Positions 1 to 56,459 of a stretch of DNA of 56,459 nt are shown one piece after another (the stretch's first letter is position 1; the number at the start of each line of letters is the position of its first letter). Position numbers and translations under genes: made by a program. The stretch spans positions 1-56,459 of the forward strand of contig JAITVH010000067.1 in NCBI GenBank assembly GCA_031285905.1, given 5' to 3'. Source of the stretch: Prevotella sp. GTDB lineage: Bacteria > Bacteroidota > Bacteroidia > Bacteroidales > Dysgonomonadaceae. Below the pieces are notes generated by a model. That model was not told the origin of the DNA, ran no database searches, and saw only the letters and a program-made list of their open reading frames with translations.

Positions 1-2
1 TA

Positions 3-104
3 GCCCTGATTGCTGTGGCTAATAAGCTGATCAAACAAGTATTTGCTATTGTTACAAAAAAACAAATATATAATGAAAATTATGTTAATAAATTTGCTCA
101 TTAA
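3..104 (+). CDS. IS110-family transposase, C-terminal end (partial)
   Basis: The window opens inside a reading frame that gives 33 codons and then TAA. Its start lies outside the window. The peptide (ALIAVANKLIKQVFAIV, then a Tyr/Asn-rich tail) resembles the conserved C-terminus of IS110/IS116/IS902 transposases (Transposase_20), which usually end in a 'valVAVAnKLikQaFAI' helix and a short tail. These DEDD/serine transposases move their element with the help of a structured non-coding RNA. Only the tail is visible, so family assignment rests on that one motif. A dispersed repeat begins within about seven bases of the stop, which fits the very short right end of IS110 elements. Confidence 0.68.
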   Translation, partial: ALIAVANKLIKQVFAIVTKKQIYNENYVNKFAH

Positions 105-109
105 CACAG

Positions 110-205
110 TTCATGCTGACGACAGGAAGCATCTCCTTACTATAGCGAGGAGATCCTTTGGCTCCACTTCGCTCTGCCGATTTCCAATTCTGTCGTCAGG
201 ATGAC
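110..205 (+). repeat. Dispersed short inverted-repeat element, family A, copy 1
   Basis: The element begins TCATGCTGACGACAGGAAGC and ends TCAGGATGAC. It shares its left half and right terminus with 918-981 and, inverted, with 10841-10901. It is longer than the others because of about 30 extra bases near its right end. The left terminus is clipped relative to copy 2, just where the transposase gene ends. Confidence 0.7.
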
Positions 206-239
206 AACCAACGGTCACAGGAGCGAAGCGTATGTAAAA
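205..239 (+). repeat. Dispersed repeat, family C
   Basis: These 35 bases (centre GGTCACAGGAGCGAAGCG) recur on the opposite strand at 37500-37534 with one difference that I can see, and partly at 37636-37660. It is followed by AGCTAAAAGCTAACGG-type repeats (251-287) and GTTACCTTTTAGTTAAAA (301-318). The last also occurs at 37534-37551, at 41598-41615 with one change, and inverted at 993-1010 with one extra G. The cluster is non-coding. Confidence 0.7.
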
Positions 240-387
240 AGAGGAAATAAAAAGCTAAAAGCTAACGGCTATCAGCTAATAGCTAGAATGTGTTACTTCT
301 GTTACCTTTTAGTTAAAATGGGGTAACTATGGGGGCGAAACACCCATCCTGAAAAGGGTATAAGATTTGATATTGTTGTCCTAAGAA

Positions 388-520
388 AAGAGAGGCAAAC
401 AGTAAATAGTGTTCGGGCAGGAAAGTTGCAACAGCTTTGTGAATATTCCCAATTATTGTGTGGCGCATGCCTCTCTTGAAGGTTTTTAACAGGGATGTAT
501 TAGGCTAATCGTTTACTGTT
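388..520. other. Non-coding segment with two interlocking perfect inverted repeats
   Basis: AAGAGAGGCA at 388-397 is fully complementary to 468-477. AACAGTAAA at 398-406, directly adjacent, is complementary to 512-520. The order (arm A, arm B, A', B') is a pseudoknot topology or two mutually exclusive folds. No ORF covers it and no known RNA family is recognised. It could be a small structured RNA or degraded repeat debris. Confidence 0.3.
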
Positions 521-775
521 AATTTGCGTATTTGTACAGTATACAAATATATTACTGTTTCCCGGGATATTAAATATTATAAGGAATATAATACATATCG
601 TTTAAATACAGTGATATACATGGATAAAATATTTTCTATACCGCTATTTTTGCCGATTTTGTTAAATTTGTGAGATGAAAAATATTAACTTAGCAAAAAA
701 CTTTGACTGAATATTTTCCGTTATACAACAATTAAGGGAATGATAATAATAAGTAATGCATTTTTGAATACTAAG

Positions 776-851
776 GTAGGGGCGAATTATTATACGCCCG
801 GATACGAAAATAGTGCTTTTTAAGAACGGGCGTAAGATATTACGCCCCTAC
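776..851. repeat. Palindromic dispersed repeat, family B
   Basis: GTAGGGGCG at 776-784 and its exact complement at 843-851 bound an imperfect palindrome with an inner ACGCCCG / CGGGCGT pair. Similar GGGGCGAAT-type palindromes occur at 34990-35048 and in fragments near 331 and 37567-37685. It behaves like a REP-type intergenic element. The rest of 521-1169 holds no gene that I can support. Confidence 0.65.
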
Positions 852-917
852 AGGCAAAGCCGCGATTCATCACTAGTTGTTACATTTGCCTCGCCTACAC
901 TTAGGTAATGATTGCTT

Positions 918-981
918 GTCATGCTGACGATAGGAAGCATCTGGTTTGAATACAAGGAGATCCTTCGTTCCTCAGGATGAC
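918..981 (+). repeat. Dispersed short inverted-repeat element, family A, copy 2
   Basis: This 64-base element is bounded by near-perfect inverted ends (GTCATGCTGA and TCAGGATGAC), extendable to 13 bases at 915-927/972-984. The interior AGGAAGCATCT and GAGATCCTTC also occur in the copies at 110-205 and 10841-10901. It is too short to encode a protein and resembles a MITE or REP-like unit. Confidence 0.75.
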
Positions 982-1169
982 AAGGCTAAACATTTAACCT
1001 AAAAGGTAACAACCAAAGGTTATAAGAGCGGAGGCGAGCCAAAAGGAGATAAGAATAAAAAGTCAGGATGACCTCATTATTAAGAAATTGTTACGATTAT
1101 CACTTTTTGGTTAATAAATGTATTTATACTACAATACTTGATATATCTTTGCGGCAGAGAAGATAACCG

Positions 1170-1580
1170 ATGAATATAAAAATAGAGTCGCCCGACAAGA
1201 TAGACAATGCTGCCATAGAATTTATACAAGCTATGGGAGACAATACTGTGTTCGCATTCAGAGGTGAGATGGGAGCCGGAAAGACTACATTTATAAAAGC
1301 TGTCTGCAGGAATCTGGGAGTGGCCGATGCAATAAACAGCCCAACATTCGCCATTGTGAACGAATACCGCTCTGATAGCGGGGAACTGATCTATCATTTC
1401 GATTTTTACCGCATAAATAAGATTGAAGAAGTATACGACTTCGGTTACGAGGACTATTTCTATAGCGGCAGCCTTTGTTTTATAGAATGGCCCGAAAAGA
1501 TTGAAGGGTTGTTGCCACACGACACAGTGTATGTTGACATAACAGTCAACGATAACGGAAGCCGTGACATTAATCTATGA
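1170..1580 (+). CDS. tsaE: TsaE, ATPase subunit for tRNA t6A synthesis
   Basis: TsaE is the small P-loop ATPase that works with TsaB and TsaD to make N6-threonylcarbamoyladenosine at position 37 of ANN-decoding tRNAs in the cytoplasm. The 136-residue length is normal. A Walker A motif (GEMGAGKTT, about residues 32-40) is followed by the family's conserved [10 protein letters not shown] and YHFDFYRI segments and FIEWPEKI near the end. The ATG at 1170 is preceded by a Bacteroidetes-type -7 box TATCTTTG at 1144-1151, giving a leader of about 12-20 bases. The transporter gene that follows lies 65 bases downstream and may be cotranscribed. Assignment is firm. Confidence 0.95.
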
Positions 1581-1645
1581 ATCTGATATTTTGACAATAT
1601 ACTATTGAAGCCCGCGAATTATATAATCTTTTCATTTTAAAATAG

Positions 1646-3358
1646 ATGCAGTATAGTTTTTTTGATTTTATGCTGTTTCTGGGATCTATGGGATTGTTCC
1701 TCTATGGAATGAAGACCATGAGCGAAGGACTCCAGAAAATGGCAGGCGATAAGTTGAGGAATATACTTACCGCCATGACAAGGAATCGTGTGATGGGAGT
1801 TCTGACAGGGCTTCTTATCACCGGAATTATTCAATCATCGAGTGCCACGACTGTTATGGTCGTCAGTTTTGTAAATGCCGGACTGCTAACCCTGTCACAG
1901 TCTATCAGTGTGATACTGGGTGCCAACATAGGGACAACGCTGACGGCATGGATTATTTCCGTTTTCGGTTTTAAGGTCGATATTTCGCTATATGTCCTCC
2001 CGATAATGGCTATAGCGATCCCCTTTATCTTTTCCCAAAAAAGTTCGCGCAAATCTATAGGTGAGTTCATCTTCGGGTTTGCGTTGTTGTTTATGGGGTT
2101 GGCATTCCTCAAAGATAATGTGCCCGATCTGGCGCAGAATCCTGAGATGCTGAGTTTCGTAACTAACTATACCGATATGGGATTTGCTTCTATCATCCTG
2201 TTTTTCTTTATCGGGGCTATTCTTACTGTAGTTGTACAATCGTCGAGTGCCACGATGGCCATTACACTGATCATGTGCGCCCAGGGATGGATATCGTACG
2301 AAATAGGAGCCGCGATGGTTTTAGGTGAAAATCTGGGGACAACCTGTACAGCTAATATCGCCGCTTTGGCAGGTAATATCTCGGCCAGGCGCGCTGCTTT
2401 ATCGCACTTTATATTTAATATGCTCGGCGCAGTATGGGTGTTGGCGCTCTTTTATCCGTTTTCGCACGGGGTAGCTATGTTAGTCGAACGTTTTGCAGGA
2501 AATACGAGCCCTGAGATATTAATCTCCTTTAAGTTGTCAGCCTTCCATACATGCTATAATTTCTGTAATACCTTCCTGTTTATCTGGTTTATTAAATACC
2601 TCGAGAAGATTGTCATCAAGCTTCTCCCCCAGAAGGAAAAAGAAGACCAGGAATTCAGACTCAAATACATTCAGACCGGATTATTATCGATCTCTGAGCT
2701 GTCTATTGTTGAAGCAAGGCAGGAAATAGCGCTTTACTCGACCCGTGTGGAGAGAATGTTCGGATTTGTAAAAGAACTGCTTTACCTGAAAGATGATACC
2801 GAATACAATAAGTTATATAGCCGCATAGAGAAATATGAGAACATAAGCGACAGCATGGAACTGGAAATCGCTAACTATCTCAACAAAGTGTCTGAAGGTC
2901 GTCTAAGCTCGGAAGGGAAAACAGAGATACGCCAGATGTTGAGGGAGATAAGCGAAATAGAAAGCATTGCCGATTGTTGCTACAATATAGCTAAGACCAT
3001 CAACAGGAAAAGGGATGCAGGAGCCGACTTCACAGAGTCCCAGTATTCACATATACAAGAGATGTTCGATCTTCTGACCCTTTCGCTGCAACATATGCAG
3101 AAAGTAGTGGAAAGGCAGGAAAATAAGAATCAGCATATTATTCAGGTAATTAATCTGGAAAGCGAGATTAACAATCTGCGTAATACGCTTAAAAACAAGA
3201 ATCTGATAGATATCGACCATAAGGAATACAGCTACGAGACAGGCGTTTTCTATAGCGATATTATTGGCAATTCAGAGAAACTGGGAGACTATATTGTGAA
3301 TGTAGTAGAGGCTGAATATTCTGAAACCAAAGACCGGAAAAAACCAATGGTTTTGTAG
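1646..3358 (+). CDS. Na+/phosphate cotransporter family protein (NptA/YjbB-like)
   Basis: This is a 570-residue inner-membrane protein. The first ~330 residues hold two inverted Na/Pi-cotransporter repeats, each with a QSSSATT/QSSSATM motif (about residues 63-69 and 198-204) and a paired LGANIGTT / LGENLGTT motif. The C-terminal ~220 residues are soluble and helical, like a PhoU domain. The family moves phosphate with sodium; the PhoU-like tail may gate or regulate it, which is inference. It is preceded by tsaE and followed by two terminator-like hairpins. It ends in TAG, showing that amber is a normal stop in this genome. Confidence 0.92.
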   Translation: MQYSFFDFMLFLGSMGLFLYGMKTMSEGLQKMAGDKLRNILTAMTRNRVMGVLTGLLITGIIQSSSATTVMVVSFVNAGLLTLSQSISVILGANIGTTLTAWIISVFGFKVDISLYVLPIMAIAIPFIFSQKSSRKSIGEFIFGFALLFMGLAFLKDNVPDLAQNPEMLSFVTNYTDMGFASIILFFFIGAILTVVVQSSSATMAITLIMCAQGWISYEIGAAMVLGENLGTTCTANIAALAGNISARRAALSHFIFNMLGAVWVLALFYPFSHGVAMLVERFAGNTSPEILISFKLSAFHTCYNFCNTFLFIWFIKYLEKIVIKLLPQKEKEDQEFRLKYIQTGLLSISELSIVEARQEIALYSTRVERMFGFVKELLYLKDDTEYNKLYSRIEKYENISDSMELEIANYLNKVSEGRLSSEGKTEIRQMLREISEIESIADCCYNIAKTINRKRDAGADFTESQYSHIQEMFDLLTLSLQHMQKVVERQENKNQHIIQVINLESEINNLRNTLKNKNLIDIDHKEYSYETGVFYSDIIGNSEKLGDYIVNVVEAEYSETKDRKKPMVL

Positions 3359-3388
3359 GGAAAAGACTGTTTATTAGCTATATATAGG

Positions 3389-3416
3389 GGCGTATCTTTT
3401 CAGATATGCCTTTTTT
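3389..3416 (+). terminator. Rho-independent terminator after the Na/Pi transporter
   Basis: GGCGTATCT (3389-3397) pairs with AGATATGCC (3402-3410) with one G-U, across a 4-base loop, followed by six T. It sits 31 bases after the transporter stop codon. Confidence 0.85.
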
Positions 3417-3462
3417 ATAGGATATTTTTACTCAGCACTGTTCAACGAGTATAAAATATGAG

Positions 3463-3503
3463 AACCTCAATCAGATAACTTGATCTGTTTGGGGTTTTTC
3501 TTT
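3463..3503 (+). terminator. Second terminator-like hairpin
   Basis: The arms 3463-3476 and 3483-3496 pair over about 12 of 14 positions and are followed by a T-rich run (TTTTTCTTTT). It is possibly a back-up terminator for the same transcript. Confidence 0.5.
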
Positions 3504-3599
3504 TGCGGTTTTAGGGAGAATGGCTTAGAAGCTTCTTTTCCATCAAATTTGCGATTTTTCGGTTCTTAGTATAATACCACGTAAATACCCATTTTATCG

Positions 3600-4690
3600 C
3601 TGTTTTAAGGATTTATATGGAAAAATTGTATTTTAGTTAAATTAGTCAATTCTTCAATTTATTTTTAAGAAATAATTTTATAATTATCATTATTATATAG
3701 AGTACTTACGTCAATATTAATTGAAATTAATTCTATAATTTAATATTATAAATATTCTAGAATATTAAATTTTTTATAAATATATTGATGAATAATTTAT
3801 ACTTCTATTTGTTATAAAATTTATATAGTGTATTACTTTATAATATATTGAAATATAAACTTTAAAATAAAATACTATATAGTAAATTTTATATTGAAAT
3901 ATGTTATAATAATCATTTGAAAATTATTCAATATGATTATTATAATATATATTTTGGAAAATATATTATGAAATATAACTAGAATAAAATTATTGAAAAG
4001 ATAATATAATAAATTCATACTTATCAATTTTAATTATTTATATATTTAATATATTTTCTATTTGGAAAATTATATTCTATTTTCGTATTTAATTTGATGT
4101 TCTATTTATATATATCTATATCAATATTTTATAATTGCGAATATAATATTATAAATTATATTGTTAAATACGTATCAGAAAATCTTATTGAGTATAATAT
4201 TCAAATAATTTTCCAAAATTGATAATTATTTGAAATATATGATATGAATAAATATGATAAAGTGAATTATTTTATAGGAATATTTATTATATATAATCAT
4301 TTTTTATAATTATTATAATAAAATAACTTTAAATTAAATTATATTATATTTATAACTTAATTGAATTTATTGAATAGATTATATACTATTTATAGTACTA
4401 ATTATAGTAATAGATTATATATTGGAAAATTACTTTAATCATTAAATTAACTTAATATATAAATAATGGGAAATAATGATTGATATTATTATTTAAAGAT
4501 TAATATTTATATATACTATATATTTAATTCTAATTTTAGTTATAGTAAATTAGTATTGTTTTCAATTTTTATTCTTTTTCTATTTTTGATAATTTATCCT
4601 CTTAAAATTTATTATTTAAAAATCTGTAAAGTAGATATTTTATTATTTTTGAGAAGAAATTACGGAATAGCAATTCTATATAATTTTCTA
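3600..4690. other. Extremely AT-rich non-coding region
   Basis: About 1.1 kb has no credible reading frame. G+C is about 10-15 % in the lines I counted, against roughly 40 % in neighbouring genes. GG/CC dinucleotides are rare, yet the 9-mer TTGGAAAAT occurs at 3954-3962, 4072-4080 and 4422-4430, and inverted at 4208-4216. It lies between a terminated gene and a gene reading rightward. I see no DnaA boxes, tRNA or CRISPR-like spacing. It may bind a nucleoid protein or be unselected sequence. Confidence 0.7.
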
Positions 4691-4718
4691 TCTTTACACA
4701 CAAAATGAAATACATTGA

Positions 4719-5639
4719 ATGAAAAATCCGTTTTACAGAGAATTTGGAGAACTCCTCTCTGCTCATTTTCCATGTAAAGTGCAGAAGATATCCATCAATG
4801 CAGGGTTCACTTGCCCCAACCGGGATGGATCAAAAGGCATCGGTGGATGCACATACTGCAACAACCAGAGTTTTAGCCCCGAGTATGGAGGTAAACAGCA
4901 TTCTATAACGGAACAATTAGTCGATGGAATCGCATTTTTTTCTCACAAATACCCTTCAATGAAATACCTTGCTTACTTCCAATCCTATACCAATACATAT
5001 GATTCTGCTGATAAGCTGAAGGCGATGTATGAGGAAGCCCTGTCTCACCCTGATGTAGTAGGCCTCATTATCGGTACACGTCCCGACTGTATGCCTGATG
5101 AACTGCTGGACTACTTCGAAGAGTTGAATAAAAGAACATTCCTGATCATTGAATATGGTGTAGAGTCTACTCTGGATAAGACACTGGGATTTATAAACAG
5201 GGGACATACCTGGCAGGAAAGTGTATCCACAATTGAAAGAACTGTACAAAAAGGGATTCAGACCGGAGTCCATATGATATTAGGCCTACCTAATGAGACT
5301 AGGGGAGATATACTGAATCATGTAGTGAAAATATCCGAATTACCGGTAAAAACGATTAAATTACACCAATTGCAGCTTATAAAAGGCACAGAGATGGCTC
5401 GCCAATACAGGGAACACCCCGAATGGTTCCATTTGTTCGATGTGGAAGAATATATAGACTTATGTATTGATTTTGCGGAGAGATTGCGGCCTGATATTAT
5501 TATCGAACGATTTGTATCGCAATCGCCTAAAGAACTGTTGATCGCTCCTAACTGGAAACTTAAAAACTTTGAATTTACCGCTAAAATCAATAAAAGGTTT
5601 GCCGAAAGAGAAACATATCAGGGCAGGTTCTTTCAATAG
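4719..5639 (+). CDS. TIGR01212-type radical SAM protein (YhcC-like)
   Basis: This 306-residue radical SAM enzyme belongs to the YhcC/TIGR01212 group, whose substrate is not settled. The cluster-binding cysteines appear as C32, C44 and C47 (TCPNRDGSKGIGGCTYC), the long spacing typical of this group. YQGRF-like C-terminal and LGLPNE central segments also fit. The ATG at 4719 follows a near-consensus -7 box (TATCTTTA, 4689-4696). The gene converges with the AsmA-like gene, whose stop is only 7 bases away. Family placement is firm; the exact reaction is unknown. Confidence 0.9.
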   Translation: MKNPFYREFGELLSAHFPCKVQKISINAGFTCPNRDGSKGIGGCTYCNNQSFSPEYGGKQHSITEQLVDGIAFFSHKYPSMKYLAYFQSYTNTYDSADKLKAMYEEALSHPDVVGLIIGTRPDCMPDELLDYFEELNKRTFLIIEYGVESTLDKTLGFINRGHTWQESVSTIERTVQKGIQTGVHMILGLPNETRGDILNHVVKISELPVKTIKLHQLQLIKGTEMARQYREHPEWFHLFDVEEYIDLCIDFAERLRPDIIIERFVSQSPKELLIAPNWKLKNFEFTAKINKRFAERETYQGRFFQ

Positions 5640-5646
5640 ATTGCTC

Positions 5647-8600
5647 TTATTTTTTATCTCCTTCCTTCTCTTCTTTCTTGCCGGAAAAGAAATTCTTCAC
5701 CTTGCCAAAAAATCCTGCTGCTCTCTTTGCCAATTTCTGTTCCCGTTGCGAAATCCCGGCCGACTCTGCCAGGGCAGGCTGCAATATCTGCCAGAAATAA
5801 TTGAATGTGGAATGATAAGGATCGCGCTCGATATAGATATTCGCCTCCCTCGGATTTTTCCGTCCCCTTCCGGGATTACGCGTACTGATTAGTGTATTCA
5901 CAATATTGCTCATCATCATATTAGGCTCTTTGGTTTCCTTATCTTTAAGCAACCATACATTAATGCTGTCATACCTGAAAAGCATCCGGGCATAGGCATC
6001 TTTGCTCGAAGCCTCGGTGATGAAACTAAAGTCATTGAGCCGTCCACGTTTGAGTTCTGCGCTTGCCAGAGGTGTAAAAATTTTATTGAGAGCTTTAAGG
6101 TCGAAATCCAGTAATCGGGCTTCAAGTACAAAACAGTCATAATCCTTACTTACAGGAATATCCCATATTGCAGTGAAATACCCTTCCTCCATAAATATTC
6201 CATCGACATGGAGCCGCATGTATTGATCCGGATAATAGGCAACATTGGTAAGGTTAGTGATCTTTCCATTCATGTGGTCGAAACGGATTACTCCCGGGTT
6301 ATTTCCCTTCTTCGGTAATTCCTCATATATTACGGTGAAATCGGAGATGTTGGCGCTATCAATAAATAGTTTAATTGGTAAATTCTGTATTTTCTCATAT
6401 ATCAGAGGCATGATATTATGTTGAATTTCAATCTTTTGATTCTTGAAATTCTGGAGTAAAACATTCTCAACCACAAGCTTTTTAGCCTTCAATGTATTAT
6501 CAGAAAAATAAGTATCATAGTTGACACCTGTTAAGACAATTTTCCTGGTGGTTACATCAAACCAGTCTTTATGTTTGAGGTGGATATATGCAAACTGCTC
6601 TTTAGGATAAGTCGAGATCATCCGCACATTGTCCAGGGCGACCAGTCTCTCTTTTTTATCAAGATTGATGGCATCGATACCTATGGTATAAAAGCCGTCC
6701 ATAATAGGGAAGTAGATATCTTTTGTCGCAAATTTGAAATCTGAAAAATCAACCTTTTTATCGCGGGTATTAACTGCGATATCCTTTAAGAATAGATAAG
6801 TAGAATTAATCTTTTGTTCTATGGTGTCATGCCCTTGAGAGGTGTTTTTATAGTCTATATTAGCATTAGAAATATCTACGCCCCCTATATAAAGTGTATC
6901 GGTATATTGAGCCAATAGAGTGTACAAGTCCTTTGACCGATTGTCTTTCTTGACAGATTCCTCTGATTCTGTATGATGGTGTGCGAGATCAATATTGAAC
7001 AACGGTTCTTGAACCTCTATTTCCCGGAATGACATTAAAATACGTTTTGTCCTGAAATCCCAATTCCAACCACGGAAAGAGAACCACGGCATTGTGGTAT
7101 GAATCTTAGATTCAGGTTGATCCATTTTCAAGTTCAGATCGGAAACAAAGAAATTGTTCACTTTAATCTTCTTACTGAGTCCCTGAAAAGATTCAGCAAT
7201 AGAATGATTCGCTCCACCTTGTGGTGATGAAGATTTTCCGTTATTCTTTTCTGCGAAATATACAATCTGCGGAGAAACCAATCCAATATTATCAATATTG
7301 AAATTATCGTCAGGGAGCAAGTTGAGATTACCAATTCCAAGATTATTGAATGTTAGCCTTAAACTATCCCCGTTTATCTTGTCTTTATATAAGATATTAG
7401 CGTGAGATAAAGCAATTGTATCGATCTTTAACATGGAAAAAATACCGGATAAATTGGGCATTTCGGTTATTTGTCGTGTTTCCGGTTCCTTTGTTTTTTC
7501 ACCCTTTTCAACGGATATATTAGGAGAGTCCAGTATAATAGATTTTATTGCGATCGATTTATTTGCAAGATATTCCTTATGGTTCAGCCCTGTCAATTCA
7601 AGTAAAGGGATATGGAGATTATAACTCATGTCTAAAAGTGTATCAGCCTTTGGGATCATCTGTATATTCTCAAATCGCGCCTTACTTGTCAGGCTCGATA
7701 TATTTACAGCATCTACTTTCAATCTATGATTACTCCCGGGAATATTATTGTCAAAATTTCTGAAAGAGAGGCCTACATCATCGAATGTAAAAAGATACCT
7801 CGATTTTTTGCGTGTTTCATCATCCACAAGGAATTTTGTTGCATAAAAATTAAGATCTTCTATATGGTAAACCTCAGGTGAATTATTGTATCTGACAGTT
7901 ATGTCGGCATTTGACAGATTAATATTATCTACAGACAGATAGTCGGCATAAGGGGTGAAGAAATCTACTATATTTTCCCTGATTTTTATTTGTTCATTTA
8001 CTCTTTTAGGGCGCTCTTTTTGTTCTACACGAAAATAGTTTAATAATGGTGATTCGATTAAAAGCTGGCTTGCCGATACTCCTGTATTATAGTCTAATCC
8101 ATCGACAGTTATCGATTTCAGTTTTCCTGAAATGTAATCAGAGGTTGCATTAAGAGATAACGGTTCTATAGTTATATCCGAGATGCTGAATTTTTTCTTT
8201 TCGGTGTCCAGCAACAGCTCTGCAACACTTATGTTGGCATTGTTGCTCTGCATCTCACCATTTATATGTGTACCTATCAATGCAAAATTATCGACATACC
8301 AAAACTTCTTCTCTTTCTCTGAAAGTGAATCTACTAAGAAATTATTTGCATGAAAATCAAACTCTTCCATTGTATAGATATCCGTACCTCTATCTTGTGT
8401 CAGGGTATAATTGAATTTCGTCTTTTCTATTCCTATTTTACTGATCCTAATACTATTCAGAATGGGAGATATAATGGAATACAATGACCATGGTGCAGTT
8501 CTCGGAGGAAGGGTATCGTTAGCATTCTTCTCAACTTTAATACTGTCGATGTTATTTTTCTTTACGTTATAATAGCTTATGTCAGTAGTGGCTATATTGA

Positions 8601-9522
8601 AAGAGTCGGCTGTAAGATAGTTTTTTGCCTCTTCCCTGTTAAATTTCACACCTTTTACTTCTACTGATTTTATTTCGGTTTTAAGATAATCACCCTCTTT
8701 TATCAATCGCATATTCCATTGTGATTCTATCGGGCTGATCTGAACACCTTCAATACGAATAAGAGATTCAATGGTGCTGAGTTTAATATTATCAGTATTG
8801 AGAATAAACTGGTCACTATATAATAATACCTGAGGGCTATCAGCCTTAAACTCAAAATTATCGGAATAGAGTAGTTTTCCTGATACGAAAGAATTTTTAT
8901 CCAATCTGAAATTGTATGCTCTGAAATTAGCGTCTTTCAAAGCATAAATAACCGGTGAAATCGAATCTTTTATAGTATAAGATATATTGGCGTCGGCCAG
9001 ATTGATCCGGCTAACAGTCAAGGTACTTATATATGGGGATACAATCTCATATAGGTCTTTTAACTCTTTGTTTTCGGTTTTATTCTCGTCCTTAATATTG
9101 GGATTATTAGTATTATAAATTTTAATATCCGGAGAATTTACTTCAAAGAGGCTAAAGTTCAAATTCCTGTAATCCCATATCCAAGTCAGGTTGATACCTT
9201 TAAAGTGAATTTCTCCAATGCTTACATCATAGTAGGTATCGGGCAGACTATCTCCTTTCTCCCATTGGCTATATACCAGAGAATCGGGAGCAAGATTCAC
9301 TCCCTTAATAGAAAGTTCACCTGAGAAGAAACCAATTTTAAGTTTGTCGAATGAAAAGTTATAAAATCCGTCTGTCGCTTGCGATATCTCTTCACTGAGA
9401 ATACGGTTAAGTCTCGACTCTAAACGATAAGTTAAAAACCAGTTAAGGGCGAATCCGCCTATAATAAGCAGAATAAAAATGAGGATTATAACCTTTATGG
9501 CTTTATGCCCTTTCTTTGCCAT
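5647..9522 (-). CDS. Large AsmA-like membrane-anchored protein
   Basis: The 1291-residue protein starts with a basic stretch (MAKKGHKAIK) and one hydrophobic segment (about residues 9-30). A long, mostly beta-type region follows, with repeating phrases such as 'ISNANIDY', 'INLADANISY' and 'FDFHANNFLVD'. This is the organisation of AsmA-like/DUF748-type proteins of Bacteroidetes, relatives of AsmA and TamB that are thought to bridge the envelope and move phospholipid. The C-terminus is lysine-rich and charged. coaBC lies upstream on the same strand, 79 bases away, so a shared transcript is possible. I am sure of the topology, less so of the role. Confidence 0.75.
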   Translation of the reverse strand: MAKKGHKAIKVIILIFILLIIGGFALNWFLTYRLESRLNRILSEEISQATDGFYNFSFDKLKIGFFSGELSIKGVNLAPDSLVYSQWEKGDSLPDTYYDVSIGEIHFKGINLTWIWDYRNLNFSLFEVNSPDIKIYNTNNPNIKDENKTENKELKDLYEIVSPYISTLTVSRINLADANISYTIKDSISPVIYALKDANFRAYNFRLDKNSFVSGKLLYSDNFEFKADSPQVLLYSDQFILNTDNIKLSTIESLIRIEGVQISPIESQWNMRLIKEGDYLKTEIKSVEVKGVKFNREEAKNYLTADSFNIATTDISYYNVKKNNIDSIKVEKNANDTLPPRTAPWSLYSIISPILNSIRISKIGIEKTKFNYTLTQDRGTDIYTMEEFDFHANNFLVDSLSEKEKKFWYVDNFALIGTHINGEMQSNNANISVAELLLDTEKKKFSISDITIEPLSLNATSDYISGKLKSITVDGLDYNTGVSASQLLIESPLLNYFRVEQKERPKRVNEQIKIRENIVDFFTPYADYLSVDNINLSNADITVRYNNSPEVYHIEDLNFYATKFLVDDETRKKSRYLFTFDDVGLSFRNFDNNIPGSNHRLKVDAVNISSLTSKARFENIQMIPKADTLLDMSYNLHIPLLELTGLNHKEYLANKSIAIKSIILDSPNISVEKGEKTKEPETRQITEMPNLSGIFSMLKIDTIALSHANILYKDKINGDSLRLTFNNLGIGNLNLLPDDNFNIDNIGLVSPQIVYFAEKNNGKSSSPQGGANHSIAESFQGLSKKIKVNNFFVSDLNLKMDQPESKIHTTMPWFSFRGWNWDFRTKRILMSFREIEVQEPLFNIDLAHHHTESEESVKKDNRSKDLYTLLAQYTDTLYIGGVDISNANIDYKNTSQGHDTIEQKINSTYLFLKDIAVNTRDKKVDFSDFKFATKDIYFPIMDGFYTIGIDAINLDKKERLVALDNVRMISTYPKEQFAYIHLKHKDWFDVTTRKIVLTGVNYDTYFSDNTLKAKKLVVENVLLQNFKNQKIEIQHNIMPLIYEKIQNLPIKLFIDSANISDFTVIYEELPKKGNNPGVIRFDHMNGKITNLTNVAYYPDQYMRLHVDGIFMEEGYFTAIWDIPVSKDYDCFVLEARLLDFDLKALNKIFTPLASAELKRGRLNDFSFITEASSKDAYARMLFRYDSINVWLLKDKETKEPNMMMSNIVNTLISTRNPGRGRKNPREANIYIERDPYHSTFNYFWQILQPALAESAGISQREQKLAKRAAGFFGKVKNFFSGKKEEKEGDKK

Positions 9523-9601
9523 TAAACAATACTAGTTTTGTGTTCTATTGTTTAACAAATCCTCTAAGGTTTTGTTCTAAAAATCAGTATCTCATAGGCT
9601 T

Positions 9602-10813
9602 TCAGACTAAGATCGGAAAACCGGATAATGTTTCATCAATAATATCAGAGGCCACTTCCTTTTTCGATTTCAACTCAAAATCTTTACGAATCCCACTCTT
9701 TGATATTATTGCAATCTTATTGGTATCATATTTAAAACCTGCACCCTTATCATTTAGCGAATTGAGTACAATGTAATCCAGATTTTTCTTTACAATCTTT
9801 TTCAATGCATTGTTCTCCTCATCATTTGTTTCAAGTGCAAAACCGATAAGCAACTGACTTGCTTTCTTCATCTTGCCCAAAGTTGCAGCAATATCTTTGT
9901 TTGGGACAAGAGAAATATTCAACAAGTCTTCGCCTCTTTTTACTTTTTCGTCATATTTCTGTGCCGGGCGAAAATCGGCCACAGCAGCACATAGTATAGC
10001 CGCATCCATCGATGGAAAAGCCTTTAGCGAAGCATTATACATTTCTTCAGCAGATTCTACATCGATACGGGTAATATTAGGGTGACTGATAGTTAAAGAG
10101 ACAGGCCCGGTCACTAAGATCACCTCTGCTCCCCTGTTGGCACATTCTTCAGCCAGCGAAAAGCCCATTTTACCGGAAGAATAATTGCCGATAAATCGTA
10201 CAGGGTCAATTTTCTCATAAGAAGGTCCTGCTGTTATCAGTATTTTTTTTTTAGCTAATGTCTGTTGTTTAGCAAAGAAATCTTCTACCGCTTTGAATAT
10301 ATTTTCGGGCTCTTCCATACGCCCTTTGCCTATCAGGTGGCTTGCTAATTCACCTGAAGCAGGTTCAATAATAATATTACCATATGAACGAAGTATTTCT
10401 ATATTTCTTGTTGTTGCCGGATGAGCAAACATGTCCAGATCCATCGCCGGAGCGATCATCACAGGAGCTTTCATTGACATGTAGGTGGTAATGAGCATAT
10501 TGTCGGCAACGCCGTTTGCCATTTTTCCTAAAGTAGAGGCAGTGGCAGGAGCTATCAGCATCAGGTCGGCCCATTGTCCCAGATCGACGTGGCTATGCCA
10601 TGTGCCGTCGTTAGCTGTGAAAAACTCGCTTACAACAGGTTTACCGGTCAAAGCAGAGAGAGTTACGGGAGTAATAAATTCTTTCCCGGCAGGAGTGATT
10701 ACTATCTGTACTTCTGCACCGGATTTGATTAATAAACGCGCAAGTGATGCCGCTTTATAGGCAGCTATACTTCCCGTAATACCTAGTACTATATGTTTAC
10801 CTTGCAATGTCAT
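9602..10813 (-). CDS. coaBC: CoaBC, phosphopantothenoylcysteine synthetase/decarboxylase
   Basis: This 403-residue bifunctional cytoplasmic enzyme of coenzyme A synthesis couples 4'-phosphopantothenate to cysteine and then decarboxylates the product. The N-terminal flavoprotein half (about 1-185) shows GSIAAYKAASLARLL, the PASANT-like APATASTLGKMANG and PAMDLDMF. The C-terminal CoaB half begins near ITAGPSYEKIDPVRFIGN and keeps the SSGKMG nucleotide-binding turn and the AAVADFRP segment. Length matches the family. A family A dispersed repeat lies just upstream of its start. Confidence 0.96.
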   Translation of the reverse strand: MTLQGKHIVLGITGSIAAYKAASLARLLIKSGAEVQIVITPAGKEFITPVTLSALTGKPVVSEFFTANDGTWHSHVDLGQWADLMLIAPATASTLGKMANGVADNMLITTYMSMKAPVMIAPAMDLDMFAHPATTRNIEILRSYGNIIIEPASGELASHLIGKGRMEEPENIFKAVEDFFAKQQTLAKKKILITAGPSYEKIDPVRFIGNYSSGKMGFSLAEECANRGAEVILVTGPVSLTISHPNITRIDVESAEEMYNASLKAFPSMDAAILCAAVADFRPAQKYDEKVKRGEDLLNISLVPNKDIAATLGKMKKASQLLIGFALETNDEENNALKKIVKKNLDYIVLNSLNDKGAGFKYDTNKIAIISKSGIRKDFELKSKKEVASDIIDETLSGFPILV

Positions 10814-10840
10814 AAGTAATCTGAATATTTACTGTCGTAT

Positions 10841-10901
10841 GTCATCCTGAACGAAGTGAAGGATCTCATCTGTACAAGATGCTTCCTATTGTCAGCATGA
10901 C
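10841..10901 (-). repeat. Dispersed short inverted-repeat element, family A, copy 3 (inverted)
   Basis: The segment is bounded by GTCATCCTGA (10841-10850) and TCAGCATGAC (10892-10901), and carries AGATGCTTCCTATTGTCAGC. It is the reverse complement of the units at 918-981 and 110-205. It sits between the divergent coaBC and MFS genes. The rest of 10814-11096 is AT-rich promoter DNA. Confidence 0.72.
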
Positions 10902-11096
10902 AAGAAATATGATAACAGTTATTGTTTATAGTTTATTATCTTATCCTTTTTATTAAACAAAGATAAAGTTTATCTTATTTAGAATATCAAACATCTGTGT
11001 TTTAATATAAGTTTTTAAGGCATTTATAATTCTTTTCCATACTTTTGCGTATCATAAAATTTCTAATCAAATACTTATAATACAAATTATCACACT

Positions 11097-12470
11097 ATGA
11101 CGGAAATAATAAGGCAGAAATTAAACGACTCGAAAGCTGCCAGATGGACAGTGCTCATTATTGTGGCATTTACTATGTTTTGCGCCTATTACATCAATGA
11201 TGTTATGGCTCCACTGATGGATAAACTGGGAGCAGAATTCAAATGGAGTTCTCAAGATTTTGGGATATTTAATTTTTCTTACGGGTGGTTGAATGTCTTT
11301 CTCTTCATGCTCATTTTCAGTGGTATTATTCTGGATAAAGTAGGGCCGCGTATAACCGGTATCGGAGCTTGTTCGTTAATGGTTATAGGCTGTTTAATAA
11401 AATATTATGCCGTATCGGGAACCACTGCATTCGAAGGCGATGTTTTTGGTATCAAAATGCAGGTTTTTGTAGCTTGTATTGGTTTTGCCATATTTGCATT
11501 GGGATTAGAAACAATAGGTATTACGGTCACTAAAATTATAGCCCGTTGGTTTAATGGCTACGAAACAGCATTAGCTATGGGGCTTCAGGTGGCAATTGCC
11601 AGACTGGGATCAGCTTTGGCCATCGGAACAACATTACCTCTGGCAAAATCATTGGGGAGTCTTTCCAGCCCGATCCTTATAGGCTTGATGGCTATCTGTA
11701 TCGGTTTTATTGCATTTCTATTCTATTGTACAATGGATAAAAAGCTGGATGCTTCTGTCGGCACAGAAAAAGGCAGTGGAGAGGATGCTTTCAAAGTTTC
11801 AGACATTTTGGCTATTGCAAAAAATAAAGGTTTCTGGCTGATTGCTATCTTATGTGTCCTCTTTTATTCGGCAGTATTCCCATTCCTCAAATTCGGGACA
11901 TCGTTGATGACAAACAAATTTGGGATGGCAGAAGACTGGGCCGGAGTTATACCTGCAATGCTCCCGTTTGGAACAGTCTTATTAACTCCTCTTTTTGGCG
12001 GTATATACGATAAAAAGGGAAAAGGAGCTACCATTATGTTAATAGGTGCAGCCATCCTTACATTTGTGCATTTATTGTTTTCCATACCAGCATTAAATGT
12101 ATGGTGGGGGGCAGCCATATTGATGGTATTGCTTGGCATAGCGTTTTCTCTTGTTCCTTCTGCCATGTGGCCGACAGTGCCTAAAATTATTCCACAAAAT
12201 CAATTGGGTACGGCTTATGGTATGATCTTTTGGGTACAGAATATCGGTCTGAGCGGAGTCCCTTTCCTGATAGGGTGGATATTGGATAAATATTGCATCA
12301 TTGGTGAAAAGATTGCAGAGGATGGAAAAATAACAACTTTATATGATTATACTATACCGATGATCATATTTGCCTGTTTTGGTGTATTGGCTGTATTTAC
12401 TGCCTTTTTATTGAAACGGGAAGATAAGATAAAAGGTTATGGCATAGAACTGCCTAACATAAAGAAGTAA
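11097..12470 (+). CDS. MFS transporter
   Basis: This 457-residue major facilitator has about 12 hydrophobic helices and a hydrophilic loop near residues 215-240. The segment FSGIILDKVGPRITGIG carries the loop 2-3 'G-x-x-x-D-x-x-G-x-R' signature, and IYDKKGKGATIML is its counterpart in the second half. Substrate is not readable from the sequence; relatives in Bacteroidetes are annotated only as MFS. A -7 box TACTTTTG lies at 11040-11047. A clear terminator separates it from the peptide transporter that follows. Confidence 0.88.
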   Translation: MTEIIRQKLNDSKAARWTVLIIVAFTMFCAYYINDVMAPLMDKLGAEFKWSSQDFGIFNFSYGWLNVFLFMLIFSGIILDKVGPRITGIGACSLMVIGCLIKYYAVSGTTAFEGDVFGIKMQVFVACIGFAIFALGLETIGITVTKIIARWFNGYETALAMGLQVAIARLGSALAIGTTLPLAKSLGSLSSPILIGLMAICIGFIAFLFYCTMDKKLDASVGTEKGSGEDAFKVSDILAIAKNKGFWLIAILCVLFYSAVFPFLKFGTSLMTNKFGMAEDWAGVIPAMLPFGTVLLTPLFGGIYDKKGKGATIMLIGAAILTFVHLLFSIPALNVWWGAAILMVLLGIAFSLVPSAMWPTVPKIIPQNQLGTAYGMIFWVQNIGLSGVPFLIGWILDKYCIIGEKIAEDGKITTLYDYTIPMIIFACFGVLAVFTAFLLKREDKIKGYGIELPNIKK

Positions 12471-12476
12471 CGAAAA

Positions 12477-12516
12477 AAGTCCGGGTTTTATCAGTAAAAT
12501 CCGGACTTCACTTTTA
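12477..12516 (+). terminator. Rho-independent terminator between two carrier genes
   Basis: AAGTCCGGGTTTTA (12477-12490) pairs with TAAAATCCGGACTT (12495-12508) with one G-U and a 4-base loop, then a short T-rich tail. It begins six bases after the MFS stop codon and runs close to the next start. Confidence 0.85.
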
Positions 12517-12537
12517 ATGGATAAAACCTAAGATTTG

Positions 12538-14307
12538 ATGACAGAAGAAACTGGTGAAATAGAAAAAGGACACCCTAAAGGAATATATCTGCTGTTTGTG
12601 ACCGAAATGTGGGAACGTTTCAGCTATTATGGTATGAGGGCATTGTTTGTATTATTTATGACAAAGGCTCTCTTATTTGATAAGGCTTACGGTGCACAAA
12701 TATATGGAAGCTATACAGGATTGGTTTACCTCACTCCGTTAATTGGAGGATATATAGCTGACCGCTACTGGGGTAACCGTCGTTCGATAACTGTGGGTGG
12801 GTTATTAATGGCATTAGGTCAATTGCTGATGTTCTTTTCAGGGCATTTCTTTGAGAATGTAGAACTTGCGAAAGGATTTATGTTCACAGGGTTAGGTTTT
12901 CTCATCTTCGGCAATGGCTTCTTTAAACCGAATATTTCCACAATGGTAGGACAGTTATATAAACTTGATGATAAGCGTAAAGATTCGGCCTATACGATTT
13001 TTTATATGGGTGTCAATACAGGTTCGTTTATCGCTCCCCTTATTTGTGGATTTTTTGGAGATACCGGGCATCCCGGTGATTTCAAATGGGGGTTTTTGGC
13101 AGCCTGTATTGGTATGTTATTAGGTGTGGTCATATTCAATATGTACAAAAATAAGTATCTGGTTGCTCCCTCAGGTGATGCCATAGGTGTCATACCAAAT
13201 AGCCGCGATGTAAAAAGAAATGAAGCAGAAGTTATTTCAAGAGAGGAATCTGATACTAAGATGGTAGATAAGAAATCAGGGACTAAGATCGCTATTATAT
13301 GGGGACTCGTATGGCTAGTATTATTTTCTTTGCTATTCTTAGTCATAGAAACAGATCTGATCAGCTCCATTATTTTCTCACTGGCTATTGCTGCTCCGGG
13401 TTATGTAATATCCGACCCGTCACTTACTAAAGTAGAACGTTCACGTATCTGGGTGATTTATATCATAGCCTTTTTTGTTATTTTCTTCTGGTCTGCCTTT
13501 GAGCAGGCAGGCGCATCGCTTACCTACTTTGCAGAAGAGCAGACAGATAGATATATCAGCCTGTTTGATTGGACAATACCAACATCTTATTTCCAGTCGG
13601 TCAATGCGATCAGCATCGTTATTTTCGCACCCATATTTGTCGCTATCTGGTCAAGGCTTAGCAGTAGGGGGAAAGAACCTGCATCGCCCTATAAACAATC
13701 TATCGGGTTATTCCTGTTGGCGATAGGTTATCTGGTTATTGCTTTTGGTGTGAAAGGACTGGCTCCGGGAGTAAAGGTGAGTATGATGTGGCTCGTAAGC
13801 TTATATATGATACATACTTTCGGTGAACTGTGTTTATCTCCTATCGGGTTGTCGATGGTGAATAAGTTGGCGCCTGTACGCTTTGCCTCTTTATTGATGG
13901 CGATATGGTATCTGAGTACGGCGGCGGCCAATGTTTTCGCAGGTACACTGAGTAGTTATTATCCGCAACCGATAATTGAAGTAGCCACTGTGCAATCGGC
14001 AGAAAAAGAAAACTCAGTCACGTTACTCCCTGATGACTTTGCAGAGTCGGTTACAGAAAAGGGTGGGGCAGAAGTTATACCTTTCGACAGGATTACTTTT
14101 TCGAAAATAGAGAGCAAAGAATTAAAAACGTCAGTACAACAATCCCTTGAAAAACAACAAATTGAAAATCCTAAAACCTTTATGGGTTACCAGATTTCCA
14201 ATTTGTATGATTTCTTTATGTTGTTTGTTTTTATGGCGGGAATAGCATCGGTTATCCTTTTCTTCCTGTCTAAACGACTATTGAAAATGATGCATGGAAT
14301 GAGATAA
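12538..14307 (+). CDS. POT/PTR2 family proton-coupled di/tripeptide transporter
   Basis: This is a 589-residue inner-membrane carrier that takes up small peptides with protons. The N-terminal EMWERFSYYGMRAL carries the POT ExxER motif, and FYMGVNTGSFIAPLICG is the PTR2 signature. The helices pack into two halves with an insert near residues 190-260, and a hydrophilic stretch near 470-555 precedes the last helix. I take ATG 12538 rather than the TTG three bases upstream. The gene ends four bases before the convergent YjdM-like gene. Confidence 0.94.
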   Translation: MTEETGEIEKGHPKGIYLLFVTEMWERFSYYGMRALFVLFMTKALLFDKAYGAQIYGSYTGLVYLTPLIGGYIADRYWGNRRSITVGGLLMALGQLLMFFSGHFFENVELAKGFMFTGLGFLIFGNGFFKPNISTMVGQLYKLDDKRKDSAYTIFYMGVNTGSFIAPLICGFFGDTGHPGDFKWGFLAACIGMLLGVVIFNMYKNKYLVAPSGDAIGVIPNSRDVKRNEAEVISREESDTKMVDKKSGTKIAIIWGLVWLVLFSLLFLVIETDLISSIIFSLAIAAPGYVISDPSLTKVERSRIWVIYIIAFFVIFFWSAFEQAGASLTYFAEEQTDRYISLFDWTIPTSYFQSVNAISIVIFAPIFVAIWSRLSSRGKEPASPYKQSIGLFLLAIGYLVIAFGVKGLAPGVKVSMMWLVSLYMIHTFGELCLSPIGLSMVNKLAPVRFASLLMAIWYLSTAAANVFAGTLSSYYPQPIIEVATVQSAEKENSVTLLPDDFAESVTEKGGAEVIPFDRITFSKIESKELKTSVQQSLEKQQIENPKTFMGYQISNLYDFFMLFVFMAGIASVILFFLSKRLLKMMHGMR

Positions 14308-14311
14308 TTCT

Positions 14312-14641
14312 CTATTTCTTTAGGAAACAAGTTTTTAACACGATACTAGATCCGTCTATCTTACAGTCTACTTCGGTAGGTTCGTCAGTCAGGCGGATAC
14401 TTTTTACCTTGGTTCCTCTTTTGATTACCATAGACGAACCCTTTACTTTCAGGTCTTTGATCACTGTTACCGCATCGCCGTCCATCAGTTCTGCGCCATT
14501 ACTATCCCGTGGCGTATTATCTTCAGTTTCTACTGTAGCTTCACCCGACCATTCATGAAAACAATCGGGGCACACATAGCCTGTTCCGTCAAAGTAAGTA
14601 TTTGCCATGCTGCATATAGGGCAATTAGGAGTATTTTCCAT
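14312..14641 (-). CDS. yjdM: YjdM/PhnA-like zinc-ribbon protein
   Basis: This is a 109-residue protein of the PhnA/YjdM family. The N-terminal zinc ribbon has Cys7, Cys10, Cys24 and Cys27 (NCPICSMAN and YVCPDC). A small beta domain follows, with the family's DGDAVTVIKDLKVKGSS and a C-terminal KIDGSSIVLK. The frame extends 32 codons upstream, but the added sequence has no family similarity, so I choose the ATG whose codon ends at 14641. Despite the old name it is not phosphonoacetate hydrolase; its role is unclear. It converges with the peptide transporter. Confidence 0.9.
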   Translation of the reverse strand: MENTPNCPICSMANTYFDGTGYVCPDCFHEWSGEATVETEDNTPRDSNGAELMDGDAVTVIKDLKVKGSSMVIKRGTKVKSIRLTDEPTEVDCKIDGSSIVLKTCFLKK

Positions 14642-14899
14642 TTTATTTAGTTTGCCGGCAAAGATAGGGCAAACAGGGGTAGAATGCAAATGGGAAATGG
14701 AAGTAAGGTCTACTTCGGGTATATGCAATCTCATCACGATATGTTAAACTTTAACTTTTTTGTTAAAAAACTGCATTTTTTCAAATCCAAATTATCTATA
14801 CGTGTAATTATAGTGAAAGCCCCCGTTAAGCTGTAGGGCATGGGCGAGTAGCAGCGCAACAAATAAACAATCTACAGCACTAATTAAACTCAAAAAAAT

Positions 14900-15079
14900 A
14901 TGAAAAATGTAAGAAATTTACAATTAAAAGATGTTGAAGCATTGACTGACATCAAATTAATGTCAACGGGCTGCGGTTGCGGTTCGATGCAGGGAGACGG
15001 AACCAGTGCCGAAAAATGCATGCCGTATGTTGTATATGACGATATGATTAACAGAGGTATATCTATCAAAAATGTATAG
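14900..15079 (+). CDS. Short leader-type ORF, 5' part of an amber-interrupted gene
   Basis: The ATG at 14900 opens 59 codons ending in TAG at 15077-15079. The start MKNVRNLQLKDVEALTD is like the leaders of Bacteroidetes natural-product precursors (double-Gly/TIGR04149 style), and a Gly/Cys-rich STGCGCGSM follows. The leader of the precursor gene ending at 19407 has the same MKxxxNLxL opening. The frame continues without another stop from the TAG to 15667, so this is probably the N-terminal part of one longer protein rather than a free 59-residue peptide. Upstream, 14738-14899 is AT-rich with no gene. Confidence 0.6.
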   Translation: MKNVRNLQLKDVEALTDIKLMSTGCGCGSMQGDGTSAEKCMPYVVYDDMINRGISIKNV

Positions 15080-15112
15080 GTATGCGGCCTCGGGTATGTA
15101 ACCGGTGACAAT

Positions 15113-15667
15113 GTGTGGATATGGGGCTCAGGCAGTGACTCGGGTAGTGGCGGTTCCATATGGAATGATACTTCCCAAGATCCGTCGAGCCTGATGGATA
15201 TCGATTGTATCCTCAGAAGTTTCTGGCATGTTGGTTACGACCAGTTTAGATGCAATGATCTTAATTTATCTTATTCCAGAATAGCTGCTATGTATAATAG
15301 CCAGTTTAACACAAATATTGTAAATGATGGTGGGGTAAAGGTAAAGAATGTAACCGCATTTTTCGCTAAATATTTTGAATTTGGAGAATCGTTTCCTGTC
15401 GATAATCTGGCGAGTGAGTATGCCAATAAGACCTTTAATGGAAATATGCATGCCATCACTAAACAAACGAGTAATGGTAAAACACGATACCACTCGGTAA
15501 TCATTAAAGAAATCAGAAGCGGGAAGATATTTATCCATGACCCGTCAGCAGACGGAAATGAAAAAAATTATAATGTAAACTTTAGTGAAGCATCGACAAA
15601 GCTATATGGCAATATATTTACCTTGACCGGAGCCAGGGCTTGCAGTTCAGGTGGTTCCGGCTATTGA
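15113..15667 (+). pseudogene. Papain/C39-like domain, 3' part of an amber-interrupted gene
   Basis: These 184 codons are in the same frame as the leader ORF that ends at 15079. The only nearby start is GTG 15113, with no ATG until Met27 or so. A Gly-Ser spacer (WGSGSDSGSGGS) leads into a domain with a plausible papain-type triad: Cys in LMDIDCILRSF with an upstream Gln (TSQDP), His in RYHSVIIKEI and Asp in IFIHDPS. That order and the His-to-Asp spacing resemble C39-like peptidases. The C-terminus is ACSSGGSGY. I infer a leader-guided secreted cysteine-protease-like effector broken by one codon change (for example TAT to TAG). It could still be made from GTG, but nothing around that codon supports it. 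Confidence 0.55.
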
Positions 15668-15763
15668 TTCTTTTTTATAAATCGTAACCGAAAATTCCCG
15701 ACCGGAAGATAAAACATAAATAAAGCAACTTCCGGTAATCCGCTATAAGAACATGTATTATGG

Positions 15764-15795
15764 GTAACCGGATATTTTATATCCGGTTACTTTTA
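15764..15795 (+). terminator. Strong Rho-independent terminator
   Basis: GTAACCGGATAT (15764-15775) and ATATCCGGTTAC (15779-15790) are perfect 12-base arms with a 3-base loop, followed by TTTT. It ends the transcript of the amber-interrupted gene. Confidence 0.85.
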
Positions 15796-15901
15796 GTGTT
15801 TTATAGTTATAGTATTTTTGTTAAAAACAAAGGACATCCGTTTATATTTTTTATTACATTTGTAGATATAGTGTAAAAAAGCCTCTAACGAATTTATTAT
15901 T

Positions 15902-16630
15902 ATGAAAAAAAGTATTATATCCCTATTGTTTATTGCTTCTCTGTTTTTCCATTATTCATTATGGGCGCAGGAAAACATTGTTCCGGAAAAAGAAAGGAAT
16001 TTCCCTAGTTTTATGGATACTTATTACGATGATATCAGAGATAAGATGGGAATAGAATATACCTTACCTAATGGGTTTACACATAGGTATAAAGAAGTCT
16101 CAACCCCTACATTCTTTTGGGCTCTGTTGTGTGGTATTGTAGAATCTGAAGACAATGAATTGTTTATCCTTTTTTATGTGCCGCCTATCCAGACTAAAAA
16201 AGACTCTGCTGAACTTTCTGTGTTCCGTTCCCCTGAAAGACGCTGGAGCCTTAGTCCTCGGGAAATGCACCGGAATTCCATGCGTCACGATTTCACGAAA
16301 ATCAGCTATTATGAAAAGCCTCTACCGGATATATATAAGGAGATCACTTATTACCCGTCTGAGAAGGCAAAGGAATATTATAATGCCGATACGGTTATTG
16401 TTTACGATGTCAATGTGAAAGACCATCCCGAACGGCATCAGTTATTAGAAGGAGAAGGTGCATCGGATGTAATGGATCTGGAGAAGTATGGAAACTGCAA
16501 GGCTGTCATGCTGCAAAAAAATGACCGTAGCTTCCTGACTATGTACTTATTCCATAGTGATAAAGCCGCTGCCCATATCAACGATTATCTGGAGAAGCTG
16601 AAAGGGATATTCTGGTTCAGGGAAGAATAA
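15902..16630 (+). CDS. Exported protein of unknown function
   Basis: This is a 242-residue protein with a clear signal peptide (MKKSIISLLFIASLFF through LWAQ, cleavage likely after Ala21-Gln22). The mature part is soluble, rich in Tyr, Glu and Lys, with a ferritin-unlike mixed pattern and no motif I recognise. A segment near residues 60-110 looks like a beta-rich core. A -7-like box TACATTTG lies at 15855-15862. It stands between two terminators, so it is monocistronic. Its place beside the leader-type genes may be chance. Function unknown. Confidence 0.75.
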   Translation: MKKSIISLLFIASLFFHYSLWAQENIVPEKERNFPSFMDTYYDDIRDKMGIEYTLPNGFTHRYKEVSTPTFFWALLCGIVESEDNELFILFYVPPIQTKKDSAELSVFRSPERRWSLSPREMHRNSMRHDFTKISYYEKPLPDIYKEITYYPSEKAKEYYNADTVIVYDVNVKDHPERHQLLEGEGASDVMDLEKYGNCKAVMLQKNDRSFLTMYLFHSDKAAAHINDYLEKLKGIFWFREE

Positions 16631-16641
16631 CAAATAGAAAT

Positions 16642-16699
16642 AAAGAAACTGTCTAAACTATATTTATTTTATAGGATATAGACAATTTCTTTATTTTTT
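16642..16699. terminator. Bidirectional terminator between convergent genes
   Basis: AAAGAAACTGTCTA (16642-16655) pairs with TAGACAATTTCTTT (16679-16692) with one mismatch or wobble, followed by ATTTTTTG. It lies between the exported protein gene and the convergent glycosyltransferase gene. Confidence 0.75.
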
Positions 16700-16710
16700 G
16701 ATTAAATATT

Positions 16711-18555
16711 TTAGTGTTGTTTTTGCTCTATAACTTTTCTAAAGAAAGTTATTAAATCAGGCAGGTGATAATCGAAACTAAATTCGTAGCGTTTCTCCAT
16801 CAAGTTCTTACGTAGAGTATCCATATGCTTTTTATCTTTCAACTGGTGGCATAAGTCATCAATGTCATTGAAAAATATCCCAACATTTTTTTGTTTCGCT
16901 ATATTCTGCATAGCTACAATGTGCCCAGCATTATTCTTCTGTATCATAGGTAAACCTGCCATTGCTAAAGTTGTCATTCTGGCCGGAATATTTAAATCTT
17001 CCCAGTTTGCATTCAACAAATTGCCTTCATTACTACTATCGAAATAATGTAGCCATCCGGCATCATATTGAGAAAATTCTTTTACCCAATTTGCAGGAAT
17101 ACAGTGAGGATGTAGATGAATATGATCAGGGTTTAGCCTTCTTAAATGATGGAGGTAGCCCATTTTGTAATCATGATAATTTTCAGTATATATATGGATA
17201 TGGATATTTTGTTGAGCCAATGCCTGCGTATGCTGAGGGGTGATGCCTACCAGCCTCCCCGGCATAACAGTGTGTATTTCTCCATCCGATTCAGAAAGAC
17301 GTTTTGATAATTTTTTATTAAAATAATCCATTTTTGGGAGATCTCCATCTAAAATGAATGACGATCCTGTTTTTGGAATATATTGTTCAAACCATGCTTT
17401 TACATCTTCATTAATGAATATTTTACCATCGGCATGTGTATATAAATACGCCAGTTTTTTCCAAAATCCTTCACGAATGGCATGAAAAGCACTTTCTTTA
17501 AAATGCCAGACAAAAGGTATCTCAGGGAAATTTCTGAGGACATCATAAGCAAGGGGAATAACCCCAAAATTTAATAATCCATATATTATATCCGGCTTGA
17601 TTTCTTTGATCTTATTTTTATAATCTTCGTATGGGATATCGATCACATTTCCGAAAGGAAGAGGCCCCACAGTAGTACTGCAATAGGTTGGTCTTTCCAT
17701 CCATAGTCCATATAGTTGATGCCCGGCTTCTTCCAAGGCATAAATTCTGTCCGGATTAAATGCCAGTTCTCCTACTAATAATATTTTGAGGGATTTTTTT
17801 GTGGGCGTTATCTTTTTTCGGAAATTTTTATAAATCTCTTCTTCGTTAGTGAATTTATAATCAGACACCCGTATTTTTATCGGTTTCTGAACTTTATAGA
17901 AACTCCTATAGAGATTAATCCCTCCTCCATACCTTTCACTGATAAGTTTGTGTCTTTGATGCGGATGATTGGTCCAGAAAGAGGTTATTTTATTAGTAGG
18001 AATAAAAGTTCCTTTGTCTTCCAGCTTATTCCAGAACATCAGATATAAGTTCTCTGTGACATATTCATTTCTTTCTACCCATTTATCTTTAGTCTTTTTA
18101 TGTGCAGTCTGGACTAATTGTAAGCTGTATCCTTCCCTAAAACCTAATGTTTCATATTTTTCAGGCCGGGCTACTGTATCATGAAGATCATATTGCATTC
18201 CACTATATACCAATATCGCATCAGGAGATTCTTCGAATTTTTCTTTTAGCTCTTTCAAATGATCAACATAAAAAAGATCGTCTGAAGGGAGATAGGCAAT
18301 ATAATCATATTTTGCAACAGCTAATCCTTGATTTATTGCATTTCCCATTCCCTGATTTGTTTGATTCCTTATATATCTAATGTTGGGATATGATTCTAAA
18401 TAATCAACTATAATATCTTTTGTATTATCTGTGCTTCCATCGTCAACTATTATTAACTCCCAATCTTCATAAGTTTGTTTTATCAAGCTTAGAATTGCGC
18501 CTCTTATAAATTCACTTTGGTTATAAGTCGGCATTATTACAGAAAATCCATTCAT
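16711..18555 (-). CDS. Two-part glycosyltransferase: GT2 domain plus C-terminal GT-B-like half
   Basis: The 614-residue protein starts with a GT-A fold GT2 domain (FSVIMPTYNQS, IIVDDGSTDNT near residues 34-44, AYLPSDDLF near 92-100) covering about 1-230. A linker leads to a second half beginning near KKSLKILLVGELAF (about 265) that looks like a GT-B (GT4-like) enzyme, with PGRLVGITP and MAGLPMIQKN segments. Fusions of this sort often make or extend short glycans. It is the last gene of a four-gene minus-strand cluster, 45 bases after the GT32-type gene. The cluster's Gly-Ser-rich precursor makes O-glycosylation of that product an attractive but unproven role. Domain calls are good; substrate is unknown. 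Confidence 0.8.
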   Translation of the reverse strand: MNGFSVIMPTYNQSEFIRGAILSLIKQTYEDWELIIVDDGSTDNTKDIIVDYLESYPNIRYIRNQTNQGMGNAINQGLAVAKYDYIAYLPSDDLFYVDHLKELKEKFEESPDAILVYSGMQYDLHDTVARPEKYETLGFREGYSLQLVQTAHKKTKDKWVERNEYVTENLYLMFWNKLEDKGTFIPTNKITSFWTNHPHQRHKLISERYGGGINLYRSFYKVQKPIKIRVSDYKFTNEEEIYKNFRKKITPTKKSLKILLVGELAFNPDRIYALEEAGHQLYGLWMERPTYCSTTVGPLPFGNVIDIPYEDYKNKIKEIKPDIIYGLLNFGVIPLAYDVLRNFPEIPFVWHFKESAFHAIREGFWKKLAYLYTHADGKIFINEDVKAWFEQYIPKTGSSFILDGDLPKMDYFNKKLSKRLSESDGEIHTVMPGRLVGITPQHTQALAQQNIHIHIYTENYHDYKMGYLHHLRRLNPDHIHLHPHCIPANWVKEFSQYDAGWLHYFDSSNEGNLLNANWEDLNIPARMTTLAMAGLPMIQKNNAGHIVAMQNIAKQKNVGIFFNDIDDLCHQLKDKKHMDTLRKNLMEKRYEFSFDYHLPDLITFFRKVIEQKQH

Positions 18556-18600
18556 AATTTTATATTGTTTAATGTGTTTTGATAAATACTTTATTTTTTA

Positions 18601-19296
18601 TTAGAGTTGTGATACCCATCCATTAAAAAAATAATGAATAGAATATGCATCTTTTAGTTTGTTTTTGATTTCTTCTGAAAAAACTCCTCTTATTTTATTA
18701 AAACCTTCTTTTTTAGTCAATGGGGATGTATATTGAGGAGGAATTAGATAAATATTTTCTTTATCTTCATAGCTCATATAAAGATCAACAAGCATAAGAG
18801 GCCCTGTTGTATGAAGTACATTTGTCGCATTTGTTGCATTGGGGCTGTGATTGAATGTTTTTTCAATTACTTTTTTCATAAATGGATGTTCCGGGATTGA
18901 AGCCATTAATGCATTATTGAAATAGACCTCTGTATGGTACATTTTTTGATGTTCTTCCGGTTCTAGTGAAAAACAACATTCTTTATTTTCTAAAAGTTTG
19001 TCTAAAGGTTTTAAACATTCAGAATCGAAGTCTACATACACTCCCCCAATCTTGTCTAAAATCAAATATCGGATAGCATCCCAACGTTGTACATTGTAAT
19101 GGAAACTGTTATAAATCTCCCAATATTGAGGATAATATTCCAGAATGAAATCATTCATTTTTTGATTATCCCATAATATATATTCCCATGTAGGATGATA
19201 ATTTTTCCATGTATTTCCCAATATTCTAAACCCATTAGGTAGAGGTTCATCTATTCCAGACCAGATTTGATGAATAATTTTTGGTATTCTTTTCAT
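18601..19296 (-). CDS. GT32-type glycosyltransferase with DXD motif
   Basis: This 231-residue enzyme resembles the GT32 group (OCH1/capsular sugar transferases). PKIIHQIWSG near the start is the hallmark opening, WKNYHPTWEYILWD follows, and GGVYVDFDSECLKPLD carries the DXD (Asp89-Phe-Asp91) that binds metal and nucleotide sugar. FNNALMASIPEHPF and the late TTGPLML stretch also fit. It has no membrane segment, so it acts in the cytoplasm. It follows the cysteine-rich precursor gene by 110 bases with a strong hairpin between, and precedes the larger glycosyltransferase by 45 bases. Confidence 0.88.
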   Translation of the reverse strand: MKRIPKIIHQIWSGIDEPLPNGFRILGNTWKNYHPTWEYILWDNQKMNDFILEYYPQYWEIYNSFHYNVQRWDAIRYLILDKIGGVYVDFDSECLKPLDKLLENKECCFSLEPEEHQKMYHTEVYFNNALMASIPEHPFMKKVIEKTFNHSPNATNATNVLHTTGPLMLVDLYMSYEDKENIYLIPPQYTSPLTKKEGFNKIRGVFSEEIKNKLKDAYSIHYFFNGWVSQL

Positions 19297-19360
19297 GTCG
19301 CTTTTTTATTATGGTTATAAATTTCCTCCCAAAAAGAAGAAGGTTTATACTTTTGTGTTT

Positions 19361-19394
19361 ATAATCCATCCTTGATAGAGCAAGGATGGATTAT
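19361..19394. terminator. Perfect 14-bp hairpin between precursor and glycosyltransferase genes
   Basis: ATAATCCATCCTTG (19361-19374) and CAAGGATGGATTAT (19381-19394) are perfect arms with a 6-base loop. It begins 13 bases past the precursor stop on the minus strand. There is no clear T run, so partial termination or 3' end protection, raising precursor mRNA over the enzyme genes, is as likely as full termination. Confidence 0.6.
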
Positions 19395-19406
19395 AGTAAT
19401 TATTTA

Positions 19407-19985
19407 TTATTTATAACAAACACAATGGTTGCCAGATGCAACACATCGTCCTGTGTGGCCGTTTACCTTACAACTACCACCACACAGGCTACCGCTATAA
19501 TAACAACCTGTACTAGAATCAGAGCCTGTACTAGAATCAGGGTCTGTACCCGATCCTGAACCTGATCCTTCAGTTGTCTTACACGTACAATAGCTGCCAG
19601 ACCAAACACATCGTCCCCAGCCATTACTACATGTTCCCCCACAAGCGGCATTTCCCAAACTGTCACATTTGTCATGTCCGTCATTATTGGGAAATCTAGG
19701 ATTGTAAAACTGATCGTAACTTGTGTCACAAATACAATTGACTCCTGCATTATTACTCACGACAGGTGCGCAATAACCGAATCTTCCACGCTCCTGACAA
19801 GCACCTCCACAGTTAATGTGTTGTGTGCCACAATTGACAAAATTAAGCCAATTGCCTGATCCTGATCCGTAACCTGATCCTGATCCATAACCTGATCCTG
19901 ATCCACTTCCATACATACTCATAAACACTGTAGCGCCTTGGATTTCATTTAATGACGCCAACTTTAAATTTTTAAAAATTTTCAT
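19407..19985 (-). CDS. Precursor with three tandem defensin-like (CS-alpha-beta pattern) domains
   Basis: The 192-residue protein starts with a leader-like MKIFKNLKLASLNEIQGA, then a (YGSGSG)n stretch (about residues 25-44), then three cysteine blocks. Block 1 is C52, C59, C63, C72, C84, C86; block 2 is C107, C115, C119, C126, C133, C135; block 3 is C161, C168, C172, C181, C188, C190. Each has the order C, CxxxC, C, CxC, with CGG at the CxxxC and a GxC before the last pair, as in defensin CS-alpha-beta folds with their gamma-core. A second linker (GSGSGSG then Asp/Ser/Thr-rich, about 140-160) separates blocks 2 and 3. There are no other cysteines. It lies 96 bases after the VKOR-thioredoxin gene and before two glycosyltransferases. 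I infer an exported disulfide-rich peptide, perhaps cut into three. No such bacterial family is known to me. Confidence 0.8.
   Translation of the reverse strand: MKIFKNLKLASLNEIQGATVFMSMYGSGSGSGYGSGSGYGSGSGNWLNFVNCGTQHINCGGACQERGRFGYCAPVVSNNAGVNCICDTSYDQFYNPRFPNNDGHDKCDSLGNAACGGTCSNGWGRCVWSGSYCTCKTTEGSGSGSGTDPDSSTGSDSSTGCYYSGSLCGGSCKVNGHTGRCVASGNHCVCYK
19506..19541 (-). repeat. 18-bp tandem repeat in the second linker
   Basis: Two consecutive 18-base units (CCTGTACTAGAATCAGAG and a copy with one change) encode the Ser/Thr/Asp-rich linker before the third cysteine block; a degenerate third unit follows. In-frame gain or loss would alter linker length only. Confidence 0.7.
19855..19908 (-). 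repeat. 18-bp tandem repeat encoding YGSGSG
   Basis: Three units of CCTGATCCTGATCCGTAA (second and third slightly diverged) encode the N-terminal Tyr-Gly-Ser-Gly-Ser-Gly repeats of the cysteine-rich precursor. Units are a multiple of three, so slippage would change linker length without breaking the frame. Confidence 0.85.
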
Positions 19986-20081
19986 AAAAAAAGATTTTTA
20001 TTGTTGTAGGTTTTGTTATTTATAAGAGATATTCATAAGACCTACTATTAACTCATGGTACCCCTGTTTTATTAAATATTT

Positions 20082-21623
20082 TTAGTCAAGGAAATATTTT
20101 AAATCTTCTATTTTGTATTCATCTGGCCACAAATAACCATTCACCAGGATTGTTGGTGTAAGCATTATTTTTGACTTATGTAGCCATTCTTTATGTTTCT
20201 CGTATTCTTCATTTACAGAGGGATCTTCAATATTTAGATTGTATTTATTAAAGAATTCGTCTCTGTCAAATCTACCTGTTTCATACCAAGCATTATAAAT
20301 ACGATCTGTATCTTGCCTTTTATTGTATAGATATGAAGCGATTAGAAATTTGCAGCTTATATCAAAATCCTTTATGATAGGAGAGAAAATATATTGAACA
20401 CATATTTTATTTTCGAATTGTTTTAATAAAAGAGAAATCTTTTCATGCATCGTAGCGCAATGATAACAATGAGGATTAGAAATAACAGTGATAGTTACAG
20501 GAGCTTCTTGGTTGCCCCAAATAATACTTGATACTCCTTTTTCAATAATATAATTAGGCTGATTTCTTAAGATTACTCCAAATACATCTCCTCTTAATCG
20601 TAGTTTTTTATCTTCATTAGTTTGTTGCTCAAGATTTTGTTTTGTAGTAATTAGCTTTACTAAAAAATGTATTAGAATGAATGGCAAGACAAAAATCCAA
20701 CCTGTAGAAATAATATCCATTATCGAAATATGGAGTAAAAATGGCCTATAAAAAACTAGATTAAGAATAAAAATAACCCATAATAAAGCTTGAATGATAA
20801 GACACATCGGACACCATTGCCTGACTTTAAATTTTTGATACCAAATGCTCCAGAAAGTATATGGTAAACCACATATATTAATAAGCGCAGAATAGAAAAG
20901 TAGAGAAGGAAAAAAGAACAGAATTATCAGGTTTGACAAGAAATAGCTTAGACCTACTTCACTCCATCCTATTACTCCCATAAGTTTGGCTGCAGGTGAC
21001 TCTAATACATTGTCGCAACTGCTATTCTTGAAAAAATTACATATTTTATTCGCTTGATTATTAGATATATGCATCTGTTTAGTTAGCAGTAGTCCTGATA
21101 TATAGATACCAATTATATTAGGAATAAATAAAATAATGAATAGTAGATTGTCAATTTGATTTTGAACAAACCCAAATATTAAAGCAATCAATATCATTGT
21201 CAAAAAGATAATTTTTGATCCTTTATCCAATAAATATTCTAGTTTATTTATTTTGTAATTCGGTTCTACTGATTTTTTATTAGGAGATAAAATTAAGGCT
21301 TCCCCATTCCATTCATTATTAAATTTATCGACGTCTTCAGTTATTTTTTTGCCTTGGTATTTGTATGAAACTTTGTCGTTTTTCAATCCTGATACGATTA
21401 TGAAGTTGTCCTTTATCTGTGCAATGAAAGGAACTTTCAATTTGTAAATACTTTCTTTTTCTTGGACTCTTATAACAGAGTTCGTAACATTGTATTCTAA
21501 TAGTATTTGGGAAAGTCCCCTTAAATGTTTTTTATAAGGGTGATTCTCAAAAAAATTGCTCGTAAAATCCTTAGTATGTTTTACTTTGAGCATTTTTAAA
21601 GTAGTAGTTAGTATATTTTCCAT
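20082..21623 (-). CDS. Degenerate C39 / VKOR / thioredoxin fusion, thiol oxidase
   Basis: The 513-residue membrane protein has three parts. Residues 1-115 resemble the C39 peptidase domains of bacteriocin exporters (NHPYKKHLRGLSQILLEYNV, a KVPFIAQI strand, NEWNGEALIL) but have no catalytic Cys, so the domain may only bind leaders. Residues 135-325 form a vitamin K epoxide reductase bundle with loop cysteines C195 and C203 and the CPMC site (C271-C274). Residues 365-513 are a thioredoxin/DsbA-like domain with CYHC (C386-C389). VKOR-Trx fusions make disulfides on exported proteins and pass electrons to quinone. Being first in the cluster, directly before an 18-cysteine precursor, it is the obvious oxidase for that product. 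This domain order is known in Bacteroidetes; the pairing is my inference. Confidence 0.87.
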   Translation of the reverse strand: MENILTTTLKMLKVKHTKDFTSNFFENHPYKKHLRGLSQILLEYNVTNSVIRVQEKESIYKLKVPFIAQIKDNFIIVSGLKNDKVSYKYQGKKITEDVDKFNNEWNGEALILSPNKKSVEPNYKINKLEYLLDKGSKIIFLTMILIALIFGFVQNQIDNLLFIILFIPNIIGIYISGLLLTKQMHISNNQANKICNFFKNSSCDNVLESPAAKLMGVIGWSEVGLSYFLSNLIILFFFPSLLFYSALINICGLPYTFWSIWYQKFKVRQWCPMCLIIQALLWVIFILNLVFYRPFLLHISIMDIISTGWIFVLPFILIHFLVKLITTKQNLEQQTNEDKKLRLRGDVFGVILRNQPNYIIEKGVSSIIWGNQEAPVTITVISNPHCYHCATMHEKISLLLKQFENKICVQYIFSPIIKDFDISCKFLIASYLYNKRQDTDRIYNAWYETGRFDRDEFFNKYNLNIEDPSVNEEYEKHKEWLHKSKIMLTPTILVNGYLWPDEYKIEDLKYFLD

Positions 21624-22089
21624 TTTTCTAAAAGTTAAAATGATTTGATTTGTTTACACCTATAGATAAATTCAAATTTAAATTATACACTTTTTTTATG
21701 GTTATAAAATAATATTATGAAATCAATAAATATATAGATGTAATCTATTGATTAGTATCTAAGGTTTTTTTGTTTATAAATATTTGAATTTGAAAGAGAT
21801 AGGAGTATATATAAAAAAAGAATATGTTCGCCTCTGTTGACTTTTGAAGTTGGCAAGATATTTGTCAGTTTTTATCCCTAAAAAGGCATTAAATATTTAT
21901 GAGAAGGGGAAAGGTGCTGAAGTCGCAATAGGTAAATCTGTGGAGAAAGTATTGCTTGTGTTAATATTTGTGATATTAAAATATGAAAAGACTTTATGGT
22001 CACCTGTTTCGGAACAAAGTGCCAGAAAGTTGATATATTTTGAAAAGTTGAAAAAAGATGTTTTACTTCAAGGAGTGTGCAGGTATTAA
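21624..22089. other. Intergenic region with no supported gene
   Basis: This 466-base AT-rich stretch lies between the start of the VKOR-fusion gene and the end of porX. A TAAATTTG -7-like box on the minus strand (21673-21680) could serve the cluster, but no matching -33 box is present. An 81-codon frame opens only at a TTG and has no recognisable product. Confidence 0.5.
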
Positions 22090-23634
22090 TTATTTCCCAG
22101 TCAAAGTAATCAGAGGCACTATCATTTCTTCCATCGAGATACCACCATGCTGGAAAGTATCAGTATAGTATGATGCATAATGATTATAGTTGTTGGGATA
22201 AGCAAAGAAATCATTATTGGTAGCAAAGATGTATTTTGTACTGATATTAGGAGATGGCAGGCCAAATCTTTCGGGTGTATGGATGTCAAACACCTTCTTC
22301 CTGTCATATTCAAGATTTTTCCCTACTTTGTACCGGATATTTGTGTTGACAGACTTGTCCCCAATCACTTTCAGCGGATTTTTTACCCTTACTGTACCAT
22401 GATCGGTAGTCAGTATGATCTTATATCCCATTTCTTTCGCTTTGCGCAAAATATCTGTTGTGCTTGAATGCCTGAACCACGAACGTGTAAGGGAGCGATA
22501 TGCTGCCTCGTCCGATGCCAGTTCTTTTATCATCTTCGATTCGGTGCGTGCATGGGAAAGCATATCAATAAAGTTGATAACAATTACATTTAGCTGTTTG
22601 CCCCCTAAAGAATTTATTTGTTGTAACAGCTTTTCTCCTGCATTGGAAGTCAATAGTTTGTGGTATGAGAATGTATAATCCTTTTTGTTTCTTTCTATTT
22701 GCTTTTGGACTAAAATCTCTTCATTCGAATTCTTACTTTCTTCTTCATTTTCATCTATCCACAGCTCAGGATATAACTTTGCTATTTGTGCTGGCATCAG
22801 CCCTGAGAATATGGCATTTCTTGCATATTGGGTAGCTGTTGGCAGGATACTGAAAAACTCTTCTTCGACAATAGAAAATTCATTGATCAGCAATTCCTTG
22901 ATTTCTTTCCATTGGTCGAGTCGGAAATTGTCAATCAAAACAAAGAATATTTTCTCTCCCTTATCCAATAATGGAAACACCTTTTGAGAGAAGATTTCGG
23001 GGCTTAACAGAGGCTTTTCTTTATCGTGCTGTATCCAACTCTCATAATTGTATTTGATGAACTTGGAAAAGCCTTTATTGGCTTCTTGTATTTGTGTGTG
23101 TAACAGATCAATTAAAGGGTTCTGAGAAAGGGTTAGTTCATTATCCCAGTATATCAGTTTTTTATAAATGTTAATCCAATCTTCGTAGTCTAATGAATCG
23201 CTGATACTCGAGCTTATCTGGCTAAATTCTTCCCGGTATCCTTCCAAAGTTGCTTCTGATACAATATTATCTTTTTCCAGATTTTTCTTCAATGATAATA
23301 ATATCTGGTTTGGATTTACGGGTTTTATCAGATAATCGGCGATTTTCTTGCCAATAGCATGTGTCATGATTCCTTCGTCTTCACTTTTGGTTATCATAAC
23401 CACTGGTATATTGGGATTCATCTCTTTTATGATGGAAAGTGCTTCCAAACCGGAAAGACCGGGCATATGTTCATCCAGGAATACAATGTCGAAAGTTTCG
23501 GTATGGAAGATATCTATTGCATCCTGTCCACTGTTGACAGGTATCACTTCATATCCTTTCTCTTCAAGAAAGAGTATATGCGAACGTAGTATATCTATCT
23601 CATCATCTGCCCAAAGTATCCGTTTCTTCTTCAT
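22090..23634 (-). CDS. porX: PorX, response regulator with PglZ phosphatase-like domain
   Basis: This 514-residue cytoplasmic regulator has the PorX layout. The receiver domain (1-120) has phosphoacceptor Asp54 (VFLDEHMPGL) and the conserved KP near 103. A helical linker leads to a PglZ/alkaline-phosphatase-superfamily domain (about 210-514) with the nucleophile region ILPTATQYARNAIFSGL and metal ligands in LTTDHGTVRVK and QHGGIS. In Porphyromonas, PorX with PorY and SigP controls type IX secretion genes, and it hydrolyses cyclic oligonucleotides. No T9SS structural genes are in this window. Length matches the family (about 518). Confidence 0.93.
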   Translation of the reverse strand: MKKKRILWADDEIDILRSHILFLEEKGYEVIPVNSGQDAIDIFHTETFDIVFLDEHMPGLSGLEALSIIKEMNPNIPVVMITKSEDEGIMTHAIGKKIADYLIKPVNPNQILLSLKKNLEKDNIVSEATLEGYREEFSQISSSISDSLDYEDWINIYKKLIYWDNELTLSQNPLIDLLHTQIQEANKGFSKFIKYNYESWIQHDKEKPLLSPEIFSQKVFPLLDKGEKIFFVLIDNFRLDQWKEIKELLINEFSIVEEEFFSILPTATQYARNAIFSGLMPAQIAKLYPELWIDENEEESKNSNEEILVQKQIERNKKDYTFSYHKLLTSNAGEKLLQQINSLGGKQLNVIVINFIDMLSHARTESKMIKELASDEAAYRSLTRSWFRHSSTTDILRKAKEMGYKIILTTDHGTVRVKNPLKVIGDKSVNTNIRYKVGKNLEYDRKKVFDIHTPERFGLPSPNISTKYIFATNNDFFAYPNNYNHYASYYTDTFQHGGISMEEMIVPLITLTGK

Positions 23635-23656
23635 TGATTCTTTCTGTTTTTAATAT

Positions 23657-23689
23657 ACAAGCCACTATATTATTCATAAAGTGGCTTGT
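23657..23689. terminator. Inverted repeat between GH18-like gene and porX
   Basis: ACAAGCCACT (23657-23666) and AGTGGCTTGT (23680-23689) are perfect arms. A T-rich run follows only on the plus strand, so its use as terminator for the minus-strand GH18-like gene is uncertain. Confidence 0.45.
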
Positions 23690-23764
23690 TTTAATTTTGC
23701 ACCTGCATCTGTCAAAAATACAATCCCTGGTGCAATATTCTAGAACGATAATGGTTAAAATATA

Positions 23765-24880
23765 TTATTTCAACACATCATTAATAGCATTGATCAAGAA
23801 ACCTTTGGTGTCATCTGTATATTTCCAAAGCATAACTCCGGCGAGGTTATTCGATTTTACATATGCACATTTTGCTTTTACTGACTCTTCATCATCATAT
23901 GTTACAAGTTCGCTCTTATAGAAGTTATATACATACGGAACCTGACCGTTATTGTCCCAATATCTGTAATACTCATTCTTGTTTACAAGGCTGTCTTTGA
24001 TGAATGTATATCCCTTGTTCCCCGTTCTTTTTACAATAGGGTCTCCTATTCCTGTTTTAGAATCTTTTTTCATTTGATATGTAATGCCAGAGAACGGAAT
24101 TCCCATCACCAATTTTGACGGTTCAATGCCATTATATGCTTCGAGTGTGGATTTTACTGATTTCTTGACCCCGTATTTATCTGAGAAATCAAGATTTGAC
24201 TGATATATTGCAACCTTAGTATCCTGATAACCGAAAGACATGATATTCAGATAGTCTACGCTTGTCTGGAATGATGCAGGTTTAGCACTGGCAATAAAAT
24301 TAGGATCTGCTTCCACAGCCGAGGTCAACAAATATTTTTTGTCTTCGCCTAATGCATCAAGTTCAGTCTTGACAGCTTTAATTACTAATCCGTAATTTTG
24401 AGCAGCGGCGTCATTGTATATTGTATCGTTCTTGTCCGATACTTCAGGGTACCCCCAGTTGATGTCGATACCATCCAGATTGTTTTTGGTCACGATATCT
24501 ACCACCGATATTGCAAATGTTTTCTGTGCATCGCCAGTCAATGCTCCTTCAGGGAAAGTGCGGCTCAAGACTCTTCCTGCTACAGAAATCAATACTTTCA
24601 ATTTTGGATTTTCTTCTTTCAGGCTAACTAGTTTTGCTAGATTTCCTGCATCAGCACTACCAAGCACAACTTTTCCGTCTTTCACCTCTGCAAATCCGTA
24701 ATTGATATGGGTTACTTTGGATGCAGCAATGCGGCTGGCATCGAATGATGCGTCGCCTTGTACATATGCTATAATAACGGGGCCTGTTTGTTCTTCCACA
24801 GCCTTCTTTTTGCAAGAAGAGAAAAAGATACCTAAAAGGGCAATTAATAAGATACTGCTTGATAAAAATAATCTTTTCAT
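23765..24880 (-). CDS. GH18-fold lipoprotein, catalytic glutamate lost
   Basis: The 371-residue protein has a lipoprotein signal (ALLGIFFSSCKKK, lipid on Cys23) and a full GH18 TIM barrel: VIIAYVQGD at strand 1, THINYGFAEV, KVLISVAG, then the motif LDGIDINWGYP. In active chitinases this reads DGxDxDxE. Here Asp136 and Asp139 remain, but the third Asp is Asn141 and the catalytic Glu is Gly143. Later LNIMSFGYQD and GVMLWKYTDD match the family. So it should bind but not cut glycans, like chi-lectins, and probably sits on the cell surface. It is followed by a metalloprotease gene upstream, 30 bases away, likely one transcript. Confidence 0.88.
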   Translation of the reverse strand: MKRLFLSSSILLIALLGIFFSSCKKKAVEEQTGPVIIAYVQGDASFDASRIAASKVTHINYGFAEVKDGKVVLGSADAGNLAKLVSLKEENPKLKVLISVAGRVLSRTFPEGALTGDAQKTFAISVVDIVTKNNLDGIDINWGYPEVSDKNDTIYNDAAAQNYGLVIKAVKTELDALGEDKKYLLTSAVEADPNFIASAKPASFQTSVDYLNIMSFGYQDTKVAIYQSNLDFSDKYGVKKSVKSTLEAYNGIEPSKLVMGIPFSGITYQMKKDSKTGIGDPIVKRTGNKGYTFIKDSLVNKNEYYRYWDNNGQVPYVYNFYKSELVTYDDEESVKAKCAYVKSNNLAGVMLWKYTDDTKGFLINAINDVLK

Positions 24881-24910
24881 AAATTGATAATATTTAGTTT
24901 ATTGTTAGAA

Positions 24911-27415
24911 TCATTTACTTGTATCCAGAGCTGCGTCTATCAAAGCCGCCATATCTTGAAAGTGACTGCGTTTAACCCCTGATGAAGATGCTGCCGCATT
25001 CTTGATATTTTGGCGAAGTTCTATCAAATGAGTTCGTACAATTCCGGTTGCATCAGATGCTTGTACTCCCTGCTGGTTTTTAGGATCGATGATATTGATC
25101 AGTGCATTTACATAGTTCTTCTGTAGATTTCGACGATAAATATCAACTTGCTTTCCATTAGTCAGTTCTGCCCATGCTCCTTTTTTAAGATCGGCAAACA
25201 TGTTAAGAGCGGTATATGCCTCATTCCCATAATATGCCTCATAACGCAACAACTTATCGATAGTATATTTATTGATCAGGCGATCAACGATTCTCTTTTG
25301 TACATTACCTATTGAATTTATCGGATCTACGTATGCTTTTTCTATTAGATCCCTGTCAATGAGCCACTCAGGTGTCTTAAATAGTTGTTCGCCCAGGAAC
25401 TGCATCGCTTCTTTTTGAATAGAGGCAGGAACAAATTCTTTCGATTTTCCGTTTTGCTCAACAAGGGTAGGAGTACTATAGATTCCTCCGACATTAGTGG
25501 TCACATGTCCCATGTATCTATTGAATTGCCCTACGACTTCGTTGTAGATAGAATATGCGTTGTCGTACCCTTTGTTTGGTTCATATGTCCATTTCAATAT
25601 TTCAGGAACGATGCGTTGCAGATTTTTGATACCATAGCTACCGGCCAGCATAGCATTATCCCCCAAGTCTTCACTCTGATTGCGTGGATCGTCACGGTCT
25701 GTTTCGGTACCGAAGGTAAATCGTTTATCACTATTCAGTTTCTCGATGATTGTCTTGTTTGAGAACGGAAGTTCATCTTCCGGCGTTTTGTATTGCGGCA
25801 GGTATCTGTATCCCCATTCAATAGACCAGTCATCATAAATACCTATACGTGGGAAAAGCCCTTTTTCTGAAATATTATCCTCCGGTTGTGCCACATAATT
25901 GAACCGGGCATAATCCATAATGGAAGGGGTGTGGCCATTAGCTTCCACCCATTCTTTATCTCTCAGTCTCTCAACGGGTACGGTTGCAGATGAACCAAAA
26001 TTGTGACGCAGGCCGAGGGTATGCCCTACCTCGTGCGAAGAAACGAATCTGATAAGTTGTCCCATCAACTCGTCATCATAATTCATTGTTTGGGCACGTT
26101 CGTCAAGAGGGCCGCATTGTATCAGATACCAGTTGCGAAGGAGCAACATCACATTGTGATACCAGTTGATGTGGCTTTCCATAATTTCGCCACTACGAGG
26201 ATCATTTACATGTGGGCCGCTGGCATTTGGTATATCGGATGGTTTATAAACGATTACCGAATGGCGCGCGTCTTCCATGCTCCATGTGGAGTCGTTAGGG
26301 GCTTCGAGTCCTACAATCGCATTTTTGAAACCTGCTTTTTCAAATGCTTTTTGCCAGTCATTCACTCCGGCCAGAAGATATGGTACCCATTTTTTAGGAG
26401 TCGCAGGATCTATATAATATACAATCTGTTTTTTAGGTTCTACCAGTTCCCCGTTCAGGTATCTTTGCAGGTCTTCATCTTTAGGTTCCAATCTCCAACG
26501 GGTTATTTTTGTTTTGTATTCTATCCCCTGAGGATTTGTATCGAAGTCGGTATGTCTAACGCCAAAATAGGCTACACGTCCATCAAATAAACGCGGTTTC
26601 ATTGGCTCTTTTGGCAGCAAGACCATCGAGCTGTTCAGTTCAAATGTCATAGGGTCTGTAGGAAAATATTGTGCCATATGCTGAGGAAAACCCTGAGGCA
26701 TTGTTTGTGAAAATGTTTTTACCGTTTTTATCTCTACATTTATCGGAAATGCTTTGATGGTATCGACATAGCTTTTATCTGCTGCGTAATTACCGACTCC
26801 TCTCGATTTTTTTGTATTATTATTAAAGAAAAATACGTTATTATCTCCATTCAGAAAATCGGTAATATCTATTACAGTGTTTTGCTTGTTGTTTATTGTA
26901 TCTTTATTTATTGTCTGTATCGCGAAGGTTGCAGCGATAGGTTGTATATTGGAATTTTTGACAGACATATACATTCCCAAAGTATCCGTAGCCTTTTCGT
27001 AATAAGAAATTGTTCTTATAAAGACTTTATTATTAGGCCCTTTTTCGAAGCGGATCACATTCTCTCCTATATGGTCTCCCGGATAACCAACGGCTGATTT
27101 ATACGGGTTTACGGGAGCTTTCGAAATCCGGTTCACCACAAGTATGTCCCTTTCGAAAATAGAGTCGGGAAGTTCAAAGTAATATTTGTCTTTGACTTTG
27201 TGTACATCAAAGAAGCCTTTATTAGTCTTTGCTTCTTTTGTGATTATCTCATCGTAAGCCTTAAGCCCCGATGCAGGCGCAGCCGGTTTTGCCGCAGGTG
27301 CAGCTGCTTCTTTTTTTTCTTCTTTCTTCTTTTTCTTGAAAGGCCAGATTTGTGCATTACTGCCTAATGTCCCAGCTATCAGTAGGAGTACAATGGTGAA
27401 GCTTTTTTTAGTCAT
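24911..27415 (-). CDS. Zinc-dependent metalloprotease, DUF5117/DUF4953 type
   Basis: This 834-residue exported protease has a signal peptide (through SNAQ, about residue 21), then a Lys/Glu- and Ala/Pro-rich spacer (about 25-52). DUF5118- and DUF5117-like regions follow. The catalytic DUF4953-type domain holds the metzincin motif HEVGHTLGLRH at about residue 461, with a Met-turn candidate SIMDYARFNY about 40 residues later. Families of this kind are common in Bacteroidetes envelopes; the substrate is unknown. It lies 30 bases before the GH18-fold lipoprotein on the same strand. Confidence 0.92.
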   Translation of the reverse strand: MTKKSFTIVLLLIAGTLGSNAQIWPFKKKKKEEKKEAAAPAAKPAAPASGLKAYDEIITKEAKTNKGFFDVHKVKDKYYFELPDSIFERDILVVNRISKAPVNPYKSAVGYPGDHIGENVIRFEKGPNNKVFIRTISYYEKATDTLGMYMSVKNSNIQPIAATFAIQTINKDTINNKQNTVIDITDFLNGDNNVFFFNNNTKKSRGVGNYAADKSYVDTIKAFPINVEIKTVKTFSQTMPQGFPQHMAQYFPTDPMTFELNSSMVLLPKEPMKPRLFDGRVAYFGVRHTDFDTNPQGIEYKTKITRWRLEPKDEDLQRYLNGELVEPKKQIVYYIDPATPKKWVPYLLAGVNDWQKAFEKAGFKNAIVGLEAPNDSTWSMEDARHSVIVYKPSDIPNASGPHVNDPRSGEIMESHINWYHNVMLLLRNWYLIQCGPLDERAQTMNYDDELMGQLIRFVSSHEVGHTLGLRHNFGSSATVPVERLRDKEWVEANGHTPSIMDYARFNYVAQPEDNISEKGLFPRIGIYDDWSIEWGYRYLPQYKTPEDELPFSNKTIIEKLNSDKRFTFGTETDRDDPRNQSEDLGDNAMLAGSYGIKNLQRIVPEILKWTYEPNKGYDNAYSIYNEVVGQFNRYMGHVTTNVGGIYSTPTLVEQNGKSKEFVPASIQKEAMQFLGEQLFKTPEWLIDRDLIEKAYVDPINSIGNVQKRIVDRLINKYTIDKLLRYEAYYGNEAYTALNMFADLKKGAWAELTNGKQVDIYRRNLQKNYVNALINIIDPKNQQGVQASDATGIVRTHLIELRQNIKNAAASSSGVKRSHFQDMAALIDAALDTSK

Positions 27416-27616
27416 AGTATATTTTATTTAATTAAGCTTAAGATACAAAACTAAGAAAAATACAAATATAAAAATGAGTATCAGGGAGATTTATAAAGCA
27501 AAAAACTGAAATATTGCAATATCATTATAAAAAAAGGGAATACCCTGTCTATTTCATTTTTTCTATCTCTGCTTTATATTGTTTATCAAATACTCTTAAC
27601 CTTTCAACAATATAAT

Positions 27617-27654
27617 AAAAAAGAGATTGCTCCTTTTCAGAAACAATCTCTTTT
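27617..27654 (-). terminator. Terminator of rpsO
   Basis: AAAAGAGATTG (27619-27629) pairs perfectly with 27644-27654. On the minus strand the hairpin is followed by a T-rich run, and it lies 23 bases beyond the rpsO stop codon. Confidence 0.85.
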
Positions 27655-27676
27655 AAGTTTTCTCGACACGAAAGAA

Positions 27677-27946
27677 TTACTTTCTTAAGCCCAGTTCTTT
27701 GATAATAGCGCGATATCTTTCGATGTCGTTAGCTATCAGATAATCAAGTAAACGACGACGTTTACCTACAAGGCGTCTTAATGATCTTTCTGTGTTATAG
27801 TCCTTCTTATTTAACTTCAAGTGTTCAGTTAAATGCGAAATACGGTATGAAAACAATGCTATCTGAGCTTCAGGTGAGCCAGTATCAGTGTTAGACTTTC
27901 CGTACTTTGCGAAGAGTTCTTGCTTTTTAGCTGAGTCTAAGTACAT
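27677..27946 (-). CDS. rpsO: Ribosomal protein S15
   Basis: This 89-residue protein of the 30S subunit binds the 16S rRNA central domain with S6 and S18. The family's GSPEAQIALFSYRISHLTEHL, and LRRLVGKRRRLLDYL near residues 56-70, identify it at once. It has its own promoter (27981-28011) and terminator, so it is monocistronic. Confidence 0.98.
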   Translation of the reverse strand: MYLDSAKKQELFAKYGKSNTDTGSPEAQIALFSYRISHLTEHLKLNKKDYNTERSLRRLVGKRRRLLDYLIANDIERYRAIIKELGLRK

Positions 27947-27980
27947 AGTTATTATTTAATAATTTATTAAAAACGAGGTG

Positions 27981-28011
27981 CAAAGATAAAACTTAATTTT
28001 TGATATACAAA
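27981..28011 (-). promoter_or_regulatory. Bacteroidetes-type promoter of rpsO
   Basis: On the minus strand TTTG (28008-28011) is followed after 19 bases by TATCTTTG (27981-27988), the -33/-7 consensus for the primary sigma factor of this phylum. Transcription should start near 27974. Confidence 0.85.
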
Positions 28012-28045
28012 TCTTTATCGGTGCATTTTATCCGATTTTTTAAAC

Positions 28046-28417
28046 CTAAAACGGTAGGTCATCACCACTATCTCCACTGAAATCTACAGGAGGAGCTGAT
28101 GGGGCGGGTTGATTGCCTGCTCCATAAGGTGCCGAAGGTTCAGGAGTTCCGGCTCCGGCAGGCTCTATCTTCCATGCTCTGAGATCGGTGTACCAGTTCC
28201 CGTTATATTCCCGGCTCTCTGCATCGAAAGATACATCAAGGATATTCCCAATCTGAAGTACCGACTCATTTATTTTGTCACCCCAAAGTGTAACACATAC
28301 TTTTTTGGGGTACATACCGTCAGTCTCAAGTATAATATTTTGTTTTCTCCATTCTCCATTCTTTCCCATTCCCGTTTGAACAGGAAGCACCTGAATTAAT
28401 TTTGCTGTTAATTGCAT
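28046..28417 (-). CDS. DUF3127 OB-fold-like protein with SSB-type C-terminal tip
   Basis: This 123-residue protein belongs to DUF3127, found almost only in Bacteroidetes. Residues 1-85 form a beta-rich domain (MQLTAKLIQVLPVQ, VCVTLWGD, LRAWKIEP) like an OB fold. A Gly/Pro/Ala-rich linker follows. The protein ends in SGDSGDDLPF, very like the acidic DDIPF tip by which single-strand binding protein recruits partners. I infer single-strand DNA binding or interaction with the SSB partner network; direct evidence is lacking. Confidence 0.85.
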   Translation of the reverse strand: MQLTAKLIQVLPVQTGMGKNGEWRKQNIILETDGMYPKKVCVTLWGDKINESVLQIGNILDVSFDAESREYNGNWYTDLRAWKIEPAGAGTPEPSAPYGAGNQPAPSAPPVDFSGDSGDDLPF

Positions 28418-28523
28418 TGTATATAATTTTTTTGTTATTCAAATTGGCGGATAAAGGTACAAAAAAATCTTATATTACCGAAGGTATGATTCAACAAATA
28501 AGGCGAATACATCTATGGTTTTT

Positions 28524-29525
28524 TTAAGGAGCTACTTCCCTGTTTTTTCTCATATCAAATTCTACCAGGATTGGGAGATGATCGGATGGATGCCAGAAGT
28601 TGCTTAGTTTTTGCGGATCGCGGACAGGGGTTGTATAATCGTCCGAGAGCACATCTGCCCACACTATGCGGTCGTAGAGAGGGGCAGTACAATAGGCAAA
28701 GTCGATGCGTGACTTTCCGTGTATCGTGGTTTTGAACTCATTAGGGTATTGGTCTGCGATAATGTCCATGTAAGGGGTGTTGTGTTGTATATAGTCATGA
28801 ACCAGCAGGCGGGAATCGTCTTCCGGATATTTATAGGACCAATTGTCGCGCTGGGAACGGGCATTGAAATCTCCTGCCATAAACCACATTTGACCGGCAG
28901 CGTCGGGAACACTTTCGATGGTGTGTTTACAGATATATTCTATTTCCATGCGGCGGTAGTGGTCACCTCCGTTTTCGGCACTGCTAGCTTCCTTGTTTTG
29001 GGTTTGGAAAGCAAATTTCTGAGGCCATAGGTGTAGACTTACGAAATTGAGTGTAAAACCGTTTACTTCTATACGGGCCCATCCGGCTCCGTGGGTAACG
29101 ATACTATCCGGTTTGGCACCTATGATACGTTCAACATTTTCAATCGGGTATTTCGAAGTGATTACCTGTGGATAATTGTCGCGGTGTCCGCCTACATACC
29201 AGTATCGATGTCCGTAACGCACAGCCAACTCACCCCAGCCATCAATCAGATAGCGATCTTCGGGCGGCATCGCATCGGCTGTTCCGGATAAAAAAATAGA
29301 CTGGGCTTCGCTCCATATGCAAATGTCGGGTTGTTGTTCGCTTACCCATCTTACGAAAGCGCTGTAGTTATCGTCTTGCCCCGACCACATCCCATTCTGA
29401 ATATTCCAGTATAGTACACGCATATTGTTTGAGGGAGGGTTGGCTGAATAAGATGGCAAAACCATTGCAAGAACAGCGATACATGTGGCAAATAGGCTTC
29501 GAAGAGTATATATGCTTTTTTTCAT
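28524..29525 (-). CDS. Endonuclease/exonuclease/phosphatase family protein, exported
   Basis: The 333-residue protein from ATG 29525 has a signal peptide (MKKSIYTLRSLF to SYSA). The frame extends eight codons upstream, but that would bury the signal. The EEP fold is shown by MRVLYWNIQNG at the start, ICIWSEAQS with the metal-binding Glu, MAGDFNARSQRDNW, and the closing SDHLPILVEF with the catalytic Asp-His. Members cut phosphodiester or phosphomonoester bonds in nucleic acids, lipids or inositol phosphates; the periplasmic substrate here is unknown. Confidence 0.88.
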   Translation of the reverse strand: MKKSIYTLRSLFATCIAVLAMVLPSYSANPPSNNMRVLYWNIQNGMWSGQDDNYSAFVRWVSEQQPDICIWSEAQSIFLSGTADAMPPEDRYLIDGWGELAVRYGHRYWYVGGHRDNYPQVITSKYPIENVERIIGAKPDSIVTHGAGWARIEVNGFTLNFVSLHLWPQKFAFQTQNKEASSAENGGDHYRRMEIEYICKHTIESVPDAAGQMWFMAGDFNARSQRDNWSYKYPEDDSRLLVHDYIQHNTPYMDIIADQYPNEFKTTIHGKSRIDFAYCTAPLYDRIVWADVLSDDYTTPVRDPQKLSNFWHPSDHLPILVEFDMRKNREVAP

Positions 29526-29559
29526 TAAGTATATAGTTTGATAAGACAACAGAGAAATG

Positions 29560-30690
29560 TCAACTTTCGTCGAAAGGGATGATTCCCTGTCCTTTTTCTG
29601 CAGCCTGCATTTTCTCGGCAGTAGTGATAAATTCTTTGTAATATGATAAGAGCAATGTAGTTAATGGGATAGCTATAATCATTCCCACTATACCAAGTAA
29701 TGAACCCCAGACGGAAAGCGATAACAGGATTATTGCCGGGTTCAGTCCCATAGCTTTTCCCATGATACGCGGCACAAGAAACAAATCCATTATACATTGA
29801 ACAGTTACATACACGAGAGCAACCAACCCGATCATTACCCAAAAACTATCGTCCGTTTGAGAAGCACGTAACCAACAGAGGAGTATAGCAGGAGGGAATG
29901 TTATTACCTGCAAATACGGGATCATATGAACCAGGCCAACTATGATGCCGAACATAATAGCCAATGGTAGGCCTATAATTTGAAATCCGGTTGCATACAG
30001 GAATGCAAGAATCAGACATATAAATGCCTGATGCCTGAAATACTTATTCATGCTGGTTTCTACATCTACTGTTATACGTCCCACTACTTCACGGTATTTT
30101 GGGGGGATCAGGAATCGCCATAACTCATTGATTTTGTCATAATCCAACAAGATAAAGATCAGGTAAAGTATAACGATGAAGACAACTGTAAGCCCGAGTA
30201 AAAATGAAATGGTATTGGAGAATAACGATTCAACAATGGGAGTTAAGAATTGGAATATTTCTGTTACGTTTTCCTTTGTCAATGTGTTCTGTAGCTCTTT
30301 AAAATCCACATATCTGGCGATTACATCGGCAACACTTACAGGTATTCCGTTCTGTGCAATAGAAGAAAGTTCATAGCTCGCTATCAAATTGTTGATCTGC
30401 CATATCTCATTCTCTATCATTGGCACAAGGATGAAGTCCAGAGCGGTTCCTACTCCTGCGACAGAAAGTAAAGTAAGGATAACGGCGACAGGATGAGGAA
30501 GGTTTAGTTTCCGCTTGAAAAAACGGACAATAGGATTAAGCATGTATGCCAATAGCCAGGCTATGAGAAAGGGAAGCAATACGCTCCTGAGAATATATAG
30601 GAGATAAAGTGCGGCGGCAAATGCAACAGTACTGATTAATAAACGAATGGCTCTATCGAAGGTAAAGGGTTTTTCAAAAGGCTGGCTCAT
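29560..30690 (-). CDS. AI-2E/PerM family transporter
   Basis: This is a 376-residue membrane protein with about seven hydrophobic segments and the UPF0118 pattern: a long polar stretch (about 110-150), LTVVFIVILYLIFILLDYDKI, and the conserved PRIMGKAMGLNPAIILLSL near the C-terminus. The family includes TqsA and proton antiporters; the cargo cannot be read. It reads away from the PBP4 gene, with which it may share overlapping -7 boxes at 30825-30840. Confidence 0.92.
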   Translation of the reverse strand: MSQPFEKPFTFDRAIRLLISTVAFAAALYLLYILRSVLLPFLIAWLLAYMLNPIVRFFKRKLNLPHPVAVILTLLSVAGVGTALDFILVPMIENEIWQINNLIASYELSSIAQNGIPVSVADVIARYVDFKELQNTLTKENVTEIFQFLTPIVESLFSNTISFLLGLTVVFIVILYLIFILLDYDKINELWRFLIPPKYREVVGRITVDVETSMNKYFRHQAFICLILAFLYATGFQIIGLPLAIMFGIIVGLVHMIPYLQVITFPPAILLCWLRASQTDDSFWVMIGLVALVYVTVQCIMDLFLVPRIMGKAMGLNPAIILLSLSVWGSLLGIVGMIIAIPLTTLLLSYYKEFITTAEKMQAAEKGQGIIPFDES

Positions 30691-30824
30691 TGTCAGATAT
30701 ATTAAAAATTCTTATTGTAAAATAAGGTTTGACACTTGTTCATTAGCTATTCAATCCAATATAATAACAAGCAGTCATTATAGCTTTGAATACGACATTC
30801 ATGTAAACTTTTACTTAAATTATC

Positions 30825-30840
30825 TATCTTTACAAAGATA
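30825..30840. promoter_or_regulatory. Palindrome of overlapping divergent -7 boxes
   Basis: TATCTTTACAAAGATA reads as TATCTTTA on the plus strand and TATCTTTG on the minus strand, both -7-like. It lies 34 bases before the PBP4 start and about 134 before the transporter start. No good -33 box is visible for either. Confidence 0.35.
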
Positions 30841-30874
30841 TTTTATTTTTCCTATTTTCTGTAATATTTCGACA

Positions 30875-32317
30875 ATGATAAAAGTAAAGATTCAATATTT
30901 ATTTCTACTGTTTTTACTCACTCTTCTTACTAATGCTCAAACTAAACAAACCGGAGTTCAGCAGTTTCTTGCCAGTCCGGGACTGAAACATGCGTCTGTG
31001 GGTATATGTGTAAAGGATTTTACAGGCAAAACGATCGTATCGCATAATGCTGACAAATCATATACTCCCGCATCTATATTAAAAGTTGTTACCACAGCGA
31101 CGGCCTTGGAAGTACTTGGTGGAGAATATAAATACAAGACGACTCTATCAAAAGACAAAGGCCAAAGTAACAGGTTATTGATACATGGTTATGGAGATCC
31201 TACTCTGGGTACGGAATTCCTGGACAATACGCCGAATGCATTTCTTTCCCAGTGGACATCAGCTATCAAACAAAATTTTGATTCTGCCAAAAGCCTAGAC
31301 ATCATGGTGATAGATGACTATTTTGGTTATGACGGGGTATCGCATCGCTGGATATATCAGGATATAGGGAATTACTATGCTTCGGGGACATACGGAATCA
31401 GCGTCTATGACAATACATACAAACTATATTTTAATACGATGCGTCAGGATACATGTCCTGTAATATTAAGAACGGAGCCTGTAGTGAATCTCTCTTTTCA
31501 AAACACATTGACATTAAACACTAGCGGACAGGACAATGGTTATATACACGGAGAGCCTTTTTCTACCACCCGCCTGCTTACAGGAAATATTCCTACTGGA
31601 AGATCTTCTTTCAGCATAAAAGGTGATATTCCCAACCCCGGATTATATCTTGGAGAAGTATTGGCTAACCGGTTAATGGACAATGGTTTCTCTATCGGTA
31701 GAGCGGAAACATCCTATGATATGTATTTTAACCAGATGTACGTTAAGAACAAGAAATCGTTTACGGGAGATGTCTTCTATACTCATTTGTCCTTTCCATT
31801 AAAAGATATAATAAAAGACACGAATGTAAGAAGTAATAACCACTATGCCGAACATCTGATCCGTACCGTTGGAAGGACAAAAGACATTGATATTTATTCT
31901 TCGGCGCTGGATAAAGGAATAGAGATAACCAATGAACTATGGAAGGCCAGGGGGTTGGATACGGATGCGCTAATGATGTTTGACGGGAGTGGCTTATCGC
32001 CGGCCAATGCTGTCAGCCCGGCATTTATGTGTGACCTGTTGGTATATATGCAAGCGAAAAGTAGCAATGCCAAGACTTTTTTTGAATCTTTACCGGAAGC
32101 AGGTAAAAACGGAACCGTAAGTAACCGCCTTAAAGGGACAAAACTGGCAGGAAAGATATCTATGAAAAGCGGTAGCATATATGGAGTACAATGCTTTACC
32201 GGATATTATATCGATGGCGAGAAGAAATACACCTTTACAATAATGGTTAATAAATTCACAGGCCCTCGAAGTCAGGTGGTAAGGGCTATTGATCAGTTAT
32301 TGTTGTCGTTATTCTAG
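30875..32317 (+). CDS. dacB: D-alanyl-D-alanine carboxypeptidase/endopeptidase (PBP4, DacB)
   Basis: This is a 480-residue penicillin-binding protein of peptidase family S13. From ATG 30875 there is a signal peptide (to TNAQ, about residue 22). The frame is open further upstream, but that part looks non-coding. Motif 1 is SILK with Ser67 and Lys70, motif 2 is SNN (RSNNHYAEHL) and motif 3 is KSG (SMKSGSIYG). A large insert (about 80-300) is typical of PBP4. It trims cross-links and D-Ala from peptidoglycan in the periplasm. It converges with the DUF1080 gene, 8 bases apart. Confidence 0.93.
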   Translation: MIKVKIQYLFLLFLLTLLTNAQTKQTGVQQFLASPGLKHASVGICVKDFTGKTIVSHNADKSYTPASILKVVTTATALEVLGGEYKYKTTLSKDKGQSNRLLIHGYGDPTLGTEFLDNTPNAFLSQWTSAIKQNFDSAKSLDIMVIDDYFGYDGVSHRWIYQDIGNYYASGTYGISVYDNTYKLYFNTMRQDTCPVILRTEPVVNLSFQNTLTLNTSGQDNGYIHGEPFSTTRLLTGNIPTGRSSFSIKGDIPNPGLYLGEVLANRLMDNGFSIGRAETSYDMYFNQMYVKNKKSFTGDVFYTHLSFPLKDIIKDTNVRSNNHYAEHLIRTVGRTKDIDIYSSALDKGIEITNELWKARGLDTDALMMFDGSGLSPANAVSPAFMCDLLVYMQAKSSNAKTFFESLPEAGKNGTVSNRLKGTKLAGKISMKSGSIYGVQCFTGYYIDGEKKYTFTIMVNKFTGPRSQVVRAIDQLLLSLF

Positions 32318-32325
32318 AACTGCCT

Positions 32326-33213
32326 TTATTCAAAGAATTTCAGATATTCTTCCGGTAACTGAGTGATATCCCTGATTTGTATATCTTTATAGAAAACCTC
32401 AGCTGCTTCACTTTGCAACTGAATCTTTCCTTCTATCAGCGGTTTTACAATATCTCCATCCTTGTAGCTGAGTCCGGATAAGGCCATAGTTACTTTTCCA
32501 TTTACAATATGAAGGCTTTTGCCTTCGAAGCAGATGAGTTCTGCCTCGTTCCATTGGTCGGTGGGTTGTTCTTTGGAATTACTTGCAGCGCAATAATATC
32601 CATTTTCTGTGCCGACACCCATTGTTACAAGCGGAGCATTTGTGTCAAAAACCAATCCTGCGGAATCCTGATGTGCGCGGACAGTCATCTGTGTAGCGCC
32701 AATACACCAGTAATCTCCTGAGTTGCCTTCATCTCCGCTTTGTATAAATTGAAATTCATGGCTCAGCATCCATGTACGCCAATAATCGATACCGCACTCT
32801 CCTTGCGAATGGTAGAGTATTCCTGAATCCATGTCTTTATCGAGGCGCGGTTCCCATTTTTTATCGCCCCATTTAAATTTTAGCCTGAGATGGTAATTCC
32901 TGTAACTTTCCTTTGTGAATACACATCCATATACTTCTCCGCTGATTTTCAGTACGGGCTCATTATTATCTTCTATTACTGTAAATATGTTTTTGTAATT
33001 CGTCCCATAACCTATGGGAAGAATTGTATCCCCGTTAATATCCCCATTGTATCCGTTCTTCATTTCATAACTCAGATACATATCCCATTGCGAAAGATCT
33101 TTATCCAGCAAATCAGTCCAGTTTTCTTCTTTTTGATTATGACAGGAAAATAAAATAATCGATAAAATGATTAGAGATAAATACTTCAGTTCAGTGAAGT
33201 TTATTGTTTTCAT
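32326..33213 (-). CDS. DUF1080 lipoprotein (3-keto-disaccharide hydrolase-like fold)
   Basis: The 295-residue protein from ATG 33213 has a lipoprotein signal (LIILSIILFSCHNQ). The 32 upstream codons of the open frame are not needed. The mature part is one LamG/concanavalin-like DUF1080 domain: LLDKDLSQWDMYLS, FTKESYRNYHLRLKFKWG, SGILYHSQG and ending FYKDIQIRDI. Members bind or cleave glycosides, some as 3-keto-glycoside hydrolases. The exact sugar is unknown. It sits between PBP4 and argB without operon partners. Confidence 0.9.
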   Translation of the reverse strand: MKTINFTELKYLSLIILSIILFSCHNQKEENWTDLLDKDLSQWDMYLSYEMKNGYNGDINGDTILPIGYGTNYKNIFTVIEDNNEPVLKISGEVYGCVFTKESYRNYHLRLKFKWGDKKWEPRLDKDMDSGILYHSQGECGIDYWRTWMLSHEFQFIQSGDEGNSGDYWCIGATQMTVRAHQDSAGLVFDTNAPLVTMGVGTENGYYCAASNSKEQPTDQWNEAELICFEGKSLHIVNGKVTMALSGLSYKDGDIVKPLIEGKIQLQSEAAEVFYKDIQIRDITQLPEEYLKFFE

Positions 33214-33373
33214 AAAAATATCCAATCTTAATTGAGGCAACAAATATACGCAATGTATCAAGACTTGATATACCTGCATTAAAAAAACATCTATACATAG
33301 ATTAAACAATAAAGGTTATTAGTCAATAACTAAAAACTTTTACCTTTGTTGCTCTTTTAGCTTATAATAAAAT

Positions 33374-34141
33374 ATGGAAAAACTGACCATTATAAAAGTA
33401 GGAGGAAAAATAGTTGAAGAGGAAGACTCACAGAAACAACTATTGGCCGATTTTAAGAATATAAAGGGAAATAAACTGCTGGTACATGGAGGAGGGCGCT
33501 CGGCGACTAAACTAGCCGAACGTCTTGGAATAGAAACCAAAATGGTAAACGGACGGCGGATAACCGATAAAGACATGCTTGATGTTGTTACTATGGTTTA
33601 TGGCGGGCTGGTCAATAAAAACATCGTAGCCGGATTACAGGCCTTAGGCGTGAATGCATTGGGGTTGACCGGGGCAGATATGAACCTTATTCGATCTGAG
33701 AAACGCCCTGTGAAAGATATAGATTATGGATATGTAGGTGATGTAAAGGAAGTCAACACTGAGTTTTTATCTACTTTAATTTTACAGGGAATAGTACCCA
33801 TTATTGCTCCTTTAACCCACGACAAGCAGGGGAATATATTAAACACAAATGCTGATACTATCGCCGGAGAAACAGCAAAAGCCCTGGCGAAAGTGTTTGA
33901 TGTCAGCCTTGTTTTCTGCTTCGAGAAAAAAGGTGTGTTGATGGACGAAAATGACGATGAAAGTGTCATAAAAGAACTCAGTAAGAATGACTTTGAGCGA
34001 CTGGTCGCTGAGAAAGTAATACAAGGCGGCATGATTCCTAAATTGGAAAATTCTTTTGATGCTATTGCCGCAGGTGTCAAAGAAGTGATTATCACCCAAG
34101 CTTCCGAGATAGGAAAAGCTTCGGGAACAAGAGTACAATAA
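33374..34141 (+). CDS. argB: Acetylglutamate kinase (ArgB type)
   Basis: This 255-residue amino-acid kinase phosphorylates N-acetylglutamate (or N-succinylglutamate in some Bacteroidetes) in arginine synthesis. The phosphate-binding IIKVGGKIVE and LLVHGGGRSATKLAERLG loops, the NVNADTIAGE-like NTNADTIAGETA and GGMIPKLENSFDAI are all in place. No other arg genes are near. A -7 box TACCTTTG lies at 33341-33348. The gene converges with the TrmH-type methyltransferase gene, 12 bases away. Confidence 0.94.
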   Translation: MEKLTIIKVGGKIVEEEDSQKQLLADFKNIKGNKLLVHGGGRSATKLAERLGIETKMVNGRRITDKDMLDVVTMVYGGLVNKNIVAGLQALGVNALGLTGADMNLIRSEKRPVKDIDYGYVGDVKEVNTEFLSTLILQGIVPIIAPLTHDKQGNILNTNADTIAGETAKALAKVFDVSLVFCFEKKGVLMDENDDESVIKELSKNDFERLVAEKVIQGGMIPKLENSFDAIAAGVKEVIITQASEIGKASGTRVQ

Positions 34142-34153
34142 TAATCGTACAGA

Positions 34154-34945
34154 TTAAAATCCCCGTTGCCTCATCGCTTCGAATGTGAGGATAGCGGTAG
34201 ACACAGAAACATTCAACGAGTCGATTTTCCCGCGCATAGGTATCTTTATTCTATGGTCAGCATTTCTTAACCAGAAGTCTGTCAATCCATCGGCTTCGGT
34301 TCCCATTACAATTGCTGAGGATGACCTCATATCTGTTTCGTGATACCATTGAGAAGCAGTAAGCTCAGCAGCATAAGATTTAATTCCTTTGTTGTGCAAA
34401 AAGGCAAGAGCCTCTTCGGAACTGCAAACTGCCGTTTGCACAGTAAAAAGACATCCTACGCTTGAACGCACCACATTGGGATTATACAGGTCTGTAGCAG
34501 GATCACAAATAACAACGGCATCTGCTTGTGCGGCATCTGCTGTGCGAAGGATAGCTCCCAGATTACCGGGCTTTTCCACGGCTTCGAGAATAATAATAAA
34601 CGGATTTTCAGATAATTCCAAGTCCGATAAAGTATGTGATTGCGGTTTTGCCAAAGCCAGTAACCCATCAGATCCTTCACGGTAAGCTATTTTATCAAAT
34701 ACGGCTTCTGATACTTCGAACAACTTATTGTCCGGTATTGAATCCAGTACATTTGGATAATCGCTCTTTATATATAATTCGGGACAAATAAAAACAGAAT
34801 CTATGGTATAGTTTGCAACAAGAGCAAGACTCAGTTCGCGGGCTCCTTCTATAATGAAGAGCCCTTGTTCTTTTCGCTCTTTACTTTTCGATAGTTTTAC
34901 TATATTCTTTATCCTTGCGTTTTGCAGGCTTACGATCTTCTCCAC
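34154..34945 (-). CDS. TrmH/SpoU-family RNA 2'-O-methyltransferase
   Basis: This 263-residue enzyme has an N-terminal substrate-binding domain (about 1-100, starting VSLQNARIKNIVKLSKSKER) and a knotted SPOUT domain. The three SpoU motifs are visible: EKPGNLGAILRTADAA, VVICDPATDLYNPNVVRSSVG, and IPMRGKIDSLNVSVSTAI near the end. It uses SAM to methylate ribose in rRNA or tRNA; the exact site cannot be named. A family B palindrome lies just upstream. Confidence 0.93.
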   Translation of the reverse strand: MEKIVSLQNARIKNIVKLSKSKERKEQGLFIIEGARELSLALVANYTIDSVFICPELYIKSDYPNVLDSIPDNKLFEVSEAVFDKIAYREGSDGLLALAKPQSHTLSDLELSENPFIIILEAVEKPGNLGAILRTADAAQADAVVICDPATDLYNPNVVRSSVGCLFTVQTAVCSSEEALAFLHNKGIKSYAAELTASQWYHETDMRSSSAIVMGTEADGLTDFWLRNADHRIKIPMRGKIDSLNVSVSTAILTFEAMRQRGF

Positions 34946-34989
34946 AGTTCTAATCTCTATTAAAGTATTTATTGATACATTTCAACATA

Positions 34990-35048
34990 TAGGGGCGAAT
35001 AAATATTCGCCCGATGCTTAATTGTGGGCGAATGTTTATTCGCCTCTA
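34990..35048. repeat. Palindromic dispersed repeat, family B
   Basis: TAGGGGCGAATAAATATTCG at the left and GGGCGAATGTTTATTCGCC at the right form an imperfect palindrome, akin to 776-851. It fills most of the gap between the TrmH-type and DPP-IV genes. Confidence 0.65.
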
Positions 35049-35092
35049 CATCAGTCATCAAAAATGTGTCATTAATTATTATCATTTATTTA

Positions 35093-37252
35093 TCATTTCA
35101 AGAAATCGTCGAAGTAGCGTGTTATATGTTCATGCAGGTGCACACGGTCCTGTCCGCTCATATTATGCCCATGTCCCGGATAGATAAAGAAATCGGGATG
35201 TGTTCCATTCTTTATGGCTGATTTCAGGAATTGTAAACCGTGTTGCATTACTACCGTAGGGTCTTCATCACCATGTATAAGCATTACGCGTCCTTTCAGA
35301 TCGCCTGCACGGTCGACCATGCTTGTATTTTTATATCCTTCGGGATTTTTTTCCGGCGAATCCATATATCGCTCGCCATACATTATTTCATAGTATTTCC
35401 AGTCGGTGACAGGGCCGCCTGCAACCCCTACTTTAAATACTTCCGGGTGACGAAGCATGAGGTTCAATGTCATAAATCCGCCATAGCTCCATCCATGTAC
35501 TCCTATCCTGTCTGCATCTACGTATGGGAGCGATTTCAGGTATTCCACGCCCGCCATCTGGTCTTGAGTTTCCACAATGCCTAACTGGCGATGTACAATA
35601 TTTTCGAAATCGAAGCCCCTGTTAGAAGTTCCCCTGTTGTCGAGTGTGAATACAATATATCCTTTCTCTGCCATATACAGATGCCAGCCTCCTACAGCGC
35701 CCATCCACGAATTGTTGACCATCTGCGAATGTGGCCCGCCATAAACATATATCACCACAGGATATTTTTTATTCGGATCAAAATTCAGTGGTTTGACTAA
35801 ACGGTAATACAAATCCGTTTTATCGTCGTTTGCTTTCACAGAACCAAGCGTAACTTCCGGAAGCGTTATTTTTCCATATGGATTTTTGGCTGTATAATAG
35901 ACATATGTCTTATTGGATTTGGTATCCGTTACAGCGACTTTCCCCGGATTATGCTGCGATGTATATATATCACACACATATTTTCCTGTTGAGCTCAGCA
36001 TAATAGAGTGAGCTCCTTCTTCCTTGGTAAGCTGTTCGCTTTTCCCTGTTTTTATATTGATCTTGTATAAATGATTCTCAATTGGGCTTGCCTCTGTAGA
36101 CGTATAGAACAGGTTAGCACCTTTTTCATCGAATCCTACTACTGAGGTCACATCCCATTCTCCACTTGTCAACTGTTTTTCCAGTTTCCCTTCCTTATCA
36201 TAAAGGTATAGATGATTGTACCCATCTCTTTTGCTTTCCCAAAGGAATTTCTCAGGATTATCTTTCAGAAAAAGGATCGGAGTCTGAGGCTCTACATATT
36301 TCGGATGTGTTTCGGTAAATAGTGTATTGAGTAAGTCTCCGGTAGCGGCATCATAACTCTTCAGGGTACAGATATCCTGTCCTCTGTTTACTTCGGCAAT
36401 ATATATTGTTTTTCCATCAGGACTCCAGGCTATATTAGTAAGGTATTTCTCTTTTGGGGTACCTGTCTTCAGAAAGATTGTATTCTTCGTCTGGGTATTG
36501 TATACTCCTACTGTTACATGATGGCTTTTCATCCCTGCCATCGGATATTTTATATTCTGCAACTTGGCAATACGCGCAGATATGTCAACCAGCGGATAGT
36601 CTGTCACCATAGTTTCATCCATTCTGTAGAATGCGAGCAGATCGCCTTGTGGAGACCAGAATATTCCCTTATCTATGCCAAACTCATTACGATGTACCGC
36701 CTGACTGGAGACAATTCCTTTATTTTCTTCATTGGTTACTGCATATTCTGTTCCATCGGGTGTTTGCACATACAGGTTATTTTCCTTGGTATATGCTAAT
36801 ATCCTTGTTTTTTCGGCCACCTCGGGATTCTCCATACTAGGAAAAGCGTTAAACTTTCCTGTGAGGGCTTTGATTACATAGTCGTATAAATAGATCTTGC
36901 CAGGAACTACAACCATAATATTGTTGCAATTAGGAGATACGGGGCGCACTCGTCCCATGCTTTTTAATAATTGATCTTCCTCATTTTTCAGAGCGGCATT
37001 GATGTCCCTTATTGTAAGAAATACCTGAGGTGTTTGCTTTTCTGTCAAAGGGATAATCATTATAGAGTCTCCTTTAACGTATGTCAGCTTATCTCCATAC
37101 CAAGCCAACTGGCGAGGCATTTCGGAACGGTATTTATAAAAATTCTTACCTCCGGGTATCAGGTCTTCCAGGGTAAGCGGCAAATCCTGACTAAATGATT
37201 TCATTGGCAGCAATATGCTTATTATTAAGAAAAAAGAACTTATGAGTCTCAT
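35093..37252 (-). CDS. Dipeptidyl peptidase IV-type S9 peptidase
   Basis: The 719-residue exported peptidase releases X-Pro/X-Ala dipeptides from peptide N-termini. From ATG 37252 it has a signal peptide (to KSFSQ); the longer frame starts only at TTG. Residues about 40-480 form an eight-bladed propeller (DPPIV_N). The alpha/beta hydrolase has the nucleophile in GWSYGGF (Ser589), the Asp in HGDEDPTVV and the His in YPGHGHNMSG. VYGGPHSQMV and the propeller YRMDETMVTDYPL (substrate N-terminus binding Glu region) also fit. It would feed the peptide carriers. Confidence 0.95.
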   Translation of the reverse strand: MRLISSFFLIISILLPMKSFSQDLPLTLEDLIPGGKNFYKYRSEMPRQLAWYGDKLTYVKGDSIMIIPLTEKQTPQVFLTIRDINAALKNEEDQLLKSMGRVRPVSPNCNNIMVVVPGKIYLYDYVIKALTGKFNAFPSMENPEVAEKTRILAYTKENNLYVQTPDGTEYAVTNEENKGIVSSQAVHRNEFGIDKGIFWSPQGDLLAFYRMDETMVTDYPLVDISARIAKLQNIKYPMAGMKSHHVTVGVYNTQTKNTIFLKTGTPKEKYLTNIAWSPDGKTIYIAEVNRGQDICTLKSYDAATGDLLNTLFTETHPKYVEPQTPILFLKDNPEKFLWESKRDGYNHLYLYDKEGKLEKQLTSGEWDVTSVVGFDEKGANLFYTSTEASPIENHLYKINIKTGKSEQLTKEEGAHSIMLSSTGKYVCDIYTSQHNPGKVAVTDTKSNKTYVYYTAKNPYGKITLPEVTLGSVKANDDKTDLYYRLVKPLNFDPNKKYPVVIYVYGGPHSQMVNNSWMGAVGGWHLYMAEKGYIVFTLDNRGTSNRGFDFENIVHRQLGIVETQDQMAGVEYLKSLPYVDADRIGVHGWSYGGFMTLNLMLRHPEVFKVGVAGGPVTDWKYYEIMYGERYMDSPEKNPEGYKNTSMVDRAGDLKGRVMLIHGDEDPTVVMQHGLQFLKSAIKNGTHPDFFIYPGHGHNMSGQDRVHLHEHITRYFDDFLK

Positions 37253-37423
37253 ATATATAAGTTTAGTTGTTTTCAGCAAAGTGTTTTTTTGAGTTTATTA
37301 ATTAACAAAGATAGTTATTTTATGCTTTATCATTATTAATACAAATCAACAATTAAGAATAAGAGATTTTTGTTTAACAACTATTTTATTCATCTTTTTA
37401 TTTTGAATTTATCTATAGTTAGA

Positions 37424-37723
37424 TAGCTGTTAGCTTGTAGCCATTAGCCGATAGCTTTTAGAAAAAACGTTCTTTGAAAAATATAGAGAAAAGTGTAACT
37501 TTTACATACGCTACGCTCCTGTGACCGTTGGTTGTTACCTTTTAGTTAAAAAGATAGGCGATACCTGTAGGGGTCGAATATTTTCGACCCGAAATAACAA
37601 AGAGTCTCCGGGCGGAAGATATTTGGCTCCGCCGATTTTACATACGCTTTGCTCCTGTGATTGATAATTCAATTCGCCCCTACAGAAAAAACAAGAATAA
37701 ATAAACCAATAAAAAGAAAAAAA
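37424..37723. repeat. Cluster of dispersed repeats (families B and C)
   Basis: The stretch holds GATAGCT/TTAGC-type repeats (about 37424-37460), the family C unit at 37500-37534 (inverted relative to 205-239), GTTACCTTTTAGTTAAAA at 37534-37551, a GGGTCGAATATTTTCGACCC palindrome near 37570, and a second family C fragment at 37636-37660. It looks like a hot spot of small-element insertion and encodes nothing. Confidence 0.65.
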
Positions 37724-38224
37724 ATGAAGTATTCAGAAAAACTGGTAGACAAGATTGTCAGACTGATAGAAGGCGATTCGTATTCCATTACGGAGATATG
37801 CGAAGTGGTGAAGATAAACCGAAAGACATTCTATGAATGGAGGGACACAAAGCCCGAGTTCAGAAAAGCGATTGAAGAAGCCGAAGAACGGCGCGATGAA
37901 GAACTGATGATAACAGCCCGCAGATCGCTTCGCCGGAAGCTGGAAGGCTATACCCTGAGGGAAACCAAACGGGAGTATGTGCCTGCTGTAAGTAATCCGC
38001 AGCATTTCATCCTGACAAAAGAGGTGGTCAAAGAAAAAGAGTACCCGGCCGATACGGCAGCCATCAAGATGATGCTAGACCGTAGTGACAGACGCAAGAA
38101 AGAAAAAGAGGAATTACAGATAAAAGGGCCTAAACCATGGATCATAGAGACTACCGATCCTGAGTTGGGCACCGTGATGAGGCAGGCGATAGAAAGACTG
38201 CAGACATGGAAAAAGCCGGGATAA
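37724..38224 (+). CDS. HTH protein resembling phage terminase small subunit
   Basis: The 166-residue basic protein starts with a helix-turn-helix (about 10-45: SYSITEICEVVKINRKTFYEW), followed by a helical charged middle with RRSLRRKLEGY, and DAAIKMMLDRSDR-like segments. This matches small terminase or phBC6A51-type HTH proteins that bind DNA. The open frame extends 21 codons upstream into repeat DNA, so I use ATG 37724. No other phage gene is nearby, so it is an orphan, possibly a regulator or prophage remnant. Confidence 0.75.
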   Translation: MKYSEKLVDKIVRLIEGDSYSITEICEVVKINRKTFYEWRDTKPEFRKAIEEAEERRDEELMITARRSLRRKLEGYTLRETKREYVPAVSNPQHFILTKEVVKEKEYPADTAAIKMMLDRSDRRKKEKEELQIKGPKPWIIETTDPELGTVMRQAIERLQTWKKPG

Positions 38225-38407
38225 AATGTTATTTCTGTTCCTTTTCATATAAATTAGCACAGTTCTCACTATGTGTAACTCACCCTATGTCGTTTTACAA
38301 CCCTCCATGTAATCTGTTTGATAAAATCCACATATAAACAAAAAGCCTTGTATGGTTGTTATTTGATATGATATTAAAATTTTATACCAATTTATTATTC
38401 AATGGAA

Positions 38408-38430
38408 TGGAACTTGTATAGCAAGTTCCA
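38408..38430. other. Hairpin upstream of DUF1254 gene
   Basis: TGGAACTTG and CAAGTTCCA are perfect 9-base arms with a 5-base loop, 33 bases before the DUF1254 start. It could be a 5'-leader structure or an operator; nothing decides it. Confidence 0.4.
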
Positions 38431-38462
38431 CACGATGTTTTAATAAATAATAATCAGAAATA

Positions 38463-39959
38463 ATGAAAAGGAATATTTTATTTGGCATGGCATGGCTGGT
38501 GATGGTATTTTCAGTCTTGTTGACAGGTTGCGGACAGAACAAAAACGCCGCAAATGAAGTAAAAGACCAACCTGCAAAAGCAGATGTCGCGCAGGTTACT
38601 GTTCCCGGCCCTATGGCGGGAACAGTAATGACTAAAGAATATGTTTACCAGATAGGTAAGCTGATGTATTTCTGGGGTTGGCCGTTGGTGAATATGCACA
38701 ACCGCGTACTGGTGATGCGTCAGGTACCTGAGCCGGGGCTTAATGGCGGAGCAGTACCCGTAGCACCTGTGGGACAATTGTGCATGCTGTCCGATTATAT
38801 CACCCCTGCCGAGCGTTATGTGGCCTGTCCTAATCAGGATGTGGTGTATGGTTTCGGCATAGGTATGTTAAACGAAAGCCCTGTCGTGTTGCAGGTTCCT
38901 GACTTCGGTGATCGTTTCTGGCTGGTACAGATGGTCAACCAGCGTACCGATGGTATCGGCGGGCTGGGCGCTATGTACGGCAGCAAGCCTGGATTCTACA
39001 TGATTGTAGGCCCCGACTGGAAAGGTGAAACGCCGCAAGGAATCACCGAAGTGATACACTCGAATACAAATATGGTGGTAGTTTGTCCGCGTGCCTTTAT
39101 GAACAATACGCCGGAAGATAAAGCTGCCATCCAGCCGCTTATCAACCAACTGATGATGTATCCGGTTGCACAATTCGACGGAAAAATGAAGACGAAAGAG
39201 TGGGCTAAAGTCCCCTCGTTTCCAGATGCCAACAAGAGCGGCACCGGAGCGGAAGTGGCATTTGTGATTCCTGAGAAGTTCTTCGAAGAATTCCCGGCCG
39301 TGCTGAAAGAAGTTCCCGCACTGACGGGCGAAGAGTCTATGTATACTTCATTTAGTTACGTACTGGAAGCCGCCAACAAGAATCCCGAACTGAAAGCCGC
39401 CCTGCAAAAAGCCGCTGTGGACGCAGAGAAAGAGCTTATTGAACCGCTGCGCCAATTCAAAAATGTGGGCGTGCCGGTGGGCAACTATTGGAACACGACT
39501 AAAAACGGAGCCGCTTTCGGAACCGACTACCTGAGTCGTACGGCCGCCGCCCGCACCAATATCTTCGTAAACCAGCCCGTAGAAACCATATACTATAATC
39601 AGGACTTCGACGGAACAGGTAAAGATCTGAATGGCACGGCCAACTACACCATCACGTTTAAGAAAGAGGAATTGCCTGCCGTCAAGGGTTTCTGGTCACT
39701 CACGGTTTATGACCAGCATCATTTCTTCTATCAGAACCCGGAGAAGATATATTCGCTGGGAACCAAGAACAAAGACCTTAAACTCAATGCTGACGGTTCG
39801 CTGACCATCTATCTGAGCAACAAAAAACCGGACGGAAACAAACTCTCGAACTGGCTACCTATCCCAGCTGCTAAATTTGGGTTCCTGCTGCGTGCCTACT
39901 GGCCTGAAGAATCAATGGTGAAAGGCTATACACCACCGGCCGTAGTGATTGTCAAATAA
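38463..39959 (+). CDS. DUF1254/DUF1214 lipoprotein
   Basis: This 498-residue lipoprotein (lipobox LLTGC, Cys23) has the two-domain DUF1254 (about 70-200) and DUF1214 (about 370-490) layout: YFWGWPLVNMHNR, PNQDVVYGFG, VLQVPDFGDRFWLVQMVN, KGFWSLTVYDQHHFF and LPIPAAKFGFLLRAYWPE. The family is widespread and its biochemistry is not settled. Codons are richer in G and C than in neighbours, suggesting later arrival. The next gene is a divergent, broken relative, 15 bases downstream. Confidence 0.88.
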   Translation: MKRNILFGMAWLVMVFSVLLTGCGQNKNAANEVKDQPAKADVAQVTVPGPMAGTVMTKEYVYQIGKLMYFWGWPLVNMHNRVLVMRQVPEPGLNGGAVPVAPVGQLCMLSDYITPAERYVACPNQDVVYGFGIGMLNESPVVLQVPDFGDRFWLVQMVNQRTDGIGGLGAMYGSKPGFYMIVGPDWKGETPQGITEVIHSNTNMVVVCPRAFMNNTPEDKAAIQPLINQLMMYPVAQFDGKMKTKEWAKVPSFPDANKSGTGAEVAFVIPEKFFEEFPAVLKEVPALTGEESMYTSFSYVLEAANKNPELKAALQKAAVDAEKELIEPLRQFKNVGVPVGNYWNTTKNGAAFGTDYLSRTAAARTNIFVNQPVETIYYNQDFDGTGKDLNGTANYTITFKKEELPAVKGFWSLTVYDQHHFFYQNPEKIYSLGTKNKDLKLNADGSLTIYLSNKKPDGNKLSNWLPIPAAKFGFLLRAYWPEESMVKGYTPPAVVIVK

Positions 39960-39974
39960 TTAAATTATTGAGAT

Positions 39975-41320
39975 ATGAAAAGGAAATTGTATTTGCCGCT
40001 ATTGCTGGCAGCATTGTTTACAGCGGTATTTGCCACATCATGCAAGCAACCTGTGCCCGAGCCGACTGCGCAGGAAGTTCAGGACGCTTATATTTATATG
40101 TTTGGTCGTTATTTGGTAATCCAGCAGGAAAATACGGATATCAATGTCGAAAAAACAGGGTACAACAAGATTAAATACAACACACTTAGTTCGACTACGT
40201 TCGTAAACCCGAATCTCGACGTGGTTTACTTGGAGTCATGGATTGCAGTGGATGAAACCCATGCGGTAGTGTTGAATGTGCCTGAAATCAAAAACCGCTA
40301 TTATACGGTGGAAGTGATCGACCAATGGGGACAGGTAACGGATAACCTAAACGAGCGGACATATCCGCAACATCCTTTCGGAAAGTTTGCTTTCGTATTG
40401 AAAGGCAGCAATCCCGCCTTCCCGAAGGTGCCGTAAAAGTGGAGGTAACTTCGCCGAAAACAAAGATATTGGCGCGTGTGGAATTAAAGAATTCGCCGGA
40501 CGAAGCCGTAAAACTGGAACACGCCTTTACAATCGACGCTCCGGAAGGGATCAAGGTCGATCCTCCGATCGAGATCCCTGCGTTCACCAATCAAGAGCCT
40601 ATCACGGTAGCTATTTTTGATAAAGTGGACGAAGTGCTGGCCGCCTGTCCCGACTTGATGGCAAAAGCATCGGATTATCAGGCTACAGTGAAGAAAGTAG
40701 CTGCTTACATTCAGGATAGACCTGAAAACCGCACGAAAATAGACAGCCTGGTCAAAACCCAGGCATTACCCGCATTTTTGAAAGGTTCTCACGGATTCGG
40801 CACCCAAAAAGGCGGTTGGTCGGTGGCCTACGTGATGGGTGACTACGTAAAGGGCAGCGACATTATGGCACGTGCCATCGTGAACTTCGGCGGCCTGTGG
40901 GCCAACGTCGGCAAGGAATCGACCTATTTCATTGGCCTGACGGACAGCGGCAAGGAACTGCTCTCGGGCGATGGCATCTACGAAATACGTTTTACTAAAG
41001 ACGCCCTGCCGCAGAATTTCGCTAACGCCTTCTGGTCGGTCACCATTTACAGTGTACCCGACTATCACCTGATCCAGAACGACATGAAGCGTTATAATCT
41101 CAACAACCAATCGAAGTTGAAGATGAACAAAGACGGTTCGATGAGCATTTGGATCGCCGCTGAGAAACCGAAAAATGTACCGCAGGAAAACTGGTTACCT
41201 TCCGCCAAAGGCAAGGGATTTTCACTGAATTTTCGTATGTATGCGCCAAAGAAAGAGGTGCTGGATGGTTCATGGTTCGTTCCATCTATCGAAAAGCAAG
41301 CATCCGTAGGCATAAAATAG
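39975..41320 (+). pseudogene. DUF1254/DUF1214 lipoprotein gene with frameshift
   Basis: The frame from ATG 39975 encodes a lipoprotein signal (FATSCKQPVPEP) and the DUF1254 part, then stops at 40436 shortly after VLKGSNPA. The continuation lies in the next frame: reading through gives RLPEGAVKVEVTSPKTK and runs to 41320 with the DUF1214 end (NAFWSVTIYSVPDYHL, NWLPSAKGKGFSLNFRMY). One base appears to be missing around 40410-40430, near CCCGCCTTCCC. So this is one gene split in two, by mutation or by sequencing error at a C run. It has the same raised G+C as its intact neighbour, to which it is related but not closely identical. Confidence 0.82.
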
Positions 41321-41716
41321 ACAAAATGGATATAAACGTAAAAATTGGGGATGCTTTGAATTGCAACTTGCTCGCGCAGGCTTCCAGCCTGTGTGTTATG
41401 AAAGAATAAATTAAAATACACACGTACGGGATGTCCGCGTGAGCAGATGCAGACAAGGAAAGAGGAATTATGAATGAAAAATGAAGAGTTATGAATTATG
41501 AATTGCGAAGCAATTGATGGAGTCAATTATGAATTATCAAATAATAAGCTGAATCCAATATATTTTCATTCATAATTCCTGTTTTCGTGTTACTTCTGTT
41601 ACTTTTTAGTTAAAATTTGCCGGATGAGTTTATACATAATATAGAATTAAGATATGTTTTTCAGTTCATACCTTCTATCTTTGTAAAACTTAGAACCTAA
41701 TAACTTTAACCTGACT
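41321..41716. repeat. Intergenic repeat tract
   Basis: About 400 bases contain an inverted pair (TGCTCGCGC near 41369 / GCGTGAGCA near 41437) around a GCTTCCAGCCTGTGTGT segment, several AATTATGAA-type direct repeats (41465-41575) and the shared GTTACTTTTTAGTTAAAA unit (41598-41615). A -7 box TATCTTTG at 41676-41683 probably drives the next gene. No gene is seen. Confidence 0.55.
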
Positions 41717-43738
41717 ATGAAAAAGGCAATCGCAACATTTGTACTGGTTGTTTATGGTTTATCCGCTTTAGCTCAATTTGCGCTAAAGAATAACCGGCCT
41801 GAGTTTTCCCTTGATAACCGTGCTATTATCACGGCTCCGCAGGAAGGTCTCTGGTCTGTAGCCACCAACTGGGAAAACGACTGGATGACAGACTGGATAC
41901 ATACTGATCCTACAGAAGTTATCACTTCGGGAGAATGGACAATACTGAAAGGTAAAATAACTTTACCGGAAGGGGAAATGGCATTGCGGGATTCCTACCG
42001 GGAGATAAAGAAGGGATTGATTCAGTGTATCCGCCGCTTCGAATGGCGTGGTGAGGATACTTTGCGTAAAGCAACCTTATCGGTAAGAATGGAGATGAAA
42101 GGGAACGAACTGAAGCCCTTGATCCCGGGAGTATTGTATTATGGGAATTCGATGGGAGCAAAGGTCAATCCCAATATTATCCCTGTATATACCGGAAAAG
42201 CCGGAGAGTTTGCCATTTTTGAAGATCATCGTTATCCGATGCCTTTTGCTATGCTGGAAAATTCTGATGAAATGTATGCTGCCGTTATGCATACCACTCC
42301 CAGCCCTGTCAGGGGAGCAGTATTGAATGACCAGTGGTGGTCTATGGGTGTTGAGGCAAAAGAAGGCTATACAGAGTTTGTCCTGTATTCGGGGCCTATC
42401 GGATATAATGGAAGACATAGCGTGGCTAAAGCCCTGCAACGAACTCCGATGCATTATGGCGATACATACCTTAATATAGAGCCGGAAAGGATTATTGAAA
42501 AAGAGTTCTTTATAGAGCTGTATCCTATCGACCGTGGAGGAAGTGGTTTCCAACGTCCTGTCTATACGTCTGTAGATTTGCATAAACCGTATGATGGGGA
42601 ACGTTTTACCGACTTCCAGGCTATCATCGAAAACAAGTACCATTTTGCTAAAAGCCGCTGGATAAGTGAAGGGGATGCTATCGGATTTGGGATGTATGAC
42701 CTGCACCGTGCAAAAGACCTTGTGATGGGATGGTGCGGACAGGCCGATTCGCCGGGATACTCTTTGCAAGTGCTGAACAGTGAGTTGAATGATGACGATA
42801 TCAAGAAATATATTCAGTCCTCTATGGACTTTCTGACCACTTATCCAATTAATGATGACGGAACATTTTCGGTAGGGTATAACGTGGCAGATAAACGGTT
42901 TCATGGAGGAGACCATGTCTCTTGCGGACAGGCTATGTATAACTTTGCCAAGGCGATAGAAACCGCCCGTAAAAGCAAAAAATACGATACAAAAAAGTGG
43001 GAGGAATTCTTAAAGACGATTTGTGACAGGCAAAGTAAAAGAATACTGGATAGCGCATGGAATCCTCATTCTACAGCCGAAGGCTTTTATATAGCACCAC
43101 TGGCCATTGCTTCCAAACTGTTTAAAAACGACCAGTATAAAGATGCTGCCATAAAGGGCGGAGAATTGTTCGCTAAGAGACATCTCGCAATGGATGGATG
43201 TTATTGGGGCGGAACCCTGGATGCTACATGTGAAGATAAGGAAGGGTCGTGGGCTGCCTTTCAGGGATTTCTGGAGTTATATGAACGCTATGGAGAAGAG
43301 AAATACCTTATCTGGGCCAAACACGCGATGGATGTTTGCCTGACATATCTGGTAGTTTGGGATATCCCTTTACCTGCCGGACGTATGGCCGATTATAATT
43401 TCAAGACTACGGGATGGACGGTTGTATCTCCCCAGAATCAACATATAGATGTTTATGGCGTGTTGTTTGCTCCTGAGGTATATAAGATGGGGGTTTACCT
43501 GAAGGATGACCGTTTGAAGCGTATTGCACCCGTTATGTACCGTAGCTGTTTCCAATTAACCGATCCGTTCGGAAGCCAGGGAGAGCAATTGCAACAGACT
43601 AATTTTGCCCAGCATGGCGATATGACGAATGTACATAAACTTCGTGGGGGATATTCAGAGAGTTGGACTGTATTTTGGATTACGGCTCATTTTCTGAATG
43701 CTGCGGCCCGGTTTGTGGAAATGGGCGTAACTCCGTAA
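41717..43738 (+). CDS. Secreted six-hairpin glycosidase-like protein
   Basis: This is a 673-residue protein with a signal peptide (to LSALAQ, about residue 20). The N-terminal ~300 residues look beta-rich (SVATNWENDW, MEMKGNELKPLIPGVLYYG). From about 330 a helical repeat begins: FLTTYPINDDG, HGGDHVSCGQAMYNFAKAIE, YIAPLAIASKLF, CYWGGTLDATCEDKEGSWA and FLELYERYGEEKYL. That is the pattern of an (alpha/alpha)6 barrel as in several glycoside hydrolase and lyase families, but I cannot name the family. It is transcribed from its own promoter. Substrate is unknown; an envelope or dietary glycan is likely. Confidence 0.7.
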   Translation: MKKAIATFVLVVYGLSALAQFALKNNRPEFSLDNRAIITAPQEGLWSVATNWENDWMTDWIHTDPTEVITSGEWTILKGKITLPEGEMALRDSYREIKKGLIQCIRRFEWRGEDTLRKATLSVRMEMKGNELKPLIPGVLYYGNSMGAKVNPNIIPVYTGKAGEFAIFEDHRYPMPFAMLENSDEMYAAVMHTTPSPVRGAVLNDQWWSMGVEAKEGYTEFVLYSGPIGYNGRHSVAKALQRTPMHYGDTYLNIEPERIIEKEFFIELYPIDRGGSGFQRPVYTSVDLHKPYDGERFTDFQAIIENKYHFAKSRWISEGDAIGFGMYDLHRAKDLVMGWCGQADSPGYSLQVLNSELNDDDIKKYIQSSMDFLTTYPINDDGTFSVGYNVADKRFHGGDHVSCGQAMYNFAKAIETARKSKKYDTKKWEEFLKTICDRQSKRILDSAWNPHSTAEGFYIAPLAIASKLFKNDQYKDAAIKGGELFAKRHLAMDGCYWGGTLDATCEDKEGSWAAFQGFLELYERYGEEKYLIWAKHAMDVCLTYLVVWDIPLPAGRMADYNFKTTGWTVVSPQNQHIDVYGVLFAPEVYKMGVYLKDDRLKRIAPVMYRSCFQLTDPFGSQGEQLQQTNFAQHGDMTNVHKLRGGYSESWTVFWITAHFLNAAARFVEMGVTP

Positions 43739-43747
43739 TTGTTTGAA

Positions 43748-44869
43748 CTACAATTGAGAAAAGAAAGACTCTATTGATCGGGTGAAATTATCCCATGACA
43801 GGCGTACTTTTTCTTTTTTCAGATTGGCCTGAAAAAGAGGAATTTTATTAGAATTGGAGAAGTAATCTTTAATCTCGTCGGCAATAGATTCCGGAGTTGG
43901 CGATGGTACTACAATTCCGGTTGCAGATGTTTCAACTGTGCTGCCCAATGCGCCTACGTTGGTGGCTATCATCGGTAATTCCAATTGATAAGCCAAGGCG
44001 ACTACCCCGCTCTGCGTGGCCGCTCTATATGGCAGTACAAGCACATCAGCAGCTGAGAATAAGGTAGTGACCATATCGTCAGGGATATATTGTTCAAAGA
44101 CAATGATATTGTCTTTCAGGGGCGATTGGTTTATCTGTTCCGTATATTTATCGAAGCTGCCATAGCTTTCGCCTGCTATGATCAGTTGATAACTATTATT
44201 GAGGGCGGCCATTGCTTCTATCAGTATATCCAGTCCCTTATAATCGCGGATAAGGCCGAAGAAAAGGAGGGTCTTCCTGTCATCCCTTATTCCCAGTTTT
44301 CTGCAAGCTGAGGCTTTATCTGTCCGTTCCGCGTAATGGTCATATATGGGGTGGGGTTGGAGAAGTATATTGGCATTTTTGATCAGTCTTTGCAGGTCTT
44401 TCTTTACGGGCTCGCTCATTACAATAAAGGCATCGCACCGGCCTAGGAAGTATTTAGCCAAAGGCTTTTCTATCAGGGTTCTCTCATGGGAGATAGCATT
44501 ATGCACCAATGCTACTACTTTAGTCCTTTTATTCACAAACCTGCAAACCGTTCCATACGCTGGAGCCATAAAAGACATCCAGTAAGGGATTATAAGCAGG
44601 TCGGGTGCATATTTGTTGATGTGCTTTGCGGTTTTGATATATGTGAATGGGTTGATGCTGCTAAGCACCCGTTCGCTATCGATTACGGTGACAGGATCTC
44701 CTTCACCCACATACTGCGTCTTTCCGGGAAAGAGGAGATCGGGATATAGTGTTGTGAATGTAAAAGCCTTTACTTCATTCCTTTTCGACAGTTCGGTATA
44801 CAGGCGCGCATTCAGTTGCGCCAGCCCCCCTCTGTATGGGTAAAAAGGTGAAAGTATGGCTATCTTCAT
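43748..44869 (-). CDS. GT4 family glycosyltransferase
   Basis: This is a 373-residue GT-B enzyme. The N-terminus reads MKIAILSPFYPYRGGLAQLNARLY (GG loop), the hinge is KTLLFFGLIRDYKGLDILIEAM, and the donor site shows FSAADVLVLPYRAATQSGVVALAYQLELP, a GT4 E/Q-x7-E-type region with Gln in place of the usual acid. It probably transfers a sugar to a lipopolysaccharide or glycolipid acceptor. Its start overlaps the stop of the GT9 gene by four bases, so the two are translationally coupled. Confidence 0.92.
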   Translation of the reverse strand: MKIAILSPFYPYRGGLAQLNARLYTELSKRNEVKAFTFTTLYPDLLFPGKTQYVGEGDPVTVIDSERVLSSINPFTYIKTAKHINKYAPDLLIIPYWMSFMAPAYGTVCRFVNKRTKVVALVHNAISHERTLIEKPLAKYFLGRCDAFIVMSEPVKKDLQRLIKNANILLQPHPIYDHYAERTDKASACRKLGIRDDRKTLLFFGLIRDYKGLDILIEAMAALNNSYQLIIAGESYGSFDKYTEQINQSPLKDNIIVFEQYIPDDMVTTLFSAADVLVLPYRAATQSGVVALAYQLELPMIATNVGALGSTVETSATGIVVPSPTPESIADEIKDYFSNSNKIPLFQANLKKEKVRLSWDNFTRSIESFFSQL

Positions 44870-45897
44870 TCTATGTCTATCACTTTATGAATATGTTTGA
44901 TTACAGACTCAGGCGTAATCATTTCCAGACAGGCATAATCCTTCCTCTGGCAGGGCAGTTCTCCGAATACGGCACACGGACGGCAATACAGTTCGGTTTG
45001 TACAGCATTATTAATATCCTGCCTAAACCCGTAAAAGCCCAAAGAAGGGTGGGTTGCTCCCCAAATGGATACGACAGGTGTTTGAACAAGCGAAGCCAAA
45101 TGCATGTTTGCCGAATCCATCGACAGCATTACATCGAAGTATGATATAAGCAGGAGTTCCCTTTCGAGGTTAAACTTTCTGGTAGTATTGATCACGTTAG
45201 GGTATTTCTTCTCCCACGAGGTTAACACCTTGTTTTCCTCTTTGCCTGCACCCAAAAGGAATACAGTTGTGCCCTTCTCTTTCGAGAGTATTTCTACGAT
45301 TTGTTCTGTTTTTTCCAGAGGGTATATCTTTCCCTTATGTCGGGCAAATGGCGCTACCCCAATCCATTTACCTTTTTTCTCGGTGACAAGAGGGTAAAGC
45401 CTGGAGAAGTCACGCGGTATGAAATCGAAGAAGTTATTGAATGTTATTGGGGCTCCAAACCCCAGTTTTTCAAAAACTTCCATATATCGTTCAGTTGTAT
45501 GCTTCAATGGAGGAACTAGCTGCTTTGTTTCAATGAGGTGCTTCTTTTCTTCACGACCTTTATTGATATGCGCGACCTTTTTACCGGATAGCATTATCGC
45601 CGTCCGTATTATCTTAGACCTTAATACGTCGTGTACATCTACGACATGTGTGAACCTTGCAGCAGTTGCTTTTCCAGTAATCTTTAGCAAACCTCTGATT
45701 CCTTTGTGCTTCTTGTTTACATCAAGCGGCATGACATTGATGTTAAAGCTCAGGTTCTCAAAAAGGGGAGAGAAGGCCTTACGTGTCATCACAGTAAAGC
45801 GGTCTTGCGGATACTTTGCAGCAACAGAGAAGATAACAGGCACAAGCATTGCCACATCTCCAAAAGAAGATGCCCTTATAACTAATACTTTAGCCAT
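44866..45897 (-). CDS. GT9 family (heptosyltransferase-like) glycosyltransferase
   Basis: This 343-residue GT-B enzyme of the heptosyltransferase family has VLVIRASSFGDVAMLVPVI at the start, GVAPFARHKGKIYPLEKTEQI in the middle and LSMDSANMHLASLVQTPVVSIWGATHP as the donor motif. It usually adds a heptose or similar sugar to lipid A core. It is followed by the GT4 gene with a 4-base overlap and preceded by a DUF4254 gene 14 bases away. This trio is a common Bacteroidetes arrangement for core oligosaccharide synthesis. Confidence 0.94.
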   Translation of the reverse strand: MAKVLVIRASSFGDVAMLVPVIFSVAAKYPQDRFTVMTRKAFSPLFENLSFNINVMPLDVNKKHKGIRGLLKITGKATAARFTHVVDVHDVLRSKIIRTAIMLSGKKVAHINKGREEKKHLIETKQLVPPLKHTTERYMEVFEKLGFGAPITFNNFFDFIPRDFSRLYPLVTEKKGKWIGVAPFARHKGKIYPLEKTEQIVEILSKEKGTTVFLLGAGKEENKVLTSWEKKYPNVINTTRKFNLERELLLISYFDVMLSMDSANMHLASLVQTPVVSIWGATHPSLGFYGFRQDINNAVQTELYCRPCAVFGELPCQRKDYACLEMITPESVIKHIHKVIDIE

Positions 45898-45911
45898 GAT
45901 AAGTTTTGATA

Positions 45912-46526
45912 TTAATCGGTTTGTGTTTTTCCATATAATACGGGATTTAGAGCAGGGTCATTGTACATTTTCATCTGTTTGTAGACCTTCATATATTTTC
46001 GTCCTGCTCCTATATCGTCTAATAATTCTTCTATTGCCTGTGAAAGGTCTTTCTGCTGAATAAGCAATACTTCAAGCTTTTTTAACGCCTGTGCACGGTG
46101 TTCCGTAGTGGCATCAGTCCTTTCGGACTCCTGCTTCATGTGGTAAATCTTAAGGTTCAAAATAGATAACCTGTCGATTGCCCATGCCGGACTTTCAGTG
46201 TTTATCTTTGCATCAGTGTTTGCGATTGTATCTTTATACTTTTCAAGGAAGTAACTGTCAATCAGTTCTACCAGGTCAGTCCGTTCCTGGTTCGACTTGT
46301 CTATCCTTCTTTTTATTTTTATGCCTGTTTCGGGATTGATCTCAGGGTCGCGGATTATATCTTCCAGATGCCATTGCACAGTATCAATCCAGTTTTTCAG
46401 GTATAGATAATACTCGATGCTCTTTTCCTGATATGGATTATGTATGGGGCTGTCAACATCATCATGTATATGATAATCATTTATCGCCTTTTCAAAAATA
46501 TTGTTGCTTAATCCTGTAAATGTCAT
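45912..46526 (-). CDS. DUF4254 protein
   Basis: This 204-residue soluble protein, mostly charged helices, matches DUF4254: an N-terminal IFEKAINDYH, the NPYQEKSIEYYLYLKNWIDTVQWHLEDIIRDP block, then NQERTDLVELID. The family is almost confined to Bacteroidetes and is regularly next to heptosyltransferase-like GT9 genes, as here. A role in surface glycan assembly is guessed from that context. Function is unproven. Confidence 0.88.
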   Translation of the reverse strand: MTFTGLSNNIFEKAINDYHIHDDVDSPIHNPYQEKSIEYYLYLKNWIDTVQWHLEDIIRDPEINPETGIKIKRRIDKSNQERTDLVELIDSYFLEKYKDTIANTDAKINTESPAWAIDRLSILNLKIYHMKQESERTDATTEHRAQALKKLEVLLIQQKDLSQAIEELLDDIGAGRKYMKVYKQMKMYNDPALNPVLYGKTQTD

Positions 46527-46536
46527 ATTCTTTCCT

Positions 46537-48081
46537 TTATTTTCCGTTAGCCCATGTTTCCCGATCCAAATTTCGGTAATTAATCGCTTCCGCCAAATGT
46601 TTTGGCTCTATTTTTTCTGAATTGTTAAGATCTGCTATCGTCCTCGACACCTTTAGTATTCGGTCATATGCCCTGGCCGACAGGTTGAATCTATCCATTG
46701 CCATCTTTAGCAGGGATAATCCTGCTTCGTCAGGAGAGGCATATTTAGCCAGTAATTTTGGAGTCATCTGAGCATTGCAATATACACCTTCTTCATTTTC
46801 AAATCGGCTCTCCTGCATTTTGCGGGCATTAATTACTCTTTCCCGTATAGAGCCGCTGGCTTCTGCCGGCTTTTTGTCCGATATCTTTTCAAAGGGAACC
46901 GGTACGATTTCGATATGAATGTCGATCCGATCCAGTAAGGGGCCTGAGACTTTATTTAAATACTTCTGCACCATTCCGCTTGGGCAAGTACAATCCTTAT
47001 CTGGATGATTATAATATCCGCATGGGCAAGGGTTCATAGAAGATACCAGCATAAAGCTCGCCGGATATTCCACCGTAAATTTCGATCTCGATATGGTAAT
47101 TCTGCGGTCTTCCAATGGCTGCCTCATTACTTCGAGTACATTCCTGTTGAACTCAGGTAACTCGTCAAGAAACAATACTCCGTTGTGAGCAAGGCTGATT
47201 TCTCCCGGTTGCGGATACGCTCCTCCGCCCACCAGCGCTACATCTGATATAGTATGATGCGGGCTTCGGAAAGGGCGTTTTGCCATCAGGGAGGTTTCAG
47301 AACCTATTTTCCCTGCTACGCTATGTATTTTTGTAGTCTCAAGTGCTTCGAATAAAGTAAAAGGTGGCAATATAGACGGGATACGCTTTGCCATCATCGA
47401 TTTCCCTGCTCCCGGAGGGCCTATCATTATCAGATTGTGGCCTCCTGCGGCGGCAACTTCCAATGCACGCTTTACATTTTCCTGGCCTTTAACATCTGCA
47501 AAATCGAATTCAAAACAGCTTTGCGCATTATTGAATTCAGCTCTGGTATCTATATATGTTTTTTCAAGTTGCTTTTCTCCATTCAGAAAATCGATGACCT
47601 CGGTTATCGATTTTACTCCATATACATCGAGGTTGTTTACGACTGCTGCCTCTCTGGCATTTTTGGCGGGTAATATCAATCCTTTAAATCCTTCCTCACG
47701 GGCTTTGATCGCAATTGGGAGTGCCCCTTTGATGGGCAATATGCTGCCATCGAGAGAGAGTTCACCCATCATGATATAGTCTCCGAGCTTATCGCTCTCT
47801 ATACTTTCGGCTGAAGCCAATATGCCAATTGCAAGAGGAAGATCATAAGCCGTACCCTCCTTGCGTATATCGGCAGGAGACATGTTGATAATGATTTGTT
47901 GACGGGGAAATTTATATCCGTTTACCTGTAGAGCGGAAATAATACGTTCATGGCTTTCTTTTACAGAAGCATCAGGTAACCCTACCAGCATAAATTTTAT
48001 ACCTTTCGAGCAGTTGGTCTCTATTGTTATTTGTGTGGCATCTATGCCTTGTACAGCTGCGCCAAAAACTTTTACCAGCAT
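46537..48081 (-). CDS. comM: YifB/ComM family Mg-chelatase-like ATPase
   Basis: This 514-residue AAA+ protein has an N-terminal Lon-like S16 substrate domain (about 1-180, ALPIAIKAREEG and SVKESHERIISALQVNG) and an ATPase domain with Walker A GPPGAGKSMMAKRIP and Walker B GVLFLDELPEF. A four-Cys patch (NPCPCGYYNHPDKDCTCP) and a C-terminal helical lid with RAYDRILKVSRTIAD follow. ComM drives branch migration of strands during natural transformation in Gram-negatives. It precedes the DUF4254 gene by ten bases. Confidence 0.94.
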   Translation of the reverse strand: MLVKVFGAAVQGIDATQITIETNCSKGIKFMLVGLPDASVKESHERIISALQVNGYKFPRQQIIINMSPADIRKEGTAYDLPLAIGILASAESIESDKLGDYIMMGELSLDGSILPIKGALPIAIKAREEGFKGLILPAKNAREAAVVNNLDVYGVKSITEVIDFLNGEKQLEKTYIDTRAEFNNAQSCFEFDFADVKGQENVKRALEVAAAGGHNLIMIGPPGAGKSMMAKRIPSILPPFTLFEALETTKIHSVAGKIGSETSLMAKRPFRSPHHTISDVALVGGGAYPQPGEISLAHNGVLFLDELPEFNRNVLEVMRQPLEDRRITISRSKFTVEYPASFMLVSSMNPCPCGYYNHPDKDCTCPSGMVQKYLNKVSGPLLDRIDIHIEIVPVPFEKISDKKPAEASGSIRERVINARKMQESRFENEEGVYCNAQMTPKLLAKYASPDEAGLSLLKMAMDRFNLSARAYDRILKVSRTIADLNNSEKIEPKHLAEAINYRNLDRETWANGK

Positions 48082-48152
48082 CTATCCTCTTAAACAATCA
48101 AGAACAAATGTAACAAAAAAGAAACATACTTATGGCATGTATCGCTATAATC

Positions 48153-49280
48153 TTACTTTTTATTACTCTGCGGCAGTTTCTCTAGTTTTTCAGGCAGGTC
48201 GAGAATGTGTAAGTCTCTTTCGAGGATACCTCCTGTAGGAGAGATGAGTATATTATAAGGAATCTCTCTGATATAGTAATCGTTAAATAATTTAGCTCCC
48301 CATCCGCCTTCAACGGGTATAATCTTCCATTTCACAGAATCTGTTATGTTCTTGGATATGGGTATAATTTCTTCATCTTTTACGATGGAGATGAATTCTA
48401 TATTTTTGTTTTTCAGTTTGCTATATGTTGCTATCGCATCGGATTTTTCTTCTTTACAAATATCGCAGGTGGTTGCTGCAAATGAGAGTAATACATATTT
48501 GTTCCTAAAGTCCTGAAGCTTTATAGTATCTCCTTTTATGTCTCGTGTCTGAAACTGGGGAGCTCTGGCGCCCACTGAAGATTGTTTTACTTTATCCCTG
48601 AAACTTTGAAGTTCGAATGTCATTGGAAAATCTGCTGCTCTTCCTCTTAATAATCTTAGGTTCTCGTCTAATCTTGAAATTGAGGATTCATTCTTAAAGA
48701 AAAGATTCAACAGCATCACACTTGCTATTTTATCAGGATTTGCCCGTATATATTCGGCAGCAACATTAGATAATTCAAAATTGGTGTTTTTCAGTTCCGA
48801 CAGGTAATTCTGCGTTCTGGTGCTATCAGTATTGCTTACTCCATTTTCGGCTTGGTTCAATATGTCGGTGCGGGTAATAAGCAGTTCTTTGTTTTTATCT
48901 TTGAAACCTGTCAGGTCGTCATTTACACTCCCTCCGTTTATCTCTATCAGATCGGGATATTCTACGTCTCCCTTTATTTCTATGTTCCATTTTTTATTTA
49001 CTAAGACAAAAGTGCTTTTTGTGTTTTGGTTAAAATAGAGGGATATAATAGAAAGGGTATCAGTCTTGCCTTCAAACGAAAATTCGCCTTTTTCATTGAT
49101 TGAAACAGTGTCAATGATAATAGAATCTTTGGCCTCGTGAGAAACATAAAAGTATTCACCCTGTACATTATCCAACTTACCCGAAACACGATAAGAGTCG
49201 GGGCTTTCCTTTTTGCAGGAAAACAATATTAAAATAAGGTAAAAGAACCCAGCGCAAGTTAATATATTGATTTTAAGCAT
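48153..49280 (-). CDS. TlpA-like thiol-disulfide lipoprotein with DUF4369 domain
   Basis: This 375-residue lipoprotein (lipobox LILFSCKKE) has a DUF4369 region (about 28-130: GKLDNVQGEYFYVSHEAKDS) and a C-terminal thioredoxin fold. That fold begins near residue 235 with FQTRDIKGDTIKLQDFRNKYVLLSF and has the active-site pair CDIC (ATTCDICKEE). Members keep disulfides of envelope proteins reduced or in exchange. The cis-Pro region reads REIPYNILIS. It is monocistronic. Confidence 0.9.
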   Translation of the reverse strand: MLKINILTCAGFFYLILILFSCKKESPDSYRVSGKLDNVQGEYFYVSHEAKDSIIIDTVSINEKGEFSFEGKTDTLSIISLYFNQNTKSTFVLVNKKWNIEIKGDVEYPDLIEINGGSVNDDLTGFKDKNKELLITRTDILNQAENGVSNTDSTRTQNYLSELKNTNFELSNVAAEYIRANPDKIASVMLLNLFFKNESSISRLDENLRLLRGRAADFPMTFELQSFRDKVKQSSVGARAPQFQTRDIKGDTIKLQDFRNKYVLLSFAATTCDICKEEKSDAIATYSKLKNKNIEFISIVKDEEIIPISKNITDSVKWKIIPVEGGWGAKLFNDYYIREIPYNILISPTGGILERDLHILDLPEKLEKLPQSNKK

Positions 49281-49448
49281 CTTTTTGTTTATAAATTCCC
49301 ACTTTCACTACTATTGAGTATAGTATTACAACATACAAATATAGTGTTTATTCTTGAACGTTTAAAAAATAGAATTGTTCTAAAAAAAGATTAATCTTTT
49401 TTTTCGGACTATTAGATTTAACTCTTACCTCTTCTTTTAACTTAAAAT

Positions 49449-52241
49449 CTATGCCTTCAGTTTATCTTTTAAAAACTTACCCGTATAAGAGTCCTTGCAT
49501 TTTGCAACTGTTTCAGGTGTACCTTCACATACAATATTTCCTCCGTCTTTTCCCCCTTCAGGGCCTATGTCGATAATATAATCAGCACATTTTATTACAT
49601 CCATATTGTGCTCAATAATGATAATGGTATGGCCTCTCTTTATAAGCGAGTTAAACGCTTTGAGCAACGTCTTTATGTCATGAAAGTGTAGTCCAGTAGT
49701 AGGTTCATCAAATATGAAGAGGGTAGGTTCCGGTTTCTCGTCGGCCAGATGGAAAGCCAGTTTTACCCGCTGGTTTTCTCCTCCGGATAGAGAAGATGAT
49801 GATTGTCCCAACTTCACATAACCAAGCCCTACGTCTTGCAATGGCTTCAGGCGTTTCACTATTTTTTTCTCTGTGCTGCCTTTTCCCTGGCCGAAAAACT
49901 CAATTGCCTGGTCGATGGTCATATCCAATACATCGTAGATATTCACCCCTCTGTACTGTACATCGAGTATATCTTGTTTAAAACGCTTTCCTTTACATAC
50001 CTCGCATTCGAGCAATACATCTGCCATAAACTGCATTTCAACAAGTATTTTTCCTTCGCCGGCACATTCTTCGCATCGTCCTCCTTCTACATTAAAAGAA
50101 AAATAGGCTGGAGTAAAATGCATTTGCTTAGCCAAAGGCTGTTCGGTAAACAGTTTTCGTATTTCATCATATGCTTTTATATATGTTACCGGATTGGAGC
50201 GGGAAGAGCGGCCTATCGGATTCTGGTCGACCATTTCTATATCTTTTATCAGATTGAGATCGCCCTGTAAGCCATTGTATTGCACAATCTGTTCGCCCTT
50301 ATCTTTGTAATGGCGTTGCAAGGCAGTGTATAGTACATCGCATATTAGAGAAGACTTGCCCGAACCACTGACTCCTGCAACTACAGTCATCACATTTAAA
50401 GGGAATTTGACATCTATGTTTTTGAGGTTGTTTTGTCTTGCTCCTTTTATTTCGATATAGTTATTCCACTTCCGGCGTGCCTTAGGTACTTCTATTTCTT
50501 CTTCTCCATTCAGGTAGCGTACAGTATAGCTGTCTGTATGCTTTTCGAGGCCTGCAACGTCACCCTGATAAATGACCTCGCCTCCCAGCCGTCCGGCTTT
50601 AGGCCCCATGTCGATAATATAATCGGCAGCCCGTATGATTTCTTCATCATGTTCTACAACAATGACTGTATTCCCGATTGCTTTTAGCTCTTGTAGCACT
50701 TTTATTAATAAATCGGTATCGCGCGAATGTAGGCCGATGCTTGGTTCATCAAGTATGTATAAAGAACCCACGAGGCTACTGCCTAATGAGGTCGCCAGAT
50801 TGATCCGCTGGCTTTCACCTCCTGAAAGAGAGTTGGATAAGCGGTTGAGGGTTAAATAACCTAATCCCACATTCATAAGATATAGAATGCGGACATTTAT
50901 ATCGGTCAGCAGTCGTTTAGCGATAGCTGTATCTGTTTCATTCAAGTCCAGATGGTCAAAAAATATTTTCAGGTCGGTAATCGGCATCATTACCAGGTCA
51001 GCTATAGTTTTTCCTCCCACTTTCACATACAGTGCCTGAGGTTTAAGTCTCGAGCCTTTACAGGTAGGGCAGGTAGTTTTACCCCGGTAACGGGCAAGCA
51101 TAACACGGTATTGAATCTTATATTGGCTTTCCTCTACCATTCTGAAGAAGTCGTCGATTCCATGTAATCCTTTTGCTCCATGCCACAACAGATCCCTTTC
51201 TTTATCAGTGAGTTCATAATATGGACGGTGAATAGGAAAATCATATTTGTGAGCTGCGTGAATAAATTCCCTTTTCCATTCGCTCATCTTGTCACCTTTC
51301 CAGCAAACTACTGCGTCTTCGTATACAGACAGGGTTTTGTTAGGGATAACCAAATCCTCGTCAATACCCATCACCCGTCCGAAGCCTTCGCAAACAGGAC
51401 ATGCCCCCACAGGGCTATTGAAGCTGAACATGAGGTCGGTCGGTTCCTGGAATTGCATACCGTCGGCCTCAAAATGTTTCGAGAACGCGAATGATTCAAT
51501 CTTTTCTCCTATATAGAAACGGATAAAGCAATCTCCTTCACCTTCAAAGAATGCAGTTTCTATTGACTCAGAGAAACGGCTTATATTTGCCTGATCCTGA
51601 TCGCAGGTAAGACGGTCTATTAATAGTAGAAATTCATCGGGATTGTGTTTCTCTTTCGATGCGAGTATGTCTTCGATTCTTTCGAACTTGCCACCCAACT
51701 CTACACGTGAAAAGCCTTCTTTAAATAATATCTCCAATTGCTCGTGAAGGGTACGCCCATCTCTGAGGATGATCTTTGTTAGTATTGCTAATCGTGTCTC
51801 CTCAGGATAAGATTTCATCTTATGTAAGATGTCACTTATCTCATGTTTTTTGACTTCCTGCCCCGAAACGGGAGAAATGGTTTTTCCAACCCGGGCAAAC
51901 AATAGCCTCAGGTATTCGTAGATTTCGGTAGATGTACCAACTGTAGACCGGGGGTTACGGGCGCTCACCCGTTGCTCGATGGCTATTGCAGGCGGAATTC
52001 CTTTGATATAATCGCTTTCAGGCTTATTCATCCTGCCCAGAAACTGACGTGCATAAGACGAGAGGCTCTCTACATAGCGGCGTTGCCCTTCAGCATAAAG
52101 CGTATCGAACGCAAGTGATGATTTTCCCGAACCGGACAATCCGGTGATAACAACAAACTTATTACGTGGGATTTCCACGTCTATATTTTTAAGGTTATTT
52201 ACGCGAGCACCTTTTATGAATATATTCTTTTCTTCTGACAT
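49449..52241 (-). CDS. uvrA: UvrA, excinuclease ABC subunit A
   Basis: This is the 930-residue damage-recognition ATPase of nucleotide excision repair. Two ABC modules are complete: Walker [15 protein letters not shown] (about 33-46) and [14 protein letters not shown], with signature [12 protein letters not shown] and [12 protein letters not shown]. Zinc-binding Cys groups are [16 protein letters not shown] and CEECAGEG with CEVCKGK. The interaction start [14 protein letters not shown] is standard. Length equals the usual 930-950. The gene stands alone, preceded by a non-coding gap with the terminator of the ABC cluster. Confidence 0.98.
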
Positions 52242-52400
52242 AGATTTCTAAAAAATGGATGCAAATTTACGAAAATAAAAGCAAATAAAATGCCATAATT
52301 GTTTATAGTACCTTCTAATATGTGAAAAGATATGAAATGCTAAGATGTTAGTTTTATTATAAGTTTGCGGATGCTGTACAAAAGATTCAGTAATTGGTTA

Positions 52401-52440
52401 AAAATAAAGTAGCCGAAAGATTTTTCTTCCGGCTACTTTA
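52401..52440 (-). terminator. Terminator of the ABC/GntR cluster
   Basis: TAAAGTAGCCG (52405-52415) pairs with CGGCTACTTTA (52430-52440), extended by a few bases inward. On the minus strand it is followed by TTTTTAACC. It lies about 40 bases past the stop of the last gene in the cluster. Confidence 0.85.
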
Positions 52441-52481
52441 TGACATGAAAACCGATTTTCATGATTATATTAATATTGTTT

Positions 52482-53312
52482 TCATTGTGAGAAAATGACT
52501 TTTATAGTATCGCCGGGTTGCGAAAGGCTGCGCTCTCTCACATATTTTATGGTTTTAAATATATTCTTCATCTCTGATAGTTCCAGGAACCCCATCCGAT
52601 AGTAATAAGAATTATTGTTTTTCATTCCATTTATATTCCATTCATCGATCCAACTCCCGACAGAGATTAAGGTGTCGATCTTACTGTTGTTTATAGATAG
52701 GAGGCGTCCATTTGCACCCTCAGGAGCATAAGTTCTGAAAGTCATCTGTCTGATAGAGCAATTTTCGATGGAAGCATAAACATCACGAATAGTTAAATCA
52801 AAGAATGTGGTATTGATGTCTTTCAGGTTAACATTCATAATGTTCAACCTGTTATCCAGGCTTATTGCAGAATCTGTATAAAAGGACAGATTGGCATTGT
52901 AGAGTTTTGGTATGTATTTGTCCGATATTTTATATTTTTCGAATAGATCCATTACTCTCAACGTAATTCTCAACGTGTCATCTGCCATTTTTTTGTCTAT
53001 GAAGAATGACAACTCTTCGGGAAGGAATAACTTGTTTTTATCTTTTACATCTTTTACTGAGCTAATGTTTATGGTTCCGCTGAAGGCATTGTGAAAATTG
53101 TGGTATGTTTGCCATATTGTTTTATGATCTATATCGTTTCCTATTATAATATGTTTACAATCATGGATATCGATCGAAATAGTTTTGCTTTCCGTTGCAA
53201 AATCATATTTTATCTTGTCTTCGTATGCTAACGAAAGATAACCTATAAATATAATGGTAGACAGGAATATTGTAATAATAATACCTATCACTATTTTGAT
53301 TGTGGTTCTCAT
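52482..53312 (-). CDS. Membrane-anchored protein of unknown function
   Basis: This 276-residue protein has one N-terminal membrane segment (about 7-29) and an extracytoplasmic part with beta-rich repeats (ISIDIHDCKHIIIGNDI, RLNIMNVNLKDIN, RLLSINNSKIDT) like the short parallel beta-helix pattern of adhesin-like DUF2807 proteins, though I cannot confirm it. Its start overlaps the GntR gene's stop by four bases (ATGA). As the last gene of an autoregulated ABC cluster it probably works with the transporter at the membrane. Confidence 0.75.
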   Translation of the reverse strand: MRTTIKIVIGIIITIFLSTIIFIGYLSLAYEDKIKYDFATESKTISIDIHDCKHIIIGNDIDHKTIWQTYHNFHNAFSGTINISSVKDVKDKNKLFLPEELSFFIDKKMADDTLRITLRVMDLFEKYKISDKYIPKLYNANLSFYTDSAISLDNRLNIMNVNLKDINTTFFDLTIRDVYASIENCSIRQMTFRTYAPEGANGRLLSINNSKIDTLISVGSWIDEWNINGMKNNNSYYYRMGFLELSEMKNIFKTIKYVRERSLSQPGDTIKVIFSQ

Positions 53313-53689
53313 ATTTTTCTATTTTGTTGTTCTTTACTATATCTATTATACATTTCGGCTATTTCGTCCATTGGGATGTCTAATGTATGTATCTGCTTGA
53401 AAAAGTCATATATTTCATCTTCGAGAAAAGTCGCCTTACGAAGCCTTATAATTATATCCTTGGCACCGGAAGATACGAAATAACCTAATCCGCGTTTATT
53501 GTAGATTATTTCCTGAGATTGCAGGTATTCAAACGTGCGCATGACTGTATTGAAATTAACCTCTACAATTGCGGCATATTCCCTTACTGATGGGACTCTT
53601 TCTTCTGTCTTATATTTATCCAGCAAGATTTCGTCACAAATACGTTCTGCTATTTGCAGGTATATTGCTTTATTTTCTTTAAAATTCAT
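53309..53689 (-). CDS. YtrA-type GntR family regulator
   Basis: This 126-residue repressor has an N-terminal winged helix (about 10-75: YLQIAERICDEILLDKYKTEE, VPSVREYAAIVEVNFNTVMR) and a short helical C-terminus with no effector domain, the YtrA subclass. Such regulators usually sit with, and repress, an ABC transporter operon, as here (the permease start lies three bases upstream). The inducer is often a cell-wall antibiotic, which is inference for this case. Confidence 0.93.
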   Translation of the reverse strand: MNFKENKAIYLQIAERICDEILLDKYKTEERVPSVREYAAIVEVNFNTVMRTFEYLQSQEIIYNKRGLGYFVSSGAKDIIIRLRKATFLEDEIYDFFKQIHTLDIPMDEIAEMYNRYSKEQQNRKI

Positions 53690-53692
53690 AGT

Positions 53693-54553
53693 CTACCATC
53701 TTCTGATTATCTCTGTTTTTCTGAATGTATAATATGCCAATATCCAGTTTATCAGAGTAAATATTAAGAAAATTGCGGAGAAAAGAATGAATATATCTTC
53801 TTTTTCACCCATTTTATTATATATCGCAGCATCCAGCACATAACCAAGATCATCAAAACCTTTTTCTAAAAAGAAAAAAGTAGCTATTCTACAGGTCAAC
53901 ATGTATAATCCTAGAATAATCAATCCGGCTGAAAATGTTTTAATAAAAGAGTTTTTCGGACAGAATGTACTTCCTAATGCCGCAACGGATTGCAACAATA
54001 AGTATATTGATACATATAAGGTGAATTTCTTGGGTGTCGATGCGTATTCATTAGTTACAGAATGATCACTGAATATAATCTCTTTCATTCCAACTATTTT
54101 TGAAAAATCGATGAATACGATATTATTATATTCAGAATACCAAACCGAACAAAATAATACACGTGTGAGGTCGACAAACCAAATTATCAATAAGAATGCG
54201 ATAATATAACCGACAGTTACGATAAGCCAACGGCTCATAAATTTATCGAGGGTTGATGCCGGGATTTTAAGGTAGGAAATACTATTCGGTTTATTATTGA
54301 TAGGCAACATCATTATCGAAGCAGAAATGATAGAGAATAAGATAAAGATCACTGTGGTTCCTTCTATTAATCCCTTGTTCTGATAGATTTCATGCCCTTC
54401 ATATTGACGATAAGGATTTGTTAAAAATATAAGATACAATGCGACCACTCCATACATGATTAAAATATACATCAGGTATTTTTTCCAATTTTCCTGTATG
54501 TCTTTTTTCAACAGTAATCCAAAGCGTCTAAAACTGAATATGTCATTATTCAT
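53693..54553 (-). CDS. ABC transporter permease-like membrane protein
   Basis: This 286-residue protein has about six hydrophobic helices (near 25-47, 68-90, 112-130, 180-198, 208-226 and 255-275). It follows the ATP-binding gene by 16 bases and precedes the GntR gene by three. It matches the ABC-2-type permeases of YtrA-regulated clusters in topology only, so the call rests largely on neighbours. Likely cargo is a peptide or lipid-like molecule. Confidence 0.82.
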   Translation of the reverse strand: MNNDIFSFRRFGLLLKKDIQENWKKYLMYILIMYGVVALYLIFLTNPYRQYEGHEIYQNKGLIEGTTVIFILFSIISASIMMLPINNKPNSISYLKIPASTLDKFMSRWLIVTVGYIIAFLLIIWFVDLTRVLFCSVWYSEYNNIVFIDFSKIVGMKEIIFSDHSVTNEYASTPKKFTLYVSIYLLLQSVAALGSTFCPKNSFIKTFSAGLIILGLYMLTCRIATFFFLEKGFDDLGYVLDAAIYNKMGEKEDIFILFSAIFLIFTLINWILAYYTFRKTEIIRRW

Positions 54554-54569
54554 AATTGTAGAATGGATT

Positions 54570-55403
54570 TTAGTTAGATAATAATAATTTTATTTTATCC
54601 GTCTGTGCGAGAGTAGCATTAAACAGACTCTCCAGATTCAATGATGTTTCTTCCTCATCATCATTGGGTAATATCAGGTTGAAGCCCAATAGGGATGGGT
54701 TAACATATATAGCTTTCTTAATTATCTCTTCATCAAAACTTTCTATAAATTTTAGTTTATTGCAAATGCTTGATACTGCCGAATTTAATAAAACCTTGTT
54801 GTCATCCAATACAATGATATGTTCTAACAATTTATCTACATCCTGTACCTGATGTGTTGATATTAATATCATTTTATCGTCTGACATACCTGATGCTATA
54901 AATTTTCTAAATTGACTTTTACTCGGAATATCCAGTCCATTTGTAGGCTCATCCATTATTAAGAGTGATGTATTAGTTGCCAGGGCAAAACTCATGAAAA
55001 CCTTTTTCTTTTGCCCATGAGACAATTCTTTAAGATTAATATCTGTATTCATCTCAAAATGATCGAGATTTTTGTTCAGCTGTTCCTTGCTGAAATTCGG
55101 GTAAAACGGACAGTTTATTTCTACATACTTTTTTAGTGATACATTTGGCAAATCAAATTCTTCGGGTACAATAAATATGTCACCAAGTGTTGATGGATTA
55201 CGTTTCGATACATCTTGCTCTTTAAATTTTACTGTGCCCTTTTGGGGAAGCAATAATCCAGTTAATAGATAAAGTAGTGTAGATTTGCCGGCTCCGTTTT
55301 TACCCAGTAACCCACAAACTTTCCCCTTCTCTATCGAAAGGTTAAATCCTGAGAAAATTTGCTTTTTCCTGTACTTAAAGGTCACATCAGACATTGTTAT
55401 CAT
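54570..55403 (-). CDS. ABC transporter ATP-binding protein
   Basis: This 277-residue ATPase has Walker A GLLGKNGAGKSTLLYLLTG (about 32-50), signature ELSHGQKKKVFMSFAL, Walker B LLIMDEPTNGLD, and the switch His in ISTHQVQDVD. The signature Ser-His-Gly departs from LSGGQ, as in other YtrB-like proteins. It is the first gene of a four-gene cluster with permease, GntR regulator and a membrane-anchored protein. A TATTTTTG box lies upstream (55470-55477), with TTTG 22 bases further, slightly long for the consensus. Confidence 0.94.
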   Translation of the reverse strand: MITMSDVTFKYRKKQIFSGFNLSIEKGKVCGLLGKNGAGKSTLLYLLTGLLLPQKGTVKFKEQDVSKRNPSTLGDIFIVPEEFDLPNVSLKKYVEINCPFYPNFSKEQLNKNLDHFEMNTDINLKELSHGQKKKVFMSFALATNTSLLIMDEPTNGLDIPSKSQFRKFIASGMSDDKMILISTHQVQDVDKLLEHIIVLDDNKVLLNSAVSSICNKLKFIESFDEEIIKKAIYVNPSLLGFNLILPNDDEEETSLNLESLFNATLAQTDKIKLLLSN

Positions 55404-55634
55404 ATGCTATACATTTTAAATAGTATTAAGATCTATAATAATATAATGGTGTATTGGTATAATAGCACACAAAAATATATATAAAACTCAAATAAGCAAC
55501 AAAAAAATAATCTTTTTCTGTTAATTATTATTTGATTAGTCTATATAATGCTGACAATGAATCTGTAATAGTGTTTGTTTATATAGCATCTGATGCTAAA
55601 TCCGGATTGTTTTTCTGATTTTTTGAGGGATTAA

Positions 55635-55665
55635 TTTGGGAGATTAATATTTTGTATTATCTTTG
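55635..55665 (+). promoter_or_regulatory. Bacteroidetes-type promoter of tRNA-Lys
   Basis: TTTG (55635-55638) is followed after 19 bases by TATCTTTG (55658-55665), an exact -33/-7 consensus. Transcription should begin near 55672, about 19 bases before the tRNA. Confidence 0.88.
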
Positions 55666-55690
55666 CACTCGCTTTAGAAAAGCAATAAAG

Positions 55691-55763
55691 GATTCCGTAG
55701 CTCAGCAGGTAGAGCACATCACTTTTAATGATGGGGTCCTGGGTTCGAGCCCCAGCGGGATCA
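55691..55763 (+). tRNA. tRNA-Lys (anticodon TTT)
   Basis: The cloverleaf is complete. Acceptor GATTCCG pairs with CGGGATC (one G-T), with discriminator A and no encoded CCA. The D arm is GCTC...GAGC. The anticodon stem CATCA/TGATG bears loop CTTTTAA with anticodon TTT. The T stem CTGGG/CCCAG bears loop TTCGAGC. It has its own promoter and a terminator downstream. An integrase gene begins 274 bases after it, so its 3' end is a likely attachment site. Confidence 0.97.
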
Positions 55764-55801
55764 CTTAAGGGAGATGACACTTCCCGGACAAATCAGTACA
55801 A

Positions 55802-55835
55802 AGCCCTCTAAATCCAGTATTTAGAGGGCTTTTTT
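55802..55835 (+). terminator. Terminator after tRNA-Lys
   Basis: AGCCCTCTAAAT (55802-55813) and ATTTAGAGGGCT (55819-55830) are perfect arms with a 5-base loop, followed by a run of T. Confidence 0.9.
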
Positions 55836-55886
55836 CATTTTCTTGAAGACAGAAAAAAGACACTAAAAAGCCAACTTTTACGGGTT

Positions 55887-55940
55887 ATTCGGTACTAATT
55901 CGGTACGGTAAATCCAAAAAGTAAAAATCGTACCGAATTA
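55887..55940. repeat. Triplicate ATTCGGTAC motif before the integrase gene
   Basis: ATTCGGTAC occurs at 55887-55895 and 55898-55906, and inverted (within CGTACCGAATTA) at 55929-55940. The outer pair of 12-base arms (55896-55907 and 55929-55940) is perfect. Such clusters beside an integrase gene often bind the integrase or excisionase arm domain; here that is inference. Confidence 0.55.
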
Positions 55941-56036
55941 CCTCATAAGTCCCTGAACTGTCGTACATTGTCTATCGTTGTTTTGCTCTGTTACAAATTC
56001 AATAACTTAATTTTGTAGCATTAAAAAAGTAACGGT

Positions 56037-56459
56037 ATGAAATCTACATTTAACATCCTTTTCTACGTGAAAAGGAATGAGCCAAAGAAAGACGGTTCGG
56101 TAGGAATAATGGTTCGAATAACCATTAAAGGCGTTCGTTCCCAGTTTAGTAGCAAGTTGTTTGTGCAACCTGACCAGTGGGACTCCAAATTAGAAAAAGC
56201 CAAAGGGCAAACTGCAGAGATCCGAAACCTGAATCGCCTGCTCGATAATATACGGGCGACATTGAACATGCACTATACCAAGCAGATGACCATTGATGGG
56301 TATGTGTCCCCGGAGCGTTTGCGGAATATTTTTCTCGGATACGAGGAAGAGGAGAAAACCATTATATCGTATTTCGACAAGTTTAACGAGCAGTACAAGC
56401 TGAAGGTCGGCACAACGGCTACTCATAAAACATATACCCGCTATCTGCTAACACGGGAC
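56037..56459 (+). CDS. Tyrosine-type integrase, N-terminal part (runs off window)
   Basis: The ATG at 56037 opens 141 codons without a stop to the window edge. The N-terminal arm-binding domain (STFNILFYVKRNEPKKDG, IMVRITIKGVR, FVQPDQWD) and the start of the SAM-like core-binding domain (TIISYFDKFNEQYKLKVG) are those of Bacteroidetes tyrosine recombinases of conjugative and mobilisable elements. The catalytic R-H-R-Y part lies outside. It reads away from tRNA-Lys, so the window probably ends just inside an integrated element. Confidence 0.9.
   Translation, partial: MKSTFNILFYVKRNEPKKDGSVGIMVRITIKGVRSQFSSKLFVQPDQWDSKLEKAKGQTAEIRNLNRLLDNIRATLNMHYTKQMTIDGYVSPERLRNIFLGYEEEEKTIISYFDKFNEQYKLKVGTTATHKTYTRYLLTRD

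Follow-up and report, generated by a model that had tools for sequence, protein, structure and literature searches.

The four consecutive minus-strand genes examined here lie in a stretch of DNA of 56,459 nucleotides (the window), recorded as Prevotella sp. and assigned by matched contigs to the genus Dysgonomonas, and encode a putative thiol oxidase, a cysteine-rich precursor and two glycosyltransferases. This arrangement raises the question of whether the genes make and mature a single secreted product and, if so, of which kind. The answer we lean towards is that they do, and that the product contains three defensin-like, disulfide-locked units.

Organization of the Predicted Operon

A preliminary description of this DNA had reported four minus-strand genes with gaps of 96, 110 and 45 bases, and the ORF coordinates gave identical gaps. 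The following features were assigned:

21673..21680, minus strand, promoter-like TAnnTTTG box 5' of the fusion gene (sequence motif)
20082..21623, minus strand, C39-like/VKOR/thioredoxin fusion of 513 aa, predicted to be a membrane thiol oxidase (ORF, Pfam, alignment and PDB matches)
21276..21527, minus strand, C39-like domain lacking the catalytic Cys, presumed to dock leaders (Pfam match; no conserved Cys)
20760..21131, minus strand, VKOR domain (Pfam match; invariant Cys195, 203, 271 and 274 in or near the domain)
20085..20528, minus strand, thioredoxin domain (Pfam match; invariant residues C386xxC389 and P490)
19407..19985, minus strand, precursor of 192 aa with 18 Cys in three 6-Cys blocks
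19911..19985, minus strand, leader region (residues 1-25) lacking a GG site (sequence and comparison of leaders)
19854..19910, minus strand, Gly-Ser linker 1, residues 26-44 (sequence)
19719..19841, minus strand, 6-Cys block 1, including three flanking residues per side (Cys spacing)
19572..19676, minus strand, 6-Cys block 2, including flanking residues (Cys spacing)
19515..19571, minus strand, Gly-Ser/Thr linker 2, separating blocks 2 and 3 (sequence)
19410..19514, minus strand, 6-Cys block 3 (Cys spacing)
19359..19396, no strand assigned, hairpin between the precursor and GT32 genes (computed folding)
18601..19296, minus strand, GT32-type glycosyltransferase (Gly_transf_sug), 231 aa (Pfam)
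16711..18555, minus strand, two-part glycosyltransferase, 614 aa, with an N-terminal GT2 part and a C-terminal part without Pfam match (Pfam)

TAnnTTTG, the sequence of the box 5' of the fusion gene, is a promoter motif of Bacteroidota. The intergenic hairpin (-21 kcal/mol, z -7.65) could separate expression of the transferases from that of the precursor.

The Fusion Protein Combines a C39-Like Domain With a Predicted Thiol Oxidase

Three Pfam domains were found in the fusion: Peptidase_C39 (6.8e-6), VKOR (5.8e-15) and Thioredoxin_4 (1.7e-10). The features that define VKOR-thioredoxin oxidases, namely the VKOR CxxC, the loop cysteine pair and the thioredoxin CxxC, are all present, and the corresponding cysteines (C195, C203, C271 and C274 of VKOR; C386 and C389 of thioredoxin) were invariant in 10/10 aligned fusions and likewise in 7/7 when more distant fusions were included. 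The Peptidase_C39 match begins at profile position 46 of 133, both Pfam and PDB matches of this domain start past the catalytic-Cys region, and no conserved Cys was present in the N-terminal domain across the 10 aligned fusions. The protein had been described as a degenerate-C39/VKOR/thioredoxin fusion, and this description holds.

In the PDB search, the C39-like domain matched the peptidase domain that bacteriocin exporters of the C39-ABC type possess (E 3.9e-6 to 1.1e-5); the catalytic Cys of that domain is absent from the C39-like part of the fusion. According to the part of PMC6959990 consulted, this exporter domain binds leaders. The resemblance is in line with the leader-binding oxidase proposed in the preliminary description; binding by the fusion itself is presumed from it. 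Among the matches listed, no publication on a C39-VKOR-thioredoxin fusion was found by title or abstract start, in a search that covers subscription literature thinly.

Fusion Loci in Other Genomes Contain Single-Copy Relatives of the Precursor

The neighborhoods of fusion genes were surveyed in other genomes, a check that had been suggested beforehand. Fusion relatives were spread across Bacteroidota, and many adjoin short Cys-rich peptides with double-glycine leaders. Cys-containing leader-type ORFs occurred near the fusion in 41/79 loci by a strict regex, which undercounts since further leader-type ORFs were missed by it; they lay directly behind the fusion in 23 of the 79 (21 of the 69 having at least 1.5 kb there), and in many loci no peptide was recognised at that position. 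A C39 exporter stood beside the fusion in 37/79. Locus L109, a second match on the contig of L108, was left out of these counts.

The precursor proved to hold in triplicate a unit of which the other peptides of its family have one copy. Its blocks show the spacings C6C3C8C11C1C (block 1), C7C3C6C6C1C (block 2) and C6C3C8C6C1C (block 3), and a 30-nt stretch of block 3 is 83% identical to block 2. The 6-Cys spacing, present three times in the precursor, was found as a single copy in 17 short Cys-rich peptides near fusion relatives. A scan of 7752 distinct ORFs, 40-420 aa in length, gave 19 with the forward motif and one with the reversed motif, indicating an occurrence beyond chance, and a profile built without the window rows retrieved the window precursor (E 8.4e-7 for 10,000 sequences). 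One 6-Cys match, in locus L130, was discarded as spurious because it was not retrieved once left out of the profile. When 395 genomes of the phylum were searched with the 6-Cys profile, only the window was found (1/395) at E <= 1e-3; this profile is insensitive, 7/19 held-out genes having scored worse than 0.05 or been missed. These gene neighborhoods back the earlier proposal that the genes form one pathway.

The Cysteine Blocks Resemble Defensins in Spacing

The preliminary description had recognized three defensin-like blocks. The 18 cysteines and their division into three blocks were corroborated, and the blocks display the CS-alpha-beta pattern C...CxxxC...C...CxC with a GxC gamma-core; the fold itself is presumed. 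In block 1, C4 and C5 are separated by 11 residues, where 3-9 are usual. Profile matches were obtained to plant defensins, actinodefensin, Toxin_3 and Gamma-thionin (E 0.0012 to 2.6), all below the curated cut-offs, and none of these four was matched by the reversed-profile controls. Block 3 alone and the whole precursor gave no match to known defensin families. A PDB search with the whole precursor was discarded as a means of establishing defensin identity: up to E 10 it returned 14 sequences and 0 defensins, mostly as alignments to the Gly-Ser linker.

An appreciable though lesser probability was given to the fusion oxidizing a precursor whose blocks adopt another small disulfide fold, knottin- or EGF-like, with no kinship to defensins. 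The defensin scores are weak, the actinodefensin match reaching 19.4 of the 65 bits of its cut-off and the core alone giving a value of only 0.075, in 1/21 members, and other families were matched as well: PSI (plexin repeat) by 2/21 members, with a best value of 2.9e-4, and FXa_inhibition by 1/21. The CxxxC segment is also rich in Gly, which is not typical of helices. Against this, the succession C-C3-C, GxC and CxC is that of CS-alpha-beta peptides, and the only two PDB sequences matched by the forward 6-Cys profile up to E 10 were both plant defensins, whereas the reversed profile matched fibrinogen at similar E values. Taken together, the spacing and the weak but specific profile matches point to the blocks being CS-alpha-beta, defensin-like units.

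Glycosyltransferases Recur in Leader Peptide Loci

The transferases had been described as a GT32-type enzyme and a GT2-containing two-part enzyme, and Pfam agreed: the third gene product matched Gly_transf_sug (1.1e-17) and the N-terminal part of the fourth matched Glycos_transf_2 (2.1e-38). Chondroitin synthase and other glycosyltransferases are the best solved relatives of the GT2 domain, and the conserved residues of the two-part enzyme are present in the window copy. In 25 Dysgonomonas genomes, window included, seven full-length two-part enzymes were found, all of them in peptide or C39-exporter loci or adjoining a leader protein. Five of the seven had a fusion or C39 exporter no more than 5 kb away (0.025 expected; 4/6 with the window excluded) and six no more than 10 kb away (0.048 expected), while the seventh had a GT32, a UDP-galactopyranose mutase (UGM), a DUF6734 and a GSG-type leader protein as neighbors. 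For GT32 genes the corresponding count at 5 kb was 4/11 (0.039 expected; 3/10 excluding the window). Since UGM adjoins 6/7 full-length two-part enzymes, galactofuranose is a plausible sugar. No UGM adjoins the window operon; a UGM gene of this genome is located at C168. As for DUF6734, its conserved DGD suggests a GT-A enzyme; a relationship to phosphatases was considered and dropped, the two PDB matches (E 0.17) being taken as chance.

GT2, GT32 and UGM are families typical of capsule and O-antigen loci, and the transferases might serve cell-surface polysaccharide synthesis, the peptide genes being adjacent by chance or through shared regulation. In the genus, 7/12 UGM genes do lack an adjoining two-part enzyme. 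We regard this explanation as improbable: the full-length two-part enzymes are all (7/7) in peptide or C39-exporter loci or next to a leader protein, and the window operon is free of other capsule genes.

Glycosylation of the Gly-Ser/Thr linkers, also put forward in the preliminary description, is supported to the extent that transferases recur in such loci; action on the linkers themselves is conjectural, and across the 79 loci the association of long Gly-Ser linkers with GT32, GT2 or DUF6734 (2/3 loci with such linkers, 11/76 without) was not significant (p = 0.069). A C39 exporter was found in 0/3 loci with a long Gly-Ser linker and in 37/76 without.

Leader Type and Export

The leader region of the precursor reads ...MSMYGSGSG, with no double-glycine site. 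GSG-type genes number eleven in the genome, on nine contigs and with varied C-terminal parts, two being in the window and nine elsewhere. This abundance would suit transferases that decorate the Gly-Ser linkers of all GSG-type proteins of the genome, these being surface or effector proteins and not antimicrobials. GT32 and/or DUF6734 genes were indeed seen next to proteins of GSG or ASG type, namely in the window, in G025, G015:C3 and G014:C12 and in Bacteroides bouchesdurhonensis, and DUF6734 occurs with two GT32 genes at G000:C94, where no leader gene was recognised alongside. However, transferases are also present in GG-peptide loci that have C39 exporters but lack a long Gly-Ser linker, and inspection by eye of the 19.9 kb surrounding the GSG genes of C140 revealed no transferase. 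Such general decoration is, in our view, rather unlikely.

The absence of a dedicated exporter from the window, noted earlier, was borne out: no C39-ABC ORF adjoins the operon and none was found genome-wide (88% complete draft), the C39 family search returning three fusions only. ABC_membrane matches at four places were rejected as dedicated exporters, as they look like general exporters common to one or both relatives searched. The system could be decaying, having lost the GG site and the exporter and hence releasing no product. Besides the missing C39 exporter, an in-frame stop interrupts the GSG gene at 14900-15667, the two parts of the C140 fusion lie in different frames, and that of C120 shifts frame and reaches the contig end. 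Nevertheless, all four genes of the window operon have open reading frames, conserved residues are kept in both the fusion and the two-part enzyme, the genome is a draft at 88% completeness, and in the relative genome G025 (99% complete) a fusion is likewise accompanied by a non-GG precursor, again with no C39 exporter found. The exporter-less, non-GG state is thus common to both genomes, and decay appears improbable.

Discussion

In the pathway we propose for a single secreted product, the two cytosolic transferases would glycosylate the precursor, most probably at its Gly-Ser/Thr linkers and possibly with galactofuranose. The leader would dock on the membrane-bound fusion at its protease-dead C39-like domain, and periplasmic oxidation of the exported blocks would fall to the thioredoxin domain, itself re-oxidized by VKOR through quinone. 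The order of these steps and the topology of the fusion are presumed, and an antagonistic, bacteriocin-like role may be supposed for the product. A broader scheme, which we consider unlikely as a whole, would be a Bacteroidota maturation branch without C39 exporter: GSG-type leaders, which keep a docking spacing, mostly lose E(-8) and have no GG, would dock uncut on the protease-dead C39-VKOR-thioredoxin oxidase, Gly-Ser linkers would be galactofuranosylated, and defensin-like units linked in series, as well as papain-like and (judged by eye) JAB- and zincin-like cargo, would leave by a non-C39 route.

Of the systems already described, the bacteroidetocins of Bacteroidales (class IIf bacteriocins) likewise combine a Cys-bearing leader peptide with a thiol oxidoreductase of the locus, whose deletion attenuates toxin activity, as far as described in the part of PMC6671954 consulted. 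They differ, according to the same source, in a four-Cys core of 42 residues (18 Cys in three units in the window precursor), in a GG leader and a C39-ABC exporter (neither found in the window), in a five-helix membrane protein (no candidate ORF adjoining the operon, by eye only) and in that no transferases are reported, 'glycos' having 0 occurrences in the main text, whereas the window has two. The operon can be read as a coherent variant of bacteroidetocin-type disulfide peptides with a presumed function.

Glycocin systems are Gram-positive, have short cores and include thiol oxidases, and their glycosyltransferases are SunS-like GT2 enzymes. Glycocins such as enterocin F4-9 (PMC8620827, consulted in part) resemble the window in having a precursor peptide with disulfides, predicted ones in the window, and a dedicated glycosyltransferase; the window differs by a GT32 and a two-part GT2, another phylum and another Cys pattern.

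The blocks share CxxxC...GxC...CxC and the gamma-core with actifensin (PMC6989792), actinomycesin (PMC8819291), and xanthusin and others (PMC11561630). In the parts of these three sources consulted, bacterial cis-defensins are described in actinobacteria, myxobacteria and Proteobacteria, with isolated cases in other groups, and tandem units are not mentioned, whereas the window precursor has three and, like its relatives, belongs to Bacteroidota; 'Bacteroid' has 0 occurrences in the two bacterial defensin texts searched. GG-type relatives and a dedicated oxidase further set the window system apart. The NCBIfam model of Bacteroidota GG leaders, TIGR04149, was passed at cut-off by 3/4 GG peptides tested and did not match the window precursor; its name implies a radical SAM enzyme, and none was seen in the window operon. 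No publication on Bacteroidota defensins was found by title or abstract start among the matches listed, with thin coverage of subscription literature.

As described in the parts consulted, one bacterial defensin survey filtered for signal peptides (PMC11561630) and another started from eukaryotic defensins (PMC8819291), so GG-leader peptides could have escaped both. If our reading is correct, defensin-like peptides would extend to a phylum not reported in the examined parts of these surveys and would be a recurring product of Bacteroidota, with a dedicated maturation enzyme that unites leader-reader, quinone-linked oxidase and thioredoxin in one chain. The operon would then also lend itself to studying how Gly-Ser linkers are glycosylated in the cytosol and how leader proteins are exported when no C39 transporter is involved.

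Operon Organization and the Precursor

Four genes transcribed in the same direction, proposed in the preliminary description to form one operon, were found again among the ORFs of the window, separated by the same gaps:

20082-21623 (-), C39-like/VKOR/thioredoxin fusion
19407-19985 (-), precursor, 192 amino acids
18601-19296 (-), GT32-type transferase
16711-18555 (-), two-part transferase

Pfam analysis agreed with the domains assigned there: Peptidase_C39, VKOR and Thioredoxin_4 were detected in the first gene product, Gly_transf_sug in the third, and Glycos_transf_2 in the N-terminal part of the fourth, the C-terminal part of which matched no Pfam family. The precursor does contain 18 Cys in its 192 residues, together with 36 Gly, 27 Ser, and 11 Thr. 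The window is the entire contig C53 of a draft genome of 3.65 Mb (88.4% complete, 6.1% contaminated). GC content per kb across the operon region was 0.26-0.37 versus a window mean of 0.383, a low value that may reflect acquisition. Upstream of the fusion, on its strand, lies a gene for the T9SS response regulator PorX (22090-23634 (-); NCBIfam 5.7e-242).

The Fusion and Its Distribution

Ten fusions were aligned, the others being 39-44% identical to that of the window. The VKOR CxxC (C271/C274), the loop pair (C195/C203), the thioredoxin CxxC (C386/C389) and P490 were invariant, and no Cys was conserved in the C39-like part, as expected for the degenerate C39 domain described previously. All six redox Cys were still invariant after adding fusions of 20-24% identity. 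Comparison of a profile with PDB sequences (E <= 0.001) gave five matches, all of them C39-ABC bacteriocin transporters, and these matches started downstream of the catalytic-Cys region. In one such transporter the peptidase domain is described as binding the leader via positions -7/-12 and cleaving after GG (PMC6959990). Since about five membrane stretches could be distinguished by eye between the C39-like and thioredoxin parts, the former would be cytosolic and the latter periplasmic. The genome of the window carries two further fusions, one split across two frames (L005:11674-13249) and one with a frame change that runs off a contig end (L006:1-1123), beside a Cys-rich leader peptide (L006:2434-2658).

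Fusion matches (E <= 1e-10) were present in 18/101 genomes of the family, that of the window counted and a few being fragments, and in 13 of the 62 good genomes of the family. A scan of the genome collection yielded 149 relatives; the 80 listed included Dysgonomonas, Bacteroides, Parabacteroides, Tannerella, Prevotella, Sphingobacterium, Pedobacter and others, and one short record labelled Oscillospiraceae. Nine plasmid records had a match at E <= 1e-8.

Neighbors were counted in 79 loci, that is, the 80 listed of 149 minus L109 (a second match on the contig of L108). These counts are only rough, since one to three query sequences per family and self-chosen bit thresholds were used, contig ends truncate many of the loci, and some genomes contribute more than one locus. 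A C39 exporter was found near the fusion in 37 loci, an HlyD-like protein in 26, a LanC-like protein in 24, a GT4-like transferase in 17, UGM (UDP-galactopyranose mutase) in seven, and DUF6734 (a putative transferase family) in four. GT32 was found in 9/79 loci and a GT2 or two-part match in 4/79. At least one of the four transferase types was present in 26/79; of the 41 loci that extend 8 kb or more to either side, 25 had an exporter and 15 a transferase. In L073, L104, L111, L135, L144, and others, a LanC-like protein and, after it, a GT4-type transferase are encoded close to the fusion and a C39 exporter.

Transferases in Dysgonomonas

Transferases were surveyed in 25 Dysgonomonas genomes (93.9 Mb), which contained 11 GT32 matches (six genomes), four DUF6734 matches (four genomes), 13 UGM matches representing 12 genes (nine genomes), and seven full-length two-part enzymes (five genomes), besides seven short GT2-only matches. 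The seven comprise that of the window and six relatives of 54-72% identity, one of which is interrupted by a stop codon. With the window included, 5/7 two-part enzymes (0.025 expected) and 4/11 GT32 (0.039 expected) had a fusion or C39 exporter no more than 5 kb away; the distance of 10 kb covered 6/7 two-part enzymes (0.048 expected). At 5 kb, 2/4 DUF6734 (0.014 expected) and 2/12 UGM genes (0.043 expected) were counted. With the window excluded, the 5-kb counts were 4/6 for two-part enzymes and 3/10 for GT32. The seventh two-part enzyme (genome G015, contig C3) lies with GT32, UGM, DUF6734, and a leader protein bearing a C39-like domain.

A UGM gene adjoins 6/7 two-part enzymes, at five places, and is present in all five genomes with a two-part enzyme, on contig C168 in that of the window. 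Since UGM makes UDP-galactofuranose, our guess for the added sugar is galactofuranose. Among solved structures, chondroitin synthase is closest to the N-terminal part of the two-part enzyme.

Six-Cys Peptides Related to the Precursor

A strict regex for leader-type ORFs (plus-strand ORFs, at least two Cys) detected such an ORF near the fusion in 41/79 loci, and directly behind it in 23/79 (21/69 when only loci in which 1.5 kb or more follows the fusion are counted). The regex missed further leader-type peptides, and in many loci none was recognized. A six-Cys motif drawn from the three blocks of the window precursor occurred in 19 of 7752 distinct ORFs, versus one in the reversed control. Eighteen of the 19 were single-copy, with a presumed cleavage place at GG (15), GR (two) or AG (one). 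Leave-one-out profiles recovered 12/19 genes at E <= 0.05 (per 10,000 sequences), eased for some genes by near twins in the set; six were worse (E 0.079-2.5) and that of locus L130 was not recovered. With all three blocks excluded from the profile, the window precursor was recovered at E 8.4e-7. Given this relation, the precursor most plausibly represents the peptide of the single-copy family in three copies, with linkers connecting them. A 30-nt stretch of block 2 recurs in block 3 at 83% identity.

The preliminary description called these blocks defensin-like. The six-Cys consensus is C...C[SG]GxC...GxxGxC...CxC, and up to E 10 the profile matched only Defensin-1 (5nce, E 1.1) and defensin-like protein 204 (7jn6, E 2.6) in PDB, both of them plant proteins. 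The reversed profile matched fibrinogen (E 0.58 and 1.3), so that E-values mean little here and it is the identity of the matches that counts. Among 21 members, Pfam gave PSI twice (best 2.9e-4), Toxin_3 twice (2.8e-3), and Gamma-thionin (0.011), SLR1-BP, FXa_inhibition, and FKBP26_IF once each; reversed members matched DUF7921 (0.0056) and Metallothio once each. NCBIfam gave one actinodefensin match with four whole GG peptides (0.0012, under cut-off), and with the 21 cores actinodefensin once (0.075) and one unrelated model once; reversed cores matched one unrelated model (0.075). Bacterial defensins are described from actinobacteria and myxobacteria (PMC8819291), and a study that filtered for signal peptides describes classes of them from myxobacteria, from Proteobacteria, and from isolated cases elsewhere (PMC11561630); "Bacteroid" does not occur in the main text of either paper. 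The blocks may adopt a defensin-like fold.

Leaders, Export and GSG-Type Proteins

Position -12 was L, M, I, or F in 51/51 double-glycine leaders, and E(-8) occurred in 50/51, partly imposed by the regex. In leaders of proteins with Gly-Ser-Gly repeats (GSG-type), a hydrophobic pair with the -12/-7 spacing starts at residue 14 or 15 in 9/14, window included, none of the nine having E at -8. Of the other five, three lack the pair, one has it at residue 24, and in one it starts at residue 10 and is accompanied by E(-8). The window leader fits this spacing loosely (I15/V20). Neither a C39 domain outside fusions nor an ABC exporter that looks dedicated was found in the genome of the window (88.4% complete) or in genome G025 (99% complete).

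A second GSG-type leader gene lies in the window:

14900-15667 (+), GSG-type gene broken by a single in-frame TAG at 15077-15079

A protein on contig C140 is related to the first part of this gene product (1.5e-21), whereas the second part looks weakly C39-like (Pfam 0.034, under cut-off). The genome (G000) contains eleven scattered Gly-Ser-Gly-repeat genes, on contigs C7, C22, C25, C47, C66, C75, C94, C140 (two), and the window (two), in loci L060-L066 and L005; ten have a visible short leader, and the C75 copy begins at a contig end. Their C-terminal parts are very different, with zinc ribbons and JAB-like parts by eye; of six analyzed with Pfam, five had no match and one had two weak zinc-ribbon-type matches. 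Together they may form a polymorphic group of exported proteins. JAB-like GSG proteins are followed by small, mutually related proteins whose starts look Sec-like by eye (L066:8575-11451, L065:1253-2412), along with an orphan fragment of the C-terminal part (L066:9814-10158), an arrangement that looks like toxin-immunity cassettes.

Three genomes encode a protein resembling Peptidase_MA (Pfam 1.4e-5, under cut-off) next to precursors of the GSG or ASG type (L005:14176-15782, L078:6861-8453, L170:1174-2823). Bacteroides bouchesdurhonensis (L114:4181-12873) has a fusion together with GT32, two copies of DUF6734, and two proteins of the GSG type, in one of which an HExxH motif can be made out by eye; no C39 exporter was found within the 21.6 kb examined. 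In Dysgonomonas sp. ZJ279 (L071:10990-11910), a leader protein of 306 residues combines a very long run of GSG with a C-terminal part that looks papain-like by eye; its gene directly follows those for a fusion and a DUF6734 protein.

Proposed Role of the Operon

Of the analogies for this operon, bacteroidetocin has the strongest experiment behind it: removal of the thiol oxidoreductase there lowers activity (PMC6671954). We infer that the fusion would act on the window precursor, that the precursor linkers would be glycosylated, and that the product would be active.
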